A stretch of 64,000 nucleotides of DNA from Guptibacillus hwajinpoensis. Lineage in GTDB: Bacteria > Bacillota > Bacilli > Bacillales > Guptibacillaceae. The notes beneath the pieces were generated by a model, which had not been told where the DNA came from, ran no database searches, and saw only the letters and a list, made by a program, of their open reading frames with translations. Location: contig NZ_JAIVAE010000013.1 of assembly GCF_020171785.1 (NCBI RefSeq), forward strand, positions 1-64,000, read 5' to 3'. A program made the translations under genes and the position numbers. Shown piece after piece: positions 1 through 64,000 of this stretch (position 1 is the stretch's first letter; every line of letters begins with the position of its first letter).

Positions 1-67
1 ATCCAAGATTGCCATCTAAATACTCGGTTACAAGTTTTATTTTAAATTCCTCACTATATTTAGCCAC
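1..67 (-). CDS. IS3/IS150-family transposase OrfA, N-terminal fragment cut by window edge
   Basis: Reading leftwards from a GTG at 67, the frame stays open to the window edge and begins VAKYSEEFKIKLVTEYLDG. This is the typical start of the helix-turn-helix OrfA protein of IS150-group IS3 elements, which binds the element ends. Only about 22 residues are visible, so the rest of the element lies left of the window. No good Shine-Dalgarno site is seen; the start sits directly beside a perfect 15-bp inverted repeat (74-112) that contains the CCCCCAAAAGTTAG sequence common at IS150-like termini. Family assignment is by recognition of the N-terminal pattern. Whether the element is intact cannot be told. 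Confidence 0.6.
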   Translation of the reverse strand, partial: MAKYSEEFKIKLVTEYLDGNLG

Positions 68-73
68 AAAAAC

Positions 74-112
74 ACCCCCAAAAGTTAGTTTTCTACTCTA
101 ACTTTTGGGGGT
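74..112. repeat. Perfect inverted repeat at putative IS150-like end
   Basis: ACCCCCAAAAGTTAG (74-88) and CTAACTTTTGGGGGT (98-112) are exact inverted copies around a 9-nt loop, just outside the transposase start. One arm resembles the terminal repeat of IS150-group elements. The hairpin could also act as a block to outside transcription entering the transposase gene. The outer boundary of the element is probably within 112-125 but no clear target duplication is visible. Confidence 0.55.
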
Positions 113-163
113 CGATACCTGCCTCTATGGCAACTGCTCTTTTTCATACCTAATTAATTTTAC

Positions 164-1588
164 TTAAGACGGGAATCCTAGTACTGCTTTTGTTTCGAGG
201 TACTCCTCAATTCCGAAGTCTCCCCACTCGCGGCCGATACCAGATTGCTTGTAGCCACCGAACGGTGCTGAGAAGTCCATATCAGCATTATTCACTTTAA
301 TGCGACCGGCACGGATGCTTGTTGCGACTTTGCGAAGTGTTTCTTTATCTTCACCAAAGACATATCCAGCAAGACCGTATACGACGTCGTTCGCAATTTC
401 AATCGCTTCATCAATTGTTTCATATGTGATGATTGACATCACAGGACCAAAGATCTCTTCTTGTGCAATCACCATGTCATTTTTCACATCTGTAAAGATC
501 GTTGGTTTTGTATAGTAGCCTTTCTCAAGACCTTCTGGCTTACCAGTTCCACCTGCAATCAAGTTGGCACCTTCATCGATTCCTTTTTGAATGTAAGACT
601 GCACGGTATTCCACTGCTTTTCAGAAACGAGTGGTCCCACATAGTTGTTTCCGTTCGGGTCACCTACAGGAAATTCAGGAAGAACATTTTTCACGGCTTC
701 TTCAAATTCTTCTTTTCGAGAAGCAGGAATAATCATTCGAGTCCCAGCCGAGCAAACCTGACCGGAGTTTGTTGCAATATGACTCACCGCAGCTTTAGCC
801 GCTTCCGTAATATCCGCATCTTCTAGCATGACAAATGGAGATTTACCTCCAAGTTCAAGTGCAACTGTCTTGATTGTTTCTGCCGCGTTTTTCATCACTT
901 TCTCCCCAACGCCTGCAGAACCAGTGAATGATACAAAGTCGATGTCAGGATGTGAGCTAATACCGTCACCAATCACTTCGCCTGTTCCGTTCACGAGGTT
1001 AAATACGCCTTTTGGTACGCCCACTTTATCAAAGATTTCGGTTAAAATAATGGCAGCAAATGGTGTGATTTCAGCTGGTTTTAAGACAACTGGACTTCCT
1101 GCTGCAAATGCACTCGCAATTTTAGTAGACGATTGGTTTGTTGGGAAGTTCCACGGTGTAATTAAACCACTCACGCCAATGGATTCTTTAAAGATTGTAT
1201 GATCACCACGATCTTCTGAGAAAGAATACTCTTTCAATGCTTTTGCTGCTTCAGAGAAGTGTTGATAGCCCATGTTGTAATGAACTTTTTCTGAAATAGA
1301 GCGTGGAGAACCGAGTTCTTGTGTAATGACGTCAATAATTTCTTCTTTACGGTTCGCATATTCTTCCGCGATATCTTCAAGCATTTTCACACGTTCTTCT
1401 CGGCTTGTTTGAGAGAAAGAAGGGAATGCCGCACGTGCTGCTTTCACTGCTTTATCCAAATCTTCTTTCGTTCCTAAACTAATTTTGCCGATAACTTCCT
1501 CTGTCGCTGGATTGATTACTTCATGTGTTTCTGAACCTGTTGATTCAACCCATTCGCCATTAATGTAATGTTTTAATTGGTTACGCAT
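164..1588 (-). CDS. NAD(P)-dependent aldehyde dehydrogenase
   Basis: A 474-aa protein of normal length for the soluble ALDH superfamily, which oxidises aldehydes to carboxylic acids with NAD(P)+. Visible active-site elements are PWNFP with Asn147, Lys170 in VLKP, the general base Glu245 in LELGGKSP, and the nucleophile Cys279 in GQVCSAGTR. The closest family I recognise is the uncharacterised Staphylococcus/Bacillus AldA-like group (start INGEWVES, end [13 protein letters not shown]). The ATG at 1588 follows an AAAGGAG ribosome site. It is transcribed alone, divergently from the SDR gene at 1789, so the two oxidoreductases share a 200-bp promoter region. Substrate is unknown. Confidence 0.9.
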
Positions 1589-1788
1589 GATGTAAAAACT
1601 CCTTTTTATGTTGATCGATTTAAATTGATTTAGCTTTTCTTTGCTTCCACAGTAACTGTAACCGTTAAGGACTATAGTTAAACATGCGGATGCTTTTATG
1701 AAACTTAGAAAGCGGTTGCTAATCTTTGAATCTCTGCTCTGCTAGCTATAGACTAGAAAGTAGTAAATTGGAGAAAGGATGATACAAA

Positions 1789-2511
1789 ATGGGACAAACA
1801 ATTAAAGGAAAAATTGCGTATATTACAGGCGCAAGTAGCGGTATCGGACGCGCGACAGCTCTTCAGCTTGCAAGTGAAGGGGTTCATGTTGGCTTGATTG
1901 CTAGAACCGAGAGCAAGCTAAACGAAGTCGCTAAGGAAGCAGAATCTTATGGAGTTAAAGCGATCGTTGCCCCTGCTAACATTGCAGAGATTGAGGAAGT
2001 CAATAAATCCATCGATCACTTGAAAAACGAACTCGGCTCGGCAGATATTCTGATCAATAATGCTGGCATGGGACGTTACGGATCGTTCTTAGAGATTGAA
2101 CCCGATGACTGGAAGGAAACATTCGAAGTAAATGTTTATGGAACGTATCATGTAACACGGGCTGTTCTTCCACAAATGATTGAAAAAGATAGCGGTGATA
2201 TTATCACAATCTCGTCAAGTAGTGGTTTAAAAGGGACTGCTGGATCTACGTCATATAGCGCTTCTAAATTCGCCATTCAAGGGATGACCGAAGCGCTTAT
2301 GCAGGAAGTTCGTCGAAATAACATTCGCGTCTTTACTCTTAATCCAAGCCTTGTTGCGACTGAGCTCGTCTTTGGTGACAAGCTTGACGAGCAAGATAAA
2401 GAAAAGTATATGCAGCCTGAGGATCTTGCCGAATATATGGTGGGTCAATTGAAGTTGCACCCCCGGATTTTCATAAAGCAGTCATTGCAGTGGGCGACGA
2501 ATCCGTTTTAA
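1789..2511 (+). CDS. Short-chain dehydrogenase/reductase (SDR)
   Basis: A 240-aa classical SDR. The Rossmann glycine motif TGASSGIG is at residues 13-20, NNAG at 90-93, the catalytic serine cluster at 142-145, and YSASK with catalytic Tyr156 and Lys160. These are the hallmarks of FabG-like NAD(P)(H)-dependent reductases acting on alcohols or ketones in the cytoplasm. The ATG is preceded by GAGAAAGGATG. The gene stands alone and ends in a strong bidirectional terminator shared with mmuM. Its specific substrate cannot be assigned; FabG itself is unlikely because no fatty-acid genes are nearby. Confidence 0.88.
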   Translation: MGQTIKGKIAYITGASSGIGRATALQLASEGVHVGLIARTESKLNEVAKEAESYGVKAIVAPANIAEIEEVNKSIDHLKNELGSADILINNAGMGRYGSFLEIEPDDWKETFEVNVYGTYHVTRAVLPQMIEKDSGDIITISSSSGLKGTAGSTSYSASKFAIQGMTEALMQEVRRNNIRVFTLNPSLVATELVFGDKLDEQDKEKYMQPEDLAEYMVGQLKLHPRIFIKQSLQWATNPF

Positions 2512-2527
2512 CCTAAATTCACTAAAT

Positions 2528-2566
2528 AAAAGGAGGTAACGGCTGTCCCGTTACCTCCTTTATTTT
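2528..2566. terminator. Bidirectional terminator between SDR gene and mmuM
   Basis: AAAGGAGGTAACGG and CCGTTACCTCCTTT form a 14-bp stem with a short loop and A/T tracts on both sides, placed between two convergent genes. Confidence 0.85.
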
Positions 2567-2571
2567 ACTTT

Positions 2572-3516
2572 CTACTTTCGCCATTTTTCATAAAGTCGCT
2601 TGATTTGTTCAGGACTTGTCCGACAGCATCCACCAATTAGTCGTGCACCTGCTTGAAACCATTCATTTGATTCATCGACAATTCCATCACACGACTCACC
2701 CTCCCGCCATGTTTTGGTCTTAGCGTCATAAAATTCTCCTGAATTAGGATACACGATAATCGGTTTATCGGTTTGAGAAACTAATTGATGAATCGCTTTT
2801 GTCACAAGCGAAGGTGACGCACAGTTAATGCCGATTGCCGCAATCTGGTCATTTTCCTTAAAGTATTGAGAAGATGCTTTTAAAGACGTTCCATCGCTCA
2901 TTTTCTCTTCATTTTGAAGAGTGAAAGAAAGCCAGGCATAAGTGAATGGAAACTCTTGTAATAGGGAACCTAAAACTTTCGCTTCTTGAAAAGACGGAAT
3001 GGTTTCAAACGCCAAAACATCTGCACCTGCCTCAATCAATGCTTCTATTCTTGGACGATGAAACGCGGTAAGTACCTGATCGCTAACATTGTAATCGCCC
3101 CGATACTCGGAGCCATCAGCTAAATAGGCTCCATAAGGTCCAACGGAGGCTGCGATAAAAGGTTTTGGGCGATTCAACTTCCCCTCTTGCTCCCAGAAAT
3201 CATCCCGTGCCTGGCGTGCAAGAAAAACCGTTTTCTTTATTAGCTCCACTGCCTCTCCTTCACTTAAACCACGAGATGTTAATCCTTCCATTGTAGCTTG
3301 ATAACTTGATGTAATTGCACAGTCTGCACCTGCACGGAAATAATCTAGGTGAACCTGATAGATGAGCTCTGGATTTTCAAGCAAAACGCGCGCAGACCAA
3401 AGTGGGTCATTTAAGTTACAACCATATTTCTCAAGCTCTGTCGCAAGCGCCCCATCTAATAGGACTAAATTGAATTCTTCTAAAATAGACTTAATAGGAT
3501 TCTGTTTCTGCCACAT
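2572..3516 (-). CDS. mmuM: Homocysteine S-methyltransferase (S-methylmethionine dependent)
   Basis: A 314-aa member of the MmuM/YbgG family, which moves a methyl group from S-methylmethionine (or SAM) to homocysteine, giving methionine. The zinc ligands are visible: Cys232 in GINCASP and the adjacent Cys297-Cys298 in GGCCRT. The N-terminal [11 protein letters not shown] is typical of the family. The ATG at 3516 has a GAGGAG site and lies inside the 3' end of the permease gene (26-bp overlap), so the two genes are translationally linked. Together with the permease and the upstream SAM riboswitch this is a methionine-salvage operon. Confidence 0.92.
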
Positions 3517-4894
3517 TACTGACTCCTCTTTTCTTTATTCGTTTTGATAAATAATAATTTCCATAGCACAGTGCAATGAACGGAATCCCGCAGTACAACG
3601 CGATTCGCTGAGTCGGATCAAAAGCAATCCCAATCAAAGAAGCGAAGCAGAGGACGAAAGCTAGAATCGGAACGATTGGATAGAATGGCGTTCGATAGCC
3701 GAGGTCTTTAATTGATTTGCCGCCTTTTACATATTTCTTTCTAAAGAGAAATTGTGACGCACTAATACTCATCCAGACAATGACAACAGCAAGCCCAGAA
3801 ATAGAGACAAGCACCACATAAACGGTATCCGGCGCAATGATGCTTGAAAGTAGTGCTAGAGCTCCACCTAACATGCTTAAAATCACAGCATTAAGAGGGA
3901 CACCATTTTTGTTAAGCCTAGCAAAAATAGGAGAAATCATTTGCTTGTGTGAAAGTGACCAGAGCATTCTCGACGAAGCATATAACCCTGAATTTGCAGC
4001 GGATAGAATGGCGGTAAGAATAACAAAATTCATGATATCTGCCGCATAAGGAACCCCGATCCTTTCGAGTACCGCTACAAATGGGCTTTCTAGAACGCCA
4101 GCTTCTGAGGCTGGTAGGAGAGCTGATAATATAAAAATGGATCCGACAAAAAATAGAATGAGCCGAATTAACGTGGTTCGAATCGCTTTTGGTATGGTTT
4201 GCGCAGGGTTTTCTGTTTCTCCAGCTGCAATTCCAATAAGTTCAGTTCCAGAGAAAGCAAAATTCACTGCCAGCATCGTCATTAGAATGGCAAACGCTCC
4301 ATTCGGAAAGATGCCTTCATCTGTAAAGTTAGCGAATAAGGATTCATTCGCTCCAGAATCCATTGGAATAAATCCTACGATCGCTGTTGCACCTAAGATA
4401 ATGAACAATACGATCGCCAGAACTTTTACAAGAGCAAACCAGAATTCGCTCTCAGCAAAAAATTTCACTGTTAGCGCATTTAAAATAAAAATCATAGCAG
4501 CAAACAATCCACTCCAGATCCACACGCTAACGAATGGAAACCATCTCTGCATGAGCATACCCGCAGCTGTAAACTCAGAACCAAGCGCTACAGTCCAAGT
4601 TAGCCAGTATAACCAGGCAACGGTATAACCCGTTCCTCCTCCAATATATTTAGCCGCATAGCTATGAAAAGCACCTGTTTCAGGCATATGAACCGCTAGC
4701 TCTCCCAAACACAGCATCACCAGATAAACAACAAGTGCACCTACCAGATAAGAAAGGATCGTCCCAATAGGGCCAGCTTGTTGGATCGTGTATCCAGAAC
4801 TTAAAAACAACCCCGTACCGATGACTCCTCCAAGAGAGAGCATCACCACATGTCTTGACTTCATTTCCCTTTGAAAACTCTGTTTGCTTTCCAT
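3491..4894 (-). CDS. mmuP: Amino-acid permease, probable S-methylmethionine permease
   Basis: A 467-aa APC-superfamily permease with about 12 hydrophobic segments; the N-terminal [19 protein letters not shown] is the conserved first helix of the YbgF/MmuP/AAP family. I chose the ATG at 4894 because it follows AAGGAG at the right distance; an upstream in-frame ATG at 4984 would start inside the riboswitch. Substrate assignment as S-methylmethionine follows from coupling to mmuM and from SAM-riboswitch control. Other amino acids cannot be excluded. Confidence 0.87.
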
Positions 4895-4921
4895 GTTACT
4901 TCTCCTTACTTTTCCATCCAG

Positions 4922-4954
4922 AAAAACAAAAAAACGCACTCGAAATGAGTGCGT
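4922..4954 (-). terminator. Intrinsic terminator of the SAM riboswitch
   Basis: CGCACTC (4935-4941) pairs with GAGTGCG (4947-4953), followed on the minus strand by an almost unbroken run of T. It sits between the aptamer and mmuP, the standard transcription-off switch of S-box leaders. Confidence 0.85.
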
Positions 4955-4975
4955 AACTGACAAAATAAAACCGAA

Positions 4976-5079
4976 GGCTCTCATCTATCAGGTTTATCAC
5001 CCGCTGGAGTTAGCACAGTATCCCATGGACCTGTTGCTGAGGTTTCGTAGGGCCAGTCCCTCCACCTCTCTGGATAAGA
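4976..5079 (-). promoter_or_regulatory. SAM riboswitch (S-box) controlling mmuP-mmuM
   Basis: On the minus strand the S-box core is clear: CTTATCCAGAGAGGTGGAGG, then GACTGGCCCTACGAAACC, TCAGCAACAGG and GTGCTAACTCC in order. High SAM stabilises the aptamer and lets the downstream terminator (4922-4954) form; low SAM favours read-through. This explains control of the S-methylmethionine salvage operon by methionine status. The aptamer is the class I S-box of Firmicutes. Confidence 0.95.
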
Positions 5080-5142
5080 AAATATATTTTATCAAAAATA
5101 CCAAGTTAGACAGGATTTGTCAAGATGCGACGATAAAACCAT

Positions 5143-5292
5143 CTACCAAATGTCTCTTTTCCATTGACGACTTCCCTGCATCTGTCTTTGAACAATTGTT
5201 TTCATCCCATCCCGTTTCTTTACTTTTGAAAATCGCGTCATCGCTTCCCTCATATCTTTCTCAGCCTGCTGTAAAATGTACTCATTTTCCAT
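5143..5292 (-). CDS. Small hypothetical protein, 49 aa
   Basis: An ATG at 5292 follows a very strong AGGAGGAGGG site and opens a 49-codon frame ending in TAG. The product starts MENEYILQQAEKDMREAM and ends QWKRDIW. It is basic and probably mostly helical, with no membrane segment. It lies between the terminator of the SGNH hydrolase gene and the SAM riboswitch, on the same strand. I do not recognise a family. The ribosome site is the main support; a promoter is not obvious, so it could be made by read-through past the terminator. Confidence 0.5.
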   Translation of the reverse strand: MENEYILQQAEKDMREAMTRFSKVKKRDGMKTIVQRQMQGSRQWKRDIW

Positions 5293-5309
5293 TCCCTTTC
5301 CCTCCTCCT

Positions 5310-5346
5310 AAAAAAAGATGGCTCCCCCTAAGAAAGTGGAAGCCAT
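5310..5346 (-). terminator. Terminator after SGNH hydrolase gene
   Basis: On the minus strand GGCTTCC and GGGAGCC form a 7-bp stem (one G-U pair) followed by seven T, between the hydrolase stop and the small ORF at 5292. Confidence 0.65.
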
Positions 5347-5421
5347 ACCATGATGTGAGAACATGCATTCGGTTGTTAACCTAAGTTTAGCGAACATTCG
5401 TTCTTTTAGCAAGGATTACTT

Positions 5422-6654
5422 TTATTTAAATATCGAAAAATCTACTGTATCTGCCATTTTCTTATATCCTTTATCATTGGGATGCAAATGATCTCCAGAG
5501 TCAAACTTTGAAAGGAACTTATCTGGGTTATCTGGATCTCGCAATGCTTTATCGAAGTCAATGACCCCATCAAACTCACCGCTTGTTCGAATCCACTCAT
5601 TTACTTCCTGACGCGTCTTTTCTCCCTCTTTCGTAAACATACTGGAATCTTTAAATGGGGTTAATGTACCTCCATAAATCGGAATCCCCTGTTCATGAGT
5701 GGCTGTAATGATTTTTTTCATTCGATCAATAATTTTCTGTGAGTCGTATTCAGGATAGTGTCTTAAATCGTTAATGCCTTCATGCAATATCACACCTTTT
5801 ATCCCTTCTTGACTTAGAACATCTCGTTCTAATCTCGCAAAGGCATTCTGTCCTTTTCCTTCTTCACTATTAATCAGGTGATTAGCAGAAATCCCTGCAT
5901 TTAAAACCGACATTCTTACCTCAGTGTTTTCCGAATTCATACGATTCGCTAAATAATCAGACCAACGGCGATTTGCATTTAACGTGGAATAGTTGCCATT
6001 TGCAATGGAGCTTCCCATTACCACAACAGAACCTTCTACTGATTCATCAGGCACAACCTCTAAACGGTCTAGCCAGAACCACGCTTCTTCTTTTGAGGTA
6101 AATGCAGCGTCCTTTTCATCTCCGGTATGGTTCCCCTTTTCAGACATATAGACGGTTTGATTTGAACGCTGGTGCCACGTTGTTGGGCCTGTTTCACGAT
6201 CTACATACAAACTAACCGTTATATTTTGATCGGCGTTTACCGGAAAATCAATTGGATCACTATATTGTGTTTCTCCTTGAGGAATCGTTACGGCTTCTTT
6301 ATCATTAAAGGTAATCAGCTTGTCCGTCTCCTTATCAATACTTGCACCTTCCTTGGATATCGCAACTCTCACTTCTTTCATAGATAAAGGGAGGGAACCA
6401 AATTCATTGGATAATCGAATCCGCATCTTCTCCCCTTCCATATGCGGTCGAAGAATTAATCGGATTGTTTGATCCTTAAATCCCTCATGAGAATTTCCAT
6501 CTTTAGCAGGCGCCTGCATGCTTGCCGTCCATGAACCTACCCATTCACTCTTCTCGGATGCATTCTTTGTTGTAGATGGCCACCCTTTTGCACTAACTAA
6601 GCTTATTAATCCAATCATTAGAACAATAACAATTCCAGTTAAAATACGTGTCAT
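5422..6654 (-). CDS. Secreted or membrane-anchored SGNH/GDSL-family hydrolase
   Basis: A 410-aa protein with an N-terminal hydrophobic segment (ILTGIVIVLMIGLISLVSA) that serves as signal peptide or anchor. The N-terminal half is a beta-rich accessory region. The SGNH domain covers the second half: block I is VVMGSSIANG, with Ser in place of the usual Asp of GDS; block III is GINDLRH; the catalytic Asp/His pair is in DHLHPNDKGY. Enzymes of this family cleave esters of lipids or of carbohydrates. It is monocistronic with its own terminator. The true substrate is unknown. Confidence 0.82.
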   Translation of the reverse strand: MTRILTGIVIVLMIGLISLVSAKGWPSTTKNASEKSEWVGSWTASMQAPAKDGNSHEGFKDQTIRLILRPHMEGEKMRIRLSNEFGSLPLSMKEVRVAISKEGASIDKETDKLITFNDKEAVTIPQGETQYSDPIDFPVNADQNITVSLYVDRETGPTTWHQRSNQTVYMSEKGNHTGDEKDAAFTSKEEAWFWLDRLEVVPDESVEGSVVVMGSSIANGNYSTLNANRRWSDYLANRMNSENTEVRMSVLNAGISANHLINSEEGKGQNAFARLERDVLSQEGIKGVILHEGINDLRHYPEYDSQKIIDRMKKIITATHEQGIPIYGGTLTPFKDSSMFTKEGEKTRQEVNEWIRTSGEFDGVIDFDKALRDPDNPDKFLSKFDSGDHLHPNDKGYKKMADTVDFSIFK

Positions 6655-6818
6655 GTAAATCCCTCTCGTTTGCTAATTCTTTTTTTCATAAAAGTCTTCG
6701 CGTTTAACCGATTAACTTAGGTCGTTTTAATATTTCTGTTTCTTAATTGTTAACAGAATGCCCTTATCCTATTTGATTAATGCCGTTTCAAGTTGAATGT
6801 TAAGGATTTGCAATCCGT

Positions 6819-6847
6819 TTGACATATCGATGATCCTCGATTAGTAT
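6819..6847 (+). promoter_or_regulatory. Sigma-A promoter with embedded inverted repeat, giving a near-leaderless mRNA
   Basis: A perfect -35 TTGACA (6819-6824) is followed after exactly 17 nt by TAGTAT (6842-6847). The ATG of the ArsR-type gene begins 7 nt after the -10 box, which is where transcription should start. The spacer carries ATCGA (6826-6830) and TCGAT (6837-6841), an inverted repeat suitable for autorepression. Confidence 0.75.
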
Positions 6848-6853
6848 AAACTC

Positions 6854-7171
6854 ATGGAAAATTACGTTGATATTTTTAAAGTGCTGGCAAATGAAACACG
6901 TATTGATATGTTAATGTGGCTCAAGAATCCAATGGAGCATTTCGAGAAACCAACCGCACACCTTTCTAAAAACATCAGTGAAAAAGGTGGCGTGTGCGTA
7001 GGCGACATTCAAGAAAAAGCGAACATGTCGCAATCGACCGTTTCACATTATTTATCCATGATGCAAAAAGCCGGGCTCCTAGAGTCTGAGCGACATGGGA
7101 AGTGGACCTATTACCGTAGAAATGAATCCACAATTCAACAAGTCGCTGCTTTTATTGAAAAAGAGCTCTAA
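6854..7171 (+). CDS. ArsR/SmtB-type winged-helix repressor
   Basis: A 105-aa winged-helix protein. The N-terminal FKVLANETRIDMLMWL and the recognition-helix region NMSQSTVSHYLSMMQKAGLL are typical of ArsR repressors; the wing ends GKWTYYRRN. There is no obvious pair of metal-binding cysteines (only one Cys, near residue 48), so it may sense something other than a metal. No Shine-Dalgarno precedes the ATG, and an in-frame TAG just upstream excludes an earlier start; the promoter position suggests leaderless translation. It probably controls itself and the two membrane-protein genes that follow. Confidence 0.87.
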   Translation: MENYVDIFKVLANETRIDMLMWLKNPMEHFEKPTAHLSKNISEKGGVCVGDIQEKANMSQSTVSHYLSMMQKAGLLESERHGKWTYYRRNESTIQQVAAFIEKEL

Positions 7172-7236
7172 GCTCTCTTCTTTTAGCAAACATATCGACA
7201 TTACTCGAAATATAAATATGTTAGGAGTTGGTTAGC

Positions 7237-7665
7237 TTGAAAATTGGTATTTATCTTCTCGCCTTACTAGCCGGTGCTGCCTTAAGCATAGAAGGAGCAA
7301 TCTATGGGGAGTTAGGCAAGTCAATCGGAAAATTAGAGAGCAGCTTTTATAATTTTGCTGTAGGTACAATCATTATTGGGATTATTGTGCTATTTCTTGG
7401 AAAAGGGTCTCTTTCTTATACGTTTAAAGCACCGAAGTGGCAGCTATCCGGAGGTTTTCTAGGCGTCATTTATTTAACCATTCTTGTCATTGGTATTCCT
7501 ATTGTAGGTGTAGGCCTCGCGATGATCAGTGTTATTGTAGGTCAGATGGCTATGAGCATGATTATTGAACATAAGGGCTGGTTAGGAAGTAAAGCAACAA
7601 AGGTAAAAAAAGAAAAAATGATAGCCGTTTTATTAATGGCCATTGCACTTATCTTAATCTTTTAA
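7237..7665 (+). CDS. DMT-type small membrane protein, YdcZ/DUF606 family (first of a pair)
   Basis: A 142-aa hydrophobic protein with four to five transmembrane segments (IGIYLLALLAGAALSIEGAI at the start). I chose TTG at 7237, which lies 9 nt after TAGGAG; an in-frame TTG at 7228 is too close to that site. Family members are half-size drug/metabolite-type transporters, often encoded in pairs. The next gene is a paralogue starting 15 nt after its stop, so the two probably form a heteromer. Substrate unknown. Confidence 0.8.
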   Translation: MKIGIYLLALLAGAALSIEGAIYGELGKSIGKLESSFYNFAVGTIIIGIIVLFLGKGSLSYTFKAPKWQLSGGFLGVIYLTILVIGIPIVGVGLAMISVIVGQMAMSMIIEHKGWLGSKATKVKKEKMIAVLLMAIALILIF

Positions 7666-7680
7666 GGAGTTGATTAATCG

Positions 7681-8157
7681 ATGTCGGTTCTTATTCTACT
7701 TGCCTCTGTCTTTGGCGGCATTTTTCTAAGCGCTCAATCTTCCATCAATGGGGCTTTTAGTAAAAAAGCAGGAACATTTGAGAGTACATTTATCACTTTT
7801 ATCACTGGGGCTATGATTTTATTTATCGTCATTCTTTTCTTTGGGAATGGAGATTTGCTTAAAGTTTTCGAAGCGCCGAAATGGCAGCTTAGTGCAGTTT
7901 GGTTTGGAGTAGGTTATCTTTTTCTTACGATTCTTGCTGTTCCAAAGATTGGTGTCATTGCAGCCAATATCTCAACCGTCATCGGTCAGCTATCTATGGG
8001 GATGCTAATTGATCACTTCGGTTGGTTCGGCGGCTTGCAAATTTCTTTTGATTTAAAACGATTGATTGCTATCCTACTCATGCTAGTCGCTTTGCGTTTC
8101 ATATATGTTGGAAATATGAAGGCTGAAAGAGAAGCTTCGACTGAAGTTCATGAGTGA
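7681..8157 (+). CDS. DMT-type small membrane protein, YdcZ/DUF606 family (second of a pair)
   Basis: A 158-aa paralogue of the preceding protein, sharing the pattern APKWQLS followed by helices and a GQ(M/L)(A/S)MGM-like region. It has four to five membrane segments and a charged C-terminal tail (MKAEREASTEVHE). The AAGGAG site overlaps the previous stop codon. The operon ArsR regulator-YdcZ-YdcZ closes with a strong terminator. A regulated two-component small-molecule exporter is the most economical reading. Confidence 0.8.
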   Translation: MSVLILLASVFGGIFLSAQSSINGAFSKKAGTFESTFITFITGAMILFIVILFFGNGDLLKVFEAPKWQLSAVWFGVGYLFLTILAVPKIGVIAANISTVIGQLSMGMLIDHFGWFGGLQISFDLKRLIAILLMLVALRFIYVGNMKAEREASTEVHE

Positions 8158-8160
8158 ATC

Positions 8161-8202
8161 AAAAAATCCCTTCTCTCACTGTCCGAGAGAAGGGATTTTT
8201 TA
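8161..8202. terminator. Bidirectional terminator
   Basis: AAAAATCCCTTCTCTC and GAGAGAAGGGATTTTT form a 16-bp perfect stem between the convergent YdcZ-type and Eis-like genes. Confidence 0.9.
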
Positions 8203-9378
8203 TTAAAAGAAGTCCATGAAATTTGTTTCCTTTGCGGAACGTATGCGTTGCAACCGCGAAACCTCTTCCTTTGATCCTTCTAATAAACCAGCTTCGTAAA
8301 GAAAGAAAGGCTCCTGGTATCCAGTTAACACAGAAGTTAGCGTATTAATGGTGCATCGTAGGCCTCGTTTTGGTGGATGAGCACACGCTGCATTCGATTT
8401 ATCTCCTTTAAATACCCTCACTCCTTCAGCATCAATCAGGTAGCTTCCATTGTTCCACTCTGCCTGATCATCTGCAATATGGAGAAAGAGAGTCTCGCCT
8501 GACTTCAACGTAAACGGATATTCCCTAAGAAAATTCTCGACATCAACAATGCGTGCCATAAAGTACGGCTCGACCGTTGTTTTCACTTTGGGATTAGCTA
8601 ATAAAAAAGCAAGCTGGTCACTTTCATTAGTTAGAATCGTAGCGCGATCAACCATAGAATCGTGCTGACAGAGATAATTCCACAATCCTCTTCTTGCTTC
8701 GCCATCTAAACAAAACATTTCTTCAACCTCTAACGTTCGATTCTCTATTTTGTAATAAATGTATCCTGTTATATCCCCCTCTTCATTTGTATAAGTAGCA
8801 AACCAGAAACCTTTTGAATAAACCCGTTCCTTCCACCAACTTTCCGTTCGAACGAGCATGCCATTAAAGCGAGACGCAAATGTATCGTAAACAGGATTCA
8901 AGACTTCAAAGACGTGATCTAGTTCGACACGCCTCACTTTTCCACTTACAGCAGGAAGAGGCTTAAGGTCCTCCGCTTTCAGCTCTAATTTCTTCCAATT
9001 ATTTAACACTTCATAACCGAATTTTCGATAAAAAGAGATTTGAAACGGATGAAGAAAAGAGATTGTTTGGCCTTTTTCTTTCATTTGTAAAAGACCATTT
9101 CGGAGTAGGCGTGAAACCCTCCCCCCTCTTCTATGTTCAGGATAGGTTGCAACTGAGGCAACACCGCCCATCTTCATTTTCTTTCCTCCAAGCCATGTTT
9201 CAAAGTCAATTAGGTGGAGTTTCGCAGCTAGTTCATCCTCCTCGAAATCGCCCCATATTTCATGCTCGCTATATTTTTTAATTTTGTCATCTAACTCTTC
9301 TTTAGGTACTGTATATTGAAAGGCATATTCTGAAAGTCGTACAGCATCGATTACTTCGTTTTTTTCTAATTTACGCAT
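8203..9378 (-). CDS. Eis-like GNAT N-acetyltransferase
   Basis: A 391-aa protein of the Eis (enhanced intracellular survival) family: an N-terminal GNAT domain with the acetyl-CoA loop EHRRGGRVSRLL, a second degenerate GNAT domain, and a C-terminal sterol-carrier-like domain. In Eis enzymes the free C-terminal carboxylate of a terminal Phe takes part in catalysis; this protein ends MDFF, which fits. Homologues acetylate amines including aminoglycosides and polyamines. The start ATG at 9378 overlaps the upstream membrane-protein gene by 8 nt, so the two are co-translated. Confidence 0.85.
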   Translation of the reverse strand: MRKLEKNEVIDAVRLSEYAFQYTVPKEELDDKIKKYSEHEIWGDFEEDELAAKLHLIDFETWLGGKKMKMGGVASVATYPEHRRGGRVSRLLRNGLLQMKEKGQTISFLHPFQISFYRKFGYEVLNNWKKLELKAEDLKPLPAVSGKVRRVELDHVFEVLNPVYDTFASRFNGMLVRTESWWKERVYSKGFWFATYTNEEGDITGYIYYKIENRTLEVEEMFCLDGEARRGLWNYLCQHDSMVDRATILTNESDQLAFLLANPKVKTTVEPYFMARIVDVENFLREYPFTLKSGETLFLHIADDQAEWNNGSYLIDAEGVRVFKGDKSNAACAHPPKRGLRCTINTLTSVLTGYQEPFFLYEAGLLEGSKEEVSRLQRIRSAKETNFMDFF

Positions 9379-9994
9379 GTTTTCGCTCCTTACCGTTTTT
9401 AGTAATGATAAAAAATAATGGGCCGATAATTGGAAGCAACCCGATCCACCCCGCTATCCCATCTCGATCTCTTAAAGCAACGATTGAAAGCCCAATTAAT
9501 ACAAGAAAATCAATGGTCATCACATGGACAAAATTTGATTCTAGAAAAGCTTTTTGGTAAATCATCGTGTCTCCTGCAAGAAGCCCATATACCATTAAAC
9601 CGAAAGCTAGTCCGATTAGAACAATAGACAGACCTCTTAATTGAAGAAATCGCCTCACTTTATTTGGTGTTCGATTCGAACGTTCTTTATTTTTATTTAA
9701 AATAAAGTAGGGAAGCAAACTAAAAGCACCTAACACAAAAGAACCTACCACAAATGGCCAAGCTGGAATTGATCCACTATCGTCCCGTAGAAGAAGAATA
9801 GCAAATACCGCTGGAAAAACGCCAAGTAAGGAAAACATAGCAAGTAAACCTGCGTCTGGATTATTCATCGTTAGGAGATCTGAGAGATAAGAACCATTGC
9901 CATTCGGTGCTAGAAAAACAGAATATAAAATGAACCCAAGCCATATCATAAGGAATGAAACCCTGCTCATCGTCAACACTACTTTCTCATTCAT
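9371..9994 (-). CDS. Hypothetical polytopic membrane protein
   Basis: A 207-aa protein with about six hydrophobic segments and a basic linker (LNKNKERSNRTPNKVRRF) in the middle, ending KNGKERKHA. I do not recognise a named family. It is translated from ATG at 9994 with a weak AAGAAG site and its end overlaps the start of the Eis-like gene. The overlap suggests a shared task, perhaps modification or handling of a membrane-active amine, but this is inference only. Confidence 0.7.
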   Translation of the reverse strand: MNEKVVLTMSRVSFLMIWLGFILYSVFLAPNGNGSYLSDLLTMNNPDAGLLAMFSLLGVFPAVFAILLLRDDSGSIPAWPFVVGSFVLGAFSLLPYFILNKNKERSNRTPNKVRRFLQLRGLSIVLIGLAFGLMVYGLLAGDTMIYQKAFLESNFVHVMTIDFLVLIGLSIVALRDRDGIAGWIGLLPIIGPLFFIITKNGKERKHA

Positions 9995-10050
9995 CTTCTT
10001 AAATCATAAAGTGCTCGCAAAAAAATCTCAAATATGTGTAGAATTTTCAA

Positions 10051-10072
10051 ACAATTGTGGTATACTAATTGT
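10051..10072. promoter_or_regulatory. Candidate promoter -10 inside an inverted repeat
   Basis: ACAATT (10051-10056) and AATTGT (10067-10072) flank a perfect-looking -10 element TATACT (10061-10066), about 85 nt upstream of the small membrane-protein gene. The arrangement would let a dimeric repressor cover the -10. The -35 is weak. Confidence 0.35.
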
Positions 10073-10151
10073 AACAAAACATTCACAAATTATCCTTTAA
10101 TTCGACACAAGTTTAATTTGTAAGCGGTATCACTAAAAGGAGTTGTTCACT

Positions 10152-10436
10152 TTGGATGTCTATATGGTCTATCTTTTCGTTATCACAGCTACACCGTTGT
10201 TTCTGTGGCAGGATTATAAGAAACTTGCATTCGTTCACATGCCGTTTATTGTGGCAATCTGGGCACTGCTCATTTTCTACATTGGTGGCGGTATGACTCC
10301 AGTAGCACACACACTCTTCATTACACTTTTTGCGATTAACGTTTTATTTGCACACATCGCTGCTTACCTAATCTTTGCTCGTCCATTCCTTAAGGAACGT
10401 CAGCTTGCAAAGAAGATGCCACAAACAGAAGAATAA
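10152..10436 (+). CDS. Small hypothetical membrane protein
   Basis: A 94-aa protein with three transmembrane helices and a basic C-terminal tail (KERQLAKKMPQTEE). The start is taken as TTG at 10152, 9 nt after AAAAGGAG; the ATG four codons later is also possible. It lies convergent to qoxD and shares a terminator with it. No family recognised; its position next to the quinol oxidase operon is suggestive but not evidence of a link. Confidence 0.7.
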   Translation: MDVYMVYLFVITATPLFLWQDYKKLAFVHMPFIVAIWALLIFYIGGGMTPVAHTLFITLFAINVLFAHIAAYLIFARPFLKERQLAKKMPQTEE

Positions 10437-10448
10437 ACAGCTTTTTAA

Positions 10449-10492
10449 ACAAAAACCGTTGTTTCCCTTAAAGGGAAACAACGGTTTTTTAA
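10449..10492. terminator. Bidirectional terminator after qoxD and the small membrane gene
   Basis: AAAAACCGTTGTTTCCCTT and AAGGGAAACAACGGTTTTT form a near-perfect long stem with A/T tracts on both sides. Confidence 0.9.
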
Positions 10493-10816
10493 TTACATGT
10501 TCATATTGTGCATGCCGAATGACATAACCCAGATTGTACCTGCAACAACTGCAACGGCAATAAAGACCGCATATAAAATCGTTCCAACTTGAATTCGACT
10601 ACTATCACTCTCTGTAATATGCATAAACATCAAGAGCTGAATCGCCGCTTGAATCAATGCCAGGATCACGACAATAATCATAATCGTTCTAAGGCTAAAG
10701 TCTGAAGCAAAGCCTACCCATAAAGCAAGTAACGTTAAGAAGATCGAAAGTCCGAACCCAATTAAATGGCTCCATGGGAAGTGGCTATGACTGTTTGTCT
10801 GCTCGTTGTTGGACAT
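10493..10816 (-). CDS. qoxD: aa3-type quinol oxidase subunit IV
   Basis: A 107-aa protein with three transmembrane helices, the size and hydropathy of QoxD/CyoD. LMFMHITESDSSR is the conserved central loop of the family. It is the last gene of qoxABCD and assists assembly of the heme-copper oxidase in the plasma membrane. A His/Met-rich C-terminus (GMHNMNM) is present. The gene starts 1 nt after the qoxC stop. Confidence 0.93.
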   Translation of the reverse strand: MSNNEQTNSHSHFPWSHLIGFGLSIFLTLLALWVGFASDFSLRTIMIIVVILALIQAAIQLLMFMHITESDSSRIQVGTILYAVFIAVAVVAGTIWVMSFGMHNMNM

Positions 10817-10817
10817 C

Positions 10818-11426
10818 TTACATCACCATCCCATACAAGTAGACTGCTGTGAAGATAAAGATCCACACAACGTCAAGGAAATGCCAGTAAAGACTTGAAA
10901 TAAAGACCTTCCTTGTTGTGTCAGGTGTTAACCCGCGCTGTTTTAACTGAATTAAGATAAGAATAATCCACGCAATACCCATTGTAACGTGGGCACCGTG
11001 CGTTCCGACTAATACGAAGAAGGCAGACCAGTATGCACTGGTTGTTAGTGCCGCGCCTTCATGAATGTAATGAACAAATTCATAAATTTCAAATCCTAAG
11101 AAACCTAGACCTAATGCAAGTGTAATGCCTAACCAGAGAAACAAACCTTTAAGAGAATGATTTCTCATATAGTGTATGGCAAGTCCACATGTGAAACTGC
11201 TCGTTAGTAGCAAAAACGTTTCAATTAACACACCACTTATTTCAAAAAGCTCTCCTGGTCCTGGACCGCCCGCTGTTCGGCCAACCAATACTAAGTAAGT
11301 TGCGAACAACGTTGAAAATAGGGCAATTTCGGCGCCGAGGAAAATCCAGAAGCCTAGAATATTCAGTCGGCCAGTTTCCGACTGATATTCTAAAGGCGTG
11401 TTAGGAGAATATTCGACTGATTCCAT
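10818..11426 (-). CDS. qoxC: aa3-type quinol oxidase subunit III
   Basis: A 202-aa membrane protein with five transmembrane helices, as in QoxC/CyoC. The conserved VGTHGAHVTMGIAWI and the C-terminal SLYWHFLDVVWIFIF mark subunit III of heme-copper oxidases. It is third in the qoxABCD operon, preceded by a GGAGG site. Confidence 0.95.
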   Translation of the reverse strand: MESVEYSPNTPLEYQSETGRLNILGFWIFLGAEIALFSTLFATYLVLVGRTAGGPGPGELFEISGVLIETFLLLTSSFTCGLAIHYMRNHSLKGLFLWLGITLALGLGFLGFEIYEFVHYIHEGAALTTSAYWSAFFVLVGTHGAHVTMGIAWIILILIQLKQRGLTPDTTRKVFISSLYWHFLDVVWIFIFTAVYLYGMVM

Positions 11427-11440
11427 GCTTCACGCCTCCT

Positions 11441-13384
11441 TTATAAAGTAGTCCTTTTTTGATCTTCTTCTATTTCTTCTACGCTTACGTAGAAACCTTT
11501 ATCATAATCAAACGAACGAATGACCATTGTGGCTAGTACACCAATGAGCCCAAGGATCGACATCCAGTGCCAGGAGAAGACCATACCGAAACCGGCGATA
11601 AAGAAGAACACACTCATTACAATCGGCACACCAGAGTAACTTGGCATATGAATTGGTTTATAAGGTTTCTTCTCTTGGGTCTTTCCTTGCTTTCTTTCTT
11701 GTTTCATAATCCAGAACGCATCATGTCCTTTTGACTCAGGAAGATGAGCGAAATTGTAATGCGGTACTGGAGCTGGTGTTGACCATTCAAGCGTTCTAGC
11801 ATCCCATGGATCTCCAGTTGTTTCACGTGGAGAATAACGGAAGCTGTAATAGATGTTATAGACAAGAATCAGGAATCCGATTCCCATTAATACGCCACCC
11901 ATTGTGGCAAGTACGTTCAAGTTCATCCAGCCGTCTGCGGCCCCATACGTGTAAACACGACGTGGCATTCCTGCAAGTCCTAGGAAATACATCGGGAAGA
12001 AACATAAGTTGAAGCCTGCTACAAAAATCCAGAAAGTCCATTTTCCTAAGCGCTCGTTCAAACGATGATTGAACATCTTCGGGTACCAGAAATGTAAGCC
12101 TGCAAAACAAGCATAAACTGTACCAGAAATGAGCACATAGTGGAAGTGGGCTACAAGGAAGTACGTATTATGGTATTGATAGTCAGCTGCCGCCATGGCC
12201 AGCATAACACCTGTTACCCCACCAATAACAAAGTTAGGGATAAAGGCAAGTGACCAGAGCATTGGCGTCGTAAATCGTATTCGTCCCTTGTACAGAGTGA
12301 ATAACCAGTTAAAGATCTTCACACCTGTCGGAACGGCGATTAACATCGTTGTGATAGAGAAGAACGAGTTAACTGCTCCACCTGCTCCCATCGTAAAGAA
12401 GTGGTGAACCCATACTAGGAAACTTAGTCCGGCAATAACAACCATGGAGTAAACCATTGCTTTATAACCGAATAGCGTTTTACGAGCAAATGTACTAATA
12501 ATTTCCGAGAACATACCAAATGCCGGAAGTATAACGATGTACACTTCAGGGTGACCCCAAATCCAGAAGAGGTTTGCCCAAAGCATTGGCATACCGCCGT
12601 CCATCATTGTAAAGAAATGACTTCCGAACAAACGGTCAAACGTCATAAGTGCAAGCGCTACTGTTAGTACCGGAAATGCAAAGATGATGATAACCATTGT
12701 AATTAATGAAGACCATGTGAACATTGGCATATGCATGAGCTTCATAGTTGGGACTCTCATTTTCAATATCGTTACTAGGAAGTTAATCCCTGTTAATAAT
12801 GTACCGATACCGGCAATCTGTAACCCTAGTAAATAATAGTTCTGTCCTACTGATGGACTTAATTCTAGACCTGCTAAAGGAACATAGCTTGTCCAACCAG
12901 CTGATGGCGATCCTCCAATAACAAAAGAAATGTTAAAGAGCATTGCCCCCATGAAAAAAGTCCAGAAACTGACTGCGTTTAAAAACGGATAAGCGACGTC
13001 GCGTGCTCCAATTTGTAGCGGAACAACAACGTTAATTAAACCAATTAAGAACGGCATCGCCATGAAAATAATCATGATCGTTCCGTGAGTTGTAAAAATT
13101 TCGTTATAGTGGTTGGCGTCTAGGAAGCCTGCATCTGGGACCGTCAATTGCGCCCTCATGAGCATAGCATCTACACCACCGCGGAATAGCATCAGAACGG
13201 CTGCGATGATATACATAATACCGAGTTTCTTATGGTCAACTGTTGTTAGCCATTCTGTCCACAACCATTTCCACTTTTTAAAATACGTTAGTGCAAATAT
13301 AGCACCGATCAACGTTAAGGCGATCGAAACATCCGCACCGTAAATAAGCGGGTCCCCGGTGACAAAAAATTCATCCAATTTCAT
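11441..13384 (-). CDS. qoxB: aa3-type quinol oxidase catalytic subunit I
   Basis: A 647-aa subunit I with 14 or more helices. It carries the heme a and heme a3-CuB centre: [15 protein letters not shown] holds a CuB His and the D-channel Glu, [10 protein letters not shown] the CuB His pair, and HFHYVLI the two axial heme ligands. The K-channel lysine is seen in PTGVKIFNW. It reduces O2 to water and pumps protons with electrons from menaquinol. Length fits QoxB rather than the shorter CtaD core. Confidence 0.97.
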
Positions 13385-13401
13385 GGTGTCTTCCTCCTCT
13401 C

Positions 13402-14346
13402 TTAATGCGAGTGTTCCTCGGAATCTTTCTCAGAATCATCATGGTTCATTTCTGAGTGATCCATCTCTGAGGAATCATCTTCATCAGTTGATTCGCCGTT
13501 ACGAACCTTCGTTGCATATTCAGCATCCATTCCATGATCAACCCACTGAAGGTGCGTTCCTGAGAATGTCTGCTCTTCTGTATGGCCTTTCAGCATCAGC
13601 TCATTGTATTTCTCTTGAGTAAGTTTAGGTGCGTCTTGCGCCTCTTCCACCCACTCTTCATAATCGTCTTCCGATTCAGCTGTTACGGTAAATACCTGTT
13701 CCGTAAACCCTTCACCAGTGAAGTTTGCGTTACGACCACGATACTCACCTACTTCATCTGCTTGCAAATAAAGTTCATTCATCATGCCAGACATCGTGTA
13801 CTCCTGCCCACCAAGCGATGGAATCCAAAAAGATCCCATTGAATCGGCAGATGCTAGTTTAAACAAAATCGGATGATCTTCAGGAATGTGAATATAATTC
13901 ACCGTCTCGATATTTTCCTCTGGATAGCTAAAGACCCACTTCCAATCGACGGATGTTGCATGAATCACGATTGGATCTTTATGAGACGTTGCTTCCGGTG
14001 CCTCCTCAAGTGCAAAAATCGTTTGTACAGTTGGCACTGCAAGGACAATTAGGATAATAACCGGAATAACAGTCCAAACAATTTCTAGAAATACATTCCC
14101 CTCGATATGAGGAGGCTCATATTCAGGACCACTCTTACGTTCACGATATTTAACAAGGATGAGTGTAAATAGCACGAACACGACCAAAACAATAAACAGC
14201 ATAAATCCAATTGAGAAAAGAATTAAATTCGCTTGTTGTTCTGCTACAGGTCCTTTTGGATCAAGCACGGTTAAGTTACTACAGCCACTCAATACCATCA
14301 CTGCTAGAAACATACTGAGTGCAAAAAATGATTTCATTCGCTTCAC
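13402..14346 (-). CDS. qoxA: aa3-type quinol oxidase subunit II (lipoprotein)
   Basis: A 314-aa subunit II. The lipobox LSGC places the lipidated Cys at residue 22; two transmembrane helices follow and then a cupredoxin domain. The CuA ligands are absent (no cysteines after the lipobox), so the enzyme takes electrons from menaquinol, not cytochrome c. The last 30 residues form an extra acidic, His-rich tail ([18 protein letters not shown]). I chose GTG at 14346 because GGAAGGTGG lies 7 nt upstream; ATG at 14337 is an alternative. Confidence 0.95.
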
Positions 14347-14660
14347 CGCCAGGCCACCTTCCTTTCTTCCTATATAATAGTTAAGTAGATTTTAAACAAT
14401 AAATGACAGGGAACAACTGTTACCATTGGCTATTGTAGCAGGTTCATCGTATAAATGTGACACGTGTCACAAAGTGTCAAAAGTTGCTCATGCATTTATC
14501 ACTTTTTCGACACATTTCATTCATAATTCGTTCATATTTGTGGGTTTTTTTAACTCTAATGGATAAAACAGCGCTTGCTTGTTTTGACATATTTCGCATC
14601 GTGTTTCACTCGTGTTAATCACACAATAGTTTTTAAATATCATGGATTTAATGCAAGAAA
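14347..14660. other. qox upstream region
   Basis: This stretch between qoxA and the scrB terminator holds a likely -10 (TATTAT on the minus strand at 14374-14379), no convincing -35, and the CRP/FNR-like palindrome at 14456. A GTGTCA half-site is repeated at 14464 and 14474. An open frame of 65 codons across 14521-14718 has no ribosome site and includes the scrB terminator, so I do not call a gene. Confidence 0.6.
14456..14471. promoter_or_regulatory. Perfect CRP/FNR-type palindrome upstream of qox operon
   Basis: TGTGACACGTGTCACA is a perfect 16-bp palindrome of the form TGTGA-N6-TCACA, the recognition pattern of CRP/FNR-family regulators including Bacillus Fnr. It lies about 110 bp upstream of the qoxA start and roughly 90-97 bp upstream of the expected transcription start, whose -35 is poor, as at activator-dependent promoters. 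Confidence 0.6.
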
Positions 14661-14692
14661 ACAAAACCCCACTGGATTCAGTGGGGTTTTGT
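14661..14692 (-). terminator. Terminator of the scr operon
   Basis: ACAAAACCCCACTG and CAGTGGGGTTTTGT form a 14-bp perfect stem with a 4-nt loop directly after the scrB stop. Confidence 0.88.
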
Positions 14693-14702
14693 CCGTACCG
14701 TA

Positions 14703-16142
14703 TTAATTTAACAACCATTTCGTCACTTGAAATTTCGAATCGCCAACAGCTTCAAATACAAGACTCTCGTTGCTTTCCTCAGGGAAGAACCTCGATGTGA
14801 AAACTTCTTCGCCATCGTTCACAAACACTTCAATGGAAGAAGCATCAACATAAAAACGGAGCTCTTTCACGCTGTTAATCACGCAGCTGCGCTTTTCTTC
14901 TCTCCCGTCTACAAAGCTTTCTCTCTTAAATGTTAACAATGCCTTTGTAGAATCATATGTCAGAGAGGCGTTGTTTCGTAAGTTTACCGATAACGTTCCT
15001 TTTACTTCTTCTAGTTGAACTAGCAGCTCGTATACCGTACCGTTCAGCTCACTCCACTGTTTTACCTCATTTGACAGATTCGCTTCTTTTGTCATTTCGG
15101 TATGTCGCATCGCTTCTAGTTCCACGGCAGGTCGCTGAATGAGTCGCTCGTCCTCGTAATGAAGTTCCCGAGGAACTGTCAAAATATGAATCCATTTATG
15201 AGCAATCGTAGGGTGATGCCCTTCACCCTGCTCCGGTACACCCATCCAACCGATGACCAACCTTCTTCCACTTTCATCAAGCGTTGTTTGCGGTGCATAA
15301 AACTCAAAACCACGGTCAAGCTCTGTAAATCCCCCGTGACTCATCTTTCCACTTTCATAATCTAATTCGCCAGATACGTATCCGGTTTGATAAATGTTTT
15401 GATACAAGTATCCTTCTGGCGCTATCCCTTGAGGTGAAAAGAGGAGAATATCCTTACCATCTAATTCGAATAGATCTGGGCATTCCCACATAAATCCTAG
15501 ATCACCAATCGCTTCTTCCCCTGAGGCAGTCACGTCACCTTTAAACGTCCAATCCATTAAGTTAGCTGACTCAAATAAAACGACTCGTCCTTCTTCATCT
15601 AAGTTTTGCGTGCCAATTACCATATACCATTTACCTAAATGCTCCCACACTTTTGGATCACGAAAATGCGGTGTATACCCCTCAGGTAAGTGCAGTACCA
15701 CACCTTTTTTCTCGAAGTGAATCCCATCTTCAGAAACGGCTACACACTGATAAGTTTCTCGATTGCCTTCTTCATCCTTCACATTCCCTGTATAAAATAG
15801 ATACATTTTATCTTCATAAACCACTGCACTTCCTGAATAACAACCATTCTTGTCATACCAGTTTCCTGGAGCTAACGCGATTGGTTGAAGTTCCCAGTTC
15901 ACAAGATCTGTCGACGTATAATGACCCCAGAATTTTGCACCATGATTTGTTTTGAACGGCATCCATTGAAAGAAAACATGATAAACGCCTTTCCAATGTA
16001 TAAAGCCGTTTGGATCATTTAATAATCCAACGGGCGGCATTAAGTGAAATGCAGAACGATAATGATCTTTTTCAACCGTATTGCGATGTTCATTTATTTC
16101 TTTTATTGCTAACTCTTTTAATTCAGCATTTCGATCGATCAT
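14703..16142 (-). CDS. scrB: Sucrose-6-phosphate hydrolase (GH32)
   Basis: A 479-aa intracellular invertase of glycoside hydrolase family 32, splitting sucrose-6-phosphate into glucose-6-phosphate and fructose. The nucleophile Asp43 lies in LNDPNG, Asp162 in FRDP, and the acid/base Glu220 in WECPDL. I use ATG at 16142 because AGGTGG sits 5 nt upstream; a GTG three codons earlier overlaps that site. It follows the sucrose PTS gene scrA after a 74-nt gap with a hairpin. Confidence 0.94.
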   Translation of the reverse strand: MIDRNAELKELAIKEINEHRNTVEKDHYRSAFHLMPPVGLLNDPNGFIHWKGVYHVFFQWMPFKTNHGAKFWGHYTSTDLVNWELQPIALAPGNWYDKNGCYSGSAVVYEDKMYLFYTGNVKDEEGNRETYQCVAVSEDGIHFEKKGVVLHLPEGYTPHFRDPKVWEHLGKWYMVIGTQNLDEEGRVVLFESANLMDWTFKGDVTASGEEAIGDLGFMWECPDLFELDGKDILLFSPQGIAPEGYLYQNIYQTGYVSGELDYESGKMSHGGFTELDRGFEFYAPQTTLDESGRRLVIGWMGVPEQGEGHHPTIAHKWIHILTVPRELHYEDERLIQRPAVELEAMRHTEMTKEANLSNEVKQWSELNGTVYELLVQLEEVKGTLSVNLRNNASLTYDSTKALLTFKRESFVDGREEKRSCVINSVKELRFYVDASSIEVFVNDGEEVFTSRFFPEESNESLVFEAVGDSKFQVTKWLLN

Positions 16143-16169
16143 ATAAACCACCTAATTCGTCAAAATTTT

Positions 16170-16205
16170 GAAAAGGGGACCCGCTTTTGATAAGGACCCC
16201 TTTTC
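16170..16205 (-). terminator. Intercistronic hairpin between scrA and scrB
   Basis: GAAAAGGGGACC and GGACCCCTTTTC form a 12-bp stem with one mismatch. No poly-T follows on the minus strand, so it may set the relative level of scrA and scrB mRNA rather than end transcription fully. Confidence 0.5.
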
Positions 16206-16216
16206 TAACTTTTCCT

Positions 16217-17611
16217 TTATTTATCTAGCATACCGTCTTTGTAGCCAAACACCCACGTCAGACCGAACGCAACACCGATTGAAATGATATTCACAAGAAG
16301 GTATAAAACGATCTGGCTGTTTAAGAACAAAAGAGTACCTGGAATAACTGTAACTGCAAGACCAGTTGCTTTAAGCTTAAAGAGTGATGCAAGGAATCCA
16401 CCAACTGCCCCACCAATGAGTCCCATAATAAATGGCTTCATATAGCGAAGGTTTACCCCGAAGATTGCTGGCTCTGTAATTCCAAGAAAAGCAGATAGTG
16501 AAGATGGAAGAGCTAGTGCTTTTAGTTTCTTCGATTTTGTTTTCATTCCAACTGCAAGCGCTGCCCCACCTTGAGCTGCGATGGCAGCCGAAATGATAGG
16601 GTTAAACGGATTATAACCAAGGTTTTCAAACAACTGAATTTCAAGGAAGTTGAAGATATGGTGAACACCCGTAATAACGATAATCTGATGGAAGAAACCA
16701 ATGATGAGTCCGCTTAGTCCGAATGGAAGATCAAGAATGAAAATCGTACCATCCATAATGTACTCTTCTACTGTATGGAAAATCGGTCCGATTGCAAACA
16801 ATGACAAAGTAATCATAATTAACAGAACTAGAAATGGCGTTAAAATTAGATCCAGTGCTTCGGGAACCATTTTACGAATACGCTTTTCTAATTTTGCACC
16901 GAGAAAACCAGCAACAAATGCCGGAATAACTGAACCTTGATAGCCAACGACTGGAATAAATCCTAGAAATTTCAGAGGTTCTGCATTTCCTGCTGCTACT
17001 TCCCATGCGTTCGGAAGAGCTGGCGTAACAAGCATCAACCCGAGAACAAGACCAATGGTTGGATTTCCTCCGAACACTCGGAATGTCGACCATGCTACAA
17101 GTGCTGGTAAGAAAATAAACGCTGTGTCAGTTAGAACTTGAGTGAATAGAATAAAGTTTTCCGAAATGTCCCCTGGCGTTAAACCGAAAAGGGCGAGGAT
17201 TTCTTCTTGTAAAACTAGACCACGAAGTCCCATAAACAGTCCAGTTGCAACTAGTGCAGGAATGATTGGAACGAACACGTCACCAAATGAGCGAATCGCA
17301 CGTTGAAATGCATTTCCCTGTTTGGCGGACTCTTCTTTCATATCGGACTTCGTTGAACCAGTCGCTCCTAGAGCCGTCACTTCATCATAAATTCGGTTAA
17401 CTGTTCCAGTTCCAAAGATAACTTGATATTGTCCGGAATTATAGAAGGCACCCTTTACTTTCTCAACACCTTCTACTCTTTCCTGATCAATTTTTTCCTG
17501 ATCGTGCACCATTATTCTAAGTCGTGTTGCACAGTGAGCAACGGATTGGATATTTTCCTGGCCTCCAATGGCATCAATGACTTCCTGTGCAATCTCACGG
17601 TTTGTAGCCAT
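16217..17611 (-). CDS. scrA: Sucrose-specific PTS enzyme IIBC
   Basis: A 464-aa PTS permease. The N-terminal IIB domain has the phosphocysteine Cys27 in VAHCATRLRI; the IIC domain with about 10 membrane segments follows from residue 100, including the conserved GITEPAIFGVNLR. No IIA domain is fused, so it depends on another IIA (glucose-type, or the IIA domain of NagP encoded at 61994). Position between scrR and scrB fixes sucrose as the substrate: import with phosphorylation gives sucrose-6-phosphate for ScrB. Confidence 0.93.
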   Translation of the reverse strand: MATNREIAQEVIDAIGGQENIQSVAHCATRLRIMVHDQEKIDQERVEGVEKVKGAFYNSGQYQVIFGTGTVNRIYDEVTALGATGSTKSDMKEESAKQGNAFQRAIRSFGDVFVPIIPALVATGLFMGLRGLVLQEEILALFGLTPGDISENFILFTQVLTDTAFIFLPALVAWSTFRVFGGNPTIGLVLGLMLVTPALPNAWEVAAGNAEPLKFLGFIPVVGYQGSVIPAFVAGFLGAKLEKRIRKMVPEALDLILTPFLVLLIMITLSLFAIGPIFHTVEEYIMDGTIFILDLPFGLSGLIIGFFHQIIVITGVHHIFNFLEIQLFENLGYNPFNPIISAAIAAQGGAALAVGMKTKSKKLKALALPSSLSAFLGITEPAIFGVNLRYMKPFIMGLIGGAVGGFLASLFKLKATGLAVTVIPGTLLFLNSQIVLYLLVNIISIGVAFGLTWVFGYKDGMLDK

Positions 17612-17644
17612 AATTAATAACTCCCTTCAAGGTTTATCTTGCTC

Positions 17645-17660
17645 GTGGTATCGATTCCAC
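17645..17660. promoter_or_regulatory. ScrR operator, proximal to scrA
   Basis: GTGGTATCGATTCCAC is a LacI-type palindrome centred on CG, 34 bp upstream of the scrA start. Its right half, CGATTCCACATT, recurs exactly at the second operator (17736-17757). Confidence 0.75.
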
Positions 17661-17735
17661 ATTCTGCGAACAAGAATGCGAGCGTTTTCATTTACTCGCT
17701 CTTCTTTGCTAAATAATTCAGTATTAATTTTATTC

Positions 17736-17757
17736 AATGTGTGAACGATTCCACATT
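17736..17757. promoter_or_regulatory. ScrR operator, distal
   Basis: AATGTG and CACATT arms enclose a CG centre, and the half CGATTCCACATT is identical to that of the proximal operator. The two centres (17652.5 and 17746.5) are 94 bp apart, close to nine helical turns, which suits DNA looping by a tetrameric or paired dimeric repressor. Confidence 0.7.
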
Positions 17758-17792
17758 AATTAAAAAGAAATTGACATCGTTTTCACTAGTTA

Positions 17793-18782
17793 CTATACAC
17801 TATCTCTTTCGATAAGTCTATAATCAAGTTTAATTTTTTCTTTCTCCAAAGCTTTCCCTGATAACTGTTCTAAAATAAGCTGGGCTGTTTTCTGTCCAGC
17901 ATCCTCATTAAAATAGTCCACTGTAGATAGTGGTGGGGTCACATGTCGTGATAAATCTGATGCACCAATCCCAAATAAAGCGATGTCCTCAGGGATTCGA
18001 ATATTTTGTTCTTTCAAAAAGCCAAGCGCTCCGATCGCCATTCGATCTGTTACAGCGAAGATCGCGGTTGGTCGACTCTCTGATTGTTCGACTAGTTGAC
18101 TTGCCGCTTCATACCCTGATTCAAACGTAAAGTTACCATATTGAATCCACCCTTTTTCAACTGGGAAACCGTGCTTTTCCATTGCATCAAGATAGCCCTG
18201 TTTTCGCACAACCCCAACAGAGTGGTCAGTCTCTTGTACACCAATAAACCCAATGTTACGATGACCTTTTTCAATAAGTAACTCGGTTACACTAAAAGCA
18301 GAATGGTAATCGTCGTATACCACTGAGGTTACTCCACTCAGCTCTTGTCCAATGGCTACAAAAGGGATTGAAGCTTCAGAAATCGTATCAAGTAAATCTT
18401 GATTGCGGTTTGTGGCAAGCAAAATAATGCCGTCAACTTGACGACTTTTTAGTAGTTTAATATTTTGTATTTCTTTCTCAGGCTGTAGTTGTGTATTTGT
18501 TAAAAGAATTTGATACCCGTTGGCTGCAAGCTCTTTCTCAATGCCATTCACAACGCGACTAGCTGTTTCCGTACTAATTCTTGGCAAAATAACGCCAATG
18601 ACACCAGAGCGCTTCGTTCGCATCGTTTTCGCATGTGCACTTGGAATATATCCCATTTCCTCAACGGCTTCAACGACACGTTGCCTTGCTTCATGACTTA
18701 CGTAGCCGTTGTCATTTAGTACTCGTGAAACTGTTGTGCGAGAGACTCCAGCACGTTTTGCTACATCTTTAATTGTTGGCAT
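17793..18782 (-). CDS. scrR: LacI-family sucrose operon repressor
   Basis: A 329-aa LacI/GalR repressor. The N-terminal HTH and hinge are clear (TIKDVAKRAGVSRTTVSRVL; hinge ending HAKTMRTKRS), followed by a periplasmic-binding-protein-like sugar domain. The ATG has a GGAGG site. It is encoded just upstream of scrA with two matching operators between them, so it is assigned as the sucrose or fructose responsive repressor of scrAB. Confidence 0.92.
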   Translation of the reverse strand: MPTIKDVAKRAGVSRTTVSRVLNDNGYVSHEARQRVVEAVEEMGYIPSAHAKTMRTKRSGVIGVILPRISTETASRVVNGIEKELAANGYQILLTNTQLQPEKEIQNIKLLKSRQVDGIILLATNRNQDLLDTISEASIPFVAIGQELSGVTSVVYDDYHSAFSVTELLIEKGHRNIGFIGVQETDHSVGVVRKQGYLDAMEKHGFPVEKGWIQYGNFTFESGYEAASQLVEQSESRPTAIFAVTDRMAIGALGFLKEQNIRIPEDIALFGIGASDLSRHVTPPLSTVDYFNEDAGQKTAQLILEQLSGKALEKEKIKLDYRLIERDSV

Positions 18783-19002
18783 AACCGTTCCTCCATTAAT
18801 GCAGTCTTTCCTTATTTCATCATAATCGATCTATCCTCTAATGTCTATAACTGGGAAAATATGTACGGTTGAATTGTTTAGACAGGCAACTTAGTTTACA
18901 TCTCCCTATAAGCCCTCTATGATTACATGGAGTGTGTATTATTTCGGGTTACTAAATAAATCTTTACTAACCAAATTTAAAAATAACTAAAGGAGGGCAG
19001 CT

Positions 19003-20400
19003 ATGTCAGACGACTATGAACACGAAAAATTGGATGCATCGGCACGCCAAAAATTAATTATCCTTGTTTGTACCATATTAGCTTTTGCTGTTATGAATGG
19101 AACGATGTTTAACGTAGCCATTCCCGATATTGCAGCATCTTTTAATCTTAGCCCTTCAGAAGTAAGCTGGGTCTTAACTGGATATATTCTTGTGTTTGCG
19201 ATTGGATCTCTCATGTACGGAAAGTTGGCCGATATTTACCCAATTAAAACACTTTTCACTATAGGAATTAGTATCTTTGCTACTGGCGCTTTTATTGGCT
19301 TTCTTTCTCCAAACTATCCGACTTTATTAGCCGCGCGAATCCTTCAAGCGATTGGTGGTGCAACAATTCCAGCTCTTGCCTTTATCGTACCAATTCGATT
19401 CCTGCCCAATGAAAAAGGTAGAGTATTCGGACTGATTTCTTCTACGGTTGCATTTGCTTCAGGAGTTGGCCCGATCATTGGTGGCGTTGTAGGTGGCACT
19501 TTGAACTGGCGTTTTCTTTTTCTATTTTCTGTTGCCACAGTGTTCGCAATCCCACTCTTTCGAAAATGGTTGCCGAATGAAGAAAAGCGAGCAGGCTCCA
19601 TTGATTTACCAGGCGCCGCTTTAATGGCTGTATCGGTTGCCTCACTGCTGTTCTATATTACAACATTCCTATGGTACTTACTTGTAATCTTTATCGTCTT
19701 TTTCATTCTATTCTTATGGCGGACATTTACGATCACACACCCGTTTATCGATCCTGTAATATTAAAGAACACGAAATATACGATAACCGTTCTAACAAGC
19801 TTTCTCGGTACATCAGCACTTTTCGGACTGATTTTTGTGATTCCGATCATGTTGCGCGAACTAAACGGGTTATCCACCTTAAAGATCGGTCTTGTCTTAT
19901 TTCCTGGCGCTATGGCAGCCGGATTGATCGGACAAATAGGCGGTAAAATTATTGAACAGCGTGGCGCCATTCTTGTCGTTAAAATTGCTCTGCTCCTGAT
20001 TGCGGGCGGCACATTTTTCATTTCAACCTTTTCAGGTTACAACGCCTGGGTCATCGCACCTTGTTTATTAATTGCTTACCTTGGATTCCCGCTCATCCAA
20101 AGCTCAACTGCCGATTTACTATCTTCTATTCTACCAGACAACCAAAACGGCGTAGGAATGGGCGTTTTCAATTTACTGAACTTCCTTGCAGGGGCATTTA
20201 GCTCAGCTATTTTCGGAAGACTTCTTGAAATGAAAAACGTGTCTTTTTCTATGAATCCCTTATCACTAACGGGAGAAAATCTTATCTTTAGTAACCTATA
20301 CCTAGGGTTAACGTGTATTGCACTAATTGCATTTTCAATCTTCACGTTGAAATTCTTAACGAAACGTGAAAAAGCACTATCAGAATCATCTGCTTCGTAA
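19003..20400 (+). CDS. MFS multidrug/metabolite transporter (DHA2, Tet(L)-like)
   Basis: A 465-aa MFS permease with about 14 predicted membrane segments. NGTMFNVAIPDIAASF at helix 1, motif A-like YGKLADIYPIKTLF, and motif C GVGPIIGGVVGG identify the DHA2 proton antiporters related to Tet(L)/QacA. An AAGGAGGG site precedes the ATG. It is a lone gene divergent from scrR. A clear paralogue is encoded at 49314. Substrate unknown; calling it a tetracycline pump would go beyond the evidence. Confidence 0.87.
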   Translation: MSDDYEHEKLDASARQKLIILVCTILAFAVMNGTMFNVAIPDIAASFNLSPSEVSWVLTGYILVFAIGSLMYGKLADIYPIKTLFTIGISIFATGAFIGFLSPNYPTLLAARILQAIGGATIPALAFIVPIRFLPNEKGRVFGLISSTVAFASGVGPIIGGVVGGTLNWRFLFLFSVATVFAIPLFRKWLPNEEKRAGSIDLPGAALMAVSVASLLFYITTFLWYLLVIFIVFFILFLWRTFTITHPFIDPVILKNTKYTITVLTSFLGTSALFGLIFVIPIMLRELNGLSTLKIGLVLFPGAMAAGLIGQIGGKIIEQRGAILVVKIALLLIAGGTFFISTFSGYNAWVIAPCLLIAYLGFPLIQSSTADLLSSILPDNQNGVGMGVFNLLNFLAGAFSSAIFGRLLEMKNVSFSMNPLSLTGENLIFSNLYLGLTCIALIAFSIFTLKFLTKREKALSESSAS

Positions 20401-20408
20401 CACTCACT

Positions 20409-20440
20409 AAAGAGATCGGCCATAGTGCCGATCTCTTTTT
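20409..20440. terminator. Bidirectional terminator
   Basis: AAAGAGATCGGC and GCCGATCTCTTT form a 12-bp stem between convergent genes. Confidence 0.88.
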
Positions 20441-21770
20441 ATATCATTTTTGCTGCATATAAACCGCTTGCTGCTGCCTGTGATAAGGAATGTGTTTCTC
20501 CTGAGCAATCACCAATTAAAAAGAGTCCGGTTACATCTGTTTCAAAGGAATCATTCGTTGGTATTTTTGCTTCATAAAACTTTCCATCTATGCCATATAA
20601 CAAGGTTTCTTCATCAATAGGCTCTCCTATCAACTTTTCGAGACGATCAAAAAACTCCCGAAGAGCGTCCAGATAGATAGTTGGCAATTCATCTATTAGG
20701 TTACCAGCTTCTCCATTAAGAGAAGGCACAATTGAATTTGAACTCAGAATGTGAGACGTTGTCGCCTGCTGTTTTTTTAAATCTTGAAGACGCTGAACAA
20801 CGATTCGATCTCTTCCCCTATTAATTCCACCTATCACCTGTTGTGCAAAAAGGTCGGCCTCTTCTTTCGAAGAATAAAAAGATGGCACAAATAAAGTGAA
20901 ATTTAAATTGTTTCCTGCGCTATCTTTTTCTCTCTTATTTTGCCCATCAGGCATCACAAGGCCATGTTGATATTTCCTTATTATTCTGCCATTCGGGTTC
21001 ATGCAATACGTCGTTCCTTCAAATGCCTTTCTATTGATATGAAGTTTCGTTTCAAATGTATCTTTTAAGATTGACTCAAGCTGGTTTCCTCGCATTTCAA
21101 CGCGAATCCCTAAATCGAGACGAGCAGGACCAGGTAGAAGACCAAGCTGTTCACACTGACGATACATCCACTCACTTCCGCTGTTACCCGTTGATAGCAC
21201 AACTTTCTTGGTTTTTATGTTTCCTTTTGAAGTATGTATTTCAAAGGAATCGCTTTTTTCAATCGAATACACGTCAGTTTCAAACCACAAATCAATTCGT
21301 TTCGTTAGAACCTCATATAAGCTTTGAAACACGTGGTGAGATCGTTTCGTTCCGAGATGTCTTACCGAAGTCGTTAACACCTCTAATCCTACGCTCTTTG
21401 CATTCACCTCTAACTCTGGACTATGAGTATGATAGAGTTCAGCCTCTTCTCCACCAAAAGAGCAAAGGATGCTGTCGACTTCCCACATCAGCTTTTCTGC
21501 TTGAACTGTTCCTATTTTTCTACCGAGACTACCACCAAAATCATTCGTATAATTAAACTTGCCTTCTGATTTACCAAGTCCAGCGAAACCAATGTATTGA
21601 TCACAAACGTCACATGAACATTCTTGTTTTGAACGAGCCTTACAGTTGCGTTCCGACAGTTTCTTCCCTTTATCAATCAACATAATTTTGGATTCTGGGT
21701 ATCGCTTTGTCAGCTCGTATGCCATAAAAATGCCGCTTACTCCAGCTCCGATGATGGTTACATCATACAT
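20439..21770 (-). CDS. FAD-dependent oxidoreductase of the COG2509 type
   Basis: A 443-aa flavoprotein. The FAD-binding GAGVSGIFMAYEL is at the N-terminus and the second nucleotide-binding stretch GLFLIGDCSGETHSLSQAAA near the C-terminus. A cysteine-rich loop (KQECSCDVC) near residue 50 and GFAGLGKSEGKFNY are typical of the uncharacterised NAD(FAD)-utilising dehydrogenase family. ATG at 21770 follows GGGGG at 7 nt; a TTG two codons earlier is less likely. Monocistronic. The cysteines could hold a metal or a redox disulphide; the substrate is unknown. Confidence 0.82.
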   Translation of the reverse strand: MYDVTIIGAGVSGIFMAYELTKRYPESKIMLIDKGKKLSERNCKARSKQECSCDVCDQYIGFAGLGKSEGKFNYTNDFGGSLGRKIGTVQAEKLMWEVDSILCSFGGEEAELYHTHSPELEVNAKSVGLEVLTTSVRHLGTKRSHHVFQSLYEVLTKRIDLWFETDVYSIEKSDSFEIHTSKGNIKTKKVVLSTGNSGSEWMYRQCEQLGLLPGPARLDLGIRVEMRGNQLESILKDTFETKLHINRKAFEGTTYCMNPNGRIIRKYQHGLVMPDGQNKREKDSAGNNLNFTLFVPSFYSSKEEADLFAQQVIGGINRGRDRIVVQRLQDLKKQQATTSHILSSNSIVPSLNGEAGNLIDELPTIYLDALREFFDRLEKLIGEPIDEETLLYGIDGKFYEAKIPTNDSFETDVTGLFLIGDCSGETHSLSQAAASGLYAAKMI

Positions 21771-21861
21771 AATCAAACCCCCTGCTTTTAACTAGCATAT
21801 CATTACGGTATCCCATCAGTCTCTAGCTATAGTACCCTCTCTATCGGACTTTCGCTTTGAA

Positions 21862-21889
21862 CATAAAAAAGCCCCTCGCTGGGGGCTTT
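21862..21889 (-). terminator. Terminator of the CPA1 antiporter gene
   Basis: AAAGCCCC and GGGGCTTT form a short GC-rich stem followed on the minus strand by T residues; it overlaps the stop codon. Confidence 0.75.
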
Positions 21890-23777
21890 ACTCATCTTCT
21901 AAACGACGTTCTTTTTCTTTTTCTTTCTCTTCTTTCTCATCGGTACGCTGCTTATCAAGCTTTTCACGAATCCGATTAAATTCTTTACTCGGCGGCATCA
22001 GGCTTACAAGTACATCGCCTGCTTCCGCTCTCGTTTGAGAATCGTGAGCAAAAAATTCTAAGCTACCAGAAGGTTTCTTCACAAAGAGCATGATCGTTTC
22101 TTCATCTCGTTCTTTCAAATATCGATCATACGTATACTGCTGAGTAATGTTTGTTTTACGAAAAACATAGCCACTCTCTACTTTACGATTCAAGGTCTCC
22201 CACGTGGCTCCTTCTTTAAACGCCACGCGTCCACCAATCGTATGAACAAGCTCCTCAAGATCGTCGCCTCGATCGTTTCGTAAACTTAACTGGAAGAGGT
22301 TGTTCCGTCCAATTTCAGGAACGAATGTTGTACAAACAAGGGCGTTATAAGAATCGAGCTCAGTTGCCGCAATCATATACTCGTAAGGCGTTAAATCCAG
22401 ACGATATTCGGTTTGTTCAGAAAGAATTTCTCCTCTATAAAACGGCACGCCTGCTTTTCTCGTTGTAAGCAGCCTTTGCCATGATGAATCCGTGATTAAT
22501 ACTGGGATCTTTAATTCTTTTAATGTTTTAGAAAGCGCCGTTGAGAACGTACTTCCTCCAACGATTAGAACTCCCGGTTGACCGTCACTTGCAAGTCCAA
22601 GCTTCTCTGCCGTCCAACGAATGGAAAACCCATGTACAACAACCGTTGCAAATACTAATGCAAATGTGAGAGACATTAGGATTTTTGCATCTTCAAACCC
22701 AGCATCAAGCAACACACTTGCAAAGTAACTTGCGACAGTTAATGCGACGATTCCTCGTGGCGCAATCCAACCAACAAGCGTTTTTTCCTGCCAGGATAGA
22801 TCCGTTCCAATCGTGGATAACCAGATCGAAATTGGTCTTACCACAAATAGCATAAGTAGGACAAACGCAAGGATTTGCCAATGGAAGATTTCAAGCAATG
22901 TGTCAACGGATAAGGAAGCGGTTAGCATGATGAAGATTGTTGAGATTAAAAGAACTGAAATGTTTTCTTTAAAATGTCTCATATCATCAATCGATGAAAT
23001 ATGCATGTTCGCTAGCGTAATCCCCATTGCCGTAACAGCAAGCAATCCCGTTTCATGCGTAATTTCATCAGATACCGCAAAACAAAGGATCACGACAGCG
23101 AAAACGACTGGAGATTTTAAGAATTCAGGAACATATCCCTTCTCAAACATCCACCCAATACCACGTCCACATAGGAACCCAAATAGCGTGGCAAAAAGAG
23201 ATCCTAAGAAAAAGACAAGAAGAACGGTAGCCGTTGCTTCCTCTACTTTTAGAAATTTAATAATTTCAAATGCAAAAACAGCAAGAAGTGCTCCAAGCGG
23301 ATCGACGATGATTCCTTCCCACTTTAATATCTTTGCTGGTCTTGGCTTAAGTTTGGCTTGTCGTAGTAGCGGTAAGATTACGGTTGGGCCCGTTACAATA
23401 AACAACCCGCCTATTACAAACGCAACGCCCCAGGACAAACCTGCAACATAGTGCGCCGACAGTGAACCTAACAGCCATGCTAGAAATGCGCCAACCGTTA
23501 CAATTCTTCCAACCGGGCGACCAAGGCCCTTAATTTCCCTAAAATCAAGATTTAGACTGCCTTCAAATAAAATGATAGCTACTGCAATCGATACGAATGG
23601 ATCAAATAAATCTCCAAATACATCTTCTGGATGAAGGAAGCCAAAAATCGGCCCGACAAGCAAACCAATAATAGACATAACGACAATGGCAGGGAAATGA
23701 AAACGCCAGGCAACCCATTGCGAAAAGATGCCGAGGGCACCAACAAGCATAATATTAAATAAAATCGAATCGACCAT
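21888..23777 (-). CDS. CPA1-type Na+(K+)/H+ antiporter with RCK domain
   Basis: A 629-aa protein: 12 or more membrane helices (residues 1-400), a TrkA-N/RCK nucleotide-binding domain (from GVLIVGGSTFSTALSKTL), a TrkA-C-like part, and a highly charged tail (EKEEKEKEKERRLEDE). The ion-path motif EGIIVDPLGA and TGPTVILPLLR fit NhaP/CPA1 antiporters. The gene starts at ATG 23777 after AAGGAGG; an upstream ATG would lack a site. It likely exports Na+ or K+ for protons in pH and salt homeostasis, gated by nucleotide or c-di-AMP binding to the RCK region (inferred from family). Confidence 0.87.
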   Translation of the reverse strand: MVDSILFNIMLVGALGIFSQWVAWRFHFPAIVVMSIIGLLVGPIFGFLHPEDVFGDLFDPFVSIAVAIILFEGSLNLDFREIKGLGRPVGRIVTVGAFLAWLLGSLSAHYVAGLSWGVAFVIGGLFIVTGPTVILPLLRQAKLKPRPAKILKWEGIIVDPLGALLAVFAFEIIKFLKVEEATATVLLVFFLGSLFATLFGFLCGRGIGWMFEKGYVPEFLKSPVVFAVVILCFAVSDEITHETGLLAVTAMGITLANMHISSIDDMRHFKENISVLLISTIFIMLTASLSVDTLLEIFHWQILAFVLLMLFVVRPISIWLSTIGTDLSWQEKTLVGWIAPRGIVALTVASYFASVLLDAGFEDAKILMSLTFALVFATVVVHGFSIRWTAEKLGLASDGQPGVLIVGGSTFSTALSKTLKELKIPVLITDSSWQRLLTTRKAGVPFYRGEILSEQTEYRLDLTPYEYMIAATELDSYNALVCTTFVPEIGRNNLFQLSLRNDRGDDLEELVHTIGGRVAFKEGATWETLNRKVESGYVFRKTNITQQYTYDRYLKERDEETIMLFVKKPSGSLEFFAHDSQTRAEAGDVLVSLMPPSKEFNRIREKLDKQRTDEKEEKEKEKERRLEDE

Positions 23778-24025
23778 GGATAGCCTCCTTATGTTTAACA
23801 ACTGCTCGTGCTTCGTTCTTATTCTGCCCTTCACACTAACTTCACTATAATTGAATTGAACAGAAATGTTTGAAAATATGCTTACAATTGGCTAAATTAG
23901 TAAAAAACGAAACACTTTTTACATGTCGTCATTTTATATGCAATTGGTACGATAAGGCAACTATCTACTCTTTTCAACCAAAAGAACTATTATCAAGGAA
24001 ATATGTAAAAGAATAGTACCCTTTA

Positions 24026-24040
24026 ATTGGTTAAACCAAT
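24026..24040. repeat. Perfect palindrome of unknown role
   Basis: ATTGGTT-A-AACCAAT is an exact inverted repeat downstream of topB and about 250 bp upstream of the antiporter start. It could be an operator, but no adjacent regulator points to it. Confidence 0.35.
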
Positions 24041-24089
24041 CCATTTCCATACTATATTATTTTTTTATTACATGAATAACAGCTAAATG

Positions 24090-24114
24090 AAAAAAGAAGC
24101 AGGTCACCCTGCTC
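24090..24114 (-). terminator. topB terminator
   Basis: AGCAGG (24098-24103) and CCTGCT (24108-24113) form a short stem followed on the minus strand by TTCTTTTTT, just after the topB stop. Confidence 0.7.
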
Positions 24115-24118
24115 CCTG

Positions 24119-26281
24119 TTATTTATCTTGATCTAATTTTAATTTCGCTAATGCATCAGCTAGAGCTGTATTAACCGGCTCGTCTTTCTGCTGGTTTTTC
24201 ATGTAGCTTGAAACATCTTTCTTCGTCGCTTTTGTATTTTTTTCTTTTTTGCGTCGTTCATTAAATGTCGACAGTTTTTCACGATGACCGCACTTGCATA
24301 TAAAGGTTTGGGCATCACCTTGTCCATGAAGCTCAAGTTTCTTTTTACACTTTGGACACCTTGCGTTAGTTACTTTGCTTTTCCCTTTACGATAGCCACA
24401 TTCACGATCCTGACAAACAAGCATTTTACCTTTTTTACTTTTCACTTCAAGCATCAAATTCCCACAATCAGGACATTTTGTTCCTGTTATGTTATCATGC
24501 TTATATTTCTTCGTACTTGATTTGATTTTCTGAACAGTTTCGTTCGCATAGGCTTTCATCTCTTCAATAAATGCCTGCTTTGAAAGATTACCTTTGCCAA
24601 TCGCTTCAAGCTTTTGCTCCCATTCTGCAGTTAAAGCAGGTGATTGCAATTCATCTGGAACGATCTCAAGCAATTGCTTCCCTTTTGATGTGATCGTTAA
24701 ATCTTTTCCATTCTTTTCAATTAAAAAGCTATTAAATAATTTCTCGATAATATCCGCACGCGTTGCAACGGTTCCGAGTCCACCGGTTTCACCAAGCGTT
24801 TTTGCAAGCTTGTTATCTTGCATGCTTAAAAATTGAGCTGGCTTTTCCATCGCAGTTAATAGTGTTCCTTCGTTAAAACGAGGCGGAGGATTGGTTTTCC
24901 CTTCTGTTCTTGTTAAAGAGAGCACGCGAAGTTCCTGGCCCTCTTTAAGCTCAGGAAGCACGACATCCGCTTCCTCTGTTTCGTATATTTCTTTCCAACC
25001 GGCAGAAAGCACTCTCTTTCCCTTGGCATCAAAGTTTGCTTCACCAATCTTAGCCTTTACCGTCACTTGCTCGTATTCAAATGGCTCGTATAATGCGGCT
25101 ACAAACCGTTTAACAATTAAATCATATACTTTCCGATCCTTATCACTAAGTTCTCGAATAACGGGCGTTTGCTCCGTCGGAATAATCGCATGATGATCGG
25201 ATACTTTTCGATCATCAATAATATGCTTCCCCGTTTGAATTGTTTTACCGAGTACTTTTCGTGCTGCTTTCTCATAAGGCGCTACCGCTTCTAATCTTTC
25301 TTTCAATGTGTCTTTCATATCAGAAGAAAGGAAGCGTGAATCTGTTCTCGGATACGTAACTAGTTTGTGCTGTTCATACAATCGCTGAGTAGCTGAAAGT
25401 GTTTCTTTCGCTGAAAATCCGAATCGCTTGTGCGCGTCTCTTTGTAGTTCAGTTAAGTCATACAACCCAGGTGCAAACGTCTTTTTCTTTGCTTTCTTAA
25501 CTTCTTGAATGCGCGCTTGTTTCCCTGATAACTGCTTAAGGTCAGAATCAATTCGCTCGCGATCGAATACGCGTGAATCATTTGATTTTGAATCCCGATA
25601 CGTTAGTGTAAAACCATCCACCACCGCTGCGATTCCATAATACCGTTCAGGTTGAAAGGACTTGATTTCTTCCTCACGCTTCGCAATCATCGAAAGCGTA
25701 GGGGTTTGCACTCTTCCACTTGAAAGCTGTGCATTGTATTTTGTAGTAAGCGCACGAGTTGCATTAAGACCTACATACCAATCTGCTTCTGACCTTGCTG
25801 CAGCTGCTTGATAAAGATTTGTGTATTGATTGGCATCTTTTAGATTTTTAAATCCATCACGAATCGCTTTGTCTGTGACAGATGAAATCCACAACCTCTT
25901 TAGTGGTTTTTTAGCGCGCGCTTTCTCAATAATCCAACGTGCCACTAACTCTCCTTCTCTACCGGCATCCGTTGCAATCACAATTTCACTTACATCATTA
26001 CGGTTCATTTGCGTTTTCACAACGCTAAATTGTTTTCCACTTCTTTTAATAACGACAAGTTTTAACGGGGCAGGAAGCATTGGCAAATCTTCTAACTTCC
26101 ACGTCTTGTATCCCTCATCATAAACTTCAGGATCAGCAAGCGTCACTAGATGACCAAGTGCCCACGTTACAATATAGCGATCTCCTTCAAGAAAGCCATT
26201 TCCACCTTTTGTACAATTCAATACCCTCGCGATATCACGTCCAACAGAGGGCTTTTCTGCAAGAATAAGTTGTTTACCCAC
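24119..26281 (-). CDS. topB: DNA topoisomerase III
   Basis: A 720-aa type IA topoisomerase. The Toprim acidic motif is in ATDAGREGELV (residues 103-113), SSGRVQTPT is at 187-195, and the DNA-attacking tyrosine is Tyr310 in LVTYPRTDSRFLS. The C-terminus has zinc-ribbon cysteines (CPDCGN, CQDRECGYRKG, CPKCKKK, CKCGH). It relaxes negatively supercoiled DNA and decatenates recombination intermediates. Start is GTG at 26281 with GAGGAG upstream. Length and order match TopB rather than TopA. Confidence 0.95.
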   Translation of the reverse strand: MGKQLILAEKPSVGRDIARVLNCTKGGNGFLEGDRYIVTWALGHLVTLADPEVYDEGYKTWKLEDLPMLPAPLKLVVIKRSGKQFSVVKTQMNRNDVSEIVIATDAGREGELVARWIIEKARAKKPLKRLWISSVTDKAIRDGFKNLKDANQYTNLYQAAAARSEADWYVGLNATRALTTKYNAQLSSGRVQTPTLSMIAKREEEIKSFQPERYYGIAAVVDGFTLTYRDSKSNDSRVFDRERIDSDLKQLSGKQARIQEVKKAKKKTFAPGLYDLTELQRDAHKRFGFSAKETLSATQRLYEQHKLVTYPRTDSRFLSSDMKDTLKERLEAVAPYEKAARKVLGKTIQTGKHIIDDRKVSDHHAIIPTEQTPVIRELSDKDRKVYDLIVKRFVAALYEPFEYEQVTVKAKIGEANFDAKGKRVLSAGWKEIYETEEADVVLPELKEGQELRVLSLTRTEGKTNPPPRFNEGTLLTAMEKPAQFLSMQDNKLAKTLGETGGLGTVATRADIIEKLFNSFLIEKNGKDLTITSKGKQLLEIVPDELQSPALTAEWEQKLEAIGKGNLSKQAFIEEMKAYANETVQKIKSSTKKYKHDNITGTKCPDCGNLMLEVKSKKGKMLVCQDRECGYRKGKSKVTNARCPKCKKKLELHGQGDAQTFICKCGHREKLSTFNERRKKEKNTKATKKDVSSYMKNQQKDEPVNTALADALAKLKLDQDK

Positions 26282-26407
26282 AATACCAATCTCCTCAAAT
26301 TTCGATTATTTCTCTATCATACCAGCTTCAATGTTACACGTGAAACATTGCAAATCAATTGTCCTGTTGAACAAACAAAAAAGAAGATGTCTTCCATCTC
26401 CCTTTGG

Positions 26408-27316
26408 CTAGTTGCTATTCAGAATGCCTTCTTCAATTAAAACCGCTTCAAGAGCATCGACCACTTCAGCATCGTATAAGACGCCTGAAAGACGTTTTAA
26501 TTCATTCATAGCATATTCAGGTGTATAGGCTTTTCGATAGGAACGGTCGTCCGTCATCGCATCATAAGAATCACTAACACCAATAATTTTGGCACCAATC
26601 GTGATCTCATCACCCTTCAAACCATCAGGGTAACCAGAACCGTTAAGGCGCTCGTGGTGCTGATAAATAATATTACTTATATCAGCATAATACGTATCTT
26701 TTATCATATCCGCTCCATCAGCAGGATGTTTTTTAATAATGTCATATTCTTCATCAGTCAGACCTCCTGGCTTGTTAAGAATTTCTTCAGGAACGTTAAT
26801 TTTTCCGACGTCGTGAAGTATGGATGCAACAATAAGGTTGTCAGTATCTTCTGGAGATAATCCCAAATACTTCCCTATTTTGATACTCATACTTTGAACA
26901 CGCTCACTGTGTTCTTTGGTATATTTATCTTTATTTCCTACACTTTTCACAATTTGTATCAGTTTGAAAACATCTTCACTAATCAATCTAAAAGTTGGCT
27001 CATTTATAACCCAAAGAAGCGTTGTTTCATTTATTGCCTCAAAAAATATTAACTCAGTTAATGCTTTTACAGAAAAATAATCACCCACACTTAGGATAAT
27101 ATCTTGATCTTCACATTTTATTTGACCTTCAAGAATATAAAAGAATTCATATGCATCTGGATTTTTTCCAGGATAGATATAAAAAGCGGTTTCTTTATTA
27201 ATTGTGTGTTTCATAAATTCAAGACCTGCCCCCCTTGCTAGTAAACTAAGGGATGCCGACTCCTGTTCTACACTTTCAAGATACGTATTCTTTCTGCCGA
27301 AAACAAAACCTTCCAA
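26408..27316 (-). CDS. Cupin-HD-GYP domain protein
   Basis: A 302-aa protein. Residues 30-105 form a small cupin (GxxxxxEFFYILEGQIKCE; SVGDYFSVKAL), and residues 125-300 an HD-GYP domain with His136, the HD pair in LHDVGK (168-169) and HHERLNGSGYPDG (220-232). HD-GYP domains are metal-dependent phosphodiesterases, often acting on cyclic di-GMP, so a cupin ligand sensor driving nucleotide breakdown is likely. Start is TTG at 27316, six nt after GAGGAGGG. The gene is alone; no GGDEF partner is nearby. Confidence 0.85.
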   Translation of the reverse strand: MEGFVFGRKNTYLESVEQESASLSLLARGAGLEFMKHTINKETAFYIYPGKNPDAYEFFYILEGQIKCEDQDIILSVGDYFSVKALTELIFFEAINETTLLWVINEPTFRLISEDVFKLIQIVKSVGNKDKYTKEHSERVQSMSIKIGKYLGLSPEDTDNLIVASILHDVGKINVPEEILNKPGGLTDEEYDIIKKHPADGADMIKDTYYADISNIIYQHHERLNGSGYPDGLKGDEITIGAKIIGVSDSYDAMTDDRSYRKAYTPEYAMNELKRLSGVLYDAEVVDALEAVLIEEGILNSN

Positions 27317-27378
27317 CTTTTACCCTCCTCGAGTGCGGAACAATAGACTTATATATATTATATACAAATTTATGTTAC

Positions 27379-27417
27379 AAAAAAGGGTGCATCATAAAAT
27401 TGATGCACCCTTTTTTG
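27379..27417 (-). terminator. Terminator of the secreted coiled-coil gene
   Basis: GGGTGCATCA and TGATGCACCC form a 10-bp stem with poly-T on both strands, immediately after the stop of the gene at 27420. Confidence 0.88.
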
Positions 27418-27419
27418 TA

Positions 27420-27902
27420 TCATGGTCCAATAATTTTAATCGGATCAACCCATACCCAACGGTCTGCAATCTGCACATATACCCATGAACATTCTGCTTG
27501 TATGCCTTCTTTTGCAGCTTCCTCAATCATGTCTGCAGTCATTTTGTTCGTTTTGTCGATTAGCTCACCGATTAGTTTATCAAGGTCCTTGTTGTACTTT
27601 GCGGTAAGATCTGCTTTTTTTGTCTGTACTTCCTTTTCAAGCTTCGCAATGTCCGCTTCTGATGCTCCATTTTGTCTAGCCGTTTCTAGTTTTGCATCTA
27701 GCTTTGCTGTTTCTAGAGAAAGCGCTGACAATAGTTTGTCACCTTTAGCTTGTGCTGCTTGGATTTCTTGTTCAATTGCTACATTTGTTTCTTCAATCTT
27801 TTGTAATATCTCTGCGTTGTCATTTTCTGCTGCGAATGCCCCAGTACTCATAAACATAAAAAGTGCTACTACGGAAAATAAGGCGACAAAAAACTTTTTC
27901 AT
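27420..27902 (-). CDS. Secreted coiled-coil protein of unknown function
   Basis: A 160-aa protein. The start is ATG at 27902 with GGGAGG upstream, giving a good signal peptide (MKKFFVALFSVVALF, cleavage after AFA-AE near residue 25). The mature part is mostly charged helix with heptad-like spacing (residues 30-135), then a short aromatic C-terminal part (CSWVYVQIADRWVWVDP) with one cysteine. I do not recognise the family. A longer in-frame ATG at 27962 lacks a ribosome site and would bury the signal peptide. Confidence 0.75.
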   Translation of the reverse strand: MKKFFVALFSVVALFMFMSTGAFAAENDNAEILQKIEETNVAIEQEIQAAQAKGDKLLSALSLETAKLDAKLETARQNGASEADIAKLEKEVQTKKADLTAKYNKDLDKLIGELIDKTNKMTADMIEEAAKEGIQAECSWVYVQIADRWVWVDPIKIIGP

Positions 27903-28091
27903 TTTAATCCTCCCTAATAAACTAGTATGTGTGAAAAGATAGATGTGGGTCATACCTCCCACTAATCAACACTATACGGTAAATTTTTCTAGAAATCTAT
28001 TCATATTTACCCTAATGATTCGACAAATTTGGTAAATTATAGAGATAAGAACGACTTTGGTTTGTATTTTCACCTGTAAATCTAGAGAAAT

Positions 28092-28116
28092 AGACAGCCG
28101 TAAAGCACGGCTGTCT
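28092..28116 (-). terminator. Terminator of the alpha-glucosidase gene
   Basis: AGACAGCCGT and ACGGCTGTCT form a 10-bp perfect stem with a 5-nt loop; the T tract on the minus strand is short. Confidence 0.65.
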
Positions 28117-28130
28117 TCTAATGAGATATG

Positions 28131-29786
28131 TTAAAGACGATAGACTCTTGCCTCATATGGCTTTAAAACAATAGAATCATTCACTTCTTCAATAACAGGA
28201 TAGTTATTCAAAAGTAGCTGGTTCATCTCCAACGTAAGATTCGATTTAAATACTGCTGGCTCGATCGATAGATTTGTGAGAACAAGAACTTTGTCATCCG
28301 CTGTTGTTCTTGTATAAGCATAAATTTGCGGATCATCTTCAAGTAGTAAATCATAGCTTCCATAAGTGAAAACAAGATTGTTTTTCTTCAGCTCAATCAT
28401 CTTCTTATAGAAAGATAGAATGGAATGATCATCCGCTTCTTGCTTCTCAACATTAATATCTGTATAGTTTGGATTTACTTTCAACCACGGTGTTCCAGAA
28501 GAAAAGCCAGCGTTATTATCGGCGTTCCACTGCATCGGTGTTCGGCTATTATCACGAGAAGATGCCCAAATTACTTTCATAATAGCATCATGAGCTACTC
28601 CTGCTTCTCGCTGAATGCGGTAGCGATTTTTGTCGGCTACATCATCATAATCTTCAATAGAAGGATATTGAACATTGGTCATACCAATTTCTTGCCCCTG
28701 GTAAATAAATGGCGTTCCTTGCATAAGGAAATACATCGCTCCCATTGAAGTGGCACTTTCTCTCCAATATTCCTGATCGTTCCCCCAGGTTGACACAACA
28801 CGCGGCTTATCGTGATTCTCAACAAACAAGGCATTCCACCCTTTATTTTCAAGGCCCTTTTGCCAACGTGTTAGCACTTTTTTTAGGGAGACAATATCAA
28901 GATCAGGTTTCTCTTCGGCATCCCATAATCCAAGATGTTCGAATTGAAAAATCATGTTCATTTTGCCGTCTTTTTCATCTACCCATTGATCAGCTTCATC
29001 AATGCTTACACCATTCGCTTCTCCAACCGTCATCACATCGTACTTCGAATACGTTTCATCCTTAAATTCTTGAAGGAACTCCTGAATTCCCTTTTGGTTC
29101 ATATGCATATCAAATGAAGAAACATACTTTTCATTTTTGGGGTTCGGCATATCAGGAAACCCTGAGCGCTTCTTAATGTGGCTAATGGCGTCGATACGGA
29201 AACCATCAATCCCCTTATCTAGCCACCAGTTCACCGTGTCATACAGCGCTTCGCGGACATCAGGATTTTCCCAGTTCACATCTGGCTGTTTCGTTGAGAA
29301 GACGTGGAGAAAATACTGATCTGTTTTCTTATCATATTCCCACGCCGATCCTCCGAAGATGCTTTCCCAGTTATTTGGCTCCTTACCATTCTTTCCATCG
29401 CGCCAAATGTACCAATCACGCTTCGGATCTTCTTTCGATGAACGGGATTCAATAAACCACTGGTGCTCATCACTTGTATGGTTTAAAACGAGATCAATGA
29501 TCAATTTCATATCCCGTTTATGAACTTCTTTTAACAACAAATCAAAGTCTTGCATGGTACCGAAGTCTTCCATGATGTCCTGGTAATCAGAAATGTCATA
29601 CCCATTATCATCGTTAGGAGATTTGTACATTGGACATATCCAAATCACATCGATGCCAAGATCTTTAATATAATCTAACCTCTGAATGACGCCTTGTAAG
29701 TCACCAATACCATCACCGTTTGAATCTTGGAAGCTCCGTGGATAAATTTGATAGCCGACAGCTTCTTTCCACCAGATTCTTTTCAT
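28131..29786 (-). CDS. GH13 alpha-glucosidase
   Basis: A 551-aa cytoplasmic GH13 enzyme of the oligo-1,6-glucosidase/alpha-glucosidase subfamily. Nucleophile Asp199 is in GFRIDAISH, acid/base Glu256 in VGEANG, and Asp326 in VENHDKPR. The residue after the nucleophile is Ala200; in this subfamily Val there goes with alpha-1,6 preference and Ala with alpha-1,4, so a maltase-like activity is favoured. ATG at 29786 is used, 7 nt after GAGGTG. A LacI-type palindrome lies 39 bp upstream. No transporter is linked. Confidence 0.9.
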   Translation of the reverse strand: MKRIWWKEAVGYQIYPRSFQDSNGDGIGDLQGVIQRLDYIKDLGIDVIWICPMYKSPNDDNGYDISDYQDIMEDFGTMQDFDLLLKEVHKRDMKLIIDLVLNHTSDEHQWFIESRSSKEDPKRDWYIWRDGKNGKEPNNWESIFGGSAWEYDKKTDQYFLHVFSTKQPDVNWENPDVREALYDTVNWWLDKGIDGFRIDAISHIKKRSGFPDMPNPKNEKYVSSFDMHMNQKGIQEFLQEFKDETYSKYDVMTVGEANGVSIDEADQWVDEKDGKMNMIFQFEHLGLWDAEEKPDLDIVSLKKVLTRWQKGLENKGWNALFVENHDKPRVVSTWGNDQEYWRESATSMGAMYFLMQGTPFIYQGQEIGMTNVQYPSIEDYDDVADKNRYRIQREAGVAHDAIMKVIWASSRDNSRTPMQWNADNNAGFSSGTPWLKVNPNYTDINVEKQEADDHSILSFYKKMIELKKNNLVFTYGSYDLLLEDDPQIYAYTRTTADDKVLVLTNLSIEPAVFKSNLTLEMNQLLLNNYPVIEEVNDSIVLKPYEARVYRL

Positions 29787-29824
29787 ATCTCTACACCTCA
29801 TCTATTTAGTAAAGTTCGTAAAGT

Positions 29825-29836
29825 GCAAACGTTTGC
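29825..29836. promoter_or_regulatory. LacI-type operator before alpha-glucosidase gene
   Basis: GCAAACGTTTGC is a perfect 12-bp palindrome centred on CG, like MalR-type operators and related to cre, which it matches only with mismatches at the outer positions. A second CG-centred palindrome, AAAGCGCTTT, lies about 25 bp further upstream (29854-29863) and resembles a weak cre. Confidence 0.6.
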
Positions 29837-30014
29837 CTAAAAATCGATAAAAAAAGCGCTTTCTTTTTTGCGTATTTACTTCTACCTACTTGTAGTTTAC
29901 TTGGATTTGTCTCATTTATCAATATGAATTTGAAAGTATTTTTTAGGTCGTAATGTTAGATGCTATTGACGAGCGCCCAAGACATCTATAAAATACGCTA
30001 ATAATACGTACCAG

Positions 30015-30085
30015 GTTTCGTATAATTTTGGAGATATGGTCCAAAGGTTTCTACCAAACTACCGTAAATGGTTTGACTACGATGA
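30015..30085 (+). promoter_or_regulatory. Purine riboswitch aptamer, guanine type (C74)
   Basis: The G-box core is unmistakable: TATAAT, GATATGG, GGTTTCTACC, CCGTAAAT, GACTACG, in the canonical order and spacing, with P1 closed by CGTA/TACG. The specificity position (nt 30077, in GACTA) is C, which pairs with guanine or hypoxanthine; adenine riboswitches have T there. It precedes the adenine deaminase gene. Confidence 0.93.
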
Positions 30086-30136
30086 CAATTCTGGCAATGT
30101 GAATCTGTCATCCTCTGTCTAGACTGAGAGGAGCAA
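30081..30136 (+). promoter_or_regulatory. Expression platform with possible Shine-Dalgarno sequestration
   Basis: GATGACAATTC (30081-30091) and GAATCTGTCATC (30101-30112) form a long stem sharing bases with the P1 side of the aptamer. Then CCTCT (30112-30116) can pair with AGAGG (30127-30131), which is part of the GAGAGGAG ribosome site. No poly-T follows either stem, so translational rather than transcriptional control is likely. Confidence 0.55.
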
Positions 30137-30141
30137 AAAAA

Positions 30142-31857
30142 ATGGATAAACTAATCCAACGAATTCAAACAGCTGCTGGCGAGCTCCCAGCCGAATGTGT
30201 AATTAAAAATGGACTTGTTTTAGATAGTTACAATCTCGAATTTATTCAAGCTGACGTCGCAATCGTCGGTGGCGTTATTGCAGGAATAGGAAAATTCGAA
30301 GGAAAGCACGTGATTGATGCAAGGGGAAAGTATGTTGTTCCTTCTTTAATAGATGCCCACGTTCATATTGAATCCGCAATGGTTCCTCCATCTGAATTTG
30401 CAAAGGCCGTCCTTCCTTGTGGGGTAACGACCATCATCACTGACCCTCATGAAATCGCAAATGTTTCAGGGACTGAAGGCATTTCGTATATGCTTCAAGA
30501 TTCTGAGAATGTCCCAATGGACATATACTTTATGCTCCCTTCAAGCGTTCCTTCTACACCGTTTGAAAACTCCGGAGCGATTCTTTCGGCTGAAGACTTG
30601 AAGCCTTTCTATGATCATAACCGCGTTCTCGGTTTGGCAGAAGTGATGGATTATCCATCAGTCGCTACTACATCTCCTTCTATGATGCACAAATTGCATG
30701 ACGCACAAAACAGAAAGATAGATGGCCACGCAGCAGGTCTTGATACTCGTGCTTTGAATGTTTATAAAACGGCCGGCATTGGAACTGACCATGAATGTAT
30801 CACGGCCGAAGAAGCACTTGAGCGAATTAAACGAGGAATGTATGTTTTTATTCGTGAAGGCTCCGTCGCGAAGAACTTAAAGCAGCTTCTTCCCGCTGTA
30901 ACCGAGCGAAATGCAAGACGATTCATGTTCTGTACAGACGACAAGCATATTGACGACCTGATCACAGAGGGAAGCGTTGACCATAATGTTCGACTCGCTA
31001 TCCAAGAAGGGATAGATCCTCTCGTAGCGATTCAAATGGCATCACTAAATGTAGCAGAGTGCTTTGGTTTAAAAACGAAAGGAGCGATCGCACCAGGACT
31101 TGATGCTGATTTCCTTCTCCTAGATGACGTCGAATCATTTTCTGTTGCAAACGTTTATCAAGCTGGAGAACTTGTTGCAGAAAAAGGGAAAACGAAGAGG
31201 ATTGCGAAAGTAACGCCTTCAAAAAGAATAACCAATTCCGTTCATTTACCAACGCTTCAAAAAGAACACCTTCATTTACCCGTAACGGACAAAGAAGCAA
31301 ATGTCATTCAATTGATTCCTAATCAGATTGTGACAAAAGCAAAAAAGCTCATTGTTGATCGCAACGCGAACAATGGTTTTGTTTCAAGTGCTGAAAAGGA
31401 CCTTATGAAACTAGCTGTTATTGAACGGCATCACCATACTGGAAACATTGGCCTTGGCATTGTCGAAGGTTTTCATTTCCAAGATGCAGCGATAGCAACA
31501 ACCGTTGGACACGATTCCCATAACTTAATTATGGCCGGCACAAACGATGAAGATATGATGAAAGCAGCAGAAGTTATTCAAGAAATGCAGGGGGGCTTAG
31601 TAGTTGTGCGAAATCAGGAAGTGATTGCGAAATTACCACTTCCCATTGCAGGCCTTCTTTCAACGAACGATTACCCAACTGTCGTGAAAGAACTAGAAGA
31701 AATCGATCGGGCGCTACACGAAATAGGTGCCCCGAGGGATTTTAATCCTTTTTTAACACTTTCCTTTCTAAGTCTTCCAGTCATACCAGAACTTAAATTA
31801 ACCGACATGGGGCTTTTTAATGTTCAAGAATTTCGCCACATTTCCATTAATGAGTAA
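30142..31857 (+). CDS. adeC: Adenine deaminase
   Basis: A 571-aa amidohydrolase converting adenine to hypoxanthine and ammonia. The metal site begins DAHVHIESAM (His73, His75); DPHEIANVSG, DGHAAGLD and FCTDDKH follow in the order of the Ade/YerA family, and the C-terminal HHHTGNIGLGIVEGF is typical. Length equals the family norm. The ATG follows GAGAGGAG, which is part of the riboswitch platform. It is a lone gene ending in a loopless palindromic terminator. A hypoxanthine/guanine-sensing switch would give product-type feedback. Confidence 0.94.
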   Translation: MDKLIQRIQTAAGELPAECVIKNGLVLDSYNLEFIQADVAIVGGVIAGIGKFEGKHVIDARGKYVVPSLIDAHVHIESAMVPPSEFAKAVLPCGVTTIITDPHEIANVSGTEGISYMLQDSENVPMDIYFMLPSSVPSTPFENSGAILSAEDLKPFYDHNRVLGLAEVMDYPSVATTSPSMMHKLHDAQNRKIDGHAAGLDTRALNVYKTAGIGTDHECITAEEALERIKRGMYVFIREGSVAKNLKQLLPAVTERNARRFMFCTDDKHIDDLITEGSVDHNVRLAIQEGIDPLVAIQMASLNVAECFGLKTKGAIAPGLDADFLLLDDVESFSVANVYQAGELVAEKGKTKRIAKVTPSKRITNSVHLPTLQKEHLHLPVTDKEANVIQLIPNQIVTKAKKLIVDRNANNGFVSSAEKDLMKLAVIERHHHTGNIGLGIVEGFHFQDAAIATTVGHDSHNLIMAGTNDEDMMKAAEVIQEMQGGLVVVRNQEVIAKLPLPIAGLLSTNDYPTVVKELEEIDRALHEIGAPRDFNPFLTLSFLSLPVIPELKLTDMGLFNVQEFRHISINE

Positions 31858-31862
31858 AGAAG

Positions 31863-31894
31863 AAAGCAGCATGGCGCCGGCGCCATGCTGCTTT
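31863..31894. terminator. Perfect 32-bp palindrome acting as bidirectional terminator
   Basis: AAAGCAGCATGGCGCC is followed at once by its exact inverted copy and T residues, between convergent adeC and the Fe-alcohol dehydrogenase gene. The central GGCGCCGGCGCC has no natural loop, so the inner bases must open. Confidence 0.85.
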
Positions 31895-31898
31895 TGCA

Positions 31899-33062
31899 TT
31901 AAAGAGATCGTTTTAGAATATCTCGAACGCTTTCACGATCAAGTTCTTTGTATGTGCCAACTCCTGGTTTAATAAAGGTTTTTTCAACCATACTTTCGAA
32001 TTCAGCATCATCGATCTCATAATCTGCGAGACGAGATGGTGCACCAAGAGAGTTCCAGAACGTACGAAGTGCTTTCGCTCCTTCTACAGCCACTTCATAA
32101 TCACTTTTCCCTTCTGGCGAGACGCCAAGAACGTTCACGGCTAACTGTTTCACTCGAGAAGGATCCTCTTCAAGGACATGTTCCAACCAGTTTGGGAATA
32201 AAATCGCCAATCCTCCACCGTGAGGAATATCGTAAACGGCAGATACAGCATGTTCAATTCGGTGTGTGGCCCAATCACCGCCATCAGTGCCATTGCTCAA
32301 TGTGCCGTTAAAAGCCGTCGTACTAATATACATCATCGTTTCACGATGATCATATGATTCCAGATCACTTAGTAGCTTTGGACCTGTTTCAATCGCCGTA
32401 CGGAGAAGGGATTCAATAAATCCATCAATCATTGGCGTATTGCGCGTGCGGTGAAAATAATGCTCTAGCGCATGCGACATGCTATCAACAATGCCGTAAA
32501 CAGTGTGGTTTTCTGGAACTGAAAATGTGTATGTTGGATCAAGTACAGAAAACGTTGGAAAGACGTGCGGTGATCCCCATCCTAGCTTTTCTTTCGTTTC
32601 CCAATTGGTAATAACCGAGACAGAGTTCATCTCCGAACCTGTAGCAGCAAGGGTTAGCACTGTCCCAAATGGTAGAGCTGATTCAATTGGTTCCTTTTGT
32701 GTGATTAAATCCCACGCTGAGCCTTCATAGTGCGCACCTGCAGCTATCGCTTTTGTGCAGTCAATGACGCTACCGCCACCTACTGCAAGAAGATAATCAA
32801 TGCCTTCTTTTTTACAAATGGCAGAGCCTTTTTCGACTGTGGTGAGACGAGGATTCGGTTCTACTCCCGAAAGCTCGTGCACTTCTGCATTTACTTTCTT
32901 AAGTTCAGTCATGACCGCGTCATAAACGCCGTTTCGCTTAATGCTTCCGCCACCATATACCACAAGAACTTTTACCCCATAATGAAGTTCTCCTGCTAAT
33001 TCCTTTATTTTATCTTTGCCAAAATAAAGACGGGTCGGATTGTATTGTAAAAATGGTTTCAT
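31899..33062 (-). CDS. Iron-containing (butanol-type) alcohol dehydrogenase
   Basis: A 387-aa group III alcohol dehydrogenase like YugJ/Yug[19 protein letters not shown] and [17 protein letters not shown] form the NAD(P) site; metal ligands are expected in [10 protein letters not shown] and [18 protein letters not shown]. It interconverts alcohols and aldehydes. ATG at 33062 with GAGGTG upstream is preferred to upstream in-frame starts. It appears monocistronic; a different Fe-ADH lies in the R2lox operon (45830). Confidence 0.9.
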
Positions 33063-33128
33063 AAGGCACCTCATTGTCATTAGTCGAAGCTAGTGTACCA
33101 TACTCCAATCGCCAAACTGTAGGATTGA

Positions 33129-34100
33129 CTATCGGGGATTGATAACAATTTCAGACTTAGTATTCTCTGCTTGATAAGCGGCTTCCATTAACACGGTTAG
33201 ATCAAGAGCAAGCGCAAGGTTTTCATCTGTCCCTCTATCCGTTTGGATGTGGTCAACCCACTGTGAAAATGGAGAAGGTTTATCCGTTGGTATCCTAACT
33301 TCTTCCCATTTCTCCGAAACTTTTTTGATGAGCTTTTTATCAGGTATGCCGTAGACAGCTGACCCTTTTGTGCCGTGTATTTCAATGGTAAACGGAGAGT
33401 GAGCCGTTACAAAACCCGTTTCTGCTACTCCATAAGAGCCATTCTCATACCCGAATGTTACAATCGCCTGATCCTCTACTTCTTTCTTCGTTAAATATCC
33501 GAATTGAGCTGTAACTCGTTCAGGCATACCTAGAAATAGTCTCGTTAAGTACACTGGGTGACAACCAAGGTCAATTAAGGCTCCCCCCTGACACTCCTCT
33601 TTGTTATAGAAATGGTTTGGAAGCCAATCAGCAGTCGCTCCATTATGAGCAAGTCGCACGCGCGTCTGCGTCAGTTCTCCTAGCTCCCCTGATTCAATTA
33701 AGTTTTGAACCGCTTCCGTATAGCCATCATAAACGCGTGGCAATGAAACAAATAACTTTACTCCAGATTTTTTCACCGCATTCAGTATTAGGATCGCTTC
33801 TTCTTCAGTAGACGCCAGAACTTTTTCGGTAAAAATATGCTTCCCTGCTTGAGCTGCTTGTACCATTACTTCTTTATGACGATTTGTCGGTGAACTAACC
33901 ACAACTGCCTCTATTTCTTGTCTGTTCAGAAGATCTTCTAAATCACTTATGTACTCAACTTCTCTCATTTGAGCTTCTTTTCTTCCACGCTCTTCATTCT
34001 CGTCCCAGATCGCTGCAATTTCCACATCAGGATGAATCCGCGCTTCTTCTGCATAATCTTTTGCATGGACGTGCCAGAAACTAATCATTCCAATCTTCAT
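33129..34100 (-). CDS. Gfo/Idh/MocA-family oxidoreductase
   Basis: A 323-aa NAD(P)-dependent oxidoreductase of the Gfo/Idh/MocA family, which acts on sugars or cyclitols. The nucleotide fold starts MKIGMISFWHVHAKDY, a variant without the classic GxGxxG. AAIWDENEERG is the second strand. The usual EKP is EKV here (HIFTEKVLAS). DLGCHPVYLTRLFLG holds the expected catalytic Asp/His region. ATG at 34100 is preferred; an ATG six codons earlier overlaps the GGAGGC site. Substrate unknown. Confidence 0.82.
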   Translation of the reverse strand: MKIGMISFWHVHAKDYAEEARIHPDVEIAAIWDENEERGRKEAQMREVEYISDLEDLLNRQEIEAVVVSSPTNRHKEVMVQAAQAGKHIFTEKVLASTEEEAILILNAVKKSGVKLFVSLPRVYDGYTEAVQNLIESGELGELTQTRVRLAHNGATADWLPNHFYNKEECQGGALIDLGCHPVYLTRLFLGMPERVTAQFGYLTKKEVEDQAIVTFGYENGSYGVAETGFVTAHSPFTIEIHGTKGSAVYGIPDKKLIKKVSEKWEEVRIPTDKPSPFSQWVDHIQTDRGTDENLALALDLTVLMEAAYQAENTKSEIVINPR

Positions 34101-34274
34101 TTTTGTAACCGCCTCCATAGTTGGCCTAAACCAAATTTGTCTATAATTGTAATGCAGTTTGCATCGATCAAGCAATCAAAGTGCCATATCGAAAAAAATA
34201 TTCCATTCGTACAAATTAATTGTTTATGTTATAATAGTAGATGTGCTATAATTTATAAATTTGGGGGTGGGCGC

Positions 34275-34760
34275 TTGTTTGAGGTAGGCGATAAGATTTT
34301 TTATCCCATGTACGGTGCAGGTATAGTCGAAGCAATCGAGGAAAAAGAAATACTGGGTGAAACTCAGATCTATTATATTCTTAATATGCCTTTTCGTGAC
34401 ATTCAGGTGATGATTCCAAAAGGAAAGACGGAAAACCTGAAAATCCGTGAAGTGTCTGACGTCAACACGATGGACGAAGTACTTACTTCTTTTAACGAAG
34501 AAGTTGACGTTGAAGAGCCCAGTGCAAATAGAAACCAGCGTTACAGGGATAATATGAACAAGCTTAAAACAGGAGACATCCACAACCATGTGGAAGTAAT
34601 CCGTGAGCTCGTTGCCCTAAACAAGAAACGACCACTCGGAACTGACGATAAAAAACTACTGGAAAACGCCCAGCAGTTTCTCATAAGCGAGATCGTTTTG
34701 ACAAAAGATGTTGAGTTAGATCAAGCAACTGTTATCTTAAAAGAAGCGATTAAACATTAA
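34275..34760 (+). CDS. CarD/CdnL-type RNA-polymerase-binding regulator
   Basis: A 161-aa protein with an N-terminal CarD/TRCF RNA-polymerase-interaction domain (FEVGDKIFYPMYGAGIVEAI; then YYILNMPFRDIQVMIP) and a helical C-terminal part. It matches the YdeB/CdnL family that binds the RNA polymerase beta subunit and stabilises open complexes. Start is TTG at 34275 after TTGGGGGTGGG; the reading frame continues far upstream but that part overlaps the Gfo/Idh gene. Two TATAAT boxes (34230, 34247) lie just upstream. Confidence 0.88.
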   Translation: MFEVGDKIFYPMYGAGIVEAIEEKEILGETQIYYILNMPFRDIQVMIPKGKTENLKIREVSDVNTMDEVLTSFNEEVDVEEPSANRNQRYRDNMNKLKTGDIHNHVEVIRELVALNKKRPLGTDDKKLLENAQQFLISEIVLTKDVELDQATVILKEAIKH

Positions 34761-34773
34761 TTCTAGCTATATA

Positions 34774-34805
34774 AAGGGACAGCCAAATGAGGCTGTCCCT
34801 TTTTT
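34774..34805 (+). terminator. Terminator of the CarD-like gene
   Basis: GGGACAGCC and GGCTGTCCC form a 9-bp stem with six following T. Confidence 0.92.
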
Positions 34806-34822
34806 GTATAGCTGAAGGCGTT

Positions 34823-34960
34823 GCACTTACGCTTTAGCTCCATCTAGCCCCAACACACCAGGACCTCGGCCACTTCACCTTTCAACCTGAACACAAAAAC
34901 CGTGTTCATTTTGAAGGCTTCCAGTGCCTGCCGGGTCTAAGCGTGGCACATACGCTTTAG
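34823..34960. repeat. Structured intergenic repeat-like element
   Basis: The near-identical 15-mers GCACTTACGCTTTAG (34823) and GCACATACGCTTTAG (34946) bound a 138-bp stretch that can fold into a long imperfect hairpin: ACGCTTTAG with CTAAGCGT, AGGACCTCGGC with GCCGGGTCT, CCTTTCAA with TTGAAGG, and TGAACAC with GTGTTCA at the tip. It lies between the CarD terminator and the gntK stop codon, which it includes. It looks like a dispersed intergenic element or a structured RNA; copy number cannot be judged here. Confidence 0.5.
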
Positions 34961-36510
34961 TTTTTCCCCAAAGTTTTGTTTTGGAAGTTGGCTATGGCTG
35001 TGTATTCTTCGGTTAGTTTTCTTGAGATTCTGATGTAGATTGGGAGTAGTTCTGAGTAGATTTGGACGTTTTCTTTTTTTGGTTCATGGCTAAATGTATC
35101 TCCTACTAGATCTGAGACGATGCTTAGGGAGTCGATTTCGCCGAGCGCTTTTTTACCGAGAACGATGGCACCGAGGCAAGAGCTTTCATAGCTTTCTGGA
35201 ACGGTTACTTCTTGGTTAAAGATGTCGGCCATCATTTGTCTCCATAGAGCTGATCGAGCAAATCCACCTGTTGCTTTGATTTGCTTCGGTTCACCAATTA
35301 GCTCTTCAAGTGCAAGCAGGACACTGTACAAGTTATAAATAACTCCTTCAAGTACTGCACGGATCATGTGCTCTTTTTTGTGATGCATGGCAAGTCCGAA
35401 GAAACTTCCGCGCGCATCTGAATTCCATAATGGAGCACGTTCGCCCGCAAGATATGGATGGAAAAGAAGACCGTCAGAGCCCGGGTTTACCTGTTCGGCA
35501 ATTCGCGTAAGTATTTCATACGTATCAATACCAAGACGTTTCGCCGTTTCTGTTTCAGATGCTGCAAATTGATCGCGTACCCAGCGGAATGTAATCCCAC
35601 CGTTATTGACAGGACCACCTACAACCCATTTATCTTCCGTAAGTGCGTAGCAGAAAATGCGGCCTTTTGGATCTGTCACGGGACGGTCAGTGACAGCTCT
35701 AATGGCTCCGCTTGTCCCGATTGTGACAGCTACAACCCCTGGCTCAATCGCATTCACTCCAAGGTTTGATAAGACACCATCACTTGCTCCAATAATGAAG
35801 TTAGTTGAAGAAGTAAGTCCCGTCTCTTCAATATACGGTGCTTTTAACCCTGACATCATATGCGTGGTTGAAACGGGCTTCGATAATTGTTCCGCTGTAA
35901 TACCAGCGATTTTTAACGCTTCCTCATCCCAATTAAGTTGCTCTAGATTAAATAAGCCTGTTGCTGAGGCGATTGAATAGTCAATCACGTATTCATGGAA
36001 AAAGCGATAGAAAACGTATTCTTTAATTGAAATGAACTTTGCAACTGATTGAAATAATTCATTTTCATCATTTTTAAGCCAAACGAGCTTCGAGAGCGGA
36101 GACATTGGATGAATAGGGGTTCCTGTTCGGCGATAAATTTCATGTCCATCCATGTCATTTTTTATTTTCTCAGCCCACTGTGCACTTCGGTTGTCTGCCC
36201 AAGTGATGCATTTGGTAAGCGGCTTTCCGTTTTCATCTACTCCAATTAAACTATGCATGGCTGAGCTAAATGAAACAAATTTCACTTGCTCCCCACGTAA
36301 CTGGTTATCCTGAATGACCGTCCGAATCGACTCTACAACAGCTAGTAGAATTTGCTCTGGGTCCTGTTCGGCCGTCGCGGGTGTTGGTGTAAAGAGTGGG
36401 TACTCCACATTATGTTTTGAAACAGGCTGACCGTCATCATTAAATAGAACGGCTTTTGTACTCGTTGTCCCGATATCGACACCAATCATAAATTGCTCTT
36501 TCATTGTCAT
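34957..36510 (-). CDS. gntK: Gluconokinase
   Basis: A 517-aa FGGY-family sugar kinase of the Bacillus GntK type, phosphorylating D-gluconate to 6-phosphogluconate. GVDIGTTSTKAVLF is the ATP-binding phosphate-1 loop; TWADNRSA, GGPVNNGG and the FGGY-like ATGGFARSALWRQMMADIF follow. ATG at 36510 has AGGAGGA upstream. It sits downstream of the 6-phosphogluconate dehydrogenase gene but behind its own promoter and cre box. Gluconate permease is not in the window. Confidence 0.93.
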   Translation of the reverse strand: MTMKEQFMIGVDIGTTSTKAVLFNDDGQPVSKHNVEYPLFTPTPATAEQDPEQILLAVVESIRTVIQDNQLRGEQVKFVSFSSAMHSLIGVDENGKPLTKCITWADNRSAQWAEKIKNDMDGHEIYRRTGTPIHPMSPLSKLVWLKNDENELFQSVAKFISIKEYVFYRFFHEYVIDYSIASATGLFNLEQLNWDEEALKIAGITAEQLSKPVSTTHMMSGLKAPYIEETGLTSSTNFIIGASDGVLSNLGVNAIEPGVVAVTIGTSGAIRAVTDRPVTDPKGRIFCYALTEDKWVVGGPVNNGGITFRWVRDQFAASETETAKRLGIDTYEILTRIAEQVNPGSDGLLFHPYLAGERAPLWNSDARGSFFGLAMHHKKEHMIRAVLEGVIYNLYSVLLALEELIGEPKQIKATGGFARSALWRQMMADIFNQEVTVPESYESSCLGAIVLGKKALGEIDSLSIVSDLVGDTFSHEPKKENVQIYSELLPIYIRISRKLTEEYTAIANFQNKTLGKN

Positions 36511-36548
36511 AAGCCATTCCTCCTACTTGATAGATCTTCCACTTTTTT

Positions 36549-36577
36549 ATTATACTCACGCTAAAAAAGTTGTCTTA
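36549..36577 (-). promoter_or_regulatory. gntK promoter
   Basis: On the minus strand TATAAT (36549-36554) is preceded after 16 nt by AAGACA (36571-36576), about 40 bp upstream of the gntK start. An inverted repeat AGTTGT/ACAACT (36568-36586) overlaps the -35. Confidence 0.6.
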
Positions 36578-36585
36578 AAAACAAC

Positions 36586-36599
36586 TGTAAGCGCGTTCA
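36586..36599. promoter_or_regulatory. CcpA cre box upstream of gntK
   Basis: TGTAAGCGCGTTCA fits the cre pattern TGNNARCGNNNNCA. It lies just upstream of the gntK -35, between that promoter and the hairpin after the upstream dehydrogenase gene. Confidence 0.6.
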
Positions 36600-36631
36600 A
36601 ATAACACAAACCAGTAGTCATTAAACTATCA

Positions 36632-36659
36632 GGAAGCATGTTTACGTCAACATGCTTCC
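36632..36659 (-). terminator. Hairpin after 6-phosphogluconate dehydrogenase gene
   Basis: GGAAGCATGTT and AACATGCTTCC form an 11-bp perfect stem. There is no strong T run after it on the minus strand, so it may be only a partial terminator. Confidence 0.6.
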
Positions 36660-36672
36660 CACATCTATCTAT

Positions 36673-37572
36673 TTAATTGCTTTTTTCAGTTGCGTGACCG
36701 CCGAATTCATTACGAAGAGCTGCAACGACTTTACCAGTGAACGTATCGTCTTCTAATGAACGATAGCGCATCATTAGGGAAAGCGCGATAACAGGAGTTG
36801 CTGTTTGGAGATCAAGAGCTGTCTCTACTGTCCATTTCCCTTCACCTGATGAGTTCATCACACCACGAATTTCATCAAGATTAGCGTCTTTTGAGAAAGC
36901 CTGCTCGGTTAATTCCATTAACCAAGAACGAATAACAGAACCGTTATTCCATACGCGTGCCACTTTTTCGTAGTCAAAATCGTACTCACTTTTACTTAGT
37001 AAATCAAAACCTTCGGCAATGGACTGCATCATGCCATATTCTACGCCATTATGAACCATTTTCAAGAAGTGACCGCTACCGGACTCGCCAGTATACAGGT
37101 AACCATCTTCAACGCAAATGTCTTTAAATAATGGCTCGATGGTTTCAAACACAGTGCTATCTCCACCGATCATCGTACAAGCGCCATTGCGTGCACCTGA
37201 CTTCCCACCGCTTGTGCCTACATCAAAGAAATAAATGCCTTTTTCTAAAAGCATTTCGCCTCTGCGCTTTGAATCCTTATAGTGGGAATTCCCGCCATCA
37301 ATGATGATATCACCATGGTCGAGAAGCCCCGACAATTCAGTTGTAACAGCTTCAGTGATATCGCCTGAAGGAACCATCATCCAAAGAATACGTGGTGATT
37401 CGAGTGATGCTACCACTTCTTTAAGAGAGTGCTTTCCTGTAAAGCCCTCTTCATTCATTTTCTGAACCTGCTCATCATTTGCATCGTGTACGATCACGTT
37501 GTGTTCATGATCACGTAAGTTTAAAGCAAGGTTGTATCCCATTTTGCCAAGACCAATTAATCCGACGTTCAT
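36673..37572 (-). CDS. gndA: 6-phosphogluconate dehydrogenase, short NAD-type
   Basis: A 299-aa decarboxylating 6-phosphogluconate dehydrogenase of the short class (YqeC/Gnd-like), about 170 residues shorter than the classical enzyme. GLIGLGKMG is the dinucleotide motif; VIVHDAN has Asp at the position that favours NAD+. DGGNSHYKDS, TSGGKSGARNGAC and MVHNGVEYGMMQ carry substrate and catalytic residues (Lys/Asn). It turns 6-phosphogluconate into ribulose-5-phosphate and CO2, completing gluconate entry. Divergent from the RpiR regulator. Confidence 0.92.
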   Translation of the reverse strand: MNVGLIGLGKMGYNLALNLRDHEHNVIVHDANDEQVQKMNEEGFTGKHSLKEVVASLESPRILWMMVPSGDITEAVTTELSGLLDHGDIIIDGGNSHYKDSKRRGEMLLEKGIYFFDVGTSGGKSGARNGACTMIGGDSTVFETIEPLFKDICVEDGYLYTGESGSGHFLKMVHNGVEYGMMQSIAEGFDLLSKSEYDFDYEKVARVWNNGSVIRSWLMELTEQAFSKDANLDEIRGVMNSSGEGKWTVETALDLQTATPVIALSLMMRYRSLEDDTFTGKVVAALRNEFGGHATEKSN

Positions 37573-37676
37573 ATGAAAAACTCCTTATACGAATGAAATA
37601 TTTTTTCTTATACACTAATTATACATTAAATATTTTTTGTTTCAATTGGTTGAGCGGAATCTATTTTCATCTTAAT

Positions 37677-37690
37677 TGTAATCGGTTACA
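37677..37690. promoter_or_regulatory. cre box (or RpiR operator) before the RpiR-type regulator gene
   Basis: TGTAATCGGTTACA is an exact match to the cre consensus TGWNANCGNTNWCA. It lies 37 bp upstream of the regulator start. The extended palindrome TTGTAA-TCGG-TTACAA also resembles operators of HexR, an RpiR-family repressor, so autoregulation is an alternative. Confidence 0.6.
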
Positions 37691-37726
37691 ATGATAAAAT
37701 CAGGAGTGATAGAGAGGAGAATGAAC

Positions 37727-38584
37727 ATGTCCGATACGGAAACCCGTCATTGCCTTCCAAGAATCCGTTCTTCTTATTCGCAATTTAGCGAAAAAGAACG
37801 ACAGGTGGCGGATTATATATTGAACAATTCGAATAAGATCATCCACAGCACAATTAATCAGGTTGCAGAAGATTTGAACGTAGCTGATGCAACTGTTTTT
37901 CGTTTTTGTAAGCGAATCGGTTTCAAAGGCTTTCAAGCGATGAAAATTGCCCTGGCTGCAGAAATTGTTAATCCGATTCAGGATATTCATGAAACCATCA
38001 CAGAAACGGACTCCCCGAAAGAGGTTGCGCAAAAGGTGCTTCGATCAAACATTCGAACGCTAGAGGACACGTACCACATATTGGATGATGCGACGATTGA
38101 TCAGGCCGTTCAAATTTTATTAAAAGCGACGCATATTGAATTTTACGGAAATGGTGGTTCTGGAATTATTGCGATGGACGCACAGCATAAGTTTATTCGA
38201 ACAGGATTACGCTCAACGTCATATAGCGATGCACATTTGCAAATCATGTCAGCCTCTCAGCTATCAAGTAGTGATGTGGCCGTCTTGATTTCTCATTCTG
38301 GTACGAATAAAGATATGCTTCGCGTAGCTGACATCGCACGTGAAACTGGGGCAACCACGATCGCTATCACGAATCTGGCTACCTCGCCACTAAGTAAAAA
38401 AGTTGATATTCCTCTCTATACCGTTTCACAAGAAACAGACTTTCGCTCTGAAGCGCTCGCATCTAGGATTGCACAGCTAAGTCTCGTTGATGCACTTTAT
38501 GTAAATATTATGATTGCACGAAAAGAAAAATCAAAGCACTCCCTGCAACTTATGCGTGAAGCCATCTCTTCAAAGCGAATTTAA
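37727..38584 (+). CDS. RpiR/HexR-type transcriptional regulator
   Basis: A 285-aa regulator with an N-terminal HTH_6 domain (VADATVFRFCKRIGFKGFQAM) and a SIS sugar-phosphate-binding domain (YGNGGSGIIAMDAQHKF; ISHSGTNKDML). Start is ATG at 37727, 7 nt after GAGAGGAG. Divergent from the gluconate dehydrogenase gene, it most likely responds to 6-phosphogluconate or a related ester and controls the gluconate genes, replacing GntR of B. subtilis. Confidence 0.9.
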   Translation: MSDTETRHCLPRIRSSYSQFSEKERQVADYILNNSNKIIHSTINQVAEDLNVADATVFRFCKRIGFKGFQAMKIALAAEIVNPIQDIHETITETDSPKEVAQKVLRSNIRTLEDTYHILDDATIDQAVQILLKATHIEFYGNGGSGIIAMDAQHKFIRTGLRSTSYSDAHLQIMSASQLSSSDVAVLISHSGTNKDMLRVADIARETGATTIAITNLATSPLSKKVDIPLYTVSQETDFRSEALASRIAQLSLVDALYVNIMIARKEKSKHSLQLMREAISSKRI

Positions 38585-38595
38585 CTTAAACGACT

Positions 38596-38620
38596 ACCGC
38601 TGATCCTGGCGGTTTTTTTA
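38596..38620 (+). terminator. Terminator of the RpiR-type gene
   Basis: ACCGC and GCGGT stem followed by seven T. Confidence 0.7.
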
Positions 38621-38661
38621 TTTGAATGTTCCTTACTTCCAATAAAAACAAAGCACTTCGT

Positions 38662-38710
38662 AAGACAAATTAAGAATCGTCGTGCTAAACTGTAAGAGTT
38701 AGAATTACAG
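38662..38710 (+). promoter_or_regulatory. Promoter and inverted repeat before the flavin oxidoreductase gene
   Basis: AAGACA (38662-38667), 18-nt spacer, TAAACT (38686-38691). An inverted repeat CTGTAA (38690-38695)/TTACAG (38705-38710) covers the transcription start, a position suited to repression. Confidence 0.5.
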
Positions 38711-38734
38711 TAAGTGTACAGAAGGAGGAATACA

Positions 38735-39853
38735 ATGACTTCAAATCGAAAAATGCTACAAGCTTATACGCTACCTTCCGGGGTAGAATTAAAAAACCGT
38801 GTCATGCTTGCTCCAATGACCAATTTCTTATCAAATGATGACGGCACTGTTTCCGCACAGGAGCTTGCTTATTATGAAAAGCGCTCTGGCGGTGTAGGTG
38901 CAGTTATTACCGCTTGTGCAAATGTGCTTCCACACGGAAAAGGCTTCGCTGGTGAAATTGGAGCGAACCGCGATGAACAGATTCCAGGTCTCAAAAAATT
39001 AGCAGACACTATTCACTCTGAAGGTGCAAAAGCCATTCTACAAATCTTCCATGGCGGAAGAATGTGTCCTCCAGAGCTCGTTCCAGATGAAGAAATCCTT
39101 AGCGCAAGTGCTATCCCGGCTGAGCGTGAAGGTTCGAAAACACCTCGTGCTATGACAGAAGATGAAATTCAAGAAACCATTCAAGCTTTCGGTGAAGCAA
39201 CGCGAAGAGCAATTGAAGCGGGGTTTGATGGAGTAGAACTTCATGGTGCAAATACGTACCTTCTTCAACAGTTCTTTTCTCCTCATTCAAACCGAAGAGA
39301 AGATTCATGGGGTGGAAGCCTTGAAAATCGCATGAAATTCCCATTAGCTGTCTTAGAATCTGTCCAAGCAGCAATCAAAAAACACGCTAGTGGTGCTTTC
39401 GTTCTTGGTTATCGCATCTCACCTGAAGAACGTGAAAATCCTGGCATCACAATGGACGATACTCTTCAGCTTGTAGATGTTCTTGCCACACGCAATCTGG
39501 ATTATGTTCACGTTTCACTATCCGATTTCTATCAAGGTTCGATGCGTGAGGAAGACCCTACACCACGCATGGAAATCATCAAAGAACGAATTGGTCACAT
39601 CGTTCCCGTCATCGGTGTCGGCTCTCTTCATACTCCAGATGAAGTAGAAAAAGCACTTGATACAGGCGTACCTCTCATTGCCCTTGGTCGCGAAATGATC
39701 ATGGAACCGAACTGGGTAGAGAAAGTCCAAAATGGAGACGAAGAAAACATTCGTGTAACGTTACGGAAAGATGCTCAGCAAGAACTCGTTTTACCTGATC
39801 CGCTTTGGAACGCGATATTCAGCGTGCCTGGCTGGTTCCCAATCGAAGAATAA
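38735..39853 (+). CDS. NADH-dependent flavin oxidoreductase (Old Yellow Enzyme family)
   Basis: A 372-aa FMN TIM-barrel enzyme similar in length and pattern to B. subtilis YqiG. VMLAPMTNFLSNDDG at strand 1, ILQIFHGGRM, GFDGVELHGANTYLLQQFFS with the substrate-binding His, and SNRREDSWGGSLENR are OYE hallmarks. It reduces activated alkenes such as enones, nitro compounds or quinones. ATG at 38735 follows GAAGGAGG. Monocistronic with terminator. Confidence 0.9.
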   Translation: MTSNRKMLQAYTLPSGVELKNRVMLAPMTNFLSNDDGTVSAQELAYYEKRSGGVGAVITACANVLPHGKGFAGEIGANRDEQIPGLKKLADTIHSEGAKAILQIFHGGRMCPPELVPDEEILSASAIPAEREGSKTPRAMTEDEIQETIQAFGEATRRAIEAGFDGVELHGANTYLLQQFFSPHSNRREDSWGGSLENRMKFPLAVLESVQAAIKKHASGAFVLGYRISPEERENPGITMDDTLQLVDVLATRNLDYVHVSLSDFYQGSMREEDPTPRMEIIKERIGHIVPVIGVGSLHTPDEVEKALDTGVPLIALGREMIMEPNWVEKVQNGDEENIRVTLRKDAQQELVLPDPLWNAIFSVPGWFPIEE

Positions 39854-39854
39854 A

Positions 39855-39898
39855 ATGAATAAAGCCCCCGCAATTTTTTTGCAGGGGCTTTATTCATT
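39855..39898. terminator. Bidirectional terminator
   Basis: AATGAATAAAGCCCC and GGGGCTTTATTCATT form a long stem between convergent genes, overlapping the stop codon of the DUF1330 gene. Confidence 0.88.
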
Positions 39899-40211
39899 TC
39901 AATACAGGGCGCAGATCCTCTAGCTTTTCAAACAAATGCCAAACAAAATCATCGACACCTAACTCACGATGTGGATGCAAATCTTCAAGATCAGGATCAT
40001 TCACATAGTTGTAAATGCCCTCTTTCGATTCCCATTCAACGAGCATCATCACCTGCCTCGGCGCAATGTCCCCTTCTGGAGAGGAATCGAGCTTCCCGAT
40101 AGCCACAACTTTTCCCCCGTATTGACGTAGCGGTTCTTCTGCCCTTCTAGCATATTCAGCATATTCTTCCCCGTCTTTTACATTAAATAGATTCAGTGCG
40201 TACAGTGCCAT
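39894..40211 (-). CDS. DUF1330 family protein (dimeric alpha-beta barrel)
   Basis: A 105-aa protein of the DUF1330 type, a ferredoxin-like dimeric fold (MALYALNLFNVKDGEEYAEY; YGGKVVAIGKL; VMMLVEWESKEGIYNYVNDP). ATG at 40211 follows GGGAGGGAG. Its start overlaps the end of the molybdopterin oxidoreductase gene by 29 bp, so the two are translationally coupled. Function unknown; related folds act as small oxygenases or isomerases, so it may handle a product of its partner. Confidence 0.8.
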   Translation of the reverse strand: MALYALNLFNVKDGEEYAEYARRAEEPLRQYGGKVVAIGKLDSSPEGDIAPRQVMMLVEWESKEGIYNYVNDPDLEDLHPHRELGVDDFVWHLFEKLEDLRPVLK

Positions 40212-42450
40212 GCTTCTCCCTCCCACTCTTTGTTTTACTAACTGTTATTGGGATCCCATTTAAAACGGCGGTTCCGGAGACAGCATCACGCCTTTTTTCA
40301 TCGCTTAATAGATTGGTATTCACGCCTTTGTTATCCTTTGCTACCGCCATTTTCACACCGCTAAGATCATGCCCATAGCCATGGGGAATGCTTCCTACTC
40401 CAGGCATAATGTCGTTTGTGAGCTCCACAATGACTTCAATACGCCCTACTTCTGATTCCACAACAGCGACATCGCCATCTTGAATCTTAAGCCTCTCTCC
40501 GTCTGTTGGGTTAAGCCACAATGTACACCGATCTTTTCCTTTCATAAGCACAGGTAAGTTATGCATCCATGAATTATTTGACCGTAAATTTCTTCGACCA
40601 ATTAAGAGCATATCGGATTTGTTCGTCTCGTTCTTAAGTCTTGTTACGTCATCAACAATCAATTCAGGAGCGAGCTCGATCTTCCCTGTATGCGTGAGCA
40701 GTACTTCTGGAATCCGTGATTTTAACGCTCCCAAATCAATGCCATGTGGGTTCTCTTCAAGCTTCTTTAGACTTAAACCATCCTGTTGTTTAAAATGGTC
40801 TCCGTAAGGCCCAGAACGGAGCATATAATCAAGCATTCGTTCTGGACCTTTTCGTCCTTCTAACGCTTCCGATATTTCCTTTGGGTTGCGACCATAAATG
40901 GGTGAGCGATCATTTTTAATGTCTTTTTTGATAAGATAGTGTATCGATGCATCATCTAATTTGTTTACTGCATCTTGATGTGGTTCTTCCTCTCCAACTA
41001 ATGCTGCAAGCTTGAGAAGAATTTCCCACTCATCAAGCTGACCTTCATTCTTCTCAAAAACGGGTGGCGAGTAGTGAGAAATATTACGAACTGAAAGCTG
41101 GTAAAAGGAAAGGTCATAGTGTGAGCGTTCAAGGGGTGTTGGTGCCGGAAAGATGACGTTTGCGTTTCTTGTCGTTTCATTTATATAACAGTCAACACTT
41201 ACCATAAAATCAAGATTTTCCATCGCGTTTTGTAATCGCTTACTATTTGGAGTTGATAAAACAGGGTTACCCGCAACCGTGACGAATGCTCGAATTTGCC
41301 CTTCACCAGGGGTATCCATTTCTTCTGCAAGACACGCAACAGGAAGTTCACCTAGTACTTCAGGCATACGACTAACCCTGCTTCTAAAACGATCAAAACG
41401 ATAACCTTTCTTAGACATTTTTCCACCGGCAGCAGGCGTTGTGAACATGACGCCGCCTTCACGATCCAAATTACCTGTCACATAATTTATCACGTCAATT
41501 AACCAGCTATTTACTGTTCCGAATGCCTGCGTACATGTCCCCATTCGTCCATACACAGAAGCGCACGTGGCAGAAGAAATGTCTCTTGCGATCGTACGAA
41601 TCGTTTCTGCATCAAGACCGCATACGGCTGCCATTTTTTCAGGAGGGAAATCGTTTGCCAGTTTCTTTACTTCCGAAAGGCCGTTTACATGCTGAGCAAG
41701 ATGCGTTTCCTTCGTTAACCCTTCATCAAATAAGGTGTAAAGGATACTAAATAAGAAATACCCATCTGTGCCAGGTTTAATAAAATGATGGTCATCCGCC
41801 AGTTTAGCGGTAGCTGTACGAACTGGATCAACAACAACCAGACGCCCACCTCTGTCCTGTAAAGCTTTCAGTCTCCCACGCATGTTAGGTCCCGTCATTA
41901 AACTTCCATTTGAAACGATCGGGTTCGCGCCAATAACTAGAAAATACTGCGTCCGATCAATATCTGGGATCGGTATGCTAAAGTCGCTTCCGTACATAAA
42001 CTCTGCTGCTAACTGTTTGGGAATTTGGTCAACTGTGCTGGCAGAGTATTGATTACGGCTTCCAAGTGCACGAAGAAACAGAGGCAAATAGAGCATGCCT
42101 GATAGGTTGTGCACATTTGGATTTCCAAGATAGACGCCCACAGCATCTCGTCCGTGCATTTCAATCACACTACGAAGGCCTTTTCTTACTTCCTTAAAAG
42201 CTTCTTCATAGCTCACTGTAAACCATTCCGCGCCTTTTCGTATCATAGGCTTTCTTATCCGGTCTTTATCGTGATGCAATTCCTTTAAACTAAACCCTTT
42301 TGGACATAAATACCCTTTGCTAAAAGGATCTTGCTTATCTCCTTCAATATGCGTAACTTCTCCATTAACAGTGTGGATTTCTAACCCACACGTCGCTTCG
42401 CAAAGTGGACAGGTGCGATAGTGAACGTCCTCCTTAACCGAATCCATCAT
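40183..42450 (-). CDS. Molybdopterin-dependent oxidoreductase with [4Fe-4S] cluster
   Basis: A 755-aa protein of the DMSO-reductase superfamily. The N-terminal cluster motif is Cys14, Cys17, Cys21 and Cys49 (CPLCEATCGLEI ... CPKG). LGNPNVHN, VVDPVRTATAKLADDHHF and the C-terminal WLNPTDGERLKIQDGDVAVV are molybdopterin-guanine-dinucleotide regions. No twin-arginine signal is present, so it is cytoplasmic. No electron-transfer subunit is adjacent. The reaction is not assignable; the DUF1330 partner and the R2lox cluster next door suggest a catabolic redox role. ATG at 42450 follows AAAGGAGG. Confidence 0.87.
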   Translation of the reverse strand: MMDSVKEDVHYRTCPLCEATCGLEIHTVNGEVTHIEGDKQDPFSKGYLCPKGFSLKELHHDKDRIRKPMIRKGAEWFTVSYEEAFKEVRKGLRSVIEMHGRDAVGVYLGNPNVHNLSGMLYLPLFLRALGSRNQYSASTVDQIPKQLAAEFMYGSDFSIPIPDIDRTQYFLVIGANPIVSNGSLMTGPNMRGRLKALQDRGGRLVVVDPVRTATAKLADDHHFIKPGTDGYFLFSILYTLFDEGLTKETHLAQHVNGLSEVKKLANDFPPEKMAAVCGLDAETIRTIARDISSATCASVYGRMGTCTQAFGTVNSWLIDVINYVTGNLDREGGVMFTTPAAGGKMSKKGYRFDRFRSRVSRMPEVLGELPVACLAEEMDTPGEGQIRAFVTVAGNPVLSTPNSKRLQNAMENLDFMVSVDCYINETTRNANVIFPAPTPLERSHYDLSFYQLSVRNISHYSPPVFEKNEGQLDEWEILLKLAALVGEEEPHQDAVNKLDDASIHYLIKKDIKNDRSPIYGRNPKEISEALEGRKGPERMLDYMLRSGPYGDHFKQQDGLSLKKLEENPHGIDLGALKSRIPEVLLTHTGKIELAPELIVDDVTRLKNETNKSDMLLIGRRNLRSNNSWMHNLPVLMKGKDRCTLWLNPTDGERLKIQDGDVAVVESEVGRIEVIVELTNDIMPGVGSIPHGYGHDLSGVKMAVAKDNKGVNTNLLSDEKRRDAVSGTAVLNGIPITVSKTKSGREKHGTVRTESI

Positions 42451-42472
42451 AGAAACCTCCTTTATACAATTA

Positions 42473-42496
42473 AAAATACCAACTGGTCAGTATTTT
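42473..42496. promoter_or_regulatory. TetR-type palindrome upstream of the molybdopterin oxidoreductase
   Basis: AAAATAC and GTATTTT arms enclose CAACTGGTCA, giving a 24-bp imperfect palindrome of the AC-N2-GT type bound by many TetR-family repressors. It sits about 23-46 bp upstream of the gene start. No TetR gene is in the window. Confidence 0.4.
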
Positions 42497-42548
42497 AAGT
42501 TTACTGAAAATTCCATTATTATTCAAGGAAAAGAAAAAGCCTGCTCAG

Positions 42549-43244
42549 CTATAGAATCCACTTTTTTCGTAGTGCGTTTGCAACCGCTTCTGCACGATGG
42601 TTCGCATTTAACTTTCGAATCGCTGAACTCATATAATCTCGAGCTGTAAAATCACTTATATTAAGATGCTGAGCCATTTCTTTCGTACTATAACCATCAG
42701 CAGCATACTGAAGCACTTCGGTTTCACGTTTACTTAAAGGACTAGGGATTGTTGGAGTTGTTGGGAGCAAGTATGCGAGTGCGTGTTGAAAATACATCAT
42801 CACTTCTTCAATAAGACCTTGATGAATCGTCACTCCTTCTTCTCTCTCGTCAAGAAGGACACAACCAATTGCAATACGTTCAATGCTTAGAGGAATAATT
42901 AAGACTGATGTTAAATCGTACGCTTCGATGTATTCTTCGGGGAAAAGCTGATGATGCTGATCCATCATTAAAAAAGCCGGTTTGTTCATAAGAAGGGCAC
43001 GTTGAATGGGCGGTATCCGCCTGACGTCTTCACGAATAGCATTCATAGAGAAGACGCCATGGCGATCCACGCGAAGGATTCCTTCTCCTATACTAGTAAA
43101 GTAGGAAAAAGTGAACATGCTCGCACGCATGAATGGAAAATGAGCAAGGCATTGCTGAATCATGACTTCACAACGGTGGATTGGATCTTTGATCGAAAGC
43201 ATTCGATGAAAAGAGCGCACCCACGCTTCCTCATGCATCGACAT
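42549..43244 (-). CDS. GAF-like/LuxR-type transcriptional regulator
   Basis: A 231-aa regulator. The C-terminal NarL/LuxR helix-turn-helix runs from about 165 (LSKRETEVLQYAADGYSTKE through SDFTARDYMSSAIRKLNA). The N-terminal 160 residues look like a GAF-type ligand sensor (SVLIIPLSIERIAIGCVLLDE). There is no receiver domain, so it senses a ligand directly. ATG at 43244 follows GGGGGG. It lies between the molybdopterin oxidoreductase gene (same strand) and the divergent R2lox operon and is the natural activator candidate for one or both. Confidence 0.85.
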   Translation of the reverse strand: MSMHEEAWVRSFHRMLSIKDPIHRCEVMIQQCLAHFPFMRASMFTFSYFTSIGEGILRVDRHGVFSMNAIREDVRRIPPIQRALLMNKPAFLMMDQHHQLFPEEYIEAYDLTSVLIIPLSIERIAIGCVLLDEREEGVTIHQGLIEEVMMYFQHALAYLLPTTPTIPSPLSKRETEVLQYAADGYSTKEMAQHLNISDFTARDYMSSAIRKLNANHRAEAVANALRKKWIL

Positions 43245-43290
43245 AATTCCCCCCTATCTTTTCAGGAATATAACCTTTGGATATCATTCG

Positions 43291-43307
43291 TTACACTAGT
43301 TATGTAA
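43291..43307. promoter_or_regulatory. Candidate LuxR-regulator operator
   Basis: TTACA and TGTAA arms with a 7-bp spacer lie midway between the divergent regulator and R2lox genes, directly beside the cre box. Confidence 0.4.
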
Positions 43308-43316
43308 GCGCTTTCT
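43303..43316. promoter_or_regulatory. CcpA cre box upstream of R2lox operon
   Basis: TGTAAGCGCTTTCT matches the cre pattern TGWAARCGYTWNCW at every position. A -10-like TATTAT lies 14 bp downstream (43330-43335), so CcpA bound here would overlap the promoter and repress in rich sugar. Confidence 0.72.
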
Positions 43317-43375
43317 AAGATCGCTCTTTTATTATAGAAGGTGCTCATTGAAATCGCAAGGAAAGGCGGTCTATT

Positions 43376-44266
43376 ATGCGAAAGGAAATGATCACAACAA
43401 GTGTGCGTGGGCTTAAAGAAGATTCACTACCATTTCGACTCTATCAAAAAGCTAAGAAATTTGGCGGATGGGACCCAAGGGAGATCGATTTTACTCAAGA
43501 TTTGAAAGACTGGCAGTTTCTTACCGGTGATCAGCAGGAAGAAATTCTAAGACTCGTATCTCAATTTCAAGCTGGTGAAGAAGCCGTAACGCTTGATCTT
43601 CTTCCTTTAATCATGGTGATCGCAAAAGAAGGAAGATTGGAAGAAGAGATGTATTTAACAACCTTTCTGTACGAAGAGGCCAAACATACGGAATTTTTTC
43701 GATTTTTTCTAAATGAGATTGGTCAAACTGGCGACCTTTCACGTTTTCACTCTGACACCTATCGCACCATTTTTTACTCGATCTTGCCGGATGCGATGGA
43801 AAAGCTACAGCACGATCATTCACCTGAAGCATTAGCGGAAGCATCTACCGTCTACAACATGTTTGTAGAAGGTGTTCTTGCTGAAACCGGCTATTTCTCT
43901 TTCTACGAATCTCTTGCAAAAGCAAATGTGATGCCAGGATTAATGAAAGGCATCGGTTTACTTAAACGAGATGAATCGCGTCATATTGGCTACGGAACAT
44001 TTCTGCTACAGCGACTGATTGCTGAACACCCCCACCTCTTTGACTTTGTTCAAAACAAAATGAATCAACTCGCTCCTCTTGCCGCACAGCTTACACAAGA
44101 AGGAATCGGAGGAAGAACACATAGTGCATTCGGAAATACCCTTGATGCGACTATGGCTTTTTCAATGAAACAACTTTCTGTTCGTATGGATATTCTGGCA
44201 CGTGCAAAAGGAAAAAGTATGAATGAAATTTATCGCACTACCGAATCAGATGTTGGCGTTCTTTAA
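43376..44266 (+). CDS. R2-like ligand-binding oxidase (R2lox, Mn/Fe type)
   Basis: A 296-aa ferritin-like protein close to the R2lox proteins of Geobacillus and mycobacteria, often misnamed ribonucleotide reductase beta chain. All metal ligands are visible: Glu68 (GEEAV), Glu101 and His104 (EEAKHTEF), Glu165 (YNMFVEG), Glu200 and His203 (DESRHIG). The residues that form the R2lox Tyr-Val ether cross-link are kept as Val71 and Tyr160. The radical-tyrosine environment of true NrdF is absent and no NrdE gene is near. R2lox activates O2 at a Mn/Fe site and binds long-chain lipid-like ligands; its natural reaction is unknown. First gene of an operon with ALDH and Fe-ADH. Confidence 0.9.
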   Translation: MRKEMITTSVRGLKEDSLPFRLYQKAKKFGGWDPREIDFTQDLKDWQFLTGDQQEEILRLVSQFQAGEEAVTLDLLPLIMVIAKEGRLEEEMYLTTFLYEEAKHTEFFRFFLNEIGQTGDLSRFHSDTYRTIFYSILPDAMEKLQHDHSPEALAEASTVYNMFVEGVLAETGYFSFYESLAKANVMPGLMKGIGLLKRDESRHIGYGTFLLQRLIAEHPHLFDFVQNKMNQLAPLAAQLTQEGIGGRTHSAFGNTLDATMAFSMKQLSVRMDILARAKGKSMNEIYRTTESDVGVL

Positions 44267-44284
44267 AGTAAAGGAGGAAAAAAG

Positions 44285-45814
44285 ATGTCAGTTAACGTAG
44301 AAATCAAATCATTTCCCCTCTTCATCAATGGTGAGTGGACTCCCTCGAGAGGAGGAACGCTGTTTGATGTGACGAACCCTGCAACAGGCGATGTGATTGC
44401 GAAAGTAACAGGTGGTACAGCTGAAGATGTTGATCAAGCTGTTGAAGCAGCTACTCAAGCTTTTGAAAGGGAAGAATGGCGGGAGATGCCTCCGAAAGAG
44501 CGGTCTAAATTGTTGTATACCATCGCTCAGAAAATCATGGAAAACGGAGAAGAGCTTGTCGCGTTAGAAGCACTTTCATCAGGCGGCACAGTAAGAAGGC
44601 TTGCTTCAAATGACATTATTCAAATGGTCGACCTTTTCCAAACGCTCGGCAAATTCGTGCTCGACTATACGTATTCAGAAACCCTCCCTTCTCCACCCTT
44701 TCCTGGCCCTGCCCATAACTTTATTTGGCGTGAACCAATTGGCGTATGTGCGGCCATTACGCCCTGGAACATGCCAATGCTGATTGCAACGTGGAAGATC
44801 GCACCAGCACTTGCGATGGGAAACACCATTGTCATTAAGCCTGCTAGCTACACGCCGCTTACTACGCTCCGCCTTGCAGAAATTATTTCTGAAGTTGTGC
44901 CTAAGGGCGTTATCAATGTTGTGACAGGTAGCGGGAAAGACGTTGGTGAACCTCTAGCAACACACCCTAAAGTCGACAAAATTGCCTTCACCGGGTCCAC
45001 AGAAGTCGGCCGTCATATTATGAGCCTTGCTTCTGACACAGTAAAAAACACAACGCTCGAGCTCGGCGGAAAATCACCTTCTATCATTCTTGAAGACGCT
45101 GATCTATCGCTTGCTCTGCCGGGTAGTCTGTTCGGCGTATTTCTTCATTCAGGCCAGCTTTGTGAAAGCGGCACGAGATTATTTGTTCCAGATCAATTGT
45201 ATGATCAAGTAATCGATGGTCTTAAAGAACTATCTGAAAAGCTTGTGCTTGGTAACCCGATTGACCAAGCAACAGATATGGGACCAGTCGTTTCTGCCAC
45301 GCAAAAAGAAGCCATTTTATCGTATATCGAGAAAGGAAAGCAGGAAGGTGCTCGTCTCATTTGCGGAGGTCACGAGGTAAATGTGAAAGGCTGTGAGAAA
45401 GGCCATTTTATCGCTCCGACGATTTTTGCTGATGTGACAAATGATATGACCATTGCTCGAGAAGAAATTTTCGGACCCGTGCTTTCCGTCATTCGCTATA
45501 GTGACGTTGATGATGCGATTCAAATGGCGAATGATACGATTTATGGTCTTGCAGCGGGGGTTTGGACAACTGATGTGAATAAAGCCTATAAAGTTGTTCG
45601 CAAACTGCGTGCAGGCATTGTTTGGATTAATGACTGGCATATGCTAAGGAATGATGCGCCATTTGGAGGATACAAACAAAGCGGGATTGGTAGAGAAATG
45701 GGCAAGCATTGCCTTGATGCTTATACGCAGGTAAAACATGTGCATACATCTATGGTTCCAGAAGCTGAGCGGAGATCGTGGTACAGTCTTCTCTTTTCAA
45801 ATCCATCTAAATAA
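44285..45814 (+). CDS. Aldehyde dehydrogenase in R2lox operon
   Basis: A 509-aa ALDH. Asn162 (PWNMP), Lys185, Glu259 (LELGGKSP) and the nucleophile Cys293 (GQLCESGTR) are all present. It starts 18 nt after the R2lox stop with AAAGGAGG. Placed between an oxidase and an alcohol dehydrogenase, it would oxidise the aldehyde intermediate to an acid. It is a distant paralogue of the ALDH at 164-1588, not a recent duplicate. Substrate unknown. Confidence 0.92.
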   Translation: MSVNVEIKSFPLFINGEWTPSRGGTLFDVTNPATGDVIAKVTGGTAEDVDQAVEAATQAFEREEWREMPPKERSKLLYTIAQKIMENGEELVALEALSSGGTVRRLASNDIIQMVDLFQTLGKFVLDYTYSETLPSPPFPGPAHNFIWREPIGVCAAITPWNMPMLIATWKIAPALAMGNTIVIKPASYTPLTTLRLAEIISEVVPKGVINVVTGSGKDVGEPLATHPKVDKIAFTGSTEVGRHIMSLASDTVKNTTLELGGKSPSIILEDADLSLALPGSLFGVFLHSGQLCESGTRLFVPDQLYDQVIDGLKELSEKLVLGNPIDQATDMGPVVSATQKEAILSYIEKGKQEGARLICGGHEVNVKGCEKGHFIAPTIFADVTNDMTIAREEIFGPVLSVIRYSDVDDAIQMANDTIYGLAAGVWTTDVNKAYKVVRKLRAGIVWINDWHMLRNDAPFGGYKQSGIGREMGKHCLDAYTQVKHVHTSMVPEAERRSWYSLLFSNPSK

Positions 45815-45829
45815 AGGAGGCCGAAACGT

Positions 45830-47044
45830 ATGTCTTTAACCTATTCACAATATATGCTTCGAACCGCCATTCACAGTGGCGCCGGCACTCGCGCACTCGT
45901 TCCAGACCTTTTCAGAGGACTTGAGGCGAAGCGAGTGGTTCTCTTTAGTGACCGTGGGCTTGAGCAGGCAGGCATTATTGAAAAAATCAAAGAAATTTTT
46001 GAGCTAACACCACATGGGACAGGTCCAGAACTTGCAGGAGTTTATCTTGATATTCATCAAGATGCTGGTAGCAATGATGTGAACGCTGCGCTTAAATTCG
46101 CTAGAGAAGTGAGTGCAGATGGGCTCCTCGCTGTTGGTGGCGGAAGCGTAATGGACACCGTAAAAGGAGTTAAATATGCCCTTCATCACGGCTTAACCGA
46201 TATTAAAGAAGCGATCCCAGGTGGACTGCTTTATTTATCATGGCCAGAAGCGACCTATATGCCAATCCCTCATATTTCCATTCCGACGACAGCCGGGACA
46301 GGATCCGAAGTATCGCCGATTGCCGTAATCTATAACGAAGAAATAAAGATGAAGACAAATATCATTCATCCTTTCATTAATGCGGACATGGCCATTTTAG
46401 ATCCCGAACTAACAACCGGTTTACCGGCTAAAATCACTGCATTTACTGGATTTGACGCCTTAACTCATGCCATTGAAGCGCTGGCCTCACCAACTGCTAC
46501 TGCTCTAACAGATGCATATGCACTACAGTCGATACGCCTCATCGAATCCCATCTTCCCACCGCAGTGAAACATGGAGAAAATCTTCATGCGCGCATGGAA
46601 ATGTTGCAGGCGAGTATGATGGGAATTACGGCATTTAGCTTTGCCCTTAATGCTATTCCCGTGCACAATTTCGCACATGCATACGGTGCCCTATTTCGTA
46701 TTCCGCATGGTCTCGCCAATGCTGTTTTCTTACCCGTTGTGATGGAAGCACTTCCAGATCTTTACCTTCCGAAAAGTAAAGAGCTTGCTGAAGCTCTGCA
46801 TTTAGAGACATCTGGAAAAGAGAAACAGACGCTATTAACAGCGGTAATTGAAAAAATTCGAAATATGCAGCAGGACATTGGACTCCCTGCTAATTTTAAG
46901 GACTATTCAATTCCCCCTGAAGCATTAGAGACAACTGTTGTGGCCGTTAAAATGGATCCAGCCGCTCTCAACTATCCGCTTCCTCCAGAAGTGATTAAAG
47001 CCGTTGGAGAACGAGTCATTCATGCTAAGAAAGTAACAGTATAA
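45830..47044 (+). CDS. Iron-containing alcohol dehydrogenase in R2lox operon
   Basis: A 404-aa group III alcohol dehydrogenase. VGGGSVMDTVKGVKYAL and PTTAGTGSEVSPIAVI form the nucleotide/substrate site; metal ligands are expected in FDALTHAIEALAS and HNFAHAYGALFRIPHGLANA. It starts 15 nt after the ALDH stop with AAAGGAGG, so the three genes form one tight operon ending in a strong terminator. Likely role is oxidation of an alcohol to the aldehyde used by the ALDH. Confidence 0.91.
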   Translation: MSLTYSQYMLRTAIHSGAGTRALVPDLFRGLEAKRVVLFSDRGLEQAGIIEKIKEIFELTPHGTGPELAGVYLDIHQDAGSNDVNAALKFAREVSADGLLAVGGGSVMDTVKGVKYALHHGLTDIKEAIPGGLLYLSWPEATYMPIPHISIPTTAGTGSEVSPIAVIYNEEIKMKTNIIHPFINADMAILDPELTTGLPAKITAFTGFDALTHAIEALASPTATALTDAYALQSIRLIESHLPTAVKHGENLHARMEMLQASMMGITAFSFALNAIPVHNFAHAYGALFRIPHGLANAVFLPVVMEALPDLYLPKSKELAEALHLETSGKEKQTLLTAVIEKIRNMQQDIGLPANFKDYSIPPEALETTVVAVKMDPAALNYPLPPEVIKAVGERVIHAKKVTV

Positions 47045-47046
47045 GG

Positions 47047-47081
47047 AAAAGCACCGTGAGGGTTTCCCTCACGGTGCTTTT
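47047..47081. terminator. Terminator of the R2lox operon
   Basis: AAAAGCACCGTGAGGG and CCCTCACGGTGCTTTT form a 16-bp stem with a 3-nt loop and seven T; works for both convergent genes. Confidence 0.92.
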
Positions 47082-47082
47082 T

Positions 47083-47700
47083 TTAGTAAGCAAGCCCAAT
47101 TGATTCTCGAATATAAAGATGATTGCTTACCGTTTGAAGCAGAAAAGAAGCCACATCTTCTCGTGATATTCGGCGTCCACCTTTTGGTACTCCCGTTCGC
47201 GCCTTTCGATATTCCCCCGTCAATTCATCATTCGTTAATCCCATCGGCCGAGCGATTGTCCATTCTACTTCACTTGCATGAAGTAGATCAGCCGCCCTTC
47301 TGTGATCAGCCAAAACGTTTTGCAACAGCTTACCTGCAATGAACCCTGTTACACCCGGAATTTCTTTGTTAATTCCTGCGGAAGCCATATACACAATGCG
47401 ATTCACATCATGTATACTCATCGCATCGAGAATATTCGCGGTCATCGTCGAAAGTTCCGTTGTTTTTCCAAGTCCACTTGCCCCAAGGCAAGAAACAACC
47501 GCGTCGACATCAGAAGACATGGCCTGCTTCACATCAGCCGATTGCATTGCATCGCCAATTTCAACTAACAAATTCTTATGAGACGTTTCAAGCTTTGAAG
47601 GTGTTCGAACAAATGCTGTTACAGTATGCCCTGCTGCAATGGCCTGCCTGATAAATGCATTCCCAGTACCGCCAGTCGCTCCGAATACGAGTAGCTTCAT
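47083..47700 (-). CDS. NAD(P)-binding atypical SDR (NmrA/YhfK-like)
   Basis: A 205-aa protein with the extended-SDR nucleotide motif VFGATGGTGNAFIRQA at the N-terminus and VVSCLGASGL further on. It resembles flavin-reductase/NmrA-like proteins of 200-215 residues. ATG at 47700 is used with GAGAGG upstream; earlier in-frame starts would add residues before the Rossmann strand. Function unknown. Confidence 0.82.
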   Translation of the reverse strand: MKLLVFGATGGTGNAFIRQAIAAGHTVTAFVRTPSKLETSHKNLLVEIGDAMQSADVKQAMSSDVDAVVSCLGASGLGKTTELSTMTANILDAMSIHDVNRIVYMASAGINKEIPGVTGFIAGKLLQNVLADHRRAADLLHASEVEWTIARPMGLTNDELTGEYRKARTGVPKGGRRISREDVASFLLQTVSNHLYIRESIGLAY

Positions 47701-47772
47701 TGTATTGACCTCTCCCCTTCTCATGCGTTATATCTCTTTTATCCCTTTTTGTAAGGAATGTGAACCACCTTG

Positions 47773-48969
47773 CTACTTTACTTTTTTAATGAAAACGACT
47801 TTTAGATAATTCCCTTCTCTAAATTCTTTAATCGTTCGAAAATCTTCGGGAAGGGTAAATTCTTCTAGAAGCTGATAACGTCCATTCGTTTCTTTAAAAG
47901 CTTGATCAACGAATCCTTTAAATTTTTTCATATCATAACCGCTATAGTTTGTTGAAGCGACGATGATCCCATTATCTTCTGTAATGGAAATCGCATCTTT
48001 TAAAAGATCTTTATAGTCTTTTGCTGCGCTAAACGTATGTTTCTTAGAACGTGCAAAGCTTGGAGGATCAAGAATCACCATATCGAACGATAAATTCTTT
48101 TTCACAGCATATTTAAAGTACTTAAACACATCCATGACAAGGATGTTCTGTTCTTCATAATCAATTCCATTCACGCTGAATTGCTCGATTGTTTTATTTA
48201 AGCTTCGATTGGCAAGATCAACGCTTGTCGTGTGAACCGCTCCACCTTCAACAGCAAAAACGGAGAATGCGCCCGTATAAGAGAACGTATTTAGCACCGT
48301 TTTTCCCTTCGCATATTTATCTCGAATTAATTTACGAACCGGACGCTGATCAAGAAAAACGCCTACCATTGCTCCTTCATTTAGATACACGGCAAAGTTC
48401 ACATCGTTTTCTTTGACAATCAGTGGAAACTCCCCGCGTTCACCTGCGACAAAATCATCATCTTCCACATACTGCCCTTTAGCATCAAAGCGCTTTTTCT
48501 CATAAATGCCTTTATAATCCACGAGCTGCTTCAACGCTCCAATGACAGCATGCTTAAATGAATAGACACCCTCGCTATACCAGTTAATGAGGTAGTATCC
48601 ATCAAAATAATCAATCGTTAAACCTCCAAGACCATCTCCTTCGCCATTCACAATGCGAAAAGCAGTTGTCGTCGGATCGTTAAAAAAGGATTTGCGGTGT
48701 TGAAGCGCTGTTTGAATTTTTCTAACAAAAAAATCCAGATCGATTTTTTCGTTTTCATTTTGCGATAGGACCCAACCAAAACCTTTGTTTTGTCGTCCAT
48801 AATAGCCTTTTGCAAGAAATTGCCCCTTCTCATCTTCTAGCCTAAGAATAACCCCTTCTTCTTTTAGGTTATCTGCATTCACGATCGCTTCTTTAAAAAT
48901 AAGGGGATAGCCTTTTTCGAATTTTTTCTGATGCTTTGCTTGCACCTGCACGCTTCGTTCGTTCCTCAT
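47773..48969 (-). CDS. Class I rRNA large-subunit methyltransferase, RlmI/YwbD-like
   Basis: A 398-aa protein: an N-terminal PUA domain (residues 1-80), a linker domain, and a SAM-dependent Rossmann methyltransferase (VLNTFSYTGAFSVFA for SAM binding; VILDPPSFARSKK catalytic loop). This layout is that of RlmI, which makes 5-methylcytosine in 23S rRNA, and of B. subtilis YwbD. ATG at 48969 follows AGGATG. Which base is modified in this organism is not known. Confidence 0.9.
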   Translation of the reverse strand: MRNERSVQVQAKHQKKFEKGYPLIFKEAIVNADNLKEEGVILRLEDEKGQFLAKGYYGRQNKGFGWVLSQNENEKIDLDFFVRKIQTALQHRKSFFNDPTTTAFRIVNGEGDGLGGLTIDYFDGYYLINWYSEGVYSFKHAVIGALKQLVDYKGIYEKKRFDAKGQYVEDDDFVAGERGEFPLIVKENDVNFAVYLNEGAMVGVFLDQRPVRKLIRDKYAKGKTVLNTFSYTGAFSVFAVEGGAVHTTSVDLANRSLNKTIEQFSVNGIDYEEQNILVMDVFKYFKYAVKKNLSFDMVILDPPSFARSKKHTFSAAKDYKDLLKDAISITEDNGIIVASTNYSGYDMKKFKGFVDQAFKETNGRYQLLEEFTLPEDFRTIKEFREGNYLKVVFIKKVK

Positions 48970-49107
48970 CGTGTCATCCTAACTTTTCATGTTTTTTAAT
49001 CTGCTTGCATTATATCACGTATTCTTTCTCCTCCATAAGTGAGTATTCCCAGGTGGATAAATCAATACATCCGTTCAAAAACTAAGGATGAAAGGTGGTG
49101 AACCATC

Positions 49108-49236
49108 ATGAAAACAAAATCAGGAACAGATATCGAGGAGGTAAAACGCCTTAACGCAAATTCTGGCCTCAGCTATAATCAAGTCAAAGAACAATTAGCT
49201 AAAAAAATGATGAAGAAAAACAATGAGCTTCATTGA
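49108..49236 (+). CDS. Small protein, possible gamma-type SASP-like peptide (42 aa)
   Basis: An ATG at 49108, 7 nt after AAAGGTGGTG, opens a 42-codon frame ending in TGA. The segment SGTDIEEVKRLNANSG resembles the repeat unit of gamma-type small acid-soluble spore proteins (AGTD-x-x-x-VK-x-x-NA-x-S), then LSYNQVKEQLAKKMMKKNNE follows. The usual Gln-rich content is low, so the SASP link is tentative. It lies between the methyltransferase and MFS genes, in its own space. Confidence 0.6.
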   Translation: MKTKSGTDIEEVKRLNANSGLSYNQVKEQLAKKMMKKNNELH

Positions 49237-49313
49237 AACCTTGAAATGAGACGAATCACGTCTTTATCGTTTACAATAAGCTGGTGCTTTACTAACGCAT
49301 CAGGAGGGTTTAA

Positions 49314-50642
49314 ATGAACGAAAAAGCAACTTCAAGCTATTTCAAAACCATTCTTCTTCTAAGTGTGGCTGTCTGGCTTGTAGTCATGAATACAACTATG
49401 TTTAATGTAGCACTACCTAACGTATTAACTGAGTTTAATCTCTCACCTGCTGATGGCGCCTGGATCGTATCAGGTTACTCAATCATTCTCGCGATTTTTA
49501 CGATTACGTACACGCGCTTATCGGATTACCTTCCGATCAGACGGCTGCTAATTGCAGGGATTGTTATATTTGGAATAGGATCTGTTCTTGGTTTCTTTGC
49601 TACAACATTCCCTCTTCTTCTTGCTGCACGCCTTTTACAAGCGACAGGTGCAGCAGCCATACCAGGATTATCGATGGTATTCGCAGGACGGTTTATTCCA
49701 TTTGCAAGACGTGGAAGAGCAATGGCGATGATTGCCTCTGCCTCATCACTTGGTTTTGGTCTTGGTCCGGTTGTAGGCGGAGTTGTAACGGAGTATCTTA
49801 ATTGGAATTACTTATTTACCGTAACGTTATTTGTCGTTTTGCTTATTCCGATTCTCTTTCGTCGTCTTCCTGAAGAAGAAGTCCGTAAAGGAACCTTTGA
49901 TATTGTAGGTGGAATCTTAACTGGAGCCACCGTTACAAGCTTCTTACTCTATATTTCAACATTTAACTGGTTATTTTTAGCGATCGGGATCATTGTAGGT
50001 GGACTGCTTTGGCTTCGAATCACTCGAACAAAGGCTCCTTTTATTCAGCCATCTCTTTTCAAAAACAAAGGATACCGAAAACTTCTGTATATGAGCTATC
50101 TTGGCTTCACGACACACTTTGCCATCTTATTGTTAATGCCGCTCATGCTTCAGAACGTTTACGAGAAAGGTCCATCTGTTGTTGGGTATATTATCTTCCC
50201 TGGAGCTATGCTTTCTGCTGTTGCTGCCATCTATGTTGGCAGACTGCTCGATCGCTATGGGAACATGAAAGTTATTTACCTTGCTCACGGACTGCTTCTC
50301 ATTTCAACCGTGCTTTTCTATTTCCTTTCTCCACTTAATGAGTACATGATTATGATTGGCTATATGTTCACAAGTTTCGGTTTCTCTAGTCTTTCTTCAA
50401 GTACGACAAATGAAGTATCACGCATTCTCCCTTCCGAAGAAATCGCGACTGGTATTGGCATGAAGCAACTCATTCAATTTGTCGGCAGCGCTTCGGGATC
50501 TGTAGCCGGAGGAATACTCTTAGAGCTAAACGGATTAACCTACAGCACACAATCCTTTCAGCTCACGTATGCCTTCTTGTTCGTCTTAATGGCTCTATCA
50601 GCAGTCATTCTGATTGTTTATGCAAGAAAAGCAAAATCGTAA
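49314..50642 (+). CDS. MFS transporter (DHA2, Tet(L)-like), paralogue of the one at 19003
   Basis: A 442-aa MFS permease with about 14 membrane segments. NTTMFNVALPNVLTEFNLSP, the motif A variant YTRLSDYLPIRRLL and motif C GLGPVVGGVV align with the protein encoded at 19003. Strong AGGAGGG site before ATG. Monocistronic. Probably a proton-driven exporter of unknown substrate. Confidence 0.87.
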   Translation: MNEKATSSYFKTILLLSVAVWLVVMNTTMFNVALPNVLTEFNLSPADGAWIVSGYSIILAIFTITYTRLSDYLPIRRLLIAGIVIFGIGSVLGFFATTFPLLLAARLLQATGAAAIPGLSMVFAGRFIPFARRGRAMAMIASASSLGFGLGPVVGGVVTEYLNWNYLFTVTLFVVLLIPILFRRLPEEEVRKGTFDIVGGILTGATVTSFLLYISTFNWLFLAIGIIVGGLLWLRITRTKAPFIQPSLFKNKGYRKLLYMSYLGFTTHFAILLLMPLMLQNVYEKGPSVVGYIIFPGAMLSAVAAIYVGRLLDRYGNMKVIYLAHGLLLISTVLFYFLSPLNEYMIMIGYMFTSFGFSSLSSSTTNEVSRILPSEEIATGIGMKQLIQFVGSASGSVAGGILLELNGLTYSTQSFQLTYAFLFVLMALSAVILIVYARKAKS

Positions 50643-50677
50643 ATTAGTGGTAAAACAGAAAACAATATGACCCACAT

Positions 50678-50711
50678 AAAAACCCACCCTAAAACACGAG
50701 GGTGGGTTTTC
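50678..50711. terminator. Bidirectional terminator
   Basis: AAAACCCACCCT and AGGGTGGGTTTT form a 12-bp stem between the convergent MFS and ABC genes. Confidence 0.88.
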
Positions 50712-50736
50712 ATTCGACAAAAAGCGCGAGTGCCTG

Positions 50737-52359
50737 TCACCTCAAGCCCCTCTGCCATGTAAGCGGAACAATAAACAGTAGAAGCGCGAGATAAAACCAT
50801 ATACCAAATGGAACATTTGTTACGACAAAGTGAAGGCCTCCAAATACAGGAATTAAAAGCGCAAAAGGAATCGTCTTCCAGCCATCACTCTGCCCTGCAG
50901 ACTCGAAAGGCTGTGAGAAAGGAAGCTTTCCTTTCAACATTCGAAAGCAAATGACGCTGTAGATCACAGCGATTAAGAGTACGATAACCAAGTCTGGTAT
51001 GATCCGCATCCCAAATAAAATACCATACAAAATACTAATCACACCAAATACTGGGGCAAACAGACGGATTAGGAAGGCTTTTAACGTACCTTTAATGATC
51101 ACTCCCTCACCTTGCAGGGGTGTAACGTGATAAATCCACGAGCCTTTGCTCTTGCTAGAATATTGAAGCATAATCACAATGCCTGGAATCATCATCATGC
51201 TCGCATAAATGGTTAAATACATTCGCCCAGAAGTGATGCTATCTAAAGATCCACCAGCAGAGTATCCATTGTAAAGAAAAACAAAAGGAAAGATGATGGC
51301 AAAGCCTAACGAAGGATAGATTTTAAGCTTTAAATCACGCTCATTTTTCAACATTCTTTCTGCAAATTGATAAAAAGCATGTTCTTCTTTACTCGTTGTT
51401 AGAAGAGAAGCCAGACGGTTCATTCCTTTCGTCGTTTTCTTTTTCGACGGTCCTGCTTGATCCATTAATTTCAGTAGATTTTTTTCAAAGGTAGGTAATA
51501 GCGAAAGGTAAATCCATAAAGCGATTAAAGGAACTAGAAGTGCTAAAGCCATAAAAACATAATAATAAGCTCCGCTAGCACCATTTAAAATAACGGCAAA
51601 TGGCGCTCCAAACCAGACCGGCGGCAATAACACGTTCCACCATGCTGCTTCAAAGCTTGACTGTAATCCTTGAAATTCAAAGGCACGTGCAAGTACTTGG
51701 TAACCTATAACAATTGTAAAGGAAAGTCCTATTTGCACATAGTTAATGACGTCTCGCAAACGTTCTCCACCAAAAAATTTTAGAATCACATAATAGAGTA
51801 ACGCAGTGATGGCCACAATGAACAAGTCGCTAAACAAAACCGTTACACTAAATAGTAATGCAAAGATAACACCAAACTGAACAAAGCCAACGACGAGAGG
51901 AACACTCACAATCGCTGCTGTTAAAAAGAACAAATAGACGGTCACATGGATCGCACGTGCAGCACTAATGGTCCTGTGATCAACTGGCCTTGTCCCTATT
52001 ACCGTCTGATCACGAACGTCCAATAGTACAGATGAGAAATCGGAAATCATTGCCGTCATTATTAAAAACATTAACACTCCAAAAATCAAACTCATCTTAA
52101 ACATAAAATTATCGCCAATAAACAAAATGGGGATTAACGTTAATCCAATGAAAGCATAAAACCAGAGCGATTTCAGAAACTGGTTTGAATCCTGCTTTTT
52201 CTCCCCGCCCCTATTTTGACTCATAATCGTGGTAGGTCGCCTACCATCCATCGTCAGCTTTACCTGGAGAATACGCCTCATTGTCGGATAATCAATCTCA
52301 AATCGCTCAAATATCACTCGAAACAAATCTAGTATTTTTAACGTAGTAAAATTCTTCAT
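50737..52359 (-). CDS. ABC transporter permease
   Basis: A 540-aa membrane protein with about 12 hydrophobic segments and a long soluble N-terminus (residues 1-60). It is of the large, single-chain permease type paired with Bacillus YxlF/EcsA-like ATPases. The start ATG overlaps the ATPase stop in an ATGA, so translation is coupled. Substrate unknown; the layout fits an exporter. Confidence 0.83.
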   Translation of the reverse strand: MKNFTTLKILDLFRVIFERFEIDYPTMRRILQVKLTMDGRRPTTIMSQNRGGEKKQDSNQFLKSLWFYAFIGLTLIPILFIGDNFMFKMSLIFGVLMFLIMTAMISDFSSVLLDVRDQTVIGTRPVDHRTISAARAIHVTVYLFFLTAAIVSVPLVVGFVQFGVIFALLFSVTVLFSDLFIVAITALLYYVILKFFGGERLRDVINYVQIGLSFTIVIGYQVLARAFEFQGLQSSFEAAWWNVLLPPVWFGAPFAVILNGASGAYYYVFMALALLVPLIALWIYLSLLPTFEKNLLKLMDQAGPSKKKTTKGMNRLASLLTTSKEEHAFYQFAERMLKNERDLKLKIYPSLGFAIIFPFVFLYNGYSAGGSLDSITSGRMYLTIYASMMMIPGIVIMLQYSSKSKGSWIYHVTPLQGEGVIIKGTLKAFLIRLFAPVFGVISILYGILFGMRIIPDLVIVLLIAVIYSVICFRMLKGKLPFSQPFESAGQSDGWKTIPFALLIPVFGGLHFVVTNVPFGIWFYLALLLFIVPLTWQRGLR

Positions 52360-53150
52360 CTATGATCACGCTGAACGATCTGCACAAAATCCTCTGCAAG
52401 ATTTTGGTGCTCATTAAATCCTGTCAACTGATTGAAAATTTCCTCTAAAGACCCTTCTTTGTTTTTCTGACGAAGCTGTTCAAAGCTTCCATCCGCTACG
52501 ATTTTGCCATCGTTTAAGAGAAGGATGCGACTGCTGATTTTTTGAACAACCTCCATAATGTGAGAAGAATAAAAAATCGTTTTCCCCTGTGATGAAAGTT
52601 GTGCAAGAATTTCCTTAAACACCATGACACTGTTCGCATCTAGCCCATTAATTGGTTCATCTAGGAACAGAATATCAGGATCATGCAGCAAGCTCGAAAT
52701 CAATAAAACCTTCTGTTTCATTCCTTTTGAGTAAGAAGAAATGCGCGAATCATAAACATCTTCAAGGTTAAATACACCCATAAGTAATCGCGCTTTGTAA
52801 TCGGCTGAATCCGCGGTTAAGCCATAAAGCTCTCCTGTAAACGTTAAATATTCTCTCGCAGTTAAATTATCATAAAGGTCCGCAGATTCTGGTACGTACC
52901 CTATTCTTTTCTTGTATGCTACCCCACTTTCCTTAATGTTCTGGCCAAAAATTTCTACTTCTCCCGAATATGACGCTTCTAGTCCAAGCATGATTTTAAC
53001 CGTCGTGCTTTTTCCCGCTCCATTCGGACCTATGTAACCAATGATTTGCCCCTCATATACGTCAAGATCAATATCATCGAGAACAAGTTTCTCACCATAC
53101 CATTTTGTTAATCCTTTTAAAGAAAGTATCTTGCCCGGTCCGTGGTCCAT
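52356..53150 (-). CDS. ABC transporter ATP-binding protein
   Basis: A 264-aa ATPase with Walker A GPNGAGKST (residues 41-49), signature YSKGMKQKV, Walker B ILFLDEPINGLD and the switch His in YSSHIMEVV. It drives the permease encoded just downstream. ATG follows GGAGGGG. The DRrA/EcsA-type subfamily usually powers export. The RQC-minor-like gene lies upstream on the same strand but 113 bp away. Confidence 0.92.
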   Translation of the reverse strand: MDHGPGKILSLKGLTKWYGEKLVLDDIDLDVYEGQIIGYIGPNGAGKSTTVKIMLGLEASYSGEVEIFGQNIKESGVAYKKRIGYVPESADLYDNLTAREYLTFTGELYGLTADSADYKARLLMGVFNLEDVYDSRISSYSKGMKQKVLLISSLLHDPDILFLDEPINGLDANSVMVFKEILAQLSSQGKTIFYSSHIMEVVQKISSRILLLNDGKIVADGSFEQLRQKNKEGSLEEIFNQLTGFNEHQNLAEDFVQIVQRDHR

Positions 53151-53263
53151 GAAATCCCCTCCGTGTGTAAGCTTCTACTTCTTTCTACGAAACTTACAAA
53201 AAAAGGTTTCACTCTAAATAGGAGCTTCAAAGAAAAGACGATGCTCCCTCGCCTAACCTCTTC

Positions 53264-54775
53264 TTATTGGTTCTCTTTACCTAATAACGAATTTGCCTTC
53301 TCTGTCAGCGCATAGCCTTTTGAAAGCTTTTCGAGCATGCCATCCTTCTCAATCGATTTGATTGCTTTCACAACGTGTTTTTCTTCCCAGTCGTTCAGCA
53401 AACCATAGTTTTCATCCTCATGCAATCCTTGCATTCGCAGGGCATTTGTTGTTTGTCCAGTTAATACTTTCGACATCACATGTAGCGGCTGATTCTCATG
53501 CATCGAAATGAACTGAAGTACACCTTTTAGTTCCCCGAAAGTGAGCACATTTCCCTTTATCGTTACATACTTCTCCTCATTTCTTGGACTGTGCGTACTT
53601 AGCAAGATTAGGTTGTCTAAATAAGCACGTACACGCGTAAACTCCGTTTCATTCACAATAGGCAAAATCACTCTCGGTTTAAAAGGTTCAATGGTATCCG
53701 TAGAGATTTTTGAAAGCCATAGTAGCGGAGAACCTTCTCTCTTTTCAGGGAGACTTACCTTTCTTAACTGCTCATATAAAGTCACTGTATTCGGCGACTC
53801 GTCTATTTCTAATCTACTTTTGAGGTCCAGCACATCGTTATAAAGGTCTACAACTGGTTCAAACGACGAGAGTGCTTTTGCTACCTCATCAATCTTTTCA
53901 ACTAAGCGAGGTGTTTTTTCTACCATTTCATTAAATTGACGTTCAATTGTGGCAATACGTTTCTGCGCACGTTCCATATTGATCTCTTCTCTTAGACGCA
54001 CCCGCTCTTCCGATACGTTATAATAAACCGAAAATCTGCACGAATCACAACAATATTCAATCTCCGAGCTCGCAGCGTGAAAAATCATTTGTTTTTCATG
54101 TGAGCAAATGCTATCGCCCCTCCATAACCACGCATCAGGAATTTCCCGATACGGTCGCATGACAATCTCTACACGGTGTCGCCAAAAAGAAAGGTCTTCA
54201 GGAGAGTTTAACAAAGAAATGAACGGAGAATGATTGATTTTTTCTACTGCTTGAACAACTTCTTCCTTTTCTTTTGCGAGTTGAATAAAAGGATGGCGTT
54301 GAAAACCATCAACAATTCGTTTTTCCCAATCATGTCGAGTCTGTTTGGCGACATCAGCACAAAACAAATAATCGCGAAGCACCTGATCGAGATGATGATC
54401 AAGCTCTTCCGTTGAAAGATTTATGTATGATTCACGATAGGTGGAAGAGCTATGAATTGGTATACCGTGCATCGGCGAGAAAGATTGCCAGATTAATTGC
54501 TCAGGTTTAATCAAATGTGGGTATATTTCATCTTCTTTATTTAAAGGAATCGGTAATACAGCCTCGGTATCTTGTTTGAGAAATGTCTGCAATTTCTTGC
54601 GTTCTTCCCTAGTAAAAGCATCCATTTTTCGTTTCACATGATCATGAAGGCGATGTAGCAATCCTTTTTGTACTTTTTGTCCCACTGATCGAATTCGTTT
54701 GTTCTTCTTTCCCATTGGCACAAAAGCAAACATTGGATAAGCGTCAAAATGGTACGTATGTTGTTCCAAAGACAT
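53264..54775 (-). CDS. Probable RQC-minor type winged-helix DNA-binding protein
   Basis: A 503-aa soluble protein. A possible zinc site is Cys224/His226 with Cys242-Cys243 and Cys246 (SICSHEK ... YCCDSC). A coiled coil spans roughly 255-300. The last 80 residues form a winged helix (LHVMSKVLTGQTTNALRMQG, then KHVVKAIKSIEKDGMLEKL), as in the RQC domain of RecQ helicases but without any helicase domain. I recall a Bacillus family called RQC-minor-1 with this build; the assignment is from memory and should be treated as probable. Function unknown. Confidence 0.65.
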   Translation of the reverse strand: MSLEQHTYHFDAYPMFAFVPMGKKNKRIRSVGQKVQKGLLHRLHDHVKRKMDAFTREERKKLQTFLKQDTEAVLPIPLNKEDEIYPHLIKPEQLIWQSFSPMHGIPIHSSSTYRESYINLSTEELDHHLDQVLRDYLFCADVAKQTRHDWEKRIVDGFQRHPFIQLAKEKEEVVQAVEKINHSPFISLLNSPEDLSFWRHRVEIVMRPYREIPDAWLWRGDSICSHEKQMIFHAASSEIEYCCDSCRFSVYYNVSEERVRLREEINMERAQKRIATIERQFNEMVEKTPRLVEKIDEVAKALSSFEPVVDLYNDVLDLKSRLEIDESPNTVTLYEQLRKVSLPEKREGSPLLWLSKISTDTIEPFKPRVILPIVNETEFTRVRAYLDNLILLSTHSPRNEEKYVTIKGNVLTFGELKGVLQFISMHENQPLHVMSKVLTGQTTNALRMQGLHEDENYGLLNDWEEKHVVKAIKSIEKDGMLEKLSKGYALTEKANSLLGKENQ

Positions 54776-54939
54776 GATGCAAAACCTTCTTTCTACCTTC
54801 CAGTTGATTATCCATCAGTATAAGCCTAAGCTCACATTTCAAACAACCATTCGACATCTAAAAAACACATTCAGAATGGGGATACTTTTGTACGACATAG
54901 GGTATATAAAAAGAAAATCGAAGTTAGGGAGCAAGTCCT

Positions 54940-56388
54940 ATGAAGAAACGGTCATGGTACAGAAGAAAGCGTTGGATTTTATTCAGTATTGTTATTCTCA
55001 TTTACGTCTCCGTTATTACATATCATCGTTGTAAGCCTTTACCAGAAGGAATTTCTTATGCAAGCGAGGTTCATGAATTAAGCAGTGATGAAATCGAATT
55101 CCTGTATGATTTAACGTACGATAAAAATGACAAAGAAGTGTATGACCATAGTATCTTTGACGAAGTCAACAAAACGATTAAAGAAGCGGATGAATTTCTC
55201 ATTTTAGACCTCTTCTTATTTAATGGATATACAGATGGAAAACGTGATTATCCGAAAATTAGCGAAGAATTGTCAAAAGCTGTTGTTGAAACGATGGAAA
55301 AGAAACCTGACCTAAATGTGATTCTAATAAGTGATGAAGTGAATACAACGTACGGATCTCATGAAGCAAAACAAATCAAGAAAATTGAAGAAATGGGGGC
55401 GGAAGTCATTTTTACAGATTTAGAACGACTTCGCGACCCTAGTTTGTTTTATTCAGGGGTATGGAGAATGGCGTTTTCCTGGTTCGGACAAGATGGAAAA
55501 GGATGGCTTCCAAATCCAATGGCTCCTTCTGCACCGAAAGTGACGGCACGGTCCTACCTGGAACTCTTAAATGTAAAAGCTAATCATAGAAAAACGGTTA
55601 TCACAGAAGATGCAGGAATGATCATGTCTGCCAATCCACATGATGCGAGTGGTTTTCATTCAAATATCGCTTTCAAGGTGAAAGGTACAATTTTAAATGA
55701 GCTCATCAAATCAGAGAAGGCTGTTGCCGCGTACTCTGGAGGGAATGTGTCAAAATTCCCGGACAAATCGATCTCTGATACAAAAGTTACCGACGATGTG
55801 AAAGCGCAAATCGTAACCGAGAGTAAAATTCAAGATAGCGTTGTAACCGCGATTGATGATGCAAAGGAAGACGACCTTATTTATATTGGCATGTTCTACC
55901 TTGCTGATCGAGATATTATTGATGCTATCGTTGATGCGACGGAACGATCAGTTGACGTAAGGCTGATACTCGATCCTAACCAAAATGCCTTCGGACAACA
56001 AAAAATGGGGTTGCCTAATTTACCTATTACTGCGGAGCTGACGAAACAGGGAAATAAGCACCTCTCAATCCGCTGGTACGATACGAACAAAGAACAGTTT
56101 CATACAAAACTCCTTTATGTAAAAGGAAAGGAACAAAGTACGATTGTCGGTGGATCAGGTAACTATACCTCTCGAAACATGGACGATTATAACATGGAAA
56201 CTAATATCCATTTAAAGGCTTCAAACAACCAGAAAGTGATGGAAGACGTTGATCGCTATTTTGAAAGAATGTGGACGAACGAAGATGGTACGTATACAGT
56301 CGATTACGAAAAATATCAGAATTCCCTGTCTTCTTATAAGTATATCATGTACATCTTACAGAAATTATTCCAGGTAACAACCTATTAA
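54940..56388 (+). CDS. Membrane-anchored phospholipase D-like protein
   Basis: A 482-aa protein with an N-terminal basic stretch and one transmembrane helix (WILFSIVILIYVSVITY), the rest outside the cell. Two PLD-type motifs are visible: NHRKTVITED with SANPHD, and FHTKLLYVKG with GGSGNYTSRN. His and Lys are present in both, but the Asp of HKD is Glu in the first and Lys in the second. Family members act on phospholipids or other phosphodiesters. ATG follows GGGAG. Monocistronic. Confidence 0.85.
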   Translation: MKKRSWYRRKRWILFSIVILIYVSVITYHRCKPLPEGISYASEVHELSSDEIEFLYDLTYDKNDKEVYDHSIFDEVNKTIKEADEFLILDLFLFNGYTDGKRDYPKISEELSKAVVETMEKKPDLNVILISDEVNTTYGSHEAKQIKKIEEMGAEVIFTDLERLRDPSLFYSGVWRMAFSWFGQDGKGWLPNPMAPSAPKVTARSYLELLNVKANHRKTVITEDAGMIMSANPHDASGFHSNIAFKVKGTILNELIKSEKAVAAYSGGNVSKFPDKSISDTKVTDDVKAQIVTESKIQDSVVTAIDDAKEDDLIYIGMFYLADRDIIDAIVDATERSVDVRLILDPNQNAFGQQKMGLPNLPITAELTKQGNKHLSIRWYDTNKEQFHTKLLYVKGKEQSTIVGGSGNYTSRNMDDYNMETNIHLKASNNQKVMEDVDRYFERMWTNEDGTYTVDYEKYQNSLSSYKYIMYILQKLFQVTTY

Positions 56389-56396
56389 ACCTAACT

Positions 56397-56423
56397 AAAA
56401 AAACCCCGATCCCGGGGTTTTTC
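56397..56423. terminator. Bidirectional terminator
   Basis: AAAACCCCG and CGGGGTTTT stem with a 4-nt loop, between the PLD-like gene and the convergent 29-aa ORF. Confidence 0.88.
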
Positions 56424-56424
56424 T

Positions 56425-56514
56425 TTACCTAGTTCTTCGTTTATTTCGCATTTTTTTCACAATCGGATAAATAATCGGACCGTATTTCATCGCTTTTTTA
56501 ATCAGGTTTCTCAT
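56425..56514 (-). CDS. Small basic protein, 29 aa
   Basis: An ATG at 56514, 9 nt after GGAGGG, opens a 29-codon frame ending in TAA right before a strong terminator. The product contains IKKAMKYGPIIYPIVKKM and a KRRTR tail; it is cationic and amphipathic, long enough for one membrane-surface helix. Short proteins with a KYGPIIYPIVKK core are common in Bacillus annotations as I recall, which supports it as real. Function unknown. Confidence 0.65.
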   Translation of the reverse strand: MRNLIKKAMKYGPIIYPIVKKMRNKRRTR

Positions 56515-56646
56515 AAAAAGATACCCTCCTCTGTTACTTAGGACTATTCCCGTTTTCGTATGACATAAACGAAAAAAATTAAAGGGATTTCATGTTATGT
56601 AGTAGAAATAGCAACTAAGCTTAAAACTAGGAGGAAAATCCCTTTT

Positions 56647-57015
56647 ATGATCAAACAAGTGAGCCAGATTGCGATTCCCGTGAAAAAAATGGAACGAGCT
56701 GTTCAGTTTTACAAGGAAATGCTGGAGCTACAGTTATTATTTGAAACTGATCACATGGCCTTTTTTGATTGTAATGGACTGCGTCTTCTTCTTAGCCTTC
56801 CGGATAAAGAAAAATTTGCTCACGCTAGCTCTATTGTTTATTTTGAAGTGAGGAACATCGAAAAAAGTTATGAGCGATTTAAAAAAGATGGCGTGCTGTT
56901 TAGTAGTAAGCCTCATTTAGTTGCAAAAATGGATGATACTGAAACCTGGATGGCTTTTTTCGAGGATAGTGAGCAAAATACGCATGCCATTATGAGTGAG
57001 ATTTCTACGAAGTAA
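56647..57015 (+). CDS. VOC-family (glyoxalase/bleomycin resistance-like) protein
   Basis: A 122-aa single VOC domain: IKQVSQIAIPVKKMERAVQF at the start, MAFFDCNGLRLLLSL in the middle, and WMAFFEDSEQNTHAIMSE at the end. Dimers of such proteins are metal-dependent lyases, isomerases or dioxygenases. The metal ligands are not complete by eye (the N-terminal His is replaced by Gln/Ala). GGAGG is near the start. Function unknown. Confidence 0.83.
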   Translation: MIKQVSQIAIPVKKMERAVQFYKEMLELQLLFETDHMAFFDCNGLRLLLSLPDKEKFAHASSIVYFEVRNIEKSYERFKKDGVLFSSKPHLVAKMDDTETWMAFFEDSEQNTHAIMSEISTK

Positions 57016-57048
57016 AGAAAGGATGCCAGGTGGCATCCTTTCTTTACT
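57011..57048. terminator. Bidirectional terminator
   Basis: AGTAAAGAAAGGATGCCA and TGGCATCCTTTCTTTACT form an 18-bp perfect stem with a 2-nt loop, between convergent genes. Confidence 0.92.
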
Positions 57049-57052
57049 GTCA

Positions 57053-57283
57053 TTAATCTTCGTCTTTTACATCAGGATCTTCTGGAATTGGCTCATTCGC
57101 TTCCTCTTCTAACCTTAGCTTCATTTTTTCAAGCTGTTCAAAGTGAGTATTAAACTGCTCTTTATATAACAAATGCTGCTCACCATCAAAAATGGTACGA
57201 ACGCGGTTTTCACGAATGAGCGTTTCAATATAAGATTCAGGGAGAGATAAATATTCTGCGGTCTCTTTAATCGTGAGGTACAT
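57053..57283 (-). CDS. Excisionase-type helix-turn-helix protein
   Basis: A 76-aa protein whose N-terminus (LTIKETAEYLSLPESYIETL) is a MerR/excisionase-like HTH_17 domain, with INREN-like wing (IRENRVRTIFDGEQHLLYKE) and an acidic C-terminal tail (PIPEDPDVKDED). Such stand-alone proteins occur on chromosomes of Bacillus without phages. It is divergent from the DUF4097 gene. Role unknown. Confidence 0.8.
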   Translation of the reverse strand: MYLTIKETAEYLSLPESYIETLIRENRVRTIFDGEQHLLYKEQFNTHFEQLEKMKLRLEEEANEPIPEDPDVKDED

Positions 57284-57404
57284 ACCGTGGCCTCCAATGT
57301 CATTATTTACGTCTTAAGTCTTAGTTCATTTACTGCTCTAGTTTCTACTTTAATGATCTCAACTACTATAAGATTACCATAGAGCATATACGGGAGGGAA
57401 CGAC

Positions 57405-58256
57405 ATGAAAAGTGGATTTTATGTCATTGTTGGTTTGCTAGCTGTTGGCGCCGTACTATTAATTCTATATGAAAACACCTCACTTTTTGTAGGAGGAAGC
57501 GATGAGAATAGCATCAAAGTGACGGAGAGAACGGAGGAAATTAACATAATCACACACAGTAGTGATATGAAAATCGTTCCTGAAGCTCGAAATGATGTAA
57601 AAGCAGCATTGAACGGGAACGGAGAATTATCTTTACGTAAACAAGGGGATACGATTGAAGTAGAAGTGAAGCAGAAATGGTATCAATTTTTCAATTTTAA
57701 TGGAGAATCAGATGTCAGTGTCTACTTACCCGCAGACTTTAATCAAAACCTTAAGCTTGAAGTGGGTTCAGGAAATGTTGAATTAAAAGGAGCTAGTTCT
57801 CTCGTTTTAAATGAGGTCGATATTGAGATGAGCTCTGGAGATGTTGAACTTTCTAACTTGCAAACGAAAAGCTTTAAACATGATGGATCATCAGGACGAC
57901 TGATCATTGATCAGCTCTCAACTGAAAATGGAAGCTTTGATATTAGTTCTGGTGACGTGATCCTAACGAAATATTCGGGACCACTAAAAGGAGAAATGTC
58001 ATCGGGTGAAATGAAGGTTCAAATGGAACAGTTATCTGGAGATGTATCGTTTGATTTAAGTTCAGGCGATGTAGAACTAGACCTTCCCGATGATGCTAAT
58101 TTCACACTCGCTACAGAAGCAAGCAGTGGTGATATCTCTACAACTTTCACGTTAAAAGATCAAACGATAACGAACAATCAAATTTTTGGTGTCCATGGTA
58201 GCGGAGAACACCAGGTAAAGGTTTCGCTTTCAAGCGGAAACGCTCGCGTGTATTAA
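57405..58256 (+). CDS. DUF4097 family beta-strand repeat protein
   Basis: A 283-aa protein with one N-terminal transmembrane segment (FYVIVGLLAVGAVLLILY) and an extracellular beta-helix built from repeats with SSGDVEL, SGDVIL, SSGEMKV, SSGDVELDL, SSGDIST, SSGNARVY. The repeats are typical of DUF4097, as in LiaG-like membrane proteins linked to cell-envelope stress in Bacillus. GGAGGGA precedes ATG. Monocistronic. Function is probably surface-associated, but not known. Confidence 0.85.
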   Translation: MKSGFYVIVGLLAVGAVLLILYENTSLFVGGSDENSIKVTERTEEINIITHSSDMKIVPEARNDVKAALNGNGELSLRKQGDTIEVEVKQKWYQFFNFNGESDVSVYLPADFNQNLKLEVGSGNVELKGASSLVLNEVDIEMSSGDVELSNLQTKSFKHDGSSGRLIIDQLSTENGSFDISSGDVILTKYSGPLKGEMSSGEMKVQMEQLSGDVSFDLSSGDVELDLPDDANFTLATEASSGDISTTFTLKDQTITNNQIFGVHGSGEHQVKVSLSSGNARVY

Positions 58257-58271
58257 ATCGAAAAGGATAGT

Positions 58272-58340
58272 TTGACTAACGAAACCTCTTCCATTATTGC
58301 CGGGGGAATGATTGGCAGAAGAATGCGGGAAACCAAGTAA
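58272..58340 (+). CDS. Possible 22-aa ORF or gene remnant
   Basis: A TTG at 58272, close after AAAGGATAG, opens a 22-codon frame ending in TAA: TNETSSIIAGGMIGRRMRET and so on. The GG-x-IGRRMR pattern looks like the end of a small membrane protein, so this could be a remnant. Evidence is thin. Confidence 0.25.
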   Translation: MTNETSSIIAGGMIGRRMRETK

Positions 58341-58353
58341 TACGGCTCACACT

Positions 58354-58384
58354 CAAAAAGCTCTCCACGACGGAGAGCTTTTTA
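58354..58384. terminator. Bidirectional terminator
   Basis: AAAAAGCTCTCC and GGAGAGCTTTTT form a 12-bp stem, between DUF4097 and the SIS-domain gene. Confidence 0.9.
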
Positions 58385-58385
58385 A

Positions 58386-59135
58386 CTAGGAATGAGGTTT
58401 ATTTTCAAGTAGAGGTATACGTGATTTATATTTCTTAATTAATGTTTGATTCCACTCATCTGATCCATCTACATTCCCACTTTTAAATACAGGAGGATGA
58501 ATTCCTCGTTCAATTAACTGCTGAATGGCTTCTACTGTAATGCCGTTCATAACGGCCATCCCGAGTATTGTTGAAGTCGAACCAAATGAGATTTGATTCT
58601 TCTCATTATGCATCGTCGCATCGCCTGATGGAACTTGATGATCAATCACCAGATCAACCACTTCATACAAATACTTTCCTGAATGATGCCTGGAAGTTTG
58701 CCCAATTGAAGCTTTTCGCGAAGTCACTCCAATTACATATGCTCCTCTTTCTTTGCTAAGAAGAGCTACATCGATTGGAACTGGATTACGCCCTGACGTC
58801 GATACAACAATAACGACGTCTCCTCGTTGGATATCTTGATGAGCCATAAACTCTTTGGCCAGGTCATTGGTTCTTTCTAACGCAGAAGAACGCAACCCAC
58901 CCCTATGAAGCATTAGGTCTTCAATTAAAATGGGACGAATTGGAGCAAGTCCTCCTGCACGATAGAAAACTTCTTCTGCCATCATATGCGAGTGACCACA
59001 GCCAAAAACATGGACGATTTGTCCGTTTTCTATACTCGTTGCGACAGCAGAACTAGCTCGCTTTATGGCGCTTACTTCTTGTTCTTCAATGACTTGAAGT
59101 GCTTGATTAATGTGATTGAAGTATTCGCTAAACAA
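58386..59135 (-). CDS. SIS-domain protein (UPF0309 type) in the nag operon
   Basis: A 249-aa sugar isomerase-type protein. FGCGHSHMMAEEVFYRAGG and VVSTSGRNPVPIDVA are the two phosphosugar-binding loops of the UPF0309 family. It is last in nagA-nagB-nagR-SIS, starting 13 nt after nagR. It likely binds or converts an amino-sugar phosphate (for example an N-acetylhexosamine ester), but no reaction is established. The conserved HNEKNQISFGSTSTILG near the end is family specific. Confidence 0.85.
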   Translation of the reverse strand: MFSEYFNHINQALQVIEEQEVSAIKRASSAVATSIENGQIVHVFGCGHSHMMAEEVFYRAGGLAPIRPILIEDLMLHRGGLRSSALERTNDLAKEFMAHQDIQRGDVVIVVSTSGRNPVPIDVALLSKERGAYVIGVTSRKASIGQTSRHHSGKYLYEVVDLVIDHQVPSGDATMHNEKNQISFGSTSTILGMAVMNGITVEAIQQLIERGIHPPVFKSGNVDGSDEWNQTLIKKYKSRIPLLENKPHS

Positions 59136-59148
59136 GCGGCATCCTCCT

Positions 59149-59871
59149 TTAACGTTTCAGTGTAATCATAAATTTATAACGATCTGCTCGATACGAAGAC
59201 TTTACAACTTCTAGTGGTGTTTCGTCAGCAAGTTTCGTATTCCGCTGAATGAGCAGGATCGGTGCACCCTTTTGAATATTGAGGTACTCGGCCTCTTGCT
59301 GTGTCGCTACAGACGACTCAAGCACCTGGGTAGCCTCATCGATCTTGATCGCGAGCTGATTTTCAATGTGATGATACAAAGAATGTTGAACAGTTTCTTC
59401 TGTTAGTCCTTTGACGAGGTTCGCTGAGATGTACGTCTTCTCGAGAGCCATCGGAATGCCATCTGCAAGTCTAATCCGTTTTATTTCGTATACCGGCGCG
59501 TGTTCTTGTATTTTTAACTGCTGCGAAATGTAGGAAGGAGCTGGTACGATTTCAAATCCAACAAGTTTACTGCTAGGCTCCATGCCTCGAGATCTCATAT
59601 CTTCAGTAAAACTGGTTAACCCCATCAACTGCTGCTCAATTTTTTTCTCGGCTACAAAAGTTCCTACGCCTTTTTGGCGATAAAGGTACCCGCCGTTCAC
59701 AAGCTCTGTAATCGCCTGTCTTACCGTCATACGACTAATGCTAAACCGTTCAGCATACTCTCGCTCTGAGGGCAATGAATCACCTGGCTTTAATTCGCCA
59801 CGTTCAATTAGCCCTTTTATCCACTCCACTAACTGATAATAAATCGGTAATGGGGATGTCTTATCAATCAT
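59149..59871 (-). CDS. nagR: GntR/HutC-family repressor of N-acetylglucosamine genes
   Basis: A 240-aa regulator with a GntR winged helix (PLPIYYQLVEWIKGLIERGE; SEREYAERFSISRMTVRQAI) and a HutC/UTRA ligand domain, as in B. subtilis NagR/YvoA, which responds to GlcNAc-6-phosphate or glucosamine-6-phosphate. It is third in the nag operon, 14 nt after nagB. Two sites like its B. subtilis operator lie between nagA and nagP. Confidence 0.93.
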   Translation of the reverse strand: MIDKTSPLPIYYQLVEWIKGLIERGELKPGDSLPSEREYAERFSISRMTVRQAITELVNGGYLYRQKGVGTFVAEKKIEQQLMGLTSFTEDMRSRGMEPSSKLVGFEIVPAPSYISQQLKIQEHAPVYEIKRIRLADGIPMALEKTYISANLVKGLTEETVQHSLYHHIENQLAIKIDEATQVLESSVATQQEAEYLNIQKGAPILLIQRNTKLADETPLEVVKSSYRADRYKFMITLKR

Positions 59872-59885
59872 CGAACAAACTCCTT

Positions 59886-60620
59886 TCAGCGCACATTTAC
59901 GCCAGACAACGCTTCTTTATCAGCAATTATTGTAACATGAGAATGCTTGTTTAATACCGATGCAGGAAAAGACTCGTCGACTTCACCTTCCATCAATTTT
60001 TTCATCGCATCGTTTTTCGCTTCACCTGATACAAGTAGTAAAATTTCTTTGCTTTTCATAATTGTTGCAATCCCCATCGTAATGGCCTGGTATGGCACTT
60101 CCTTTATATCATCAAAAAATCGTGCGTTGGCTTCTCTTGTTGATTGCGCCAGTTCAACAATGTGCGTCGTTGCTTGAAAGGATGTTCCCGGCTCATTAAA
60201 ACCAATATGACCATTACTCCCCATGCCAAGAAGCTGAACATTGATCCCACCCGCTTCCTCAATACGCTCTTCATAAACTTTACATTCTTCTACGAGATCA
60301 AGAGCAGTTCCGCTCGGGAGGTGAATATTTGTCGGAGGTATGTCGATTTTTTCAAATAAATTGTCGTACATAAAGGCGTGGTAACTATTTGGGTTTTCTG
60401 GCGAAAAACCTACATATTCATCAAGGTTGTATGTTGTCACCTTTTTATAGGACGTGCCGTTTTGTTCATAGTTTTTGATTAGTCGCTTATATGTCCCAAG
60501 TGGCGTTCCTCCAGTCGCAAGGCCGAGTACAATCGCCGGGTTTGTTTGCACTTTGTCTATTAGATAATTTGCTGCAAGTTCACTCATGTGTTCGTAATCA
60601 TTCGCTTGAATAATTCTCAT
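59886..60620 (-). CDS. nagB: Glucosamine-6-phosphate deaminase
   Basis: A 244-aa enzyme turning glucosamine-6-phosphate into fructose-6-phosphate and ammonia. VLGLATGGTPLGTYKRL, the catalytic TYNLDEYVGF, GMGSNGHIGFNEPG and ITMGIATIM are the family motifs. Start ATG at 60620 follows AAAGGAG and overlaps nagA by 23 bp. Length matches the short Bacillus NagB form, which lacks the allosteric C-terminal part of the E. coli enzyme. Confidence 0.95.
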   Translation of the reverse strand: MRIIQANDYEHMSELAANYLIDKVQTNPAIVLGLATGGTPLGTYKRLIKNYEQNGTSYKKVTTYNLDEYVGFSPENPNSYHAFMYDNLFEKIDIPPTNIHLPSGTALDLVEECKVYEERIEEAGGINVQLLGMGSNGHIGFNEPGTSFQATTHIVELAQSTREANARFFDDIKEVPYQAITMGIATIMKSKEILLLVSGEAKNDAMKKLMEGEVDESFPASVLNKHSHVTIIADKEALSGVNVR

Positions 60621-61812
60621 TTTCCTCACTCCTTTCATTTGAATATGCAAGATGCCCTTTACAGAAAGTCATCATGACTTCCCCGTCTTCAGATCGTACG
60701 AAAAGATCTGCCTCTTTTCCTACAGCCAGACTGCCTTTACGATCAAAAACTCCGAGCTGTTTGGCAGGATTTTCTGATGCCATTTTAATCGCACTTTCAA
60801 GGGAGCATTTTGTATACTCTTGAATATTAGTAAGGGCGTCTTTCATTTTTAATACACTACCCGCTAAAGTGCCGTTTTCTAATAGCGCCTTACCATCTTT
60901 GACTTCTACTTCCTGTCCACCTAAATCATAGCGACCATTTTTAAGACATTTCGCTCGCATTGCATCCGTTATTAAAATCACGCCTGCATCCGTTTTTTGC
61001 TGATAAGCTAATTGAATCATCTCCGGTCGAACATGATATCCGTCTGCAATCACTTCTGTTTTTAATTGTTCATTCAATAATGCAGCTCCTACAACACCTG
61101 GCTCTCGATGATGTAGTCCTTTCATTCCGTTATAAAGATGCGTAATATGCGTAGCGCCGCATTTTACTGCTTCCATCACTTGCTGATAAGTGGCATCAGA
61201 ATGACCAACTGATGCGATAATACCTCGATAAGTCAAATAACGAACAAGCTCTAGACCACCTTCTTTTTCAGGAGCAAGCGTCACGAGTTTAATCTTTTCT
61301 TTTGCGAGCTTATTCCAAGCTTCAAAAACTCGAATGTCCGGTCGCTGCATCGCGTGCAGCGGCTGCGCACCTGCTCTCTCACTATTTAAGAATGGTCCTT
61401 CTAAATGAATGCCAAGAACTTCAGCATGACCTGCCTTTTGGTTCTCCTCCACATACTCTCCTGCATTCTTCACAGCACGTTCGATTGCTTTTGCATCCTG
61501 GGTAATGGTCGTTGCTAAAAAGCTTGTTGTGCCTTCGCCAGGAAGTGCTTTAGTGATCGTATCTAGTGCTTCCGTCGTTGCATCCATCGTATCCGCTCCA
61601 TTCACCCCGTGAATATGAACGTCAATCATACCTGGAAGCAAAGATACTTTCTCATGGAACGTATATACTTTTTCAGCATCACTTTTATTACGTTGCTTTG
61701 CCTGCCCAATTTCAGTAATGATGCCATTCTCAACTTTAATGTAACCATTCTCAATCGTTTCTCGTTCGCTAAACACTGTTACCTGATCGATAACGAAACT
61801 TGTCTCAGCCAA
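60598..61812 (-). CDS. nagA: N-acetylglucosamine-6-phosphate deacetylase
   Basis: A 404-aa amidohydrolase removing acetate from GlcNAc-6-phosphate. GMIDVHIHGVNGADTMDA, LEGPFLNSERAGAQP, GHSDATYQQVMEA, THLYNGM and LITDAMRAKC carry the metal and catalytic residues. I prefer the TTG at 61812, 8 nt after GAGGAG, over ATG 61830, which has no site before it; the TTG also removes a non-conserved MRGVFG extension. First gene of nagA-nagB-nagR-SIS. Confidence 0.93.
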   Translation of the reverse strand: MAETSFVIDQVTVFSERETIENGYIKVENGIITEIGQAKQRNKSDAEKVYTFHEKVSLLPGMIDVHIHGVNGADTMDATTEALDTITKALPGEGTTSFLATTITQDAKAIERAVKNAGEYVEENQKAGHAEVLGIHLEGPFLNSERAGAQPLHAMQRPDIRVFEAWNKLAKEKIKLVTLAPEKEGGLELVRYLTYRGIIASVGHSDATYQQVMEAVKCGATHITHLYNGMKGLHHREPGVVGAALLNEQLKTEVIADGYHVRPEMIQLAYQQKTDAGVILITDAMRAKCLKNGRYDLGGQEVEVKDGKALLENGTLAGSVLKMKDALTNIQEYTKCSLESAIKMASENPAKQLGVFDRKGSLAVGKEADLFVRSEDGEVMMTFCKGHLAYSNERSEENENYSSE

Positions 61813-61863
61813 ACCAAACACTCCTCGCATTTCTGTTAAATGAATACTACCACCATTAAGTAC

Positions 61864-61879
61864 AGTTGTCTATACCAGT
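61864..61879. promoter_or_regulatory. NagR operator (dre) near nagA
   Basis: AGTTGTCTATACCAGT is the inverted copy of the site at 61910; with it, it forms an inverted pair of 14-bp arms separated by about 32 bp. It lies about 52 bp upstream of nagA. Confidence 0.8.
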
Positions 61880-61909
61880 AATCAACCCAATGTTAGATCA
61901 GACGACATA

Positions 61910-61925
61910 ATTGGTATAGACAACT
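61910..61925. promoter_or_regulatory. NagR operator (dre) near nagP
   Basis: ATTGGTATAGACAACT matches the pattern of B. subtilis NagR sites as I recall them. It lies about 69 bp upstream of nagP. Together with the site at 61864 it would coordinate the divergent nagA and nagP promoters. Confidence 0.82.
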
Positions 61926-61955
61926 ATATTTAGTGCTGTTATGATGAACAGGATA

Positions 61956-61969
61956 ATAAAACGTTTTCA
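61956..61969. promoter_or_regulatory. Possible cre box before nagP
   Basis: ATAAAACGTTTTCA agrees with the cre consensus at 12 of 14 positions (the first two differ). It is 25 bp upstream of the nagP start. Confidence 0.4.
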
Positions 61970-61993
61970 AATTTTGAAAGGGGTTGAACGTTT

Positions 61994-63853
61994 ATGCTCG
62001 GAGCTTTACAACGCATTGGTAAGTCATTGATGCTTCCGATTGCCGTACTTCCGGCTGCAGCTTTGCTACTGAGGCTAGGACAAGATGACTTACTTGGTAT
62101 TCCATTTGTCGCTGCTGCAGGTGGAGCAATATTTGATAATCTTGCTCTCATTTTTGCCATTGGTGTGGCGATTGGCTTCTCAAAAGATAGCAACGGAGCA
62201 GCCGGTCTAGCGGGGGCAATTGGTTACCTGGTTCTGACTCAGGGAACTCAAGCAGTGAATGAAAACATTAACATGGCGATTCTTGGAGGGATCTTATCTG
62301 GTATCGTTGCTGGACTGCTTTATAATCGATTTCACGATATTAAACTCCCCACCTGGCTTGGTTTCTTTGGAGGGCGACGCTTTGTACCAATCGTTACAGC
62401 CACTGCAATGGTTATACTTGCAGGACTATTTGGATTTGTATGGCCTCCTATTCAGGAAGGTATTAACGCGATAGGACAGTGGATTATTGATGCAGGCGCA
62501 CTTGGGGTAGGGGTATTCGGCTTCTTAAATCGATTGCTTATTCCTTTCGGGTTGCATCACGTACTAAATAGTTTGGTCTGGTTCGTTTTCGGTGAGTATA
62601 ACGGCGCCACAGGAGATCTGAATCGATTCTTTGCCGAAGATCCTTCAGCCGGAATTTTCATGGCTGGCTTTTTCCCGATCATGATGTTCGGGCTACCTGC
62701 AGCGTGTTTTGCGATGATTGCTGCGGCTAAAAAAGACAGAAGAGCTGAAGTAAGCGGAATGTTAATCGGTATTGCCTTTGCATCATTCTTAACAGGTATT
62801 ACGGAACCGATTGAATTCGCCTTTATGTTCTTATCACCTTTATTATATGGTATTCACGCTCTTTTAACAGCTAGCTCAATGGTTCTCGCTTACGTTCTAG
62901 ACATCCACCATGGATTTGGCTTCTCTGCCGGTGCCATTGACTTTTTCCTTAATTATGGACTAGCACAGAAAGCAGGACTATTACTTGTTATTGGCTTGAT
63001 TTACGGAGTCATATATTTTGTGGTCTTCTACTTCTTAATAAAAAAATTAAACTTAAAAACACCTGGTCGAGAAGACGAAGATATGGCCATAGAAGCAACT
63101 TCTCCTACTGAAGGTGACAAATACGATGTGATGGCTGGGCATTTTATTCGCAGCATTGGCGGCATTGATAACATTTCATCTATCGATAACTGTACAACAA
63201 GACTTCGTTTACAAATGAATGATATGTCAAAAGTAGATGAAGCAGAATTAAAGCGTTATGGAGCTCGAGGCGTCGTCAAAGTGAATAATCGTAACCTACA
63301 AATTATCGTCGGAACAGATGTTGAATTTGTGGCGGATGCCATGCGAGGCACGCGCTCTAATCCATCTAAAGTGACTACTAACGCTGGAACATTAACAAAA
63401 ACAATAGCAGATCAAGCGTTTATTATGCCAGTTAAAGGAAAGATTATTCCATTGAACGAAGTGCCAGACGAAGTCTTTTCTGCCGGAATGATGGGGGATG
63501 GTTTCGCCATTCTTCCTGAAGACGGCCATTTTGTTTCACCTGTTGACGGCGAAGTCATAAGCGTCTTCCCTACAAAGCATGCAGTCGGTATCAAATCTGA
63601 AAGTGGAGTCGAAGTATTAATACATGTCGGCATTGATACGGTCAATTTAAAAGGCGAAGGGTTTACGACTCATGTAAAAGAAGGAGATACTCTCAAGAGA
63701 GGGGATAAACTACTGACAGTTGATTTAAGTAGCGTCAGACGTGCTGTACCATCTCTTGCCACTCCAGTCATTTTCACAAATTTACAAACGTTAAAAATTA
63801 AAAAGACAGGAAACATTCCTCAAGGCGATAGCGGGATCATTTCCATTGATTAA
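61994..63853 (+). CDS. nagP: N-acetylglucosamine PTS enzyme IICBA
   Basis: A 619-aa single-chain PTS transporter. The IIC membrane domain fills residues 1-350 (ALQRIGKSLMLPIAVLPAAA; FGLHHVLNSLVWFVFGEY), IIB follows with the phosphocysteine in IDNCTTRLRL, and IIA ends the protein with the phosphohistidine in LIHVGIDTVNL. It imports GlcNAc as the 6-phosphate, the substrate of NagA. B. subtilis NagP lacks the IIA domain; here it is fused as in E. coli NagE. The IIA part could also serve ScrA. Divergent from nagA. Confidence 0.94.
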   Translation: MLGALQRIGKSLMLPIAVLPAAALLLRLGQDDLLGIPFVAAAGGAIFDNLALIFAIGVAIGFSKDSNGAAGLAGAIGYLVLTQGTQAVNENINMAILGGILSGIVAGLLYNRFHDIKLPTWLGFFGGRRFVPIVTATAMVILAGLFGFVWPPIQEGINAIGQWIIDAGALGVGVFGFLNRLLIPFGLHHVLNSLVWFVFGEYNGATGDLNRFFAEDPSAGIFMAGFFPIMMFGLPAACFAMIAAAKKDRRAEVSGMLIGIAFASFLTGITEPIEFAFMFLSPLLYGIHALLTASSMVLAYVLDIHHGFGFSAGAIDFFLNYGLAQKAGLLLVIGLIYGVIYFVVFYFLIKKLNLKTPGREDEDMAIEATSPTEGDKYDVMAGHFIRSIGGIDNISSIDNCTTRLRLQMNDMSKVDEAELKRYGARGVVKVNNRNLQIIVGTDVEFVADAMRGTRSNPSKVTTNAGTLTKTIADQAFIMPVKGKIIPLNEVPDEVFSAGMMGDGFAILPEDGHFVSPVDGEVISVFPTKHAVGIKSESGVEVLIHVGIDTVNLKGEGFTTHVKEGDTLKRGDKLLTVDLSSVRRAVPSLATPVIFTNLQTLKIKKTGNIPQGDSGIISID

Positions 63854-63869
63854 TTGCTTGAAAATGAAG

Positions 63870-63899
63870 AAAGGCAGCGGAAATTCCGCTGCCTTTCGT
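63870..63899. terminator. Bidirectional terminator after nagP
   Basis: AAAGGCAGCGGAA and TTCCGCTGCCTTT form a 13-bp perfect stem with a one-base loop centre, before the convergent partial gene. Confidence 0.88.
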
Positions 63900-63900
63900 T

Positions 63901-64000
63901 TTATTTATTCATTTTATCAAGAAATCCGCCGAGCAAATCATCTACGCTCTCTTCTTCCTCTTCTTCAACAGCTGAGCTTTGCTCTTGTTTTGCCTGATCC
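63901..64000 (-). CDS. C-terminal end of an unidentified protein, cut by window edge
   Basis: Reading leftwards from the edge, the frame is open to TAA at 63901. The visible 33 residues are very acidic, with a Glu run (SSAVEEEEEESVDDLLGG) and end FLDKMNK. Codons and the adjacent terminator support a real gene. The family cannot be told from this tail. Confidence 0.65.
   Translation of the reverse strand, partial: DQAKQEQSSAVEEEEEESVDDLLGGFLDKMNK

Follow-up and report, generated by a model that had tools for sequence, protein, structure and literature searches.

A guanine-type riboswitch upstream of adenine deaminase in Guptibacillus hwajinpoensis: a probable translational OFF switch with terminator-bearing relatives

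Guanine-type purine aptamers bind hypoxanthine in addition to guanine. The product of the Vibrio add gene is an adenosine deaminase. According to passages of PMC11477304, nucleotide 74 is the specificity switch of purine aptamers, with C74 standing for guanine and U74 for adenine. The described systems closest to the locus analyzed here are both treated in excerpts of PMC10907184: the guanine riboswitch of Bacillus subtilis xpt-pbuX (RF00167, C74), which uses an antiterminator and a terminator, and the add riboswitch of Vibrio vulnificus, an adenine-sensing translational ON switch. In the sections of a 2007 survey considered here (PMC2258182), Firmicutes riboswitches are described as acting mostly by transcription attenuation and those elsewhere mostly by translation attenuation; the survey presumed translational control for leaders in which no terminator was predicted, and it described dual platforms with the ribosome binding site inside the terminator. 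Where a riboswitch and adenine deaminase are mentioned together, in passages of PMC8191784, PMC9561414 and PMC11145556, the gene concerned is Vibrio add, whose product two of these papers call adenine deaminase. The purine-switch targets named in excerpts of a B. methanolicus transcriptome study are pur, xpt-pbuX, guaA and pbuG (PMC4342826), and passages of PMC11141002 and PMC3519856 do not link a guanine riboswitch to adenine deaminase; the whole word 'ade' is absent from the main text of a 2013 regulon survey (PMC3766115), as is 'deaminase' from a 2022 paper on guanine variants (PMC9295807). In searches of the open-licence PMC literature we found no guanine switch on adenine deaminase, which is no proof of absence.

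The leader of an adenine deaminase gene (ade) in the window, i.e. the whole stretch of 64,000 nucleotides of Guptibacillus hwajinpoensis DNA that was analyzed, shares with xpt-pbuX the aptamer fold, the J2/3 and J3/1 core, the specificity base and the expected OFF logic, whereas the 3' arm of its downstream hairpin holds the Shine-Dalgarno (SD) sequence and no U-run was found. The likeness to add lies in a purine aptamer that would govern access to the SD ahead of a purine deaminase gene; unlike add, the window leader has C74, is predicted to switch expression OFF and precedes a TIGR01178 adenine deaminase. We infer the ligand, the direction (OFF) and the level of control (translation) from sequence comparison and folding models, and consider a translational OFF switch on adenine deaminase, triggered by guanine or hypoxanthine, to be the probable function of this leader.

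The aptamer and its surroundings in the window

A preliminary description, made from the sequence alone, had placed a guanine-type purine aptamer ahead of adenine deaminase, and model searches bore this out. The aptamer (29998-30099, forward strand) matched RF00167 along the full model (positions 1-102) with 80.2 bits, compared with a gathering score of 37; the gene that follows on the same strand (30142-31857, 571 amino acids, ATG at 30142) matched TIGR01178 with 663.6 bits, compared with a cutoff of 472.5, and its start lies 42 nt from the aptamer 3' end. In the Rfam alignment J3/1 corresponds to 30076-30077 (motif GACTA), and the specificity base, position 74 in the usual numbering, is C30077; all 22 rows of alignment A3 carry a C here. 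J2/3 reads GUUUCUACC, which is canonical, and together with both loops agrees with the family consensus. With C at nucleotide 74 in J3/1 and a canonical J2/3 core, the aptamer is real and of canonical guanine type, and by the C74 rule it is predicted to sense guanine. We reject adenine sensing on sequence grounds: the specificity base is C both here and in all 60 aptamers found upstream of ade outside the genus. P1 is formed by 30015-30022 and 30078-30085, with a fully complementary core (UCGUA 30018-30022, UACGA 30078-30082) and partly mismatched outer Rfam pairs; some relatives (L011 and L014 among them) are predicted to extend P1 in the bound fold (30015-30017 with 30084-30086), which the window leader is not. 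Because hypoxanthine is the product of adenine deaminase, a guanine switch on ade would most likely provide product feedback on adenine deamination.

A promoter-like sequence (TTGACG, 17 nt, TAAAAT; 29966-29994, forward strand) ends 3 nt 5' of the Rfam match, so that the transcript probably starts near the 5' edge of this match. The consensus scan detected two such sites compared with 1.5 expected in shuffled sequences and is weak evidence alone; TTGACG and a TATA-box-like element, read by eye, are found upstream in all 14 leaders of the genus.

Several other features were noted in the window. A perfect palindrome (GCAAACGTTTGC, 29825-29836), resembling an operator of the LacI/CcpA family, lies upstream of a phosphotrehalase/alpha-glucosidase-family gene (28131-29801, reverse strand). 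A perfect inverted repeat (AAAGCAGCATGGCGCC/GGCGCCATGCTGCTTT, 31863-31894) separates ade from the convergent gene for an iron-type alcohol dehydrogenase and probably serves both as a terminator. A SAM riboswitch (4978-5080, reverse strand, 89.9 bits) precedes genes that were named from reading as amino-acid-permease-like and homocysteine-methyltransferase-like; as the listed start of the permease reading frame overlaps the aptamer, the true start is probably located further in.

The expression platform of the ade leader

No terminator-like site was detected on either strand between 29780 and 30300, and a second, separate scan also found none; in all 14 genus leaders, the terminator scan likewise revealed no hairpin with a T-rich stretch behind it. 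The window and all genus leaders lack the intrinsic terminator of transcription-terminating Bacillus purine switches, in agreement with the earlier observation that poly-T is missing. Within the window's own genome this is the exception: U-run terminators (-11.1 to -33.4 kcal/mol) lie behind seven of its nine purine aptamers, and the two terminator-less leaders are that of ade and L009. Guanine would likewise lower the amount of full-length mRNA if transcription were attenuated at a site lacking the canonical U-tail, or ended by Rho once translation is lost; intrinsic terminators do occur in most homologous ade leaders (37 of 60 aptamer leaders outside the genus by our classing), and Barrick and Breaker remark that termination in certain bacteria may not need a canonical U-tail (PMC2258182). 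We nevertheless regard termination as unlikely, given that no hairpin with a T-rich stretch was found in the window or any genus leader and that the SD lies in the conserved downstream hairpin, behind which the window sequence is A-rich.

Three further purine aptamers deserve mention. L009 (1501-1663) and L008 (G000:C9:127925-128266) are divergent and 139 nt apart, and similar pairs occur in 7 of the 13 other genomes of the genus. L008 has a terminator (-11.2) before a gene that is nucleoside-transporter-like by its translation; L009, without a terminator, precedes a gene that is nucleoside-hydrolase-like by its translation and has downstream a GGTAGAGACG complementary to the J2/3 core. In L007 (1486-1586, reverse strand), which precedes a gene read as permease-like, J3/1 is TTGTCTACAAGG, with U where an A usually precedes the specificity C.

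The ribosome binding site of ade (AGAGGAG, 30127-30133, forward strand; SD core AGGAG 30129-30133) is faced by an anti-SD arm, UCCUCU (30111-30116, forward strand), which pairs with 30127-30132 in the fold obtained with P1 forced. Within it, CCTCT (30112-30116), to which sequestration of the ribosome site had been ascribed before, is complementary to AGAGG (30127-30131), just 5' of and into the SD. All six pairs of this sequestor are present in 13 of the 14 genus leaders, including that of the window, with a single mismatch in L022. The hairpin containing the SD is conserved without covariation: apart from the L022 mismatch its pairs are invariant among the 14 leaders, the SD strand being constrained anyway.

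While the anti-SD element of the earlier picture stands, that picture missed the antisequestor, which joins the aptamer to the SD hairpin. This anti-P1 helix consists of GAUGACA (30081-30087) and UGUCAUC (30106-30112), both on the forward strand. Across 13 distinct genus rows 98.9% of its cells are paired, whereas slid versions of the helix pair far less (16.5 to 61.5%). Two pairs are changed on both sides. C-G is replaced by U-A in L022 and L023, A-U becomes G-U in L020, and the last pair is broken in L022. The covariation score was reached by 3 of 500 shuffles and the number of doubly changed pairs by 24 of 500, values that depend on two related rows and can arise from kinship alone without structure. 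The anti-P1 helix shares U30111 and C30112 with the sequestor, and G30081 and A30082 with P1. Its overlap with the sequestor amounts to two pairs, and parts of both hairpins coexist in predicted folds. A GUC block (30117-30119, forward strand), invariant in all 14 genus leaders, may pair with GAC (30075-30077), which would lengthen the antisequestor in the manner of the antiterminator of terminator homologues; it appears to resemble the CUCUGUCAAAC block of these homologues, in which GUCAAAC could pair with the GUUUGAC that ends P3.

All 14 Pseudalkalibacillus genomes examined, 13 besides that of the window, have an aptamer directly upstream of ade, at a distance of 40-68 nt from the start codon. 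The 14 leaders agree without exception in TCATCC, CTGTC and GAGAGGAG although Ade identity falls to 67%. Since the arrangement occurs in 14 of 14 genomes and these blocks persist despite a loop of variable length (9 to 32 nt) between the anti-SD and SD arms, it stands above chance, and we take this genus-wide conservation as support for a translational mode of control. A conserved aptamer whose platform is a relic without switching would agree with the unremarkable stability of the whole leader (z of only -1.15; matched by 26 of 200 shuffles) and with decayed aptamers before ade elsewhere (L162, 38.5 bits; L186, 17.7 bits); against the invariance of the platform blocks across 14 genomes and the compensatory change in the anti-P1 helix, a relic seems extremely improbable.

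Proposed mechanism and folding of the leader

In the proposed switch, the P1 3' strand would pair with the anti-P1 arm (30081-30087 with 30106-30112) as long as no ligand is bound. This helix would withdraw U30111 and C30112 from the anti-SD arm, leaving a short sequestor from which the SD can open, with GAC/GUC pairing perhaps keeping the rest of the anti-SD arm in an internal loop. Upon binding of guanine or hypoxanthine, P1 would be locked and take over G30081 and A30082, the anti-P1 helix would be shortened or lost, and UCCUCU (30111-30116) would pair fully with AGAGGA (30127-30132), covering the SD. The same two helices could also act chiefly through mRNA stability, with bound, untranslated mRNA being degraded; this is a general consequence of SD occlusion, and as the main level of control we hold it to be very unlikely compared with translation itself.

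When P1 was forced in folding calculations, the predicted opening of AGGAG fell in all 14 genus leaders, with a median of about 100-fold; in the window leader, opening of the whole SD decreased from 0.027 in the free ensemble to 0.0002. None of 100 platform shuffles reached the value of the window leader, none of 100 that of L018 and 1 of 100 that of L023; with 25 shuffles per leader, 12 of the 14 leaders outdid 90% or more of them. Forcing P1 in the window leader yielded a fold with all six sequestor pairs in which the anti-P1 helix gave up no more than its two outer pairs, so that the proposed exchange amounts to a two-pair migration. The free ensemble contains the anti-P1 helix with a probability of 0.98-0.99 and leaves the SD bases unpaired with only 0.19-0.27; they pair with aptamer J2/3 (0.15-0.50) or still with the anti-SD arm (0.12-0.49), depending on the length of coding sequence included. 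Of 12 genus leaders folded together with 40 nt of coding sequence and scored for a 7-nt site, 3 showed little or a reversed effect (L015 1.2-fold, L019 1.5-fold, L021 0.36).

The pairing of the ligand-free SD with J2/3, which binding would break, is one reason to consider a guanine ON switch, in which binding raises adenine deaminase expression, for example by releasing the SD. In L170 and L176, moreover, TTTTTAG comes after the anti-P1 stem (score -13.4), which would terminate transcription in the ligand-free state, and in L009, from the window's own genome, forcing P1 raises the predicted opening of the SD from 0.44 to 0.80. For the ade leaders of the genus, the window included, forcing P1 had the opposite effect in 14 of 14 cases, and an ON switch is in our view highly improbable.

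Coupling between P1 and the SD is also found in leaders that carry terminators. It exceeded 2-fold in 27 of 36 terminator leaders, with a separation from terminator-less leaders of one-sided p 0.04; 21 of 36 terminator and 30 of 35 terminator-less leaders outdid 90% or more of the shuffles derived from them, six terminator leaders being compared with 8 shuffles and the others with 25. Both the P1-forcing and the shuffle tests left out L142, L133 and L178. According to these models, P1-dependent coupling weakly separates the platform types. SD occlusion in the stretch after P1, folded alone, was rejected as a test of platform type (terminator-less versus terminator, p 0.71). Folding alone is no proof of translational control, since P1 is coupled to the SD in the models of many terminator leaders as well and since the ligand-free fold leaves the SD only partly open; the case for it in the window is carried by the absence of a terminator.

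Platforms of ade leaders in the Bacillales

The arrangement reported earlier for the window locus is correct, but its breadth had been missed: a guanine aptamer was found in 60 of 182 ade upstream regions outside the genus, all 60 with C at the specificity base, and most with terminators. The 182 regions comprise 16 relatives, 66 genome-contig loci and 100 regions fetched from among the matches listed in an order-wide search (227 of 397 genomes with a match); the collections were pooled without de-duplication, and L040-L046, which lie on the same contigs as genus genomes, were excluded. A sequence pattern recovered 59 aptamers, and the covariance model applied to the 100 fetched regions gave 50 strong matches, 49 of them shared with the pattern, the other being L142. 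Rfam and the pattern identified the same 10 aptamers in 56 older non-genus loci, and Rfam confirmed all 20 fetched leaders tested; of the 66 genome-contig loci, 40 were checked by Rfam and 26 by the pattern alone.

We classed the 60 leaders as 37 with a terminator, 21 without and 2 borderline. The borderline leaders, L133 and L178, were set aside, being terminator-less by scan and showing by eye a hairpin with a short T stretch. Some assignments are judgements: L170 and L176 (-13.4), L209 (-12.6), L130 (-7.4), L160 (-1.4), L031 (-1.9) and L137 (-3.5) were taken as terminator-less despite their scan scores, because in L170, L176 and L209 (GAGAGGG...CCTTCTC) the scored stem is the anti-P1 stem and the other four are weak; the L209 score was seen in one terminator scan and not kept by the other. 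For L034 and L134 a terminator was evident in one scan and poorly or not at all in the other, and L142 was classed as terminator by eye.

Terminator-type ade leaders of Bacillales such as L026, L062, L115 and L166 have the same aptamer type and gene as the window, with a similarly placed CU-rich arm and GUC block, and differ by a hairpin with a U-run between the CU-rich arm and the SD. The 21 terminator-less leaders fall into three groups, code f44 together with Peribacillus glennii (L068; 12 leaders), f13 (5) and f7 (4), the last of which also contains terminator leaders (L036, L167). They combine a Rfam-confirmed guanine aptamer with a CU-rich arm near the SD, and differ from the window genus in hairpin layout and in their separate branches of the Ade tree. 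The preliminary contrast with the usual purine switches of Bacillus thus holds within the genome and does not extend to these three groups; the window platform is unusual and not unique.

Two further kinds of leader were observed. In L157 (upstream of ade, G085), the 3' arm of the terminal hairpin is the SD, and the U-run forms the spacer to the ATG (GAAGGAGAGGTTTTTTATG); judged from its sequence, this leader combines terminator and sequestor and is a dual platform. L162 and L186 contain the apparently decayed purine aptamers mentioned above (scored with model R1), perhaps lost riboswitches.

In a quick Ade tree of 70 proteins the window genus forms one clade (SH-aLRT 100). The minimum number of changes between terminator and terminator-less leaders is five, counted over the 59 labelled rows; the tree is unrooted, includes 11 of the 14 genus rows, lacks L142 and leaves 18 of 67 inner branches open, making direction and exact number uncertain. 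Terminators are inferred to be ancestral because of their wide spread, and relatives seem to have changed mechanism several times on the same gene. One reading of the folding models is that a CU-rich arm that complements the purine-rich 3' strand of P1 is bound to be an anti-SD as well, so that terminator leaders would be pre-adapted to dual control or already use it. We would put slightly below an even chance the idea that the guanine-ade switch moved several times between transcriptional and translational control in Bacillales, and did so easily by way of its purine-pairing anti-P1 arm, which suits a purine-rich strand and hence also pairs with the SD. If this were true, many ade leaders regarded as transcriptional would already exert dual control, and loss of the terminator would make them translational in one step.

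To our knowledge, how a riboswitch moves between terminator and translational platforms is little documented. With one aptamer and one gene within one bacterial order, natural leaders of both kinds are at hand, together with one dual leader (L157) and decayed ones, and their comparison could test the path. The arrangement in the window is neither unique nor a new class; its interest lies in the pairing of guanine sensing with ade and in the repeated change of platform, with adenine deaminase as a recurrent target of guanine sensing under a simple product feedback.
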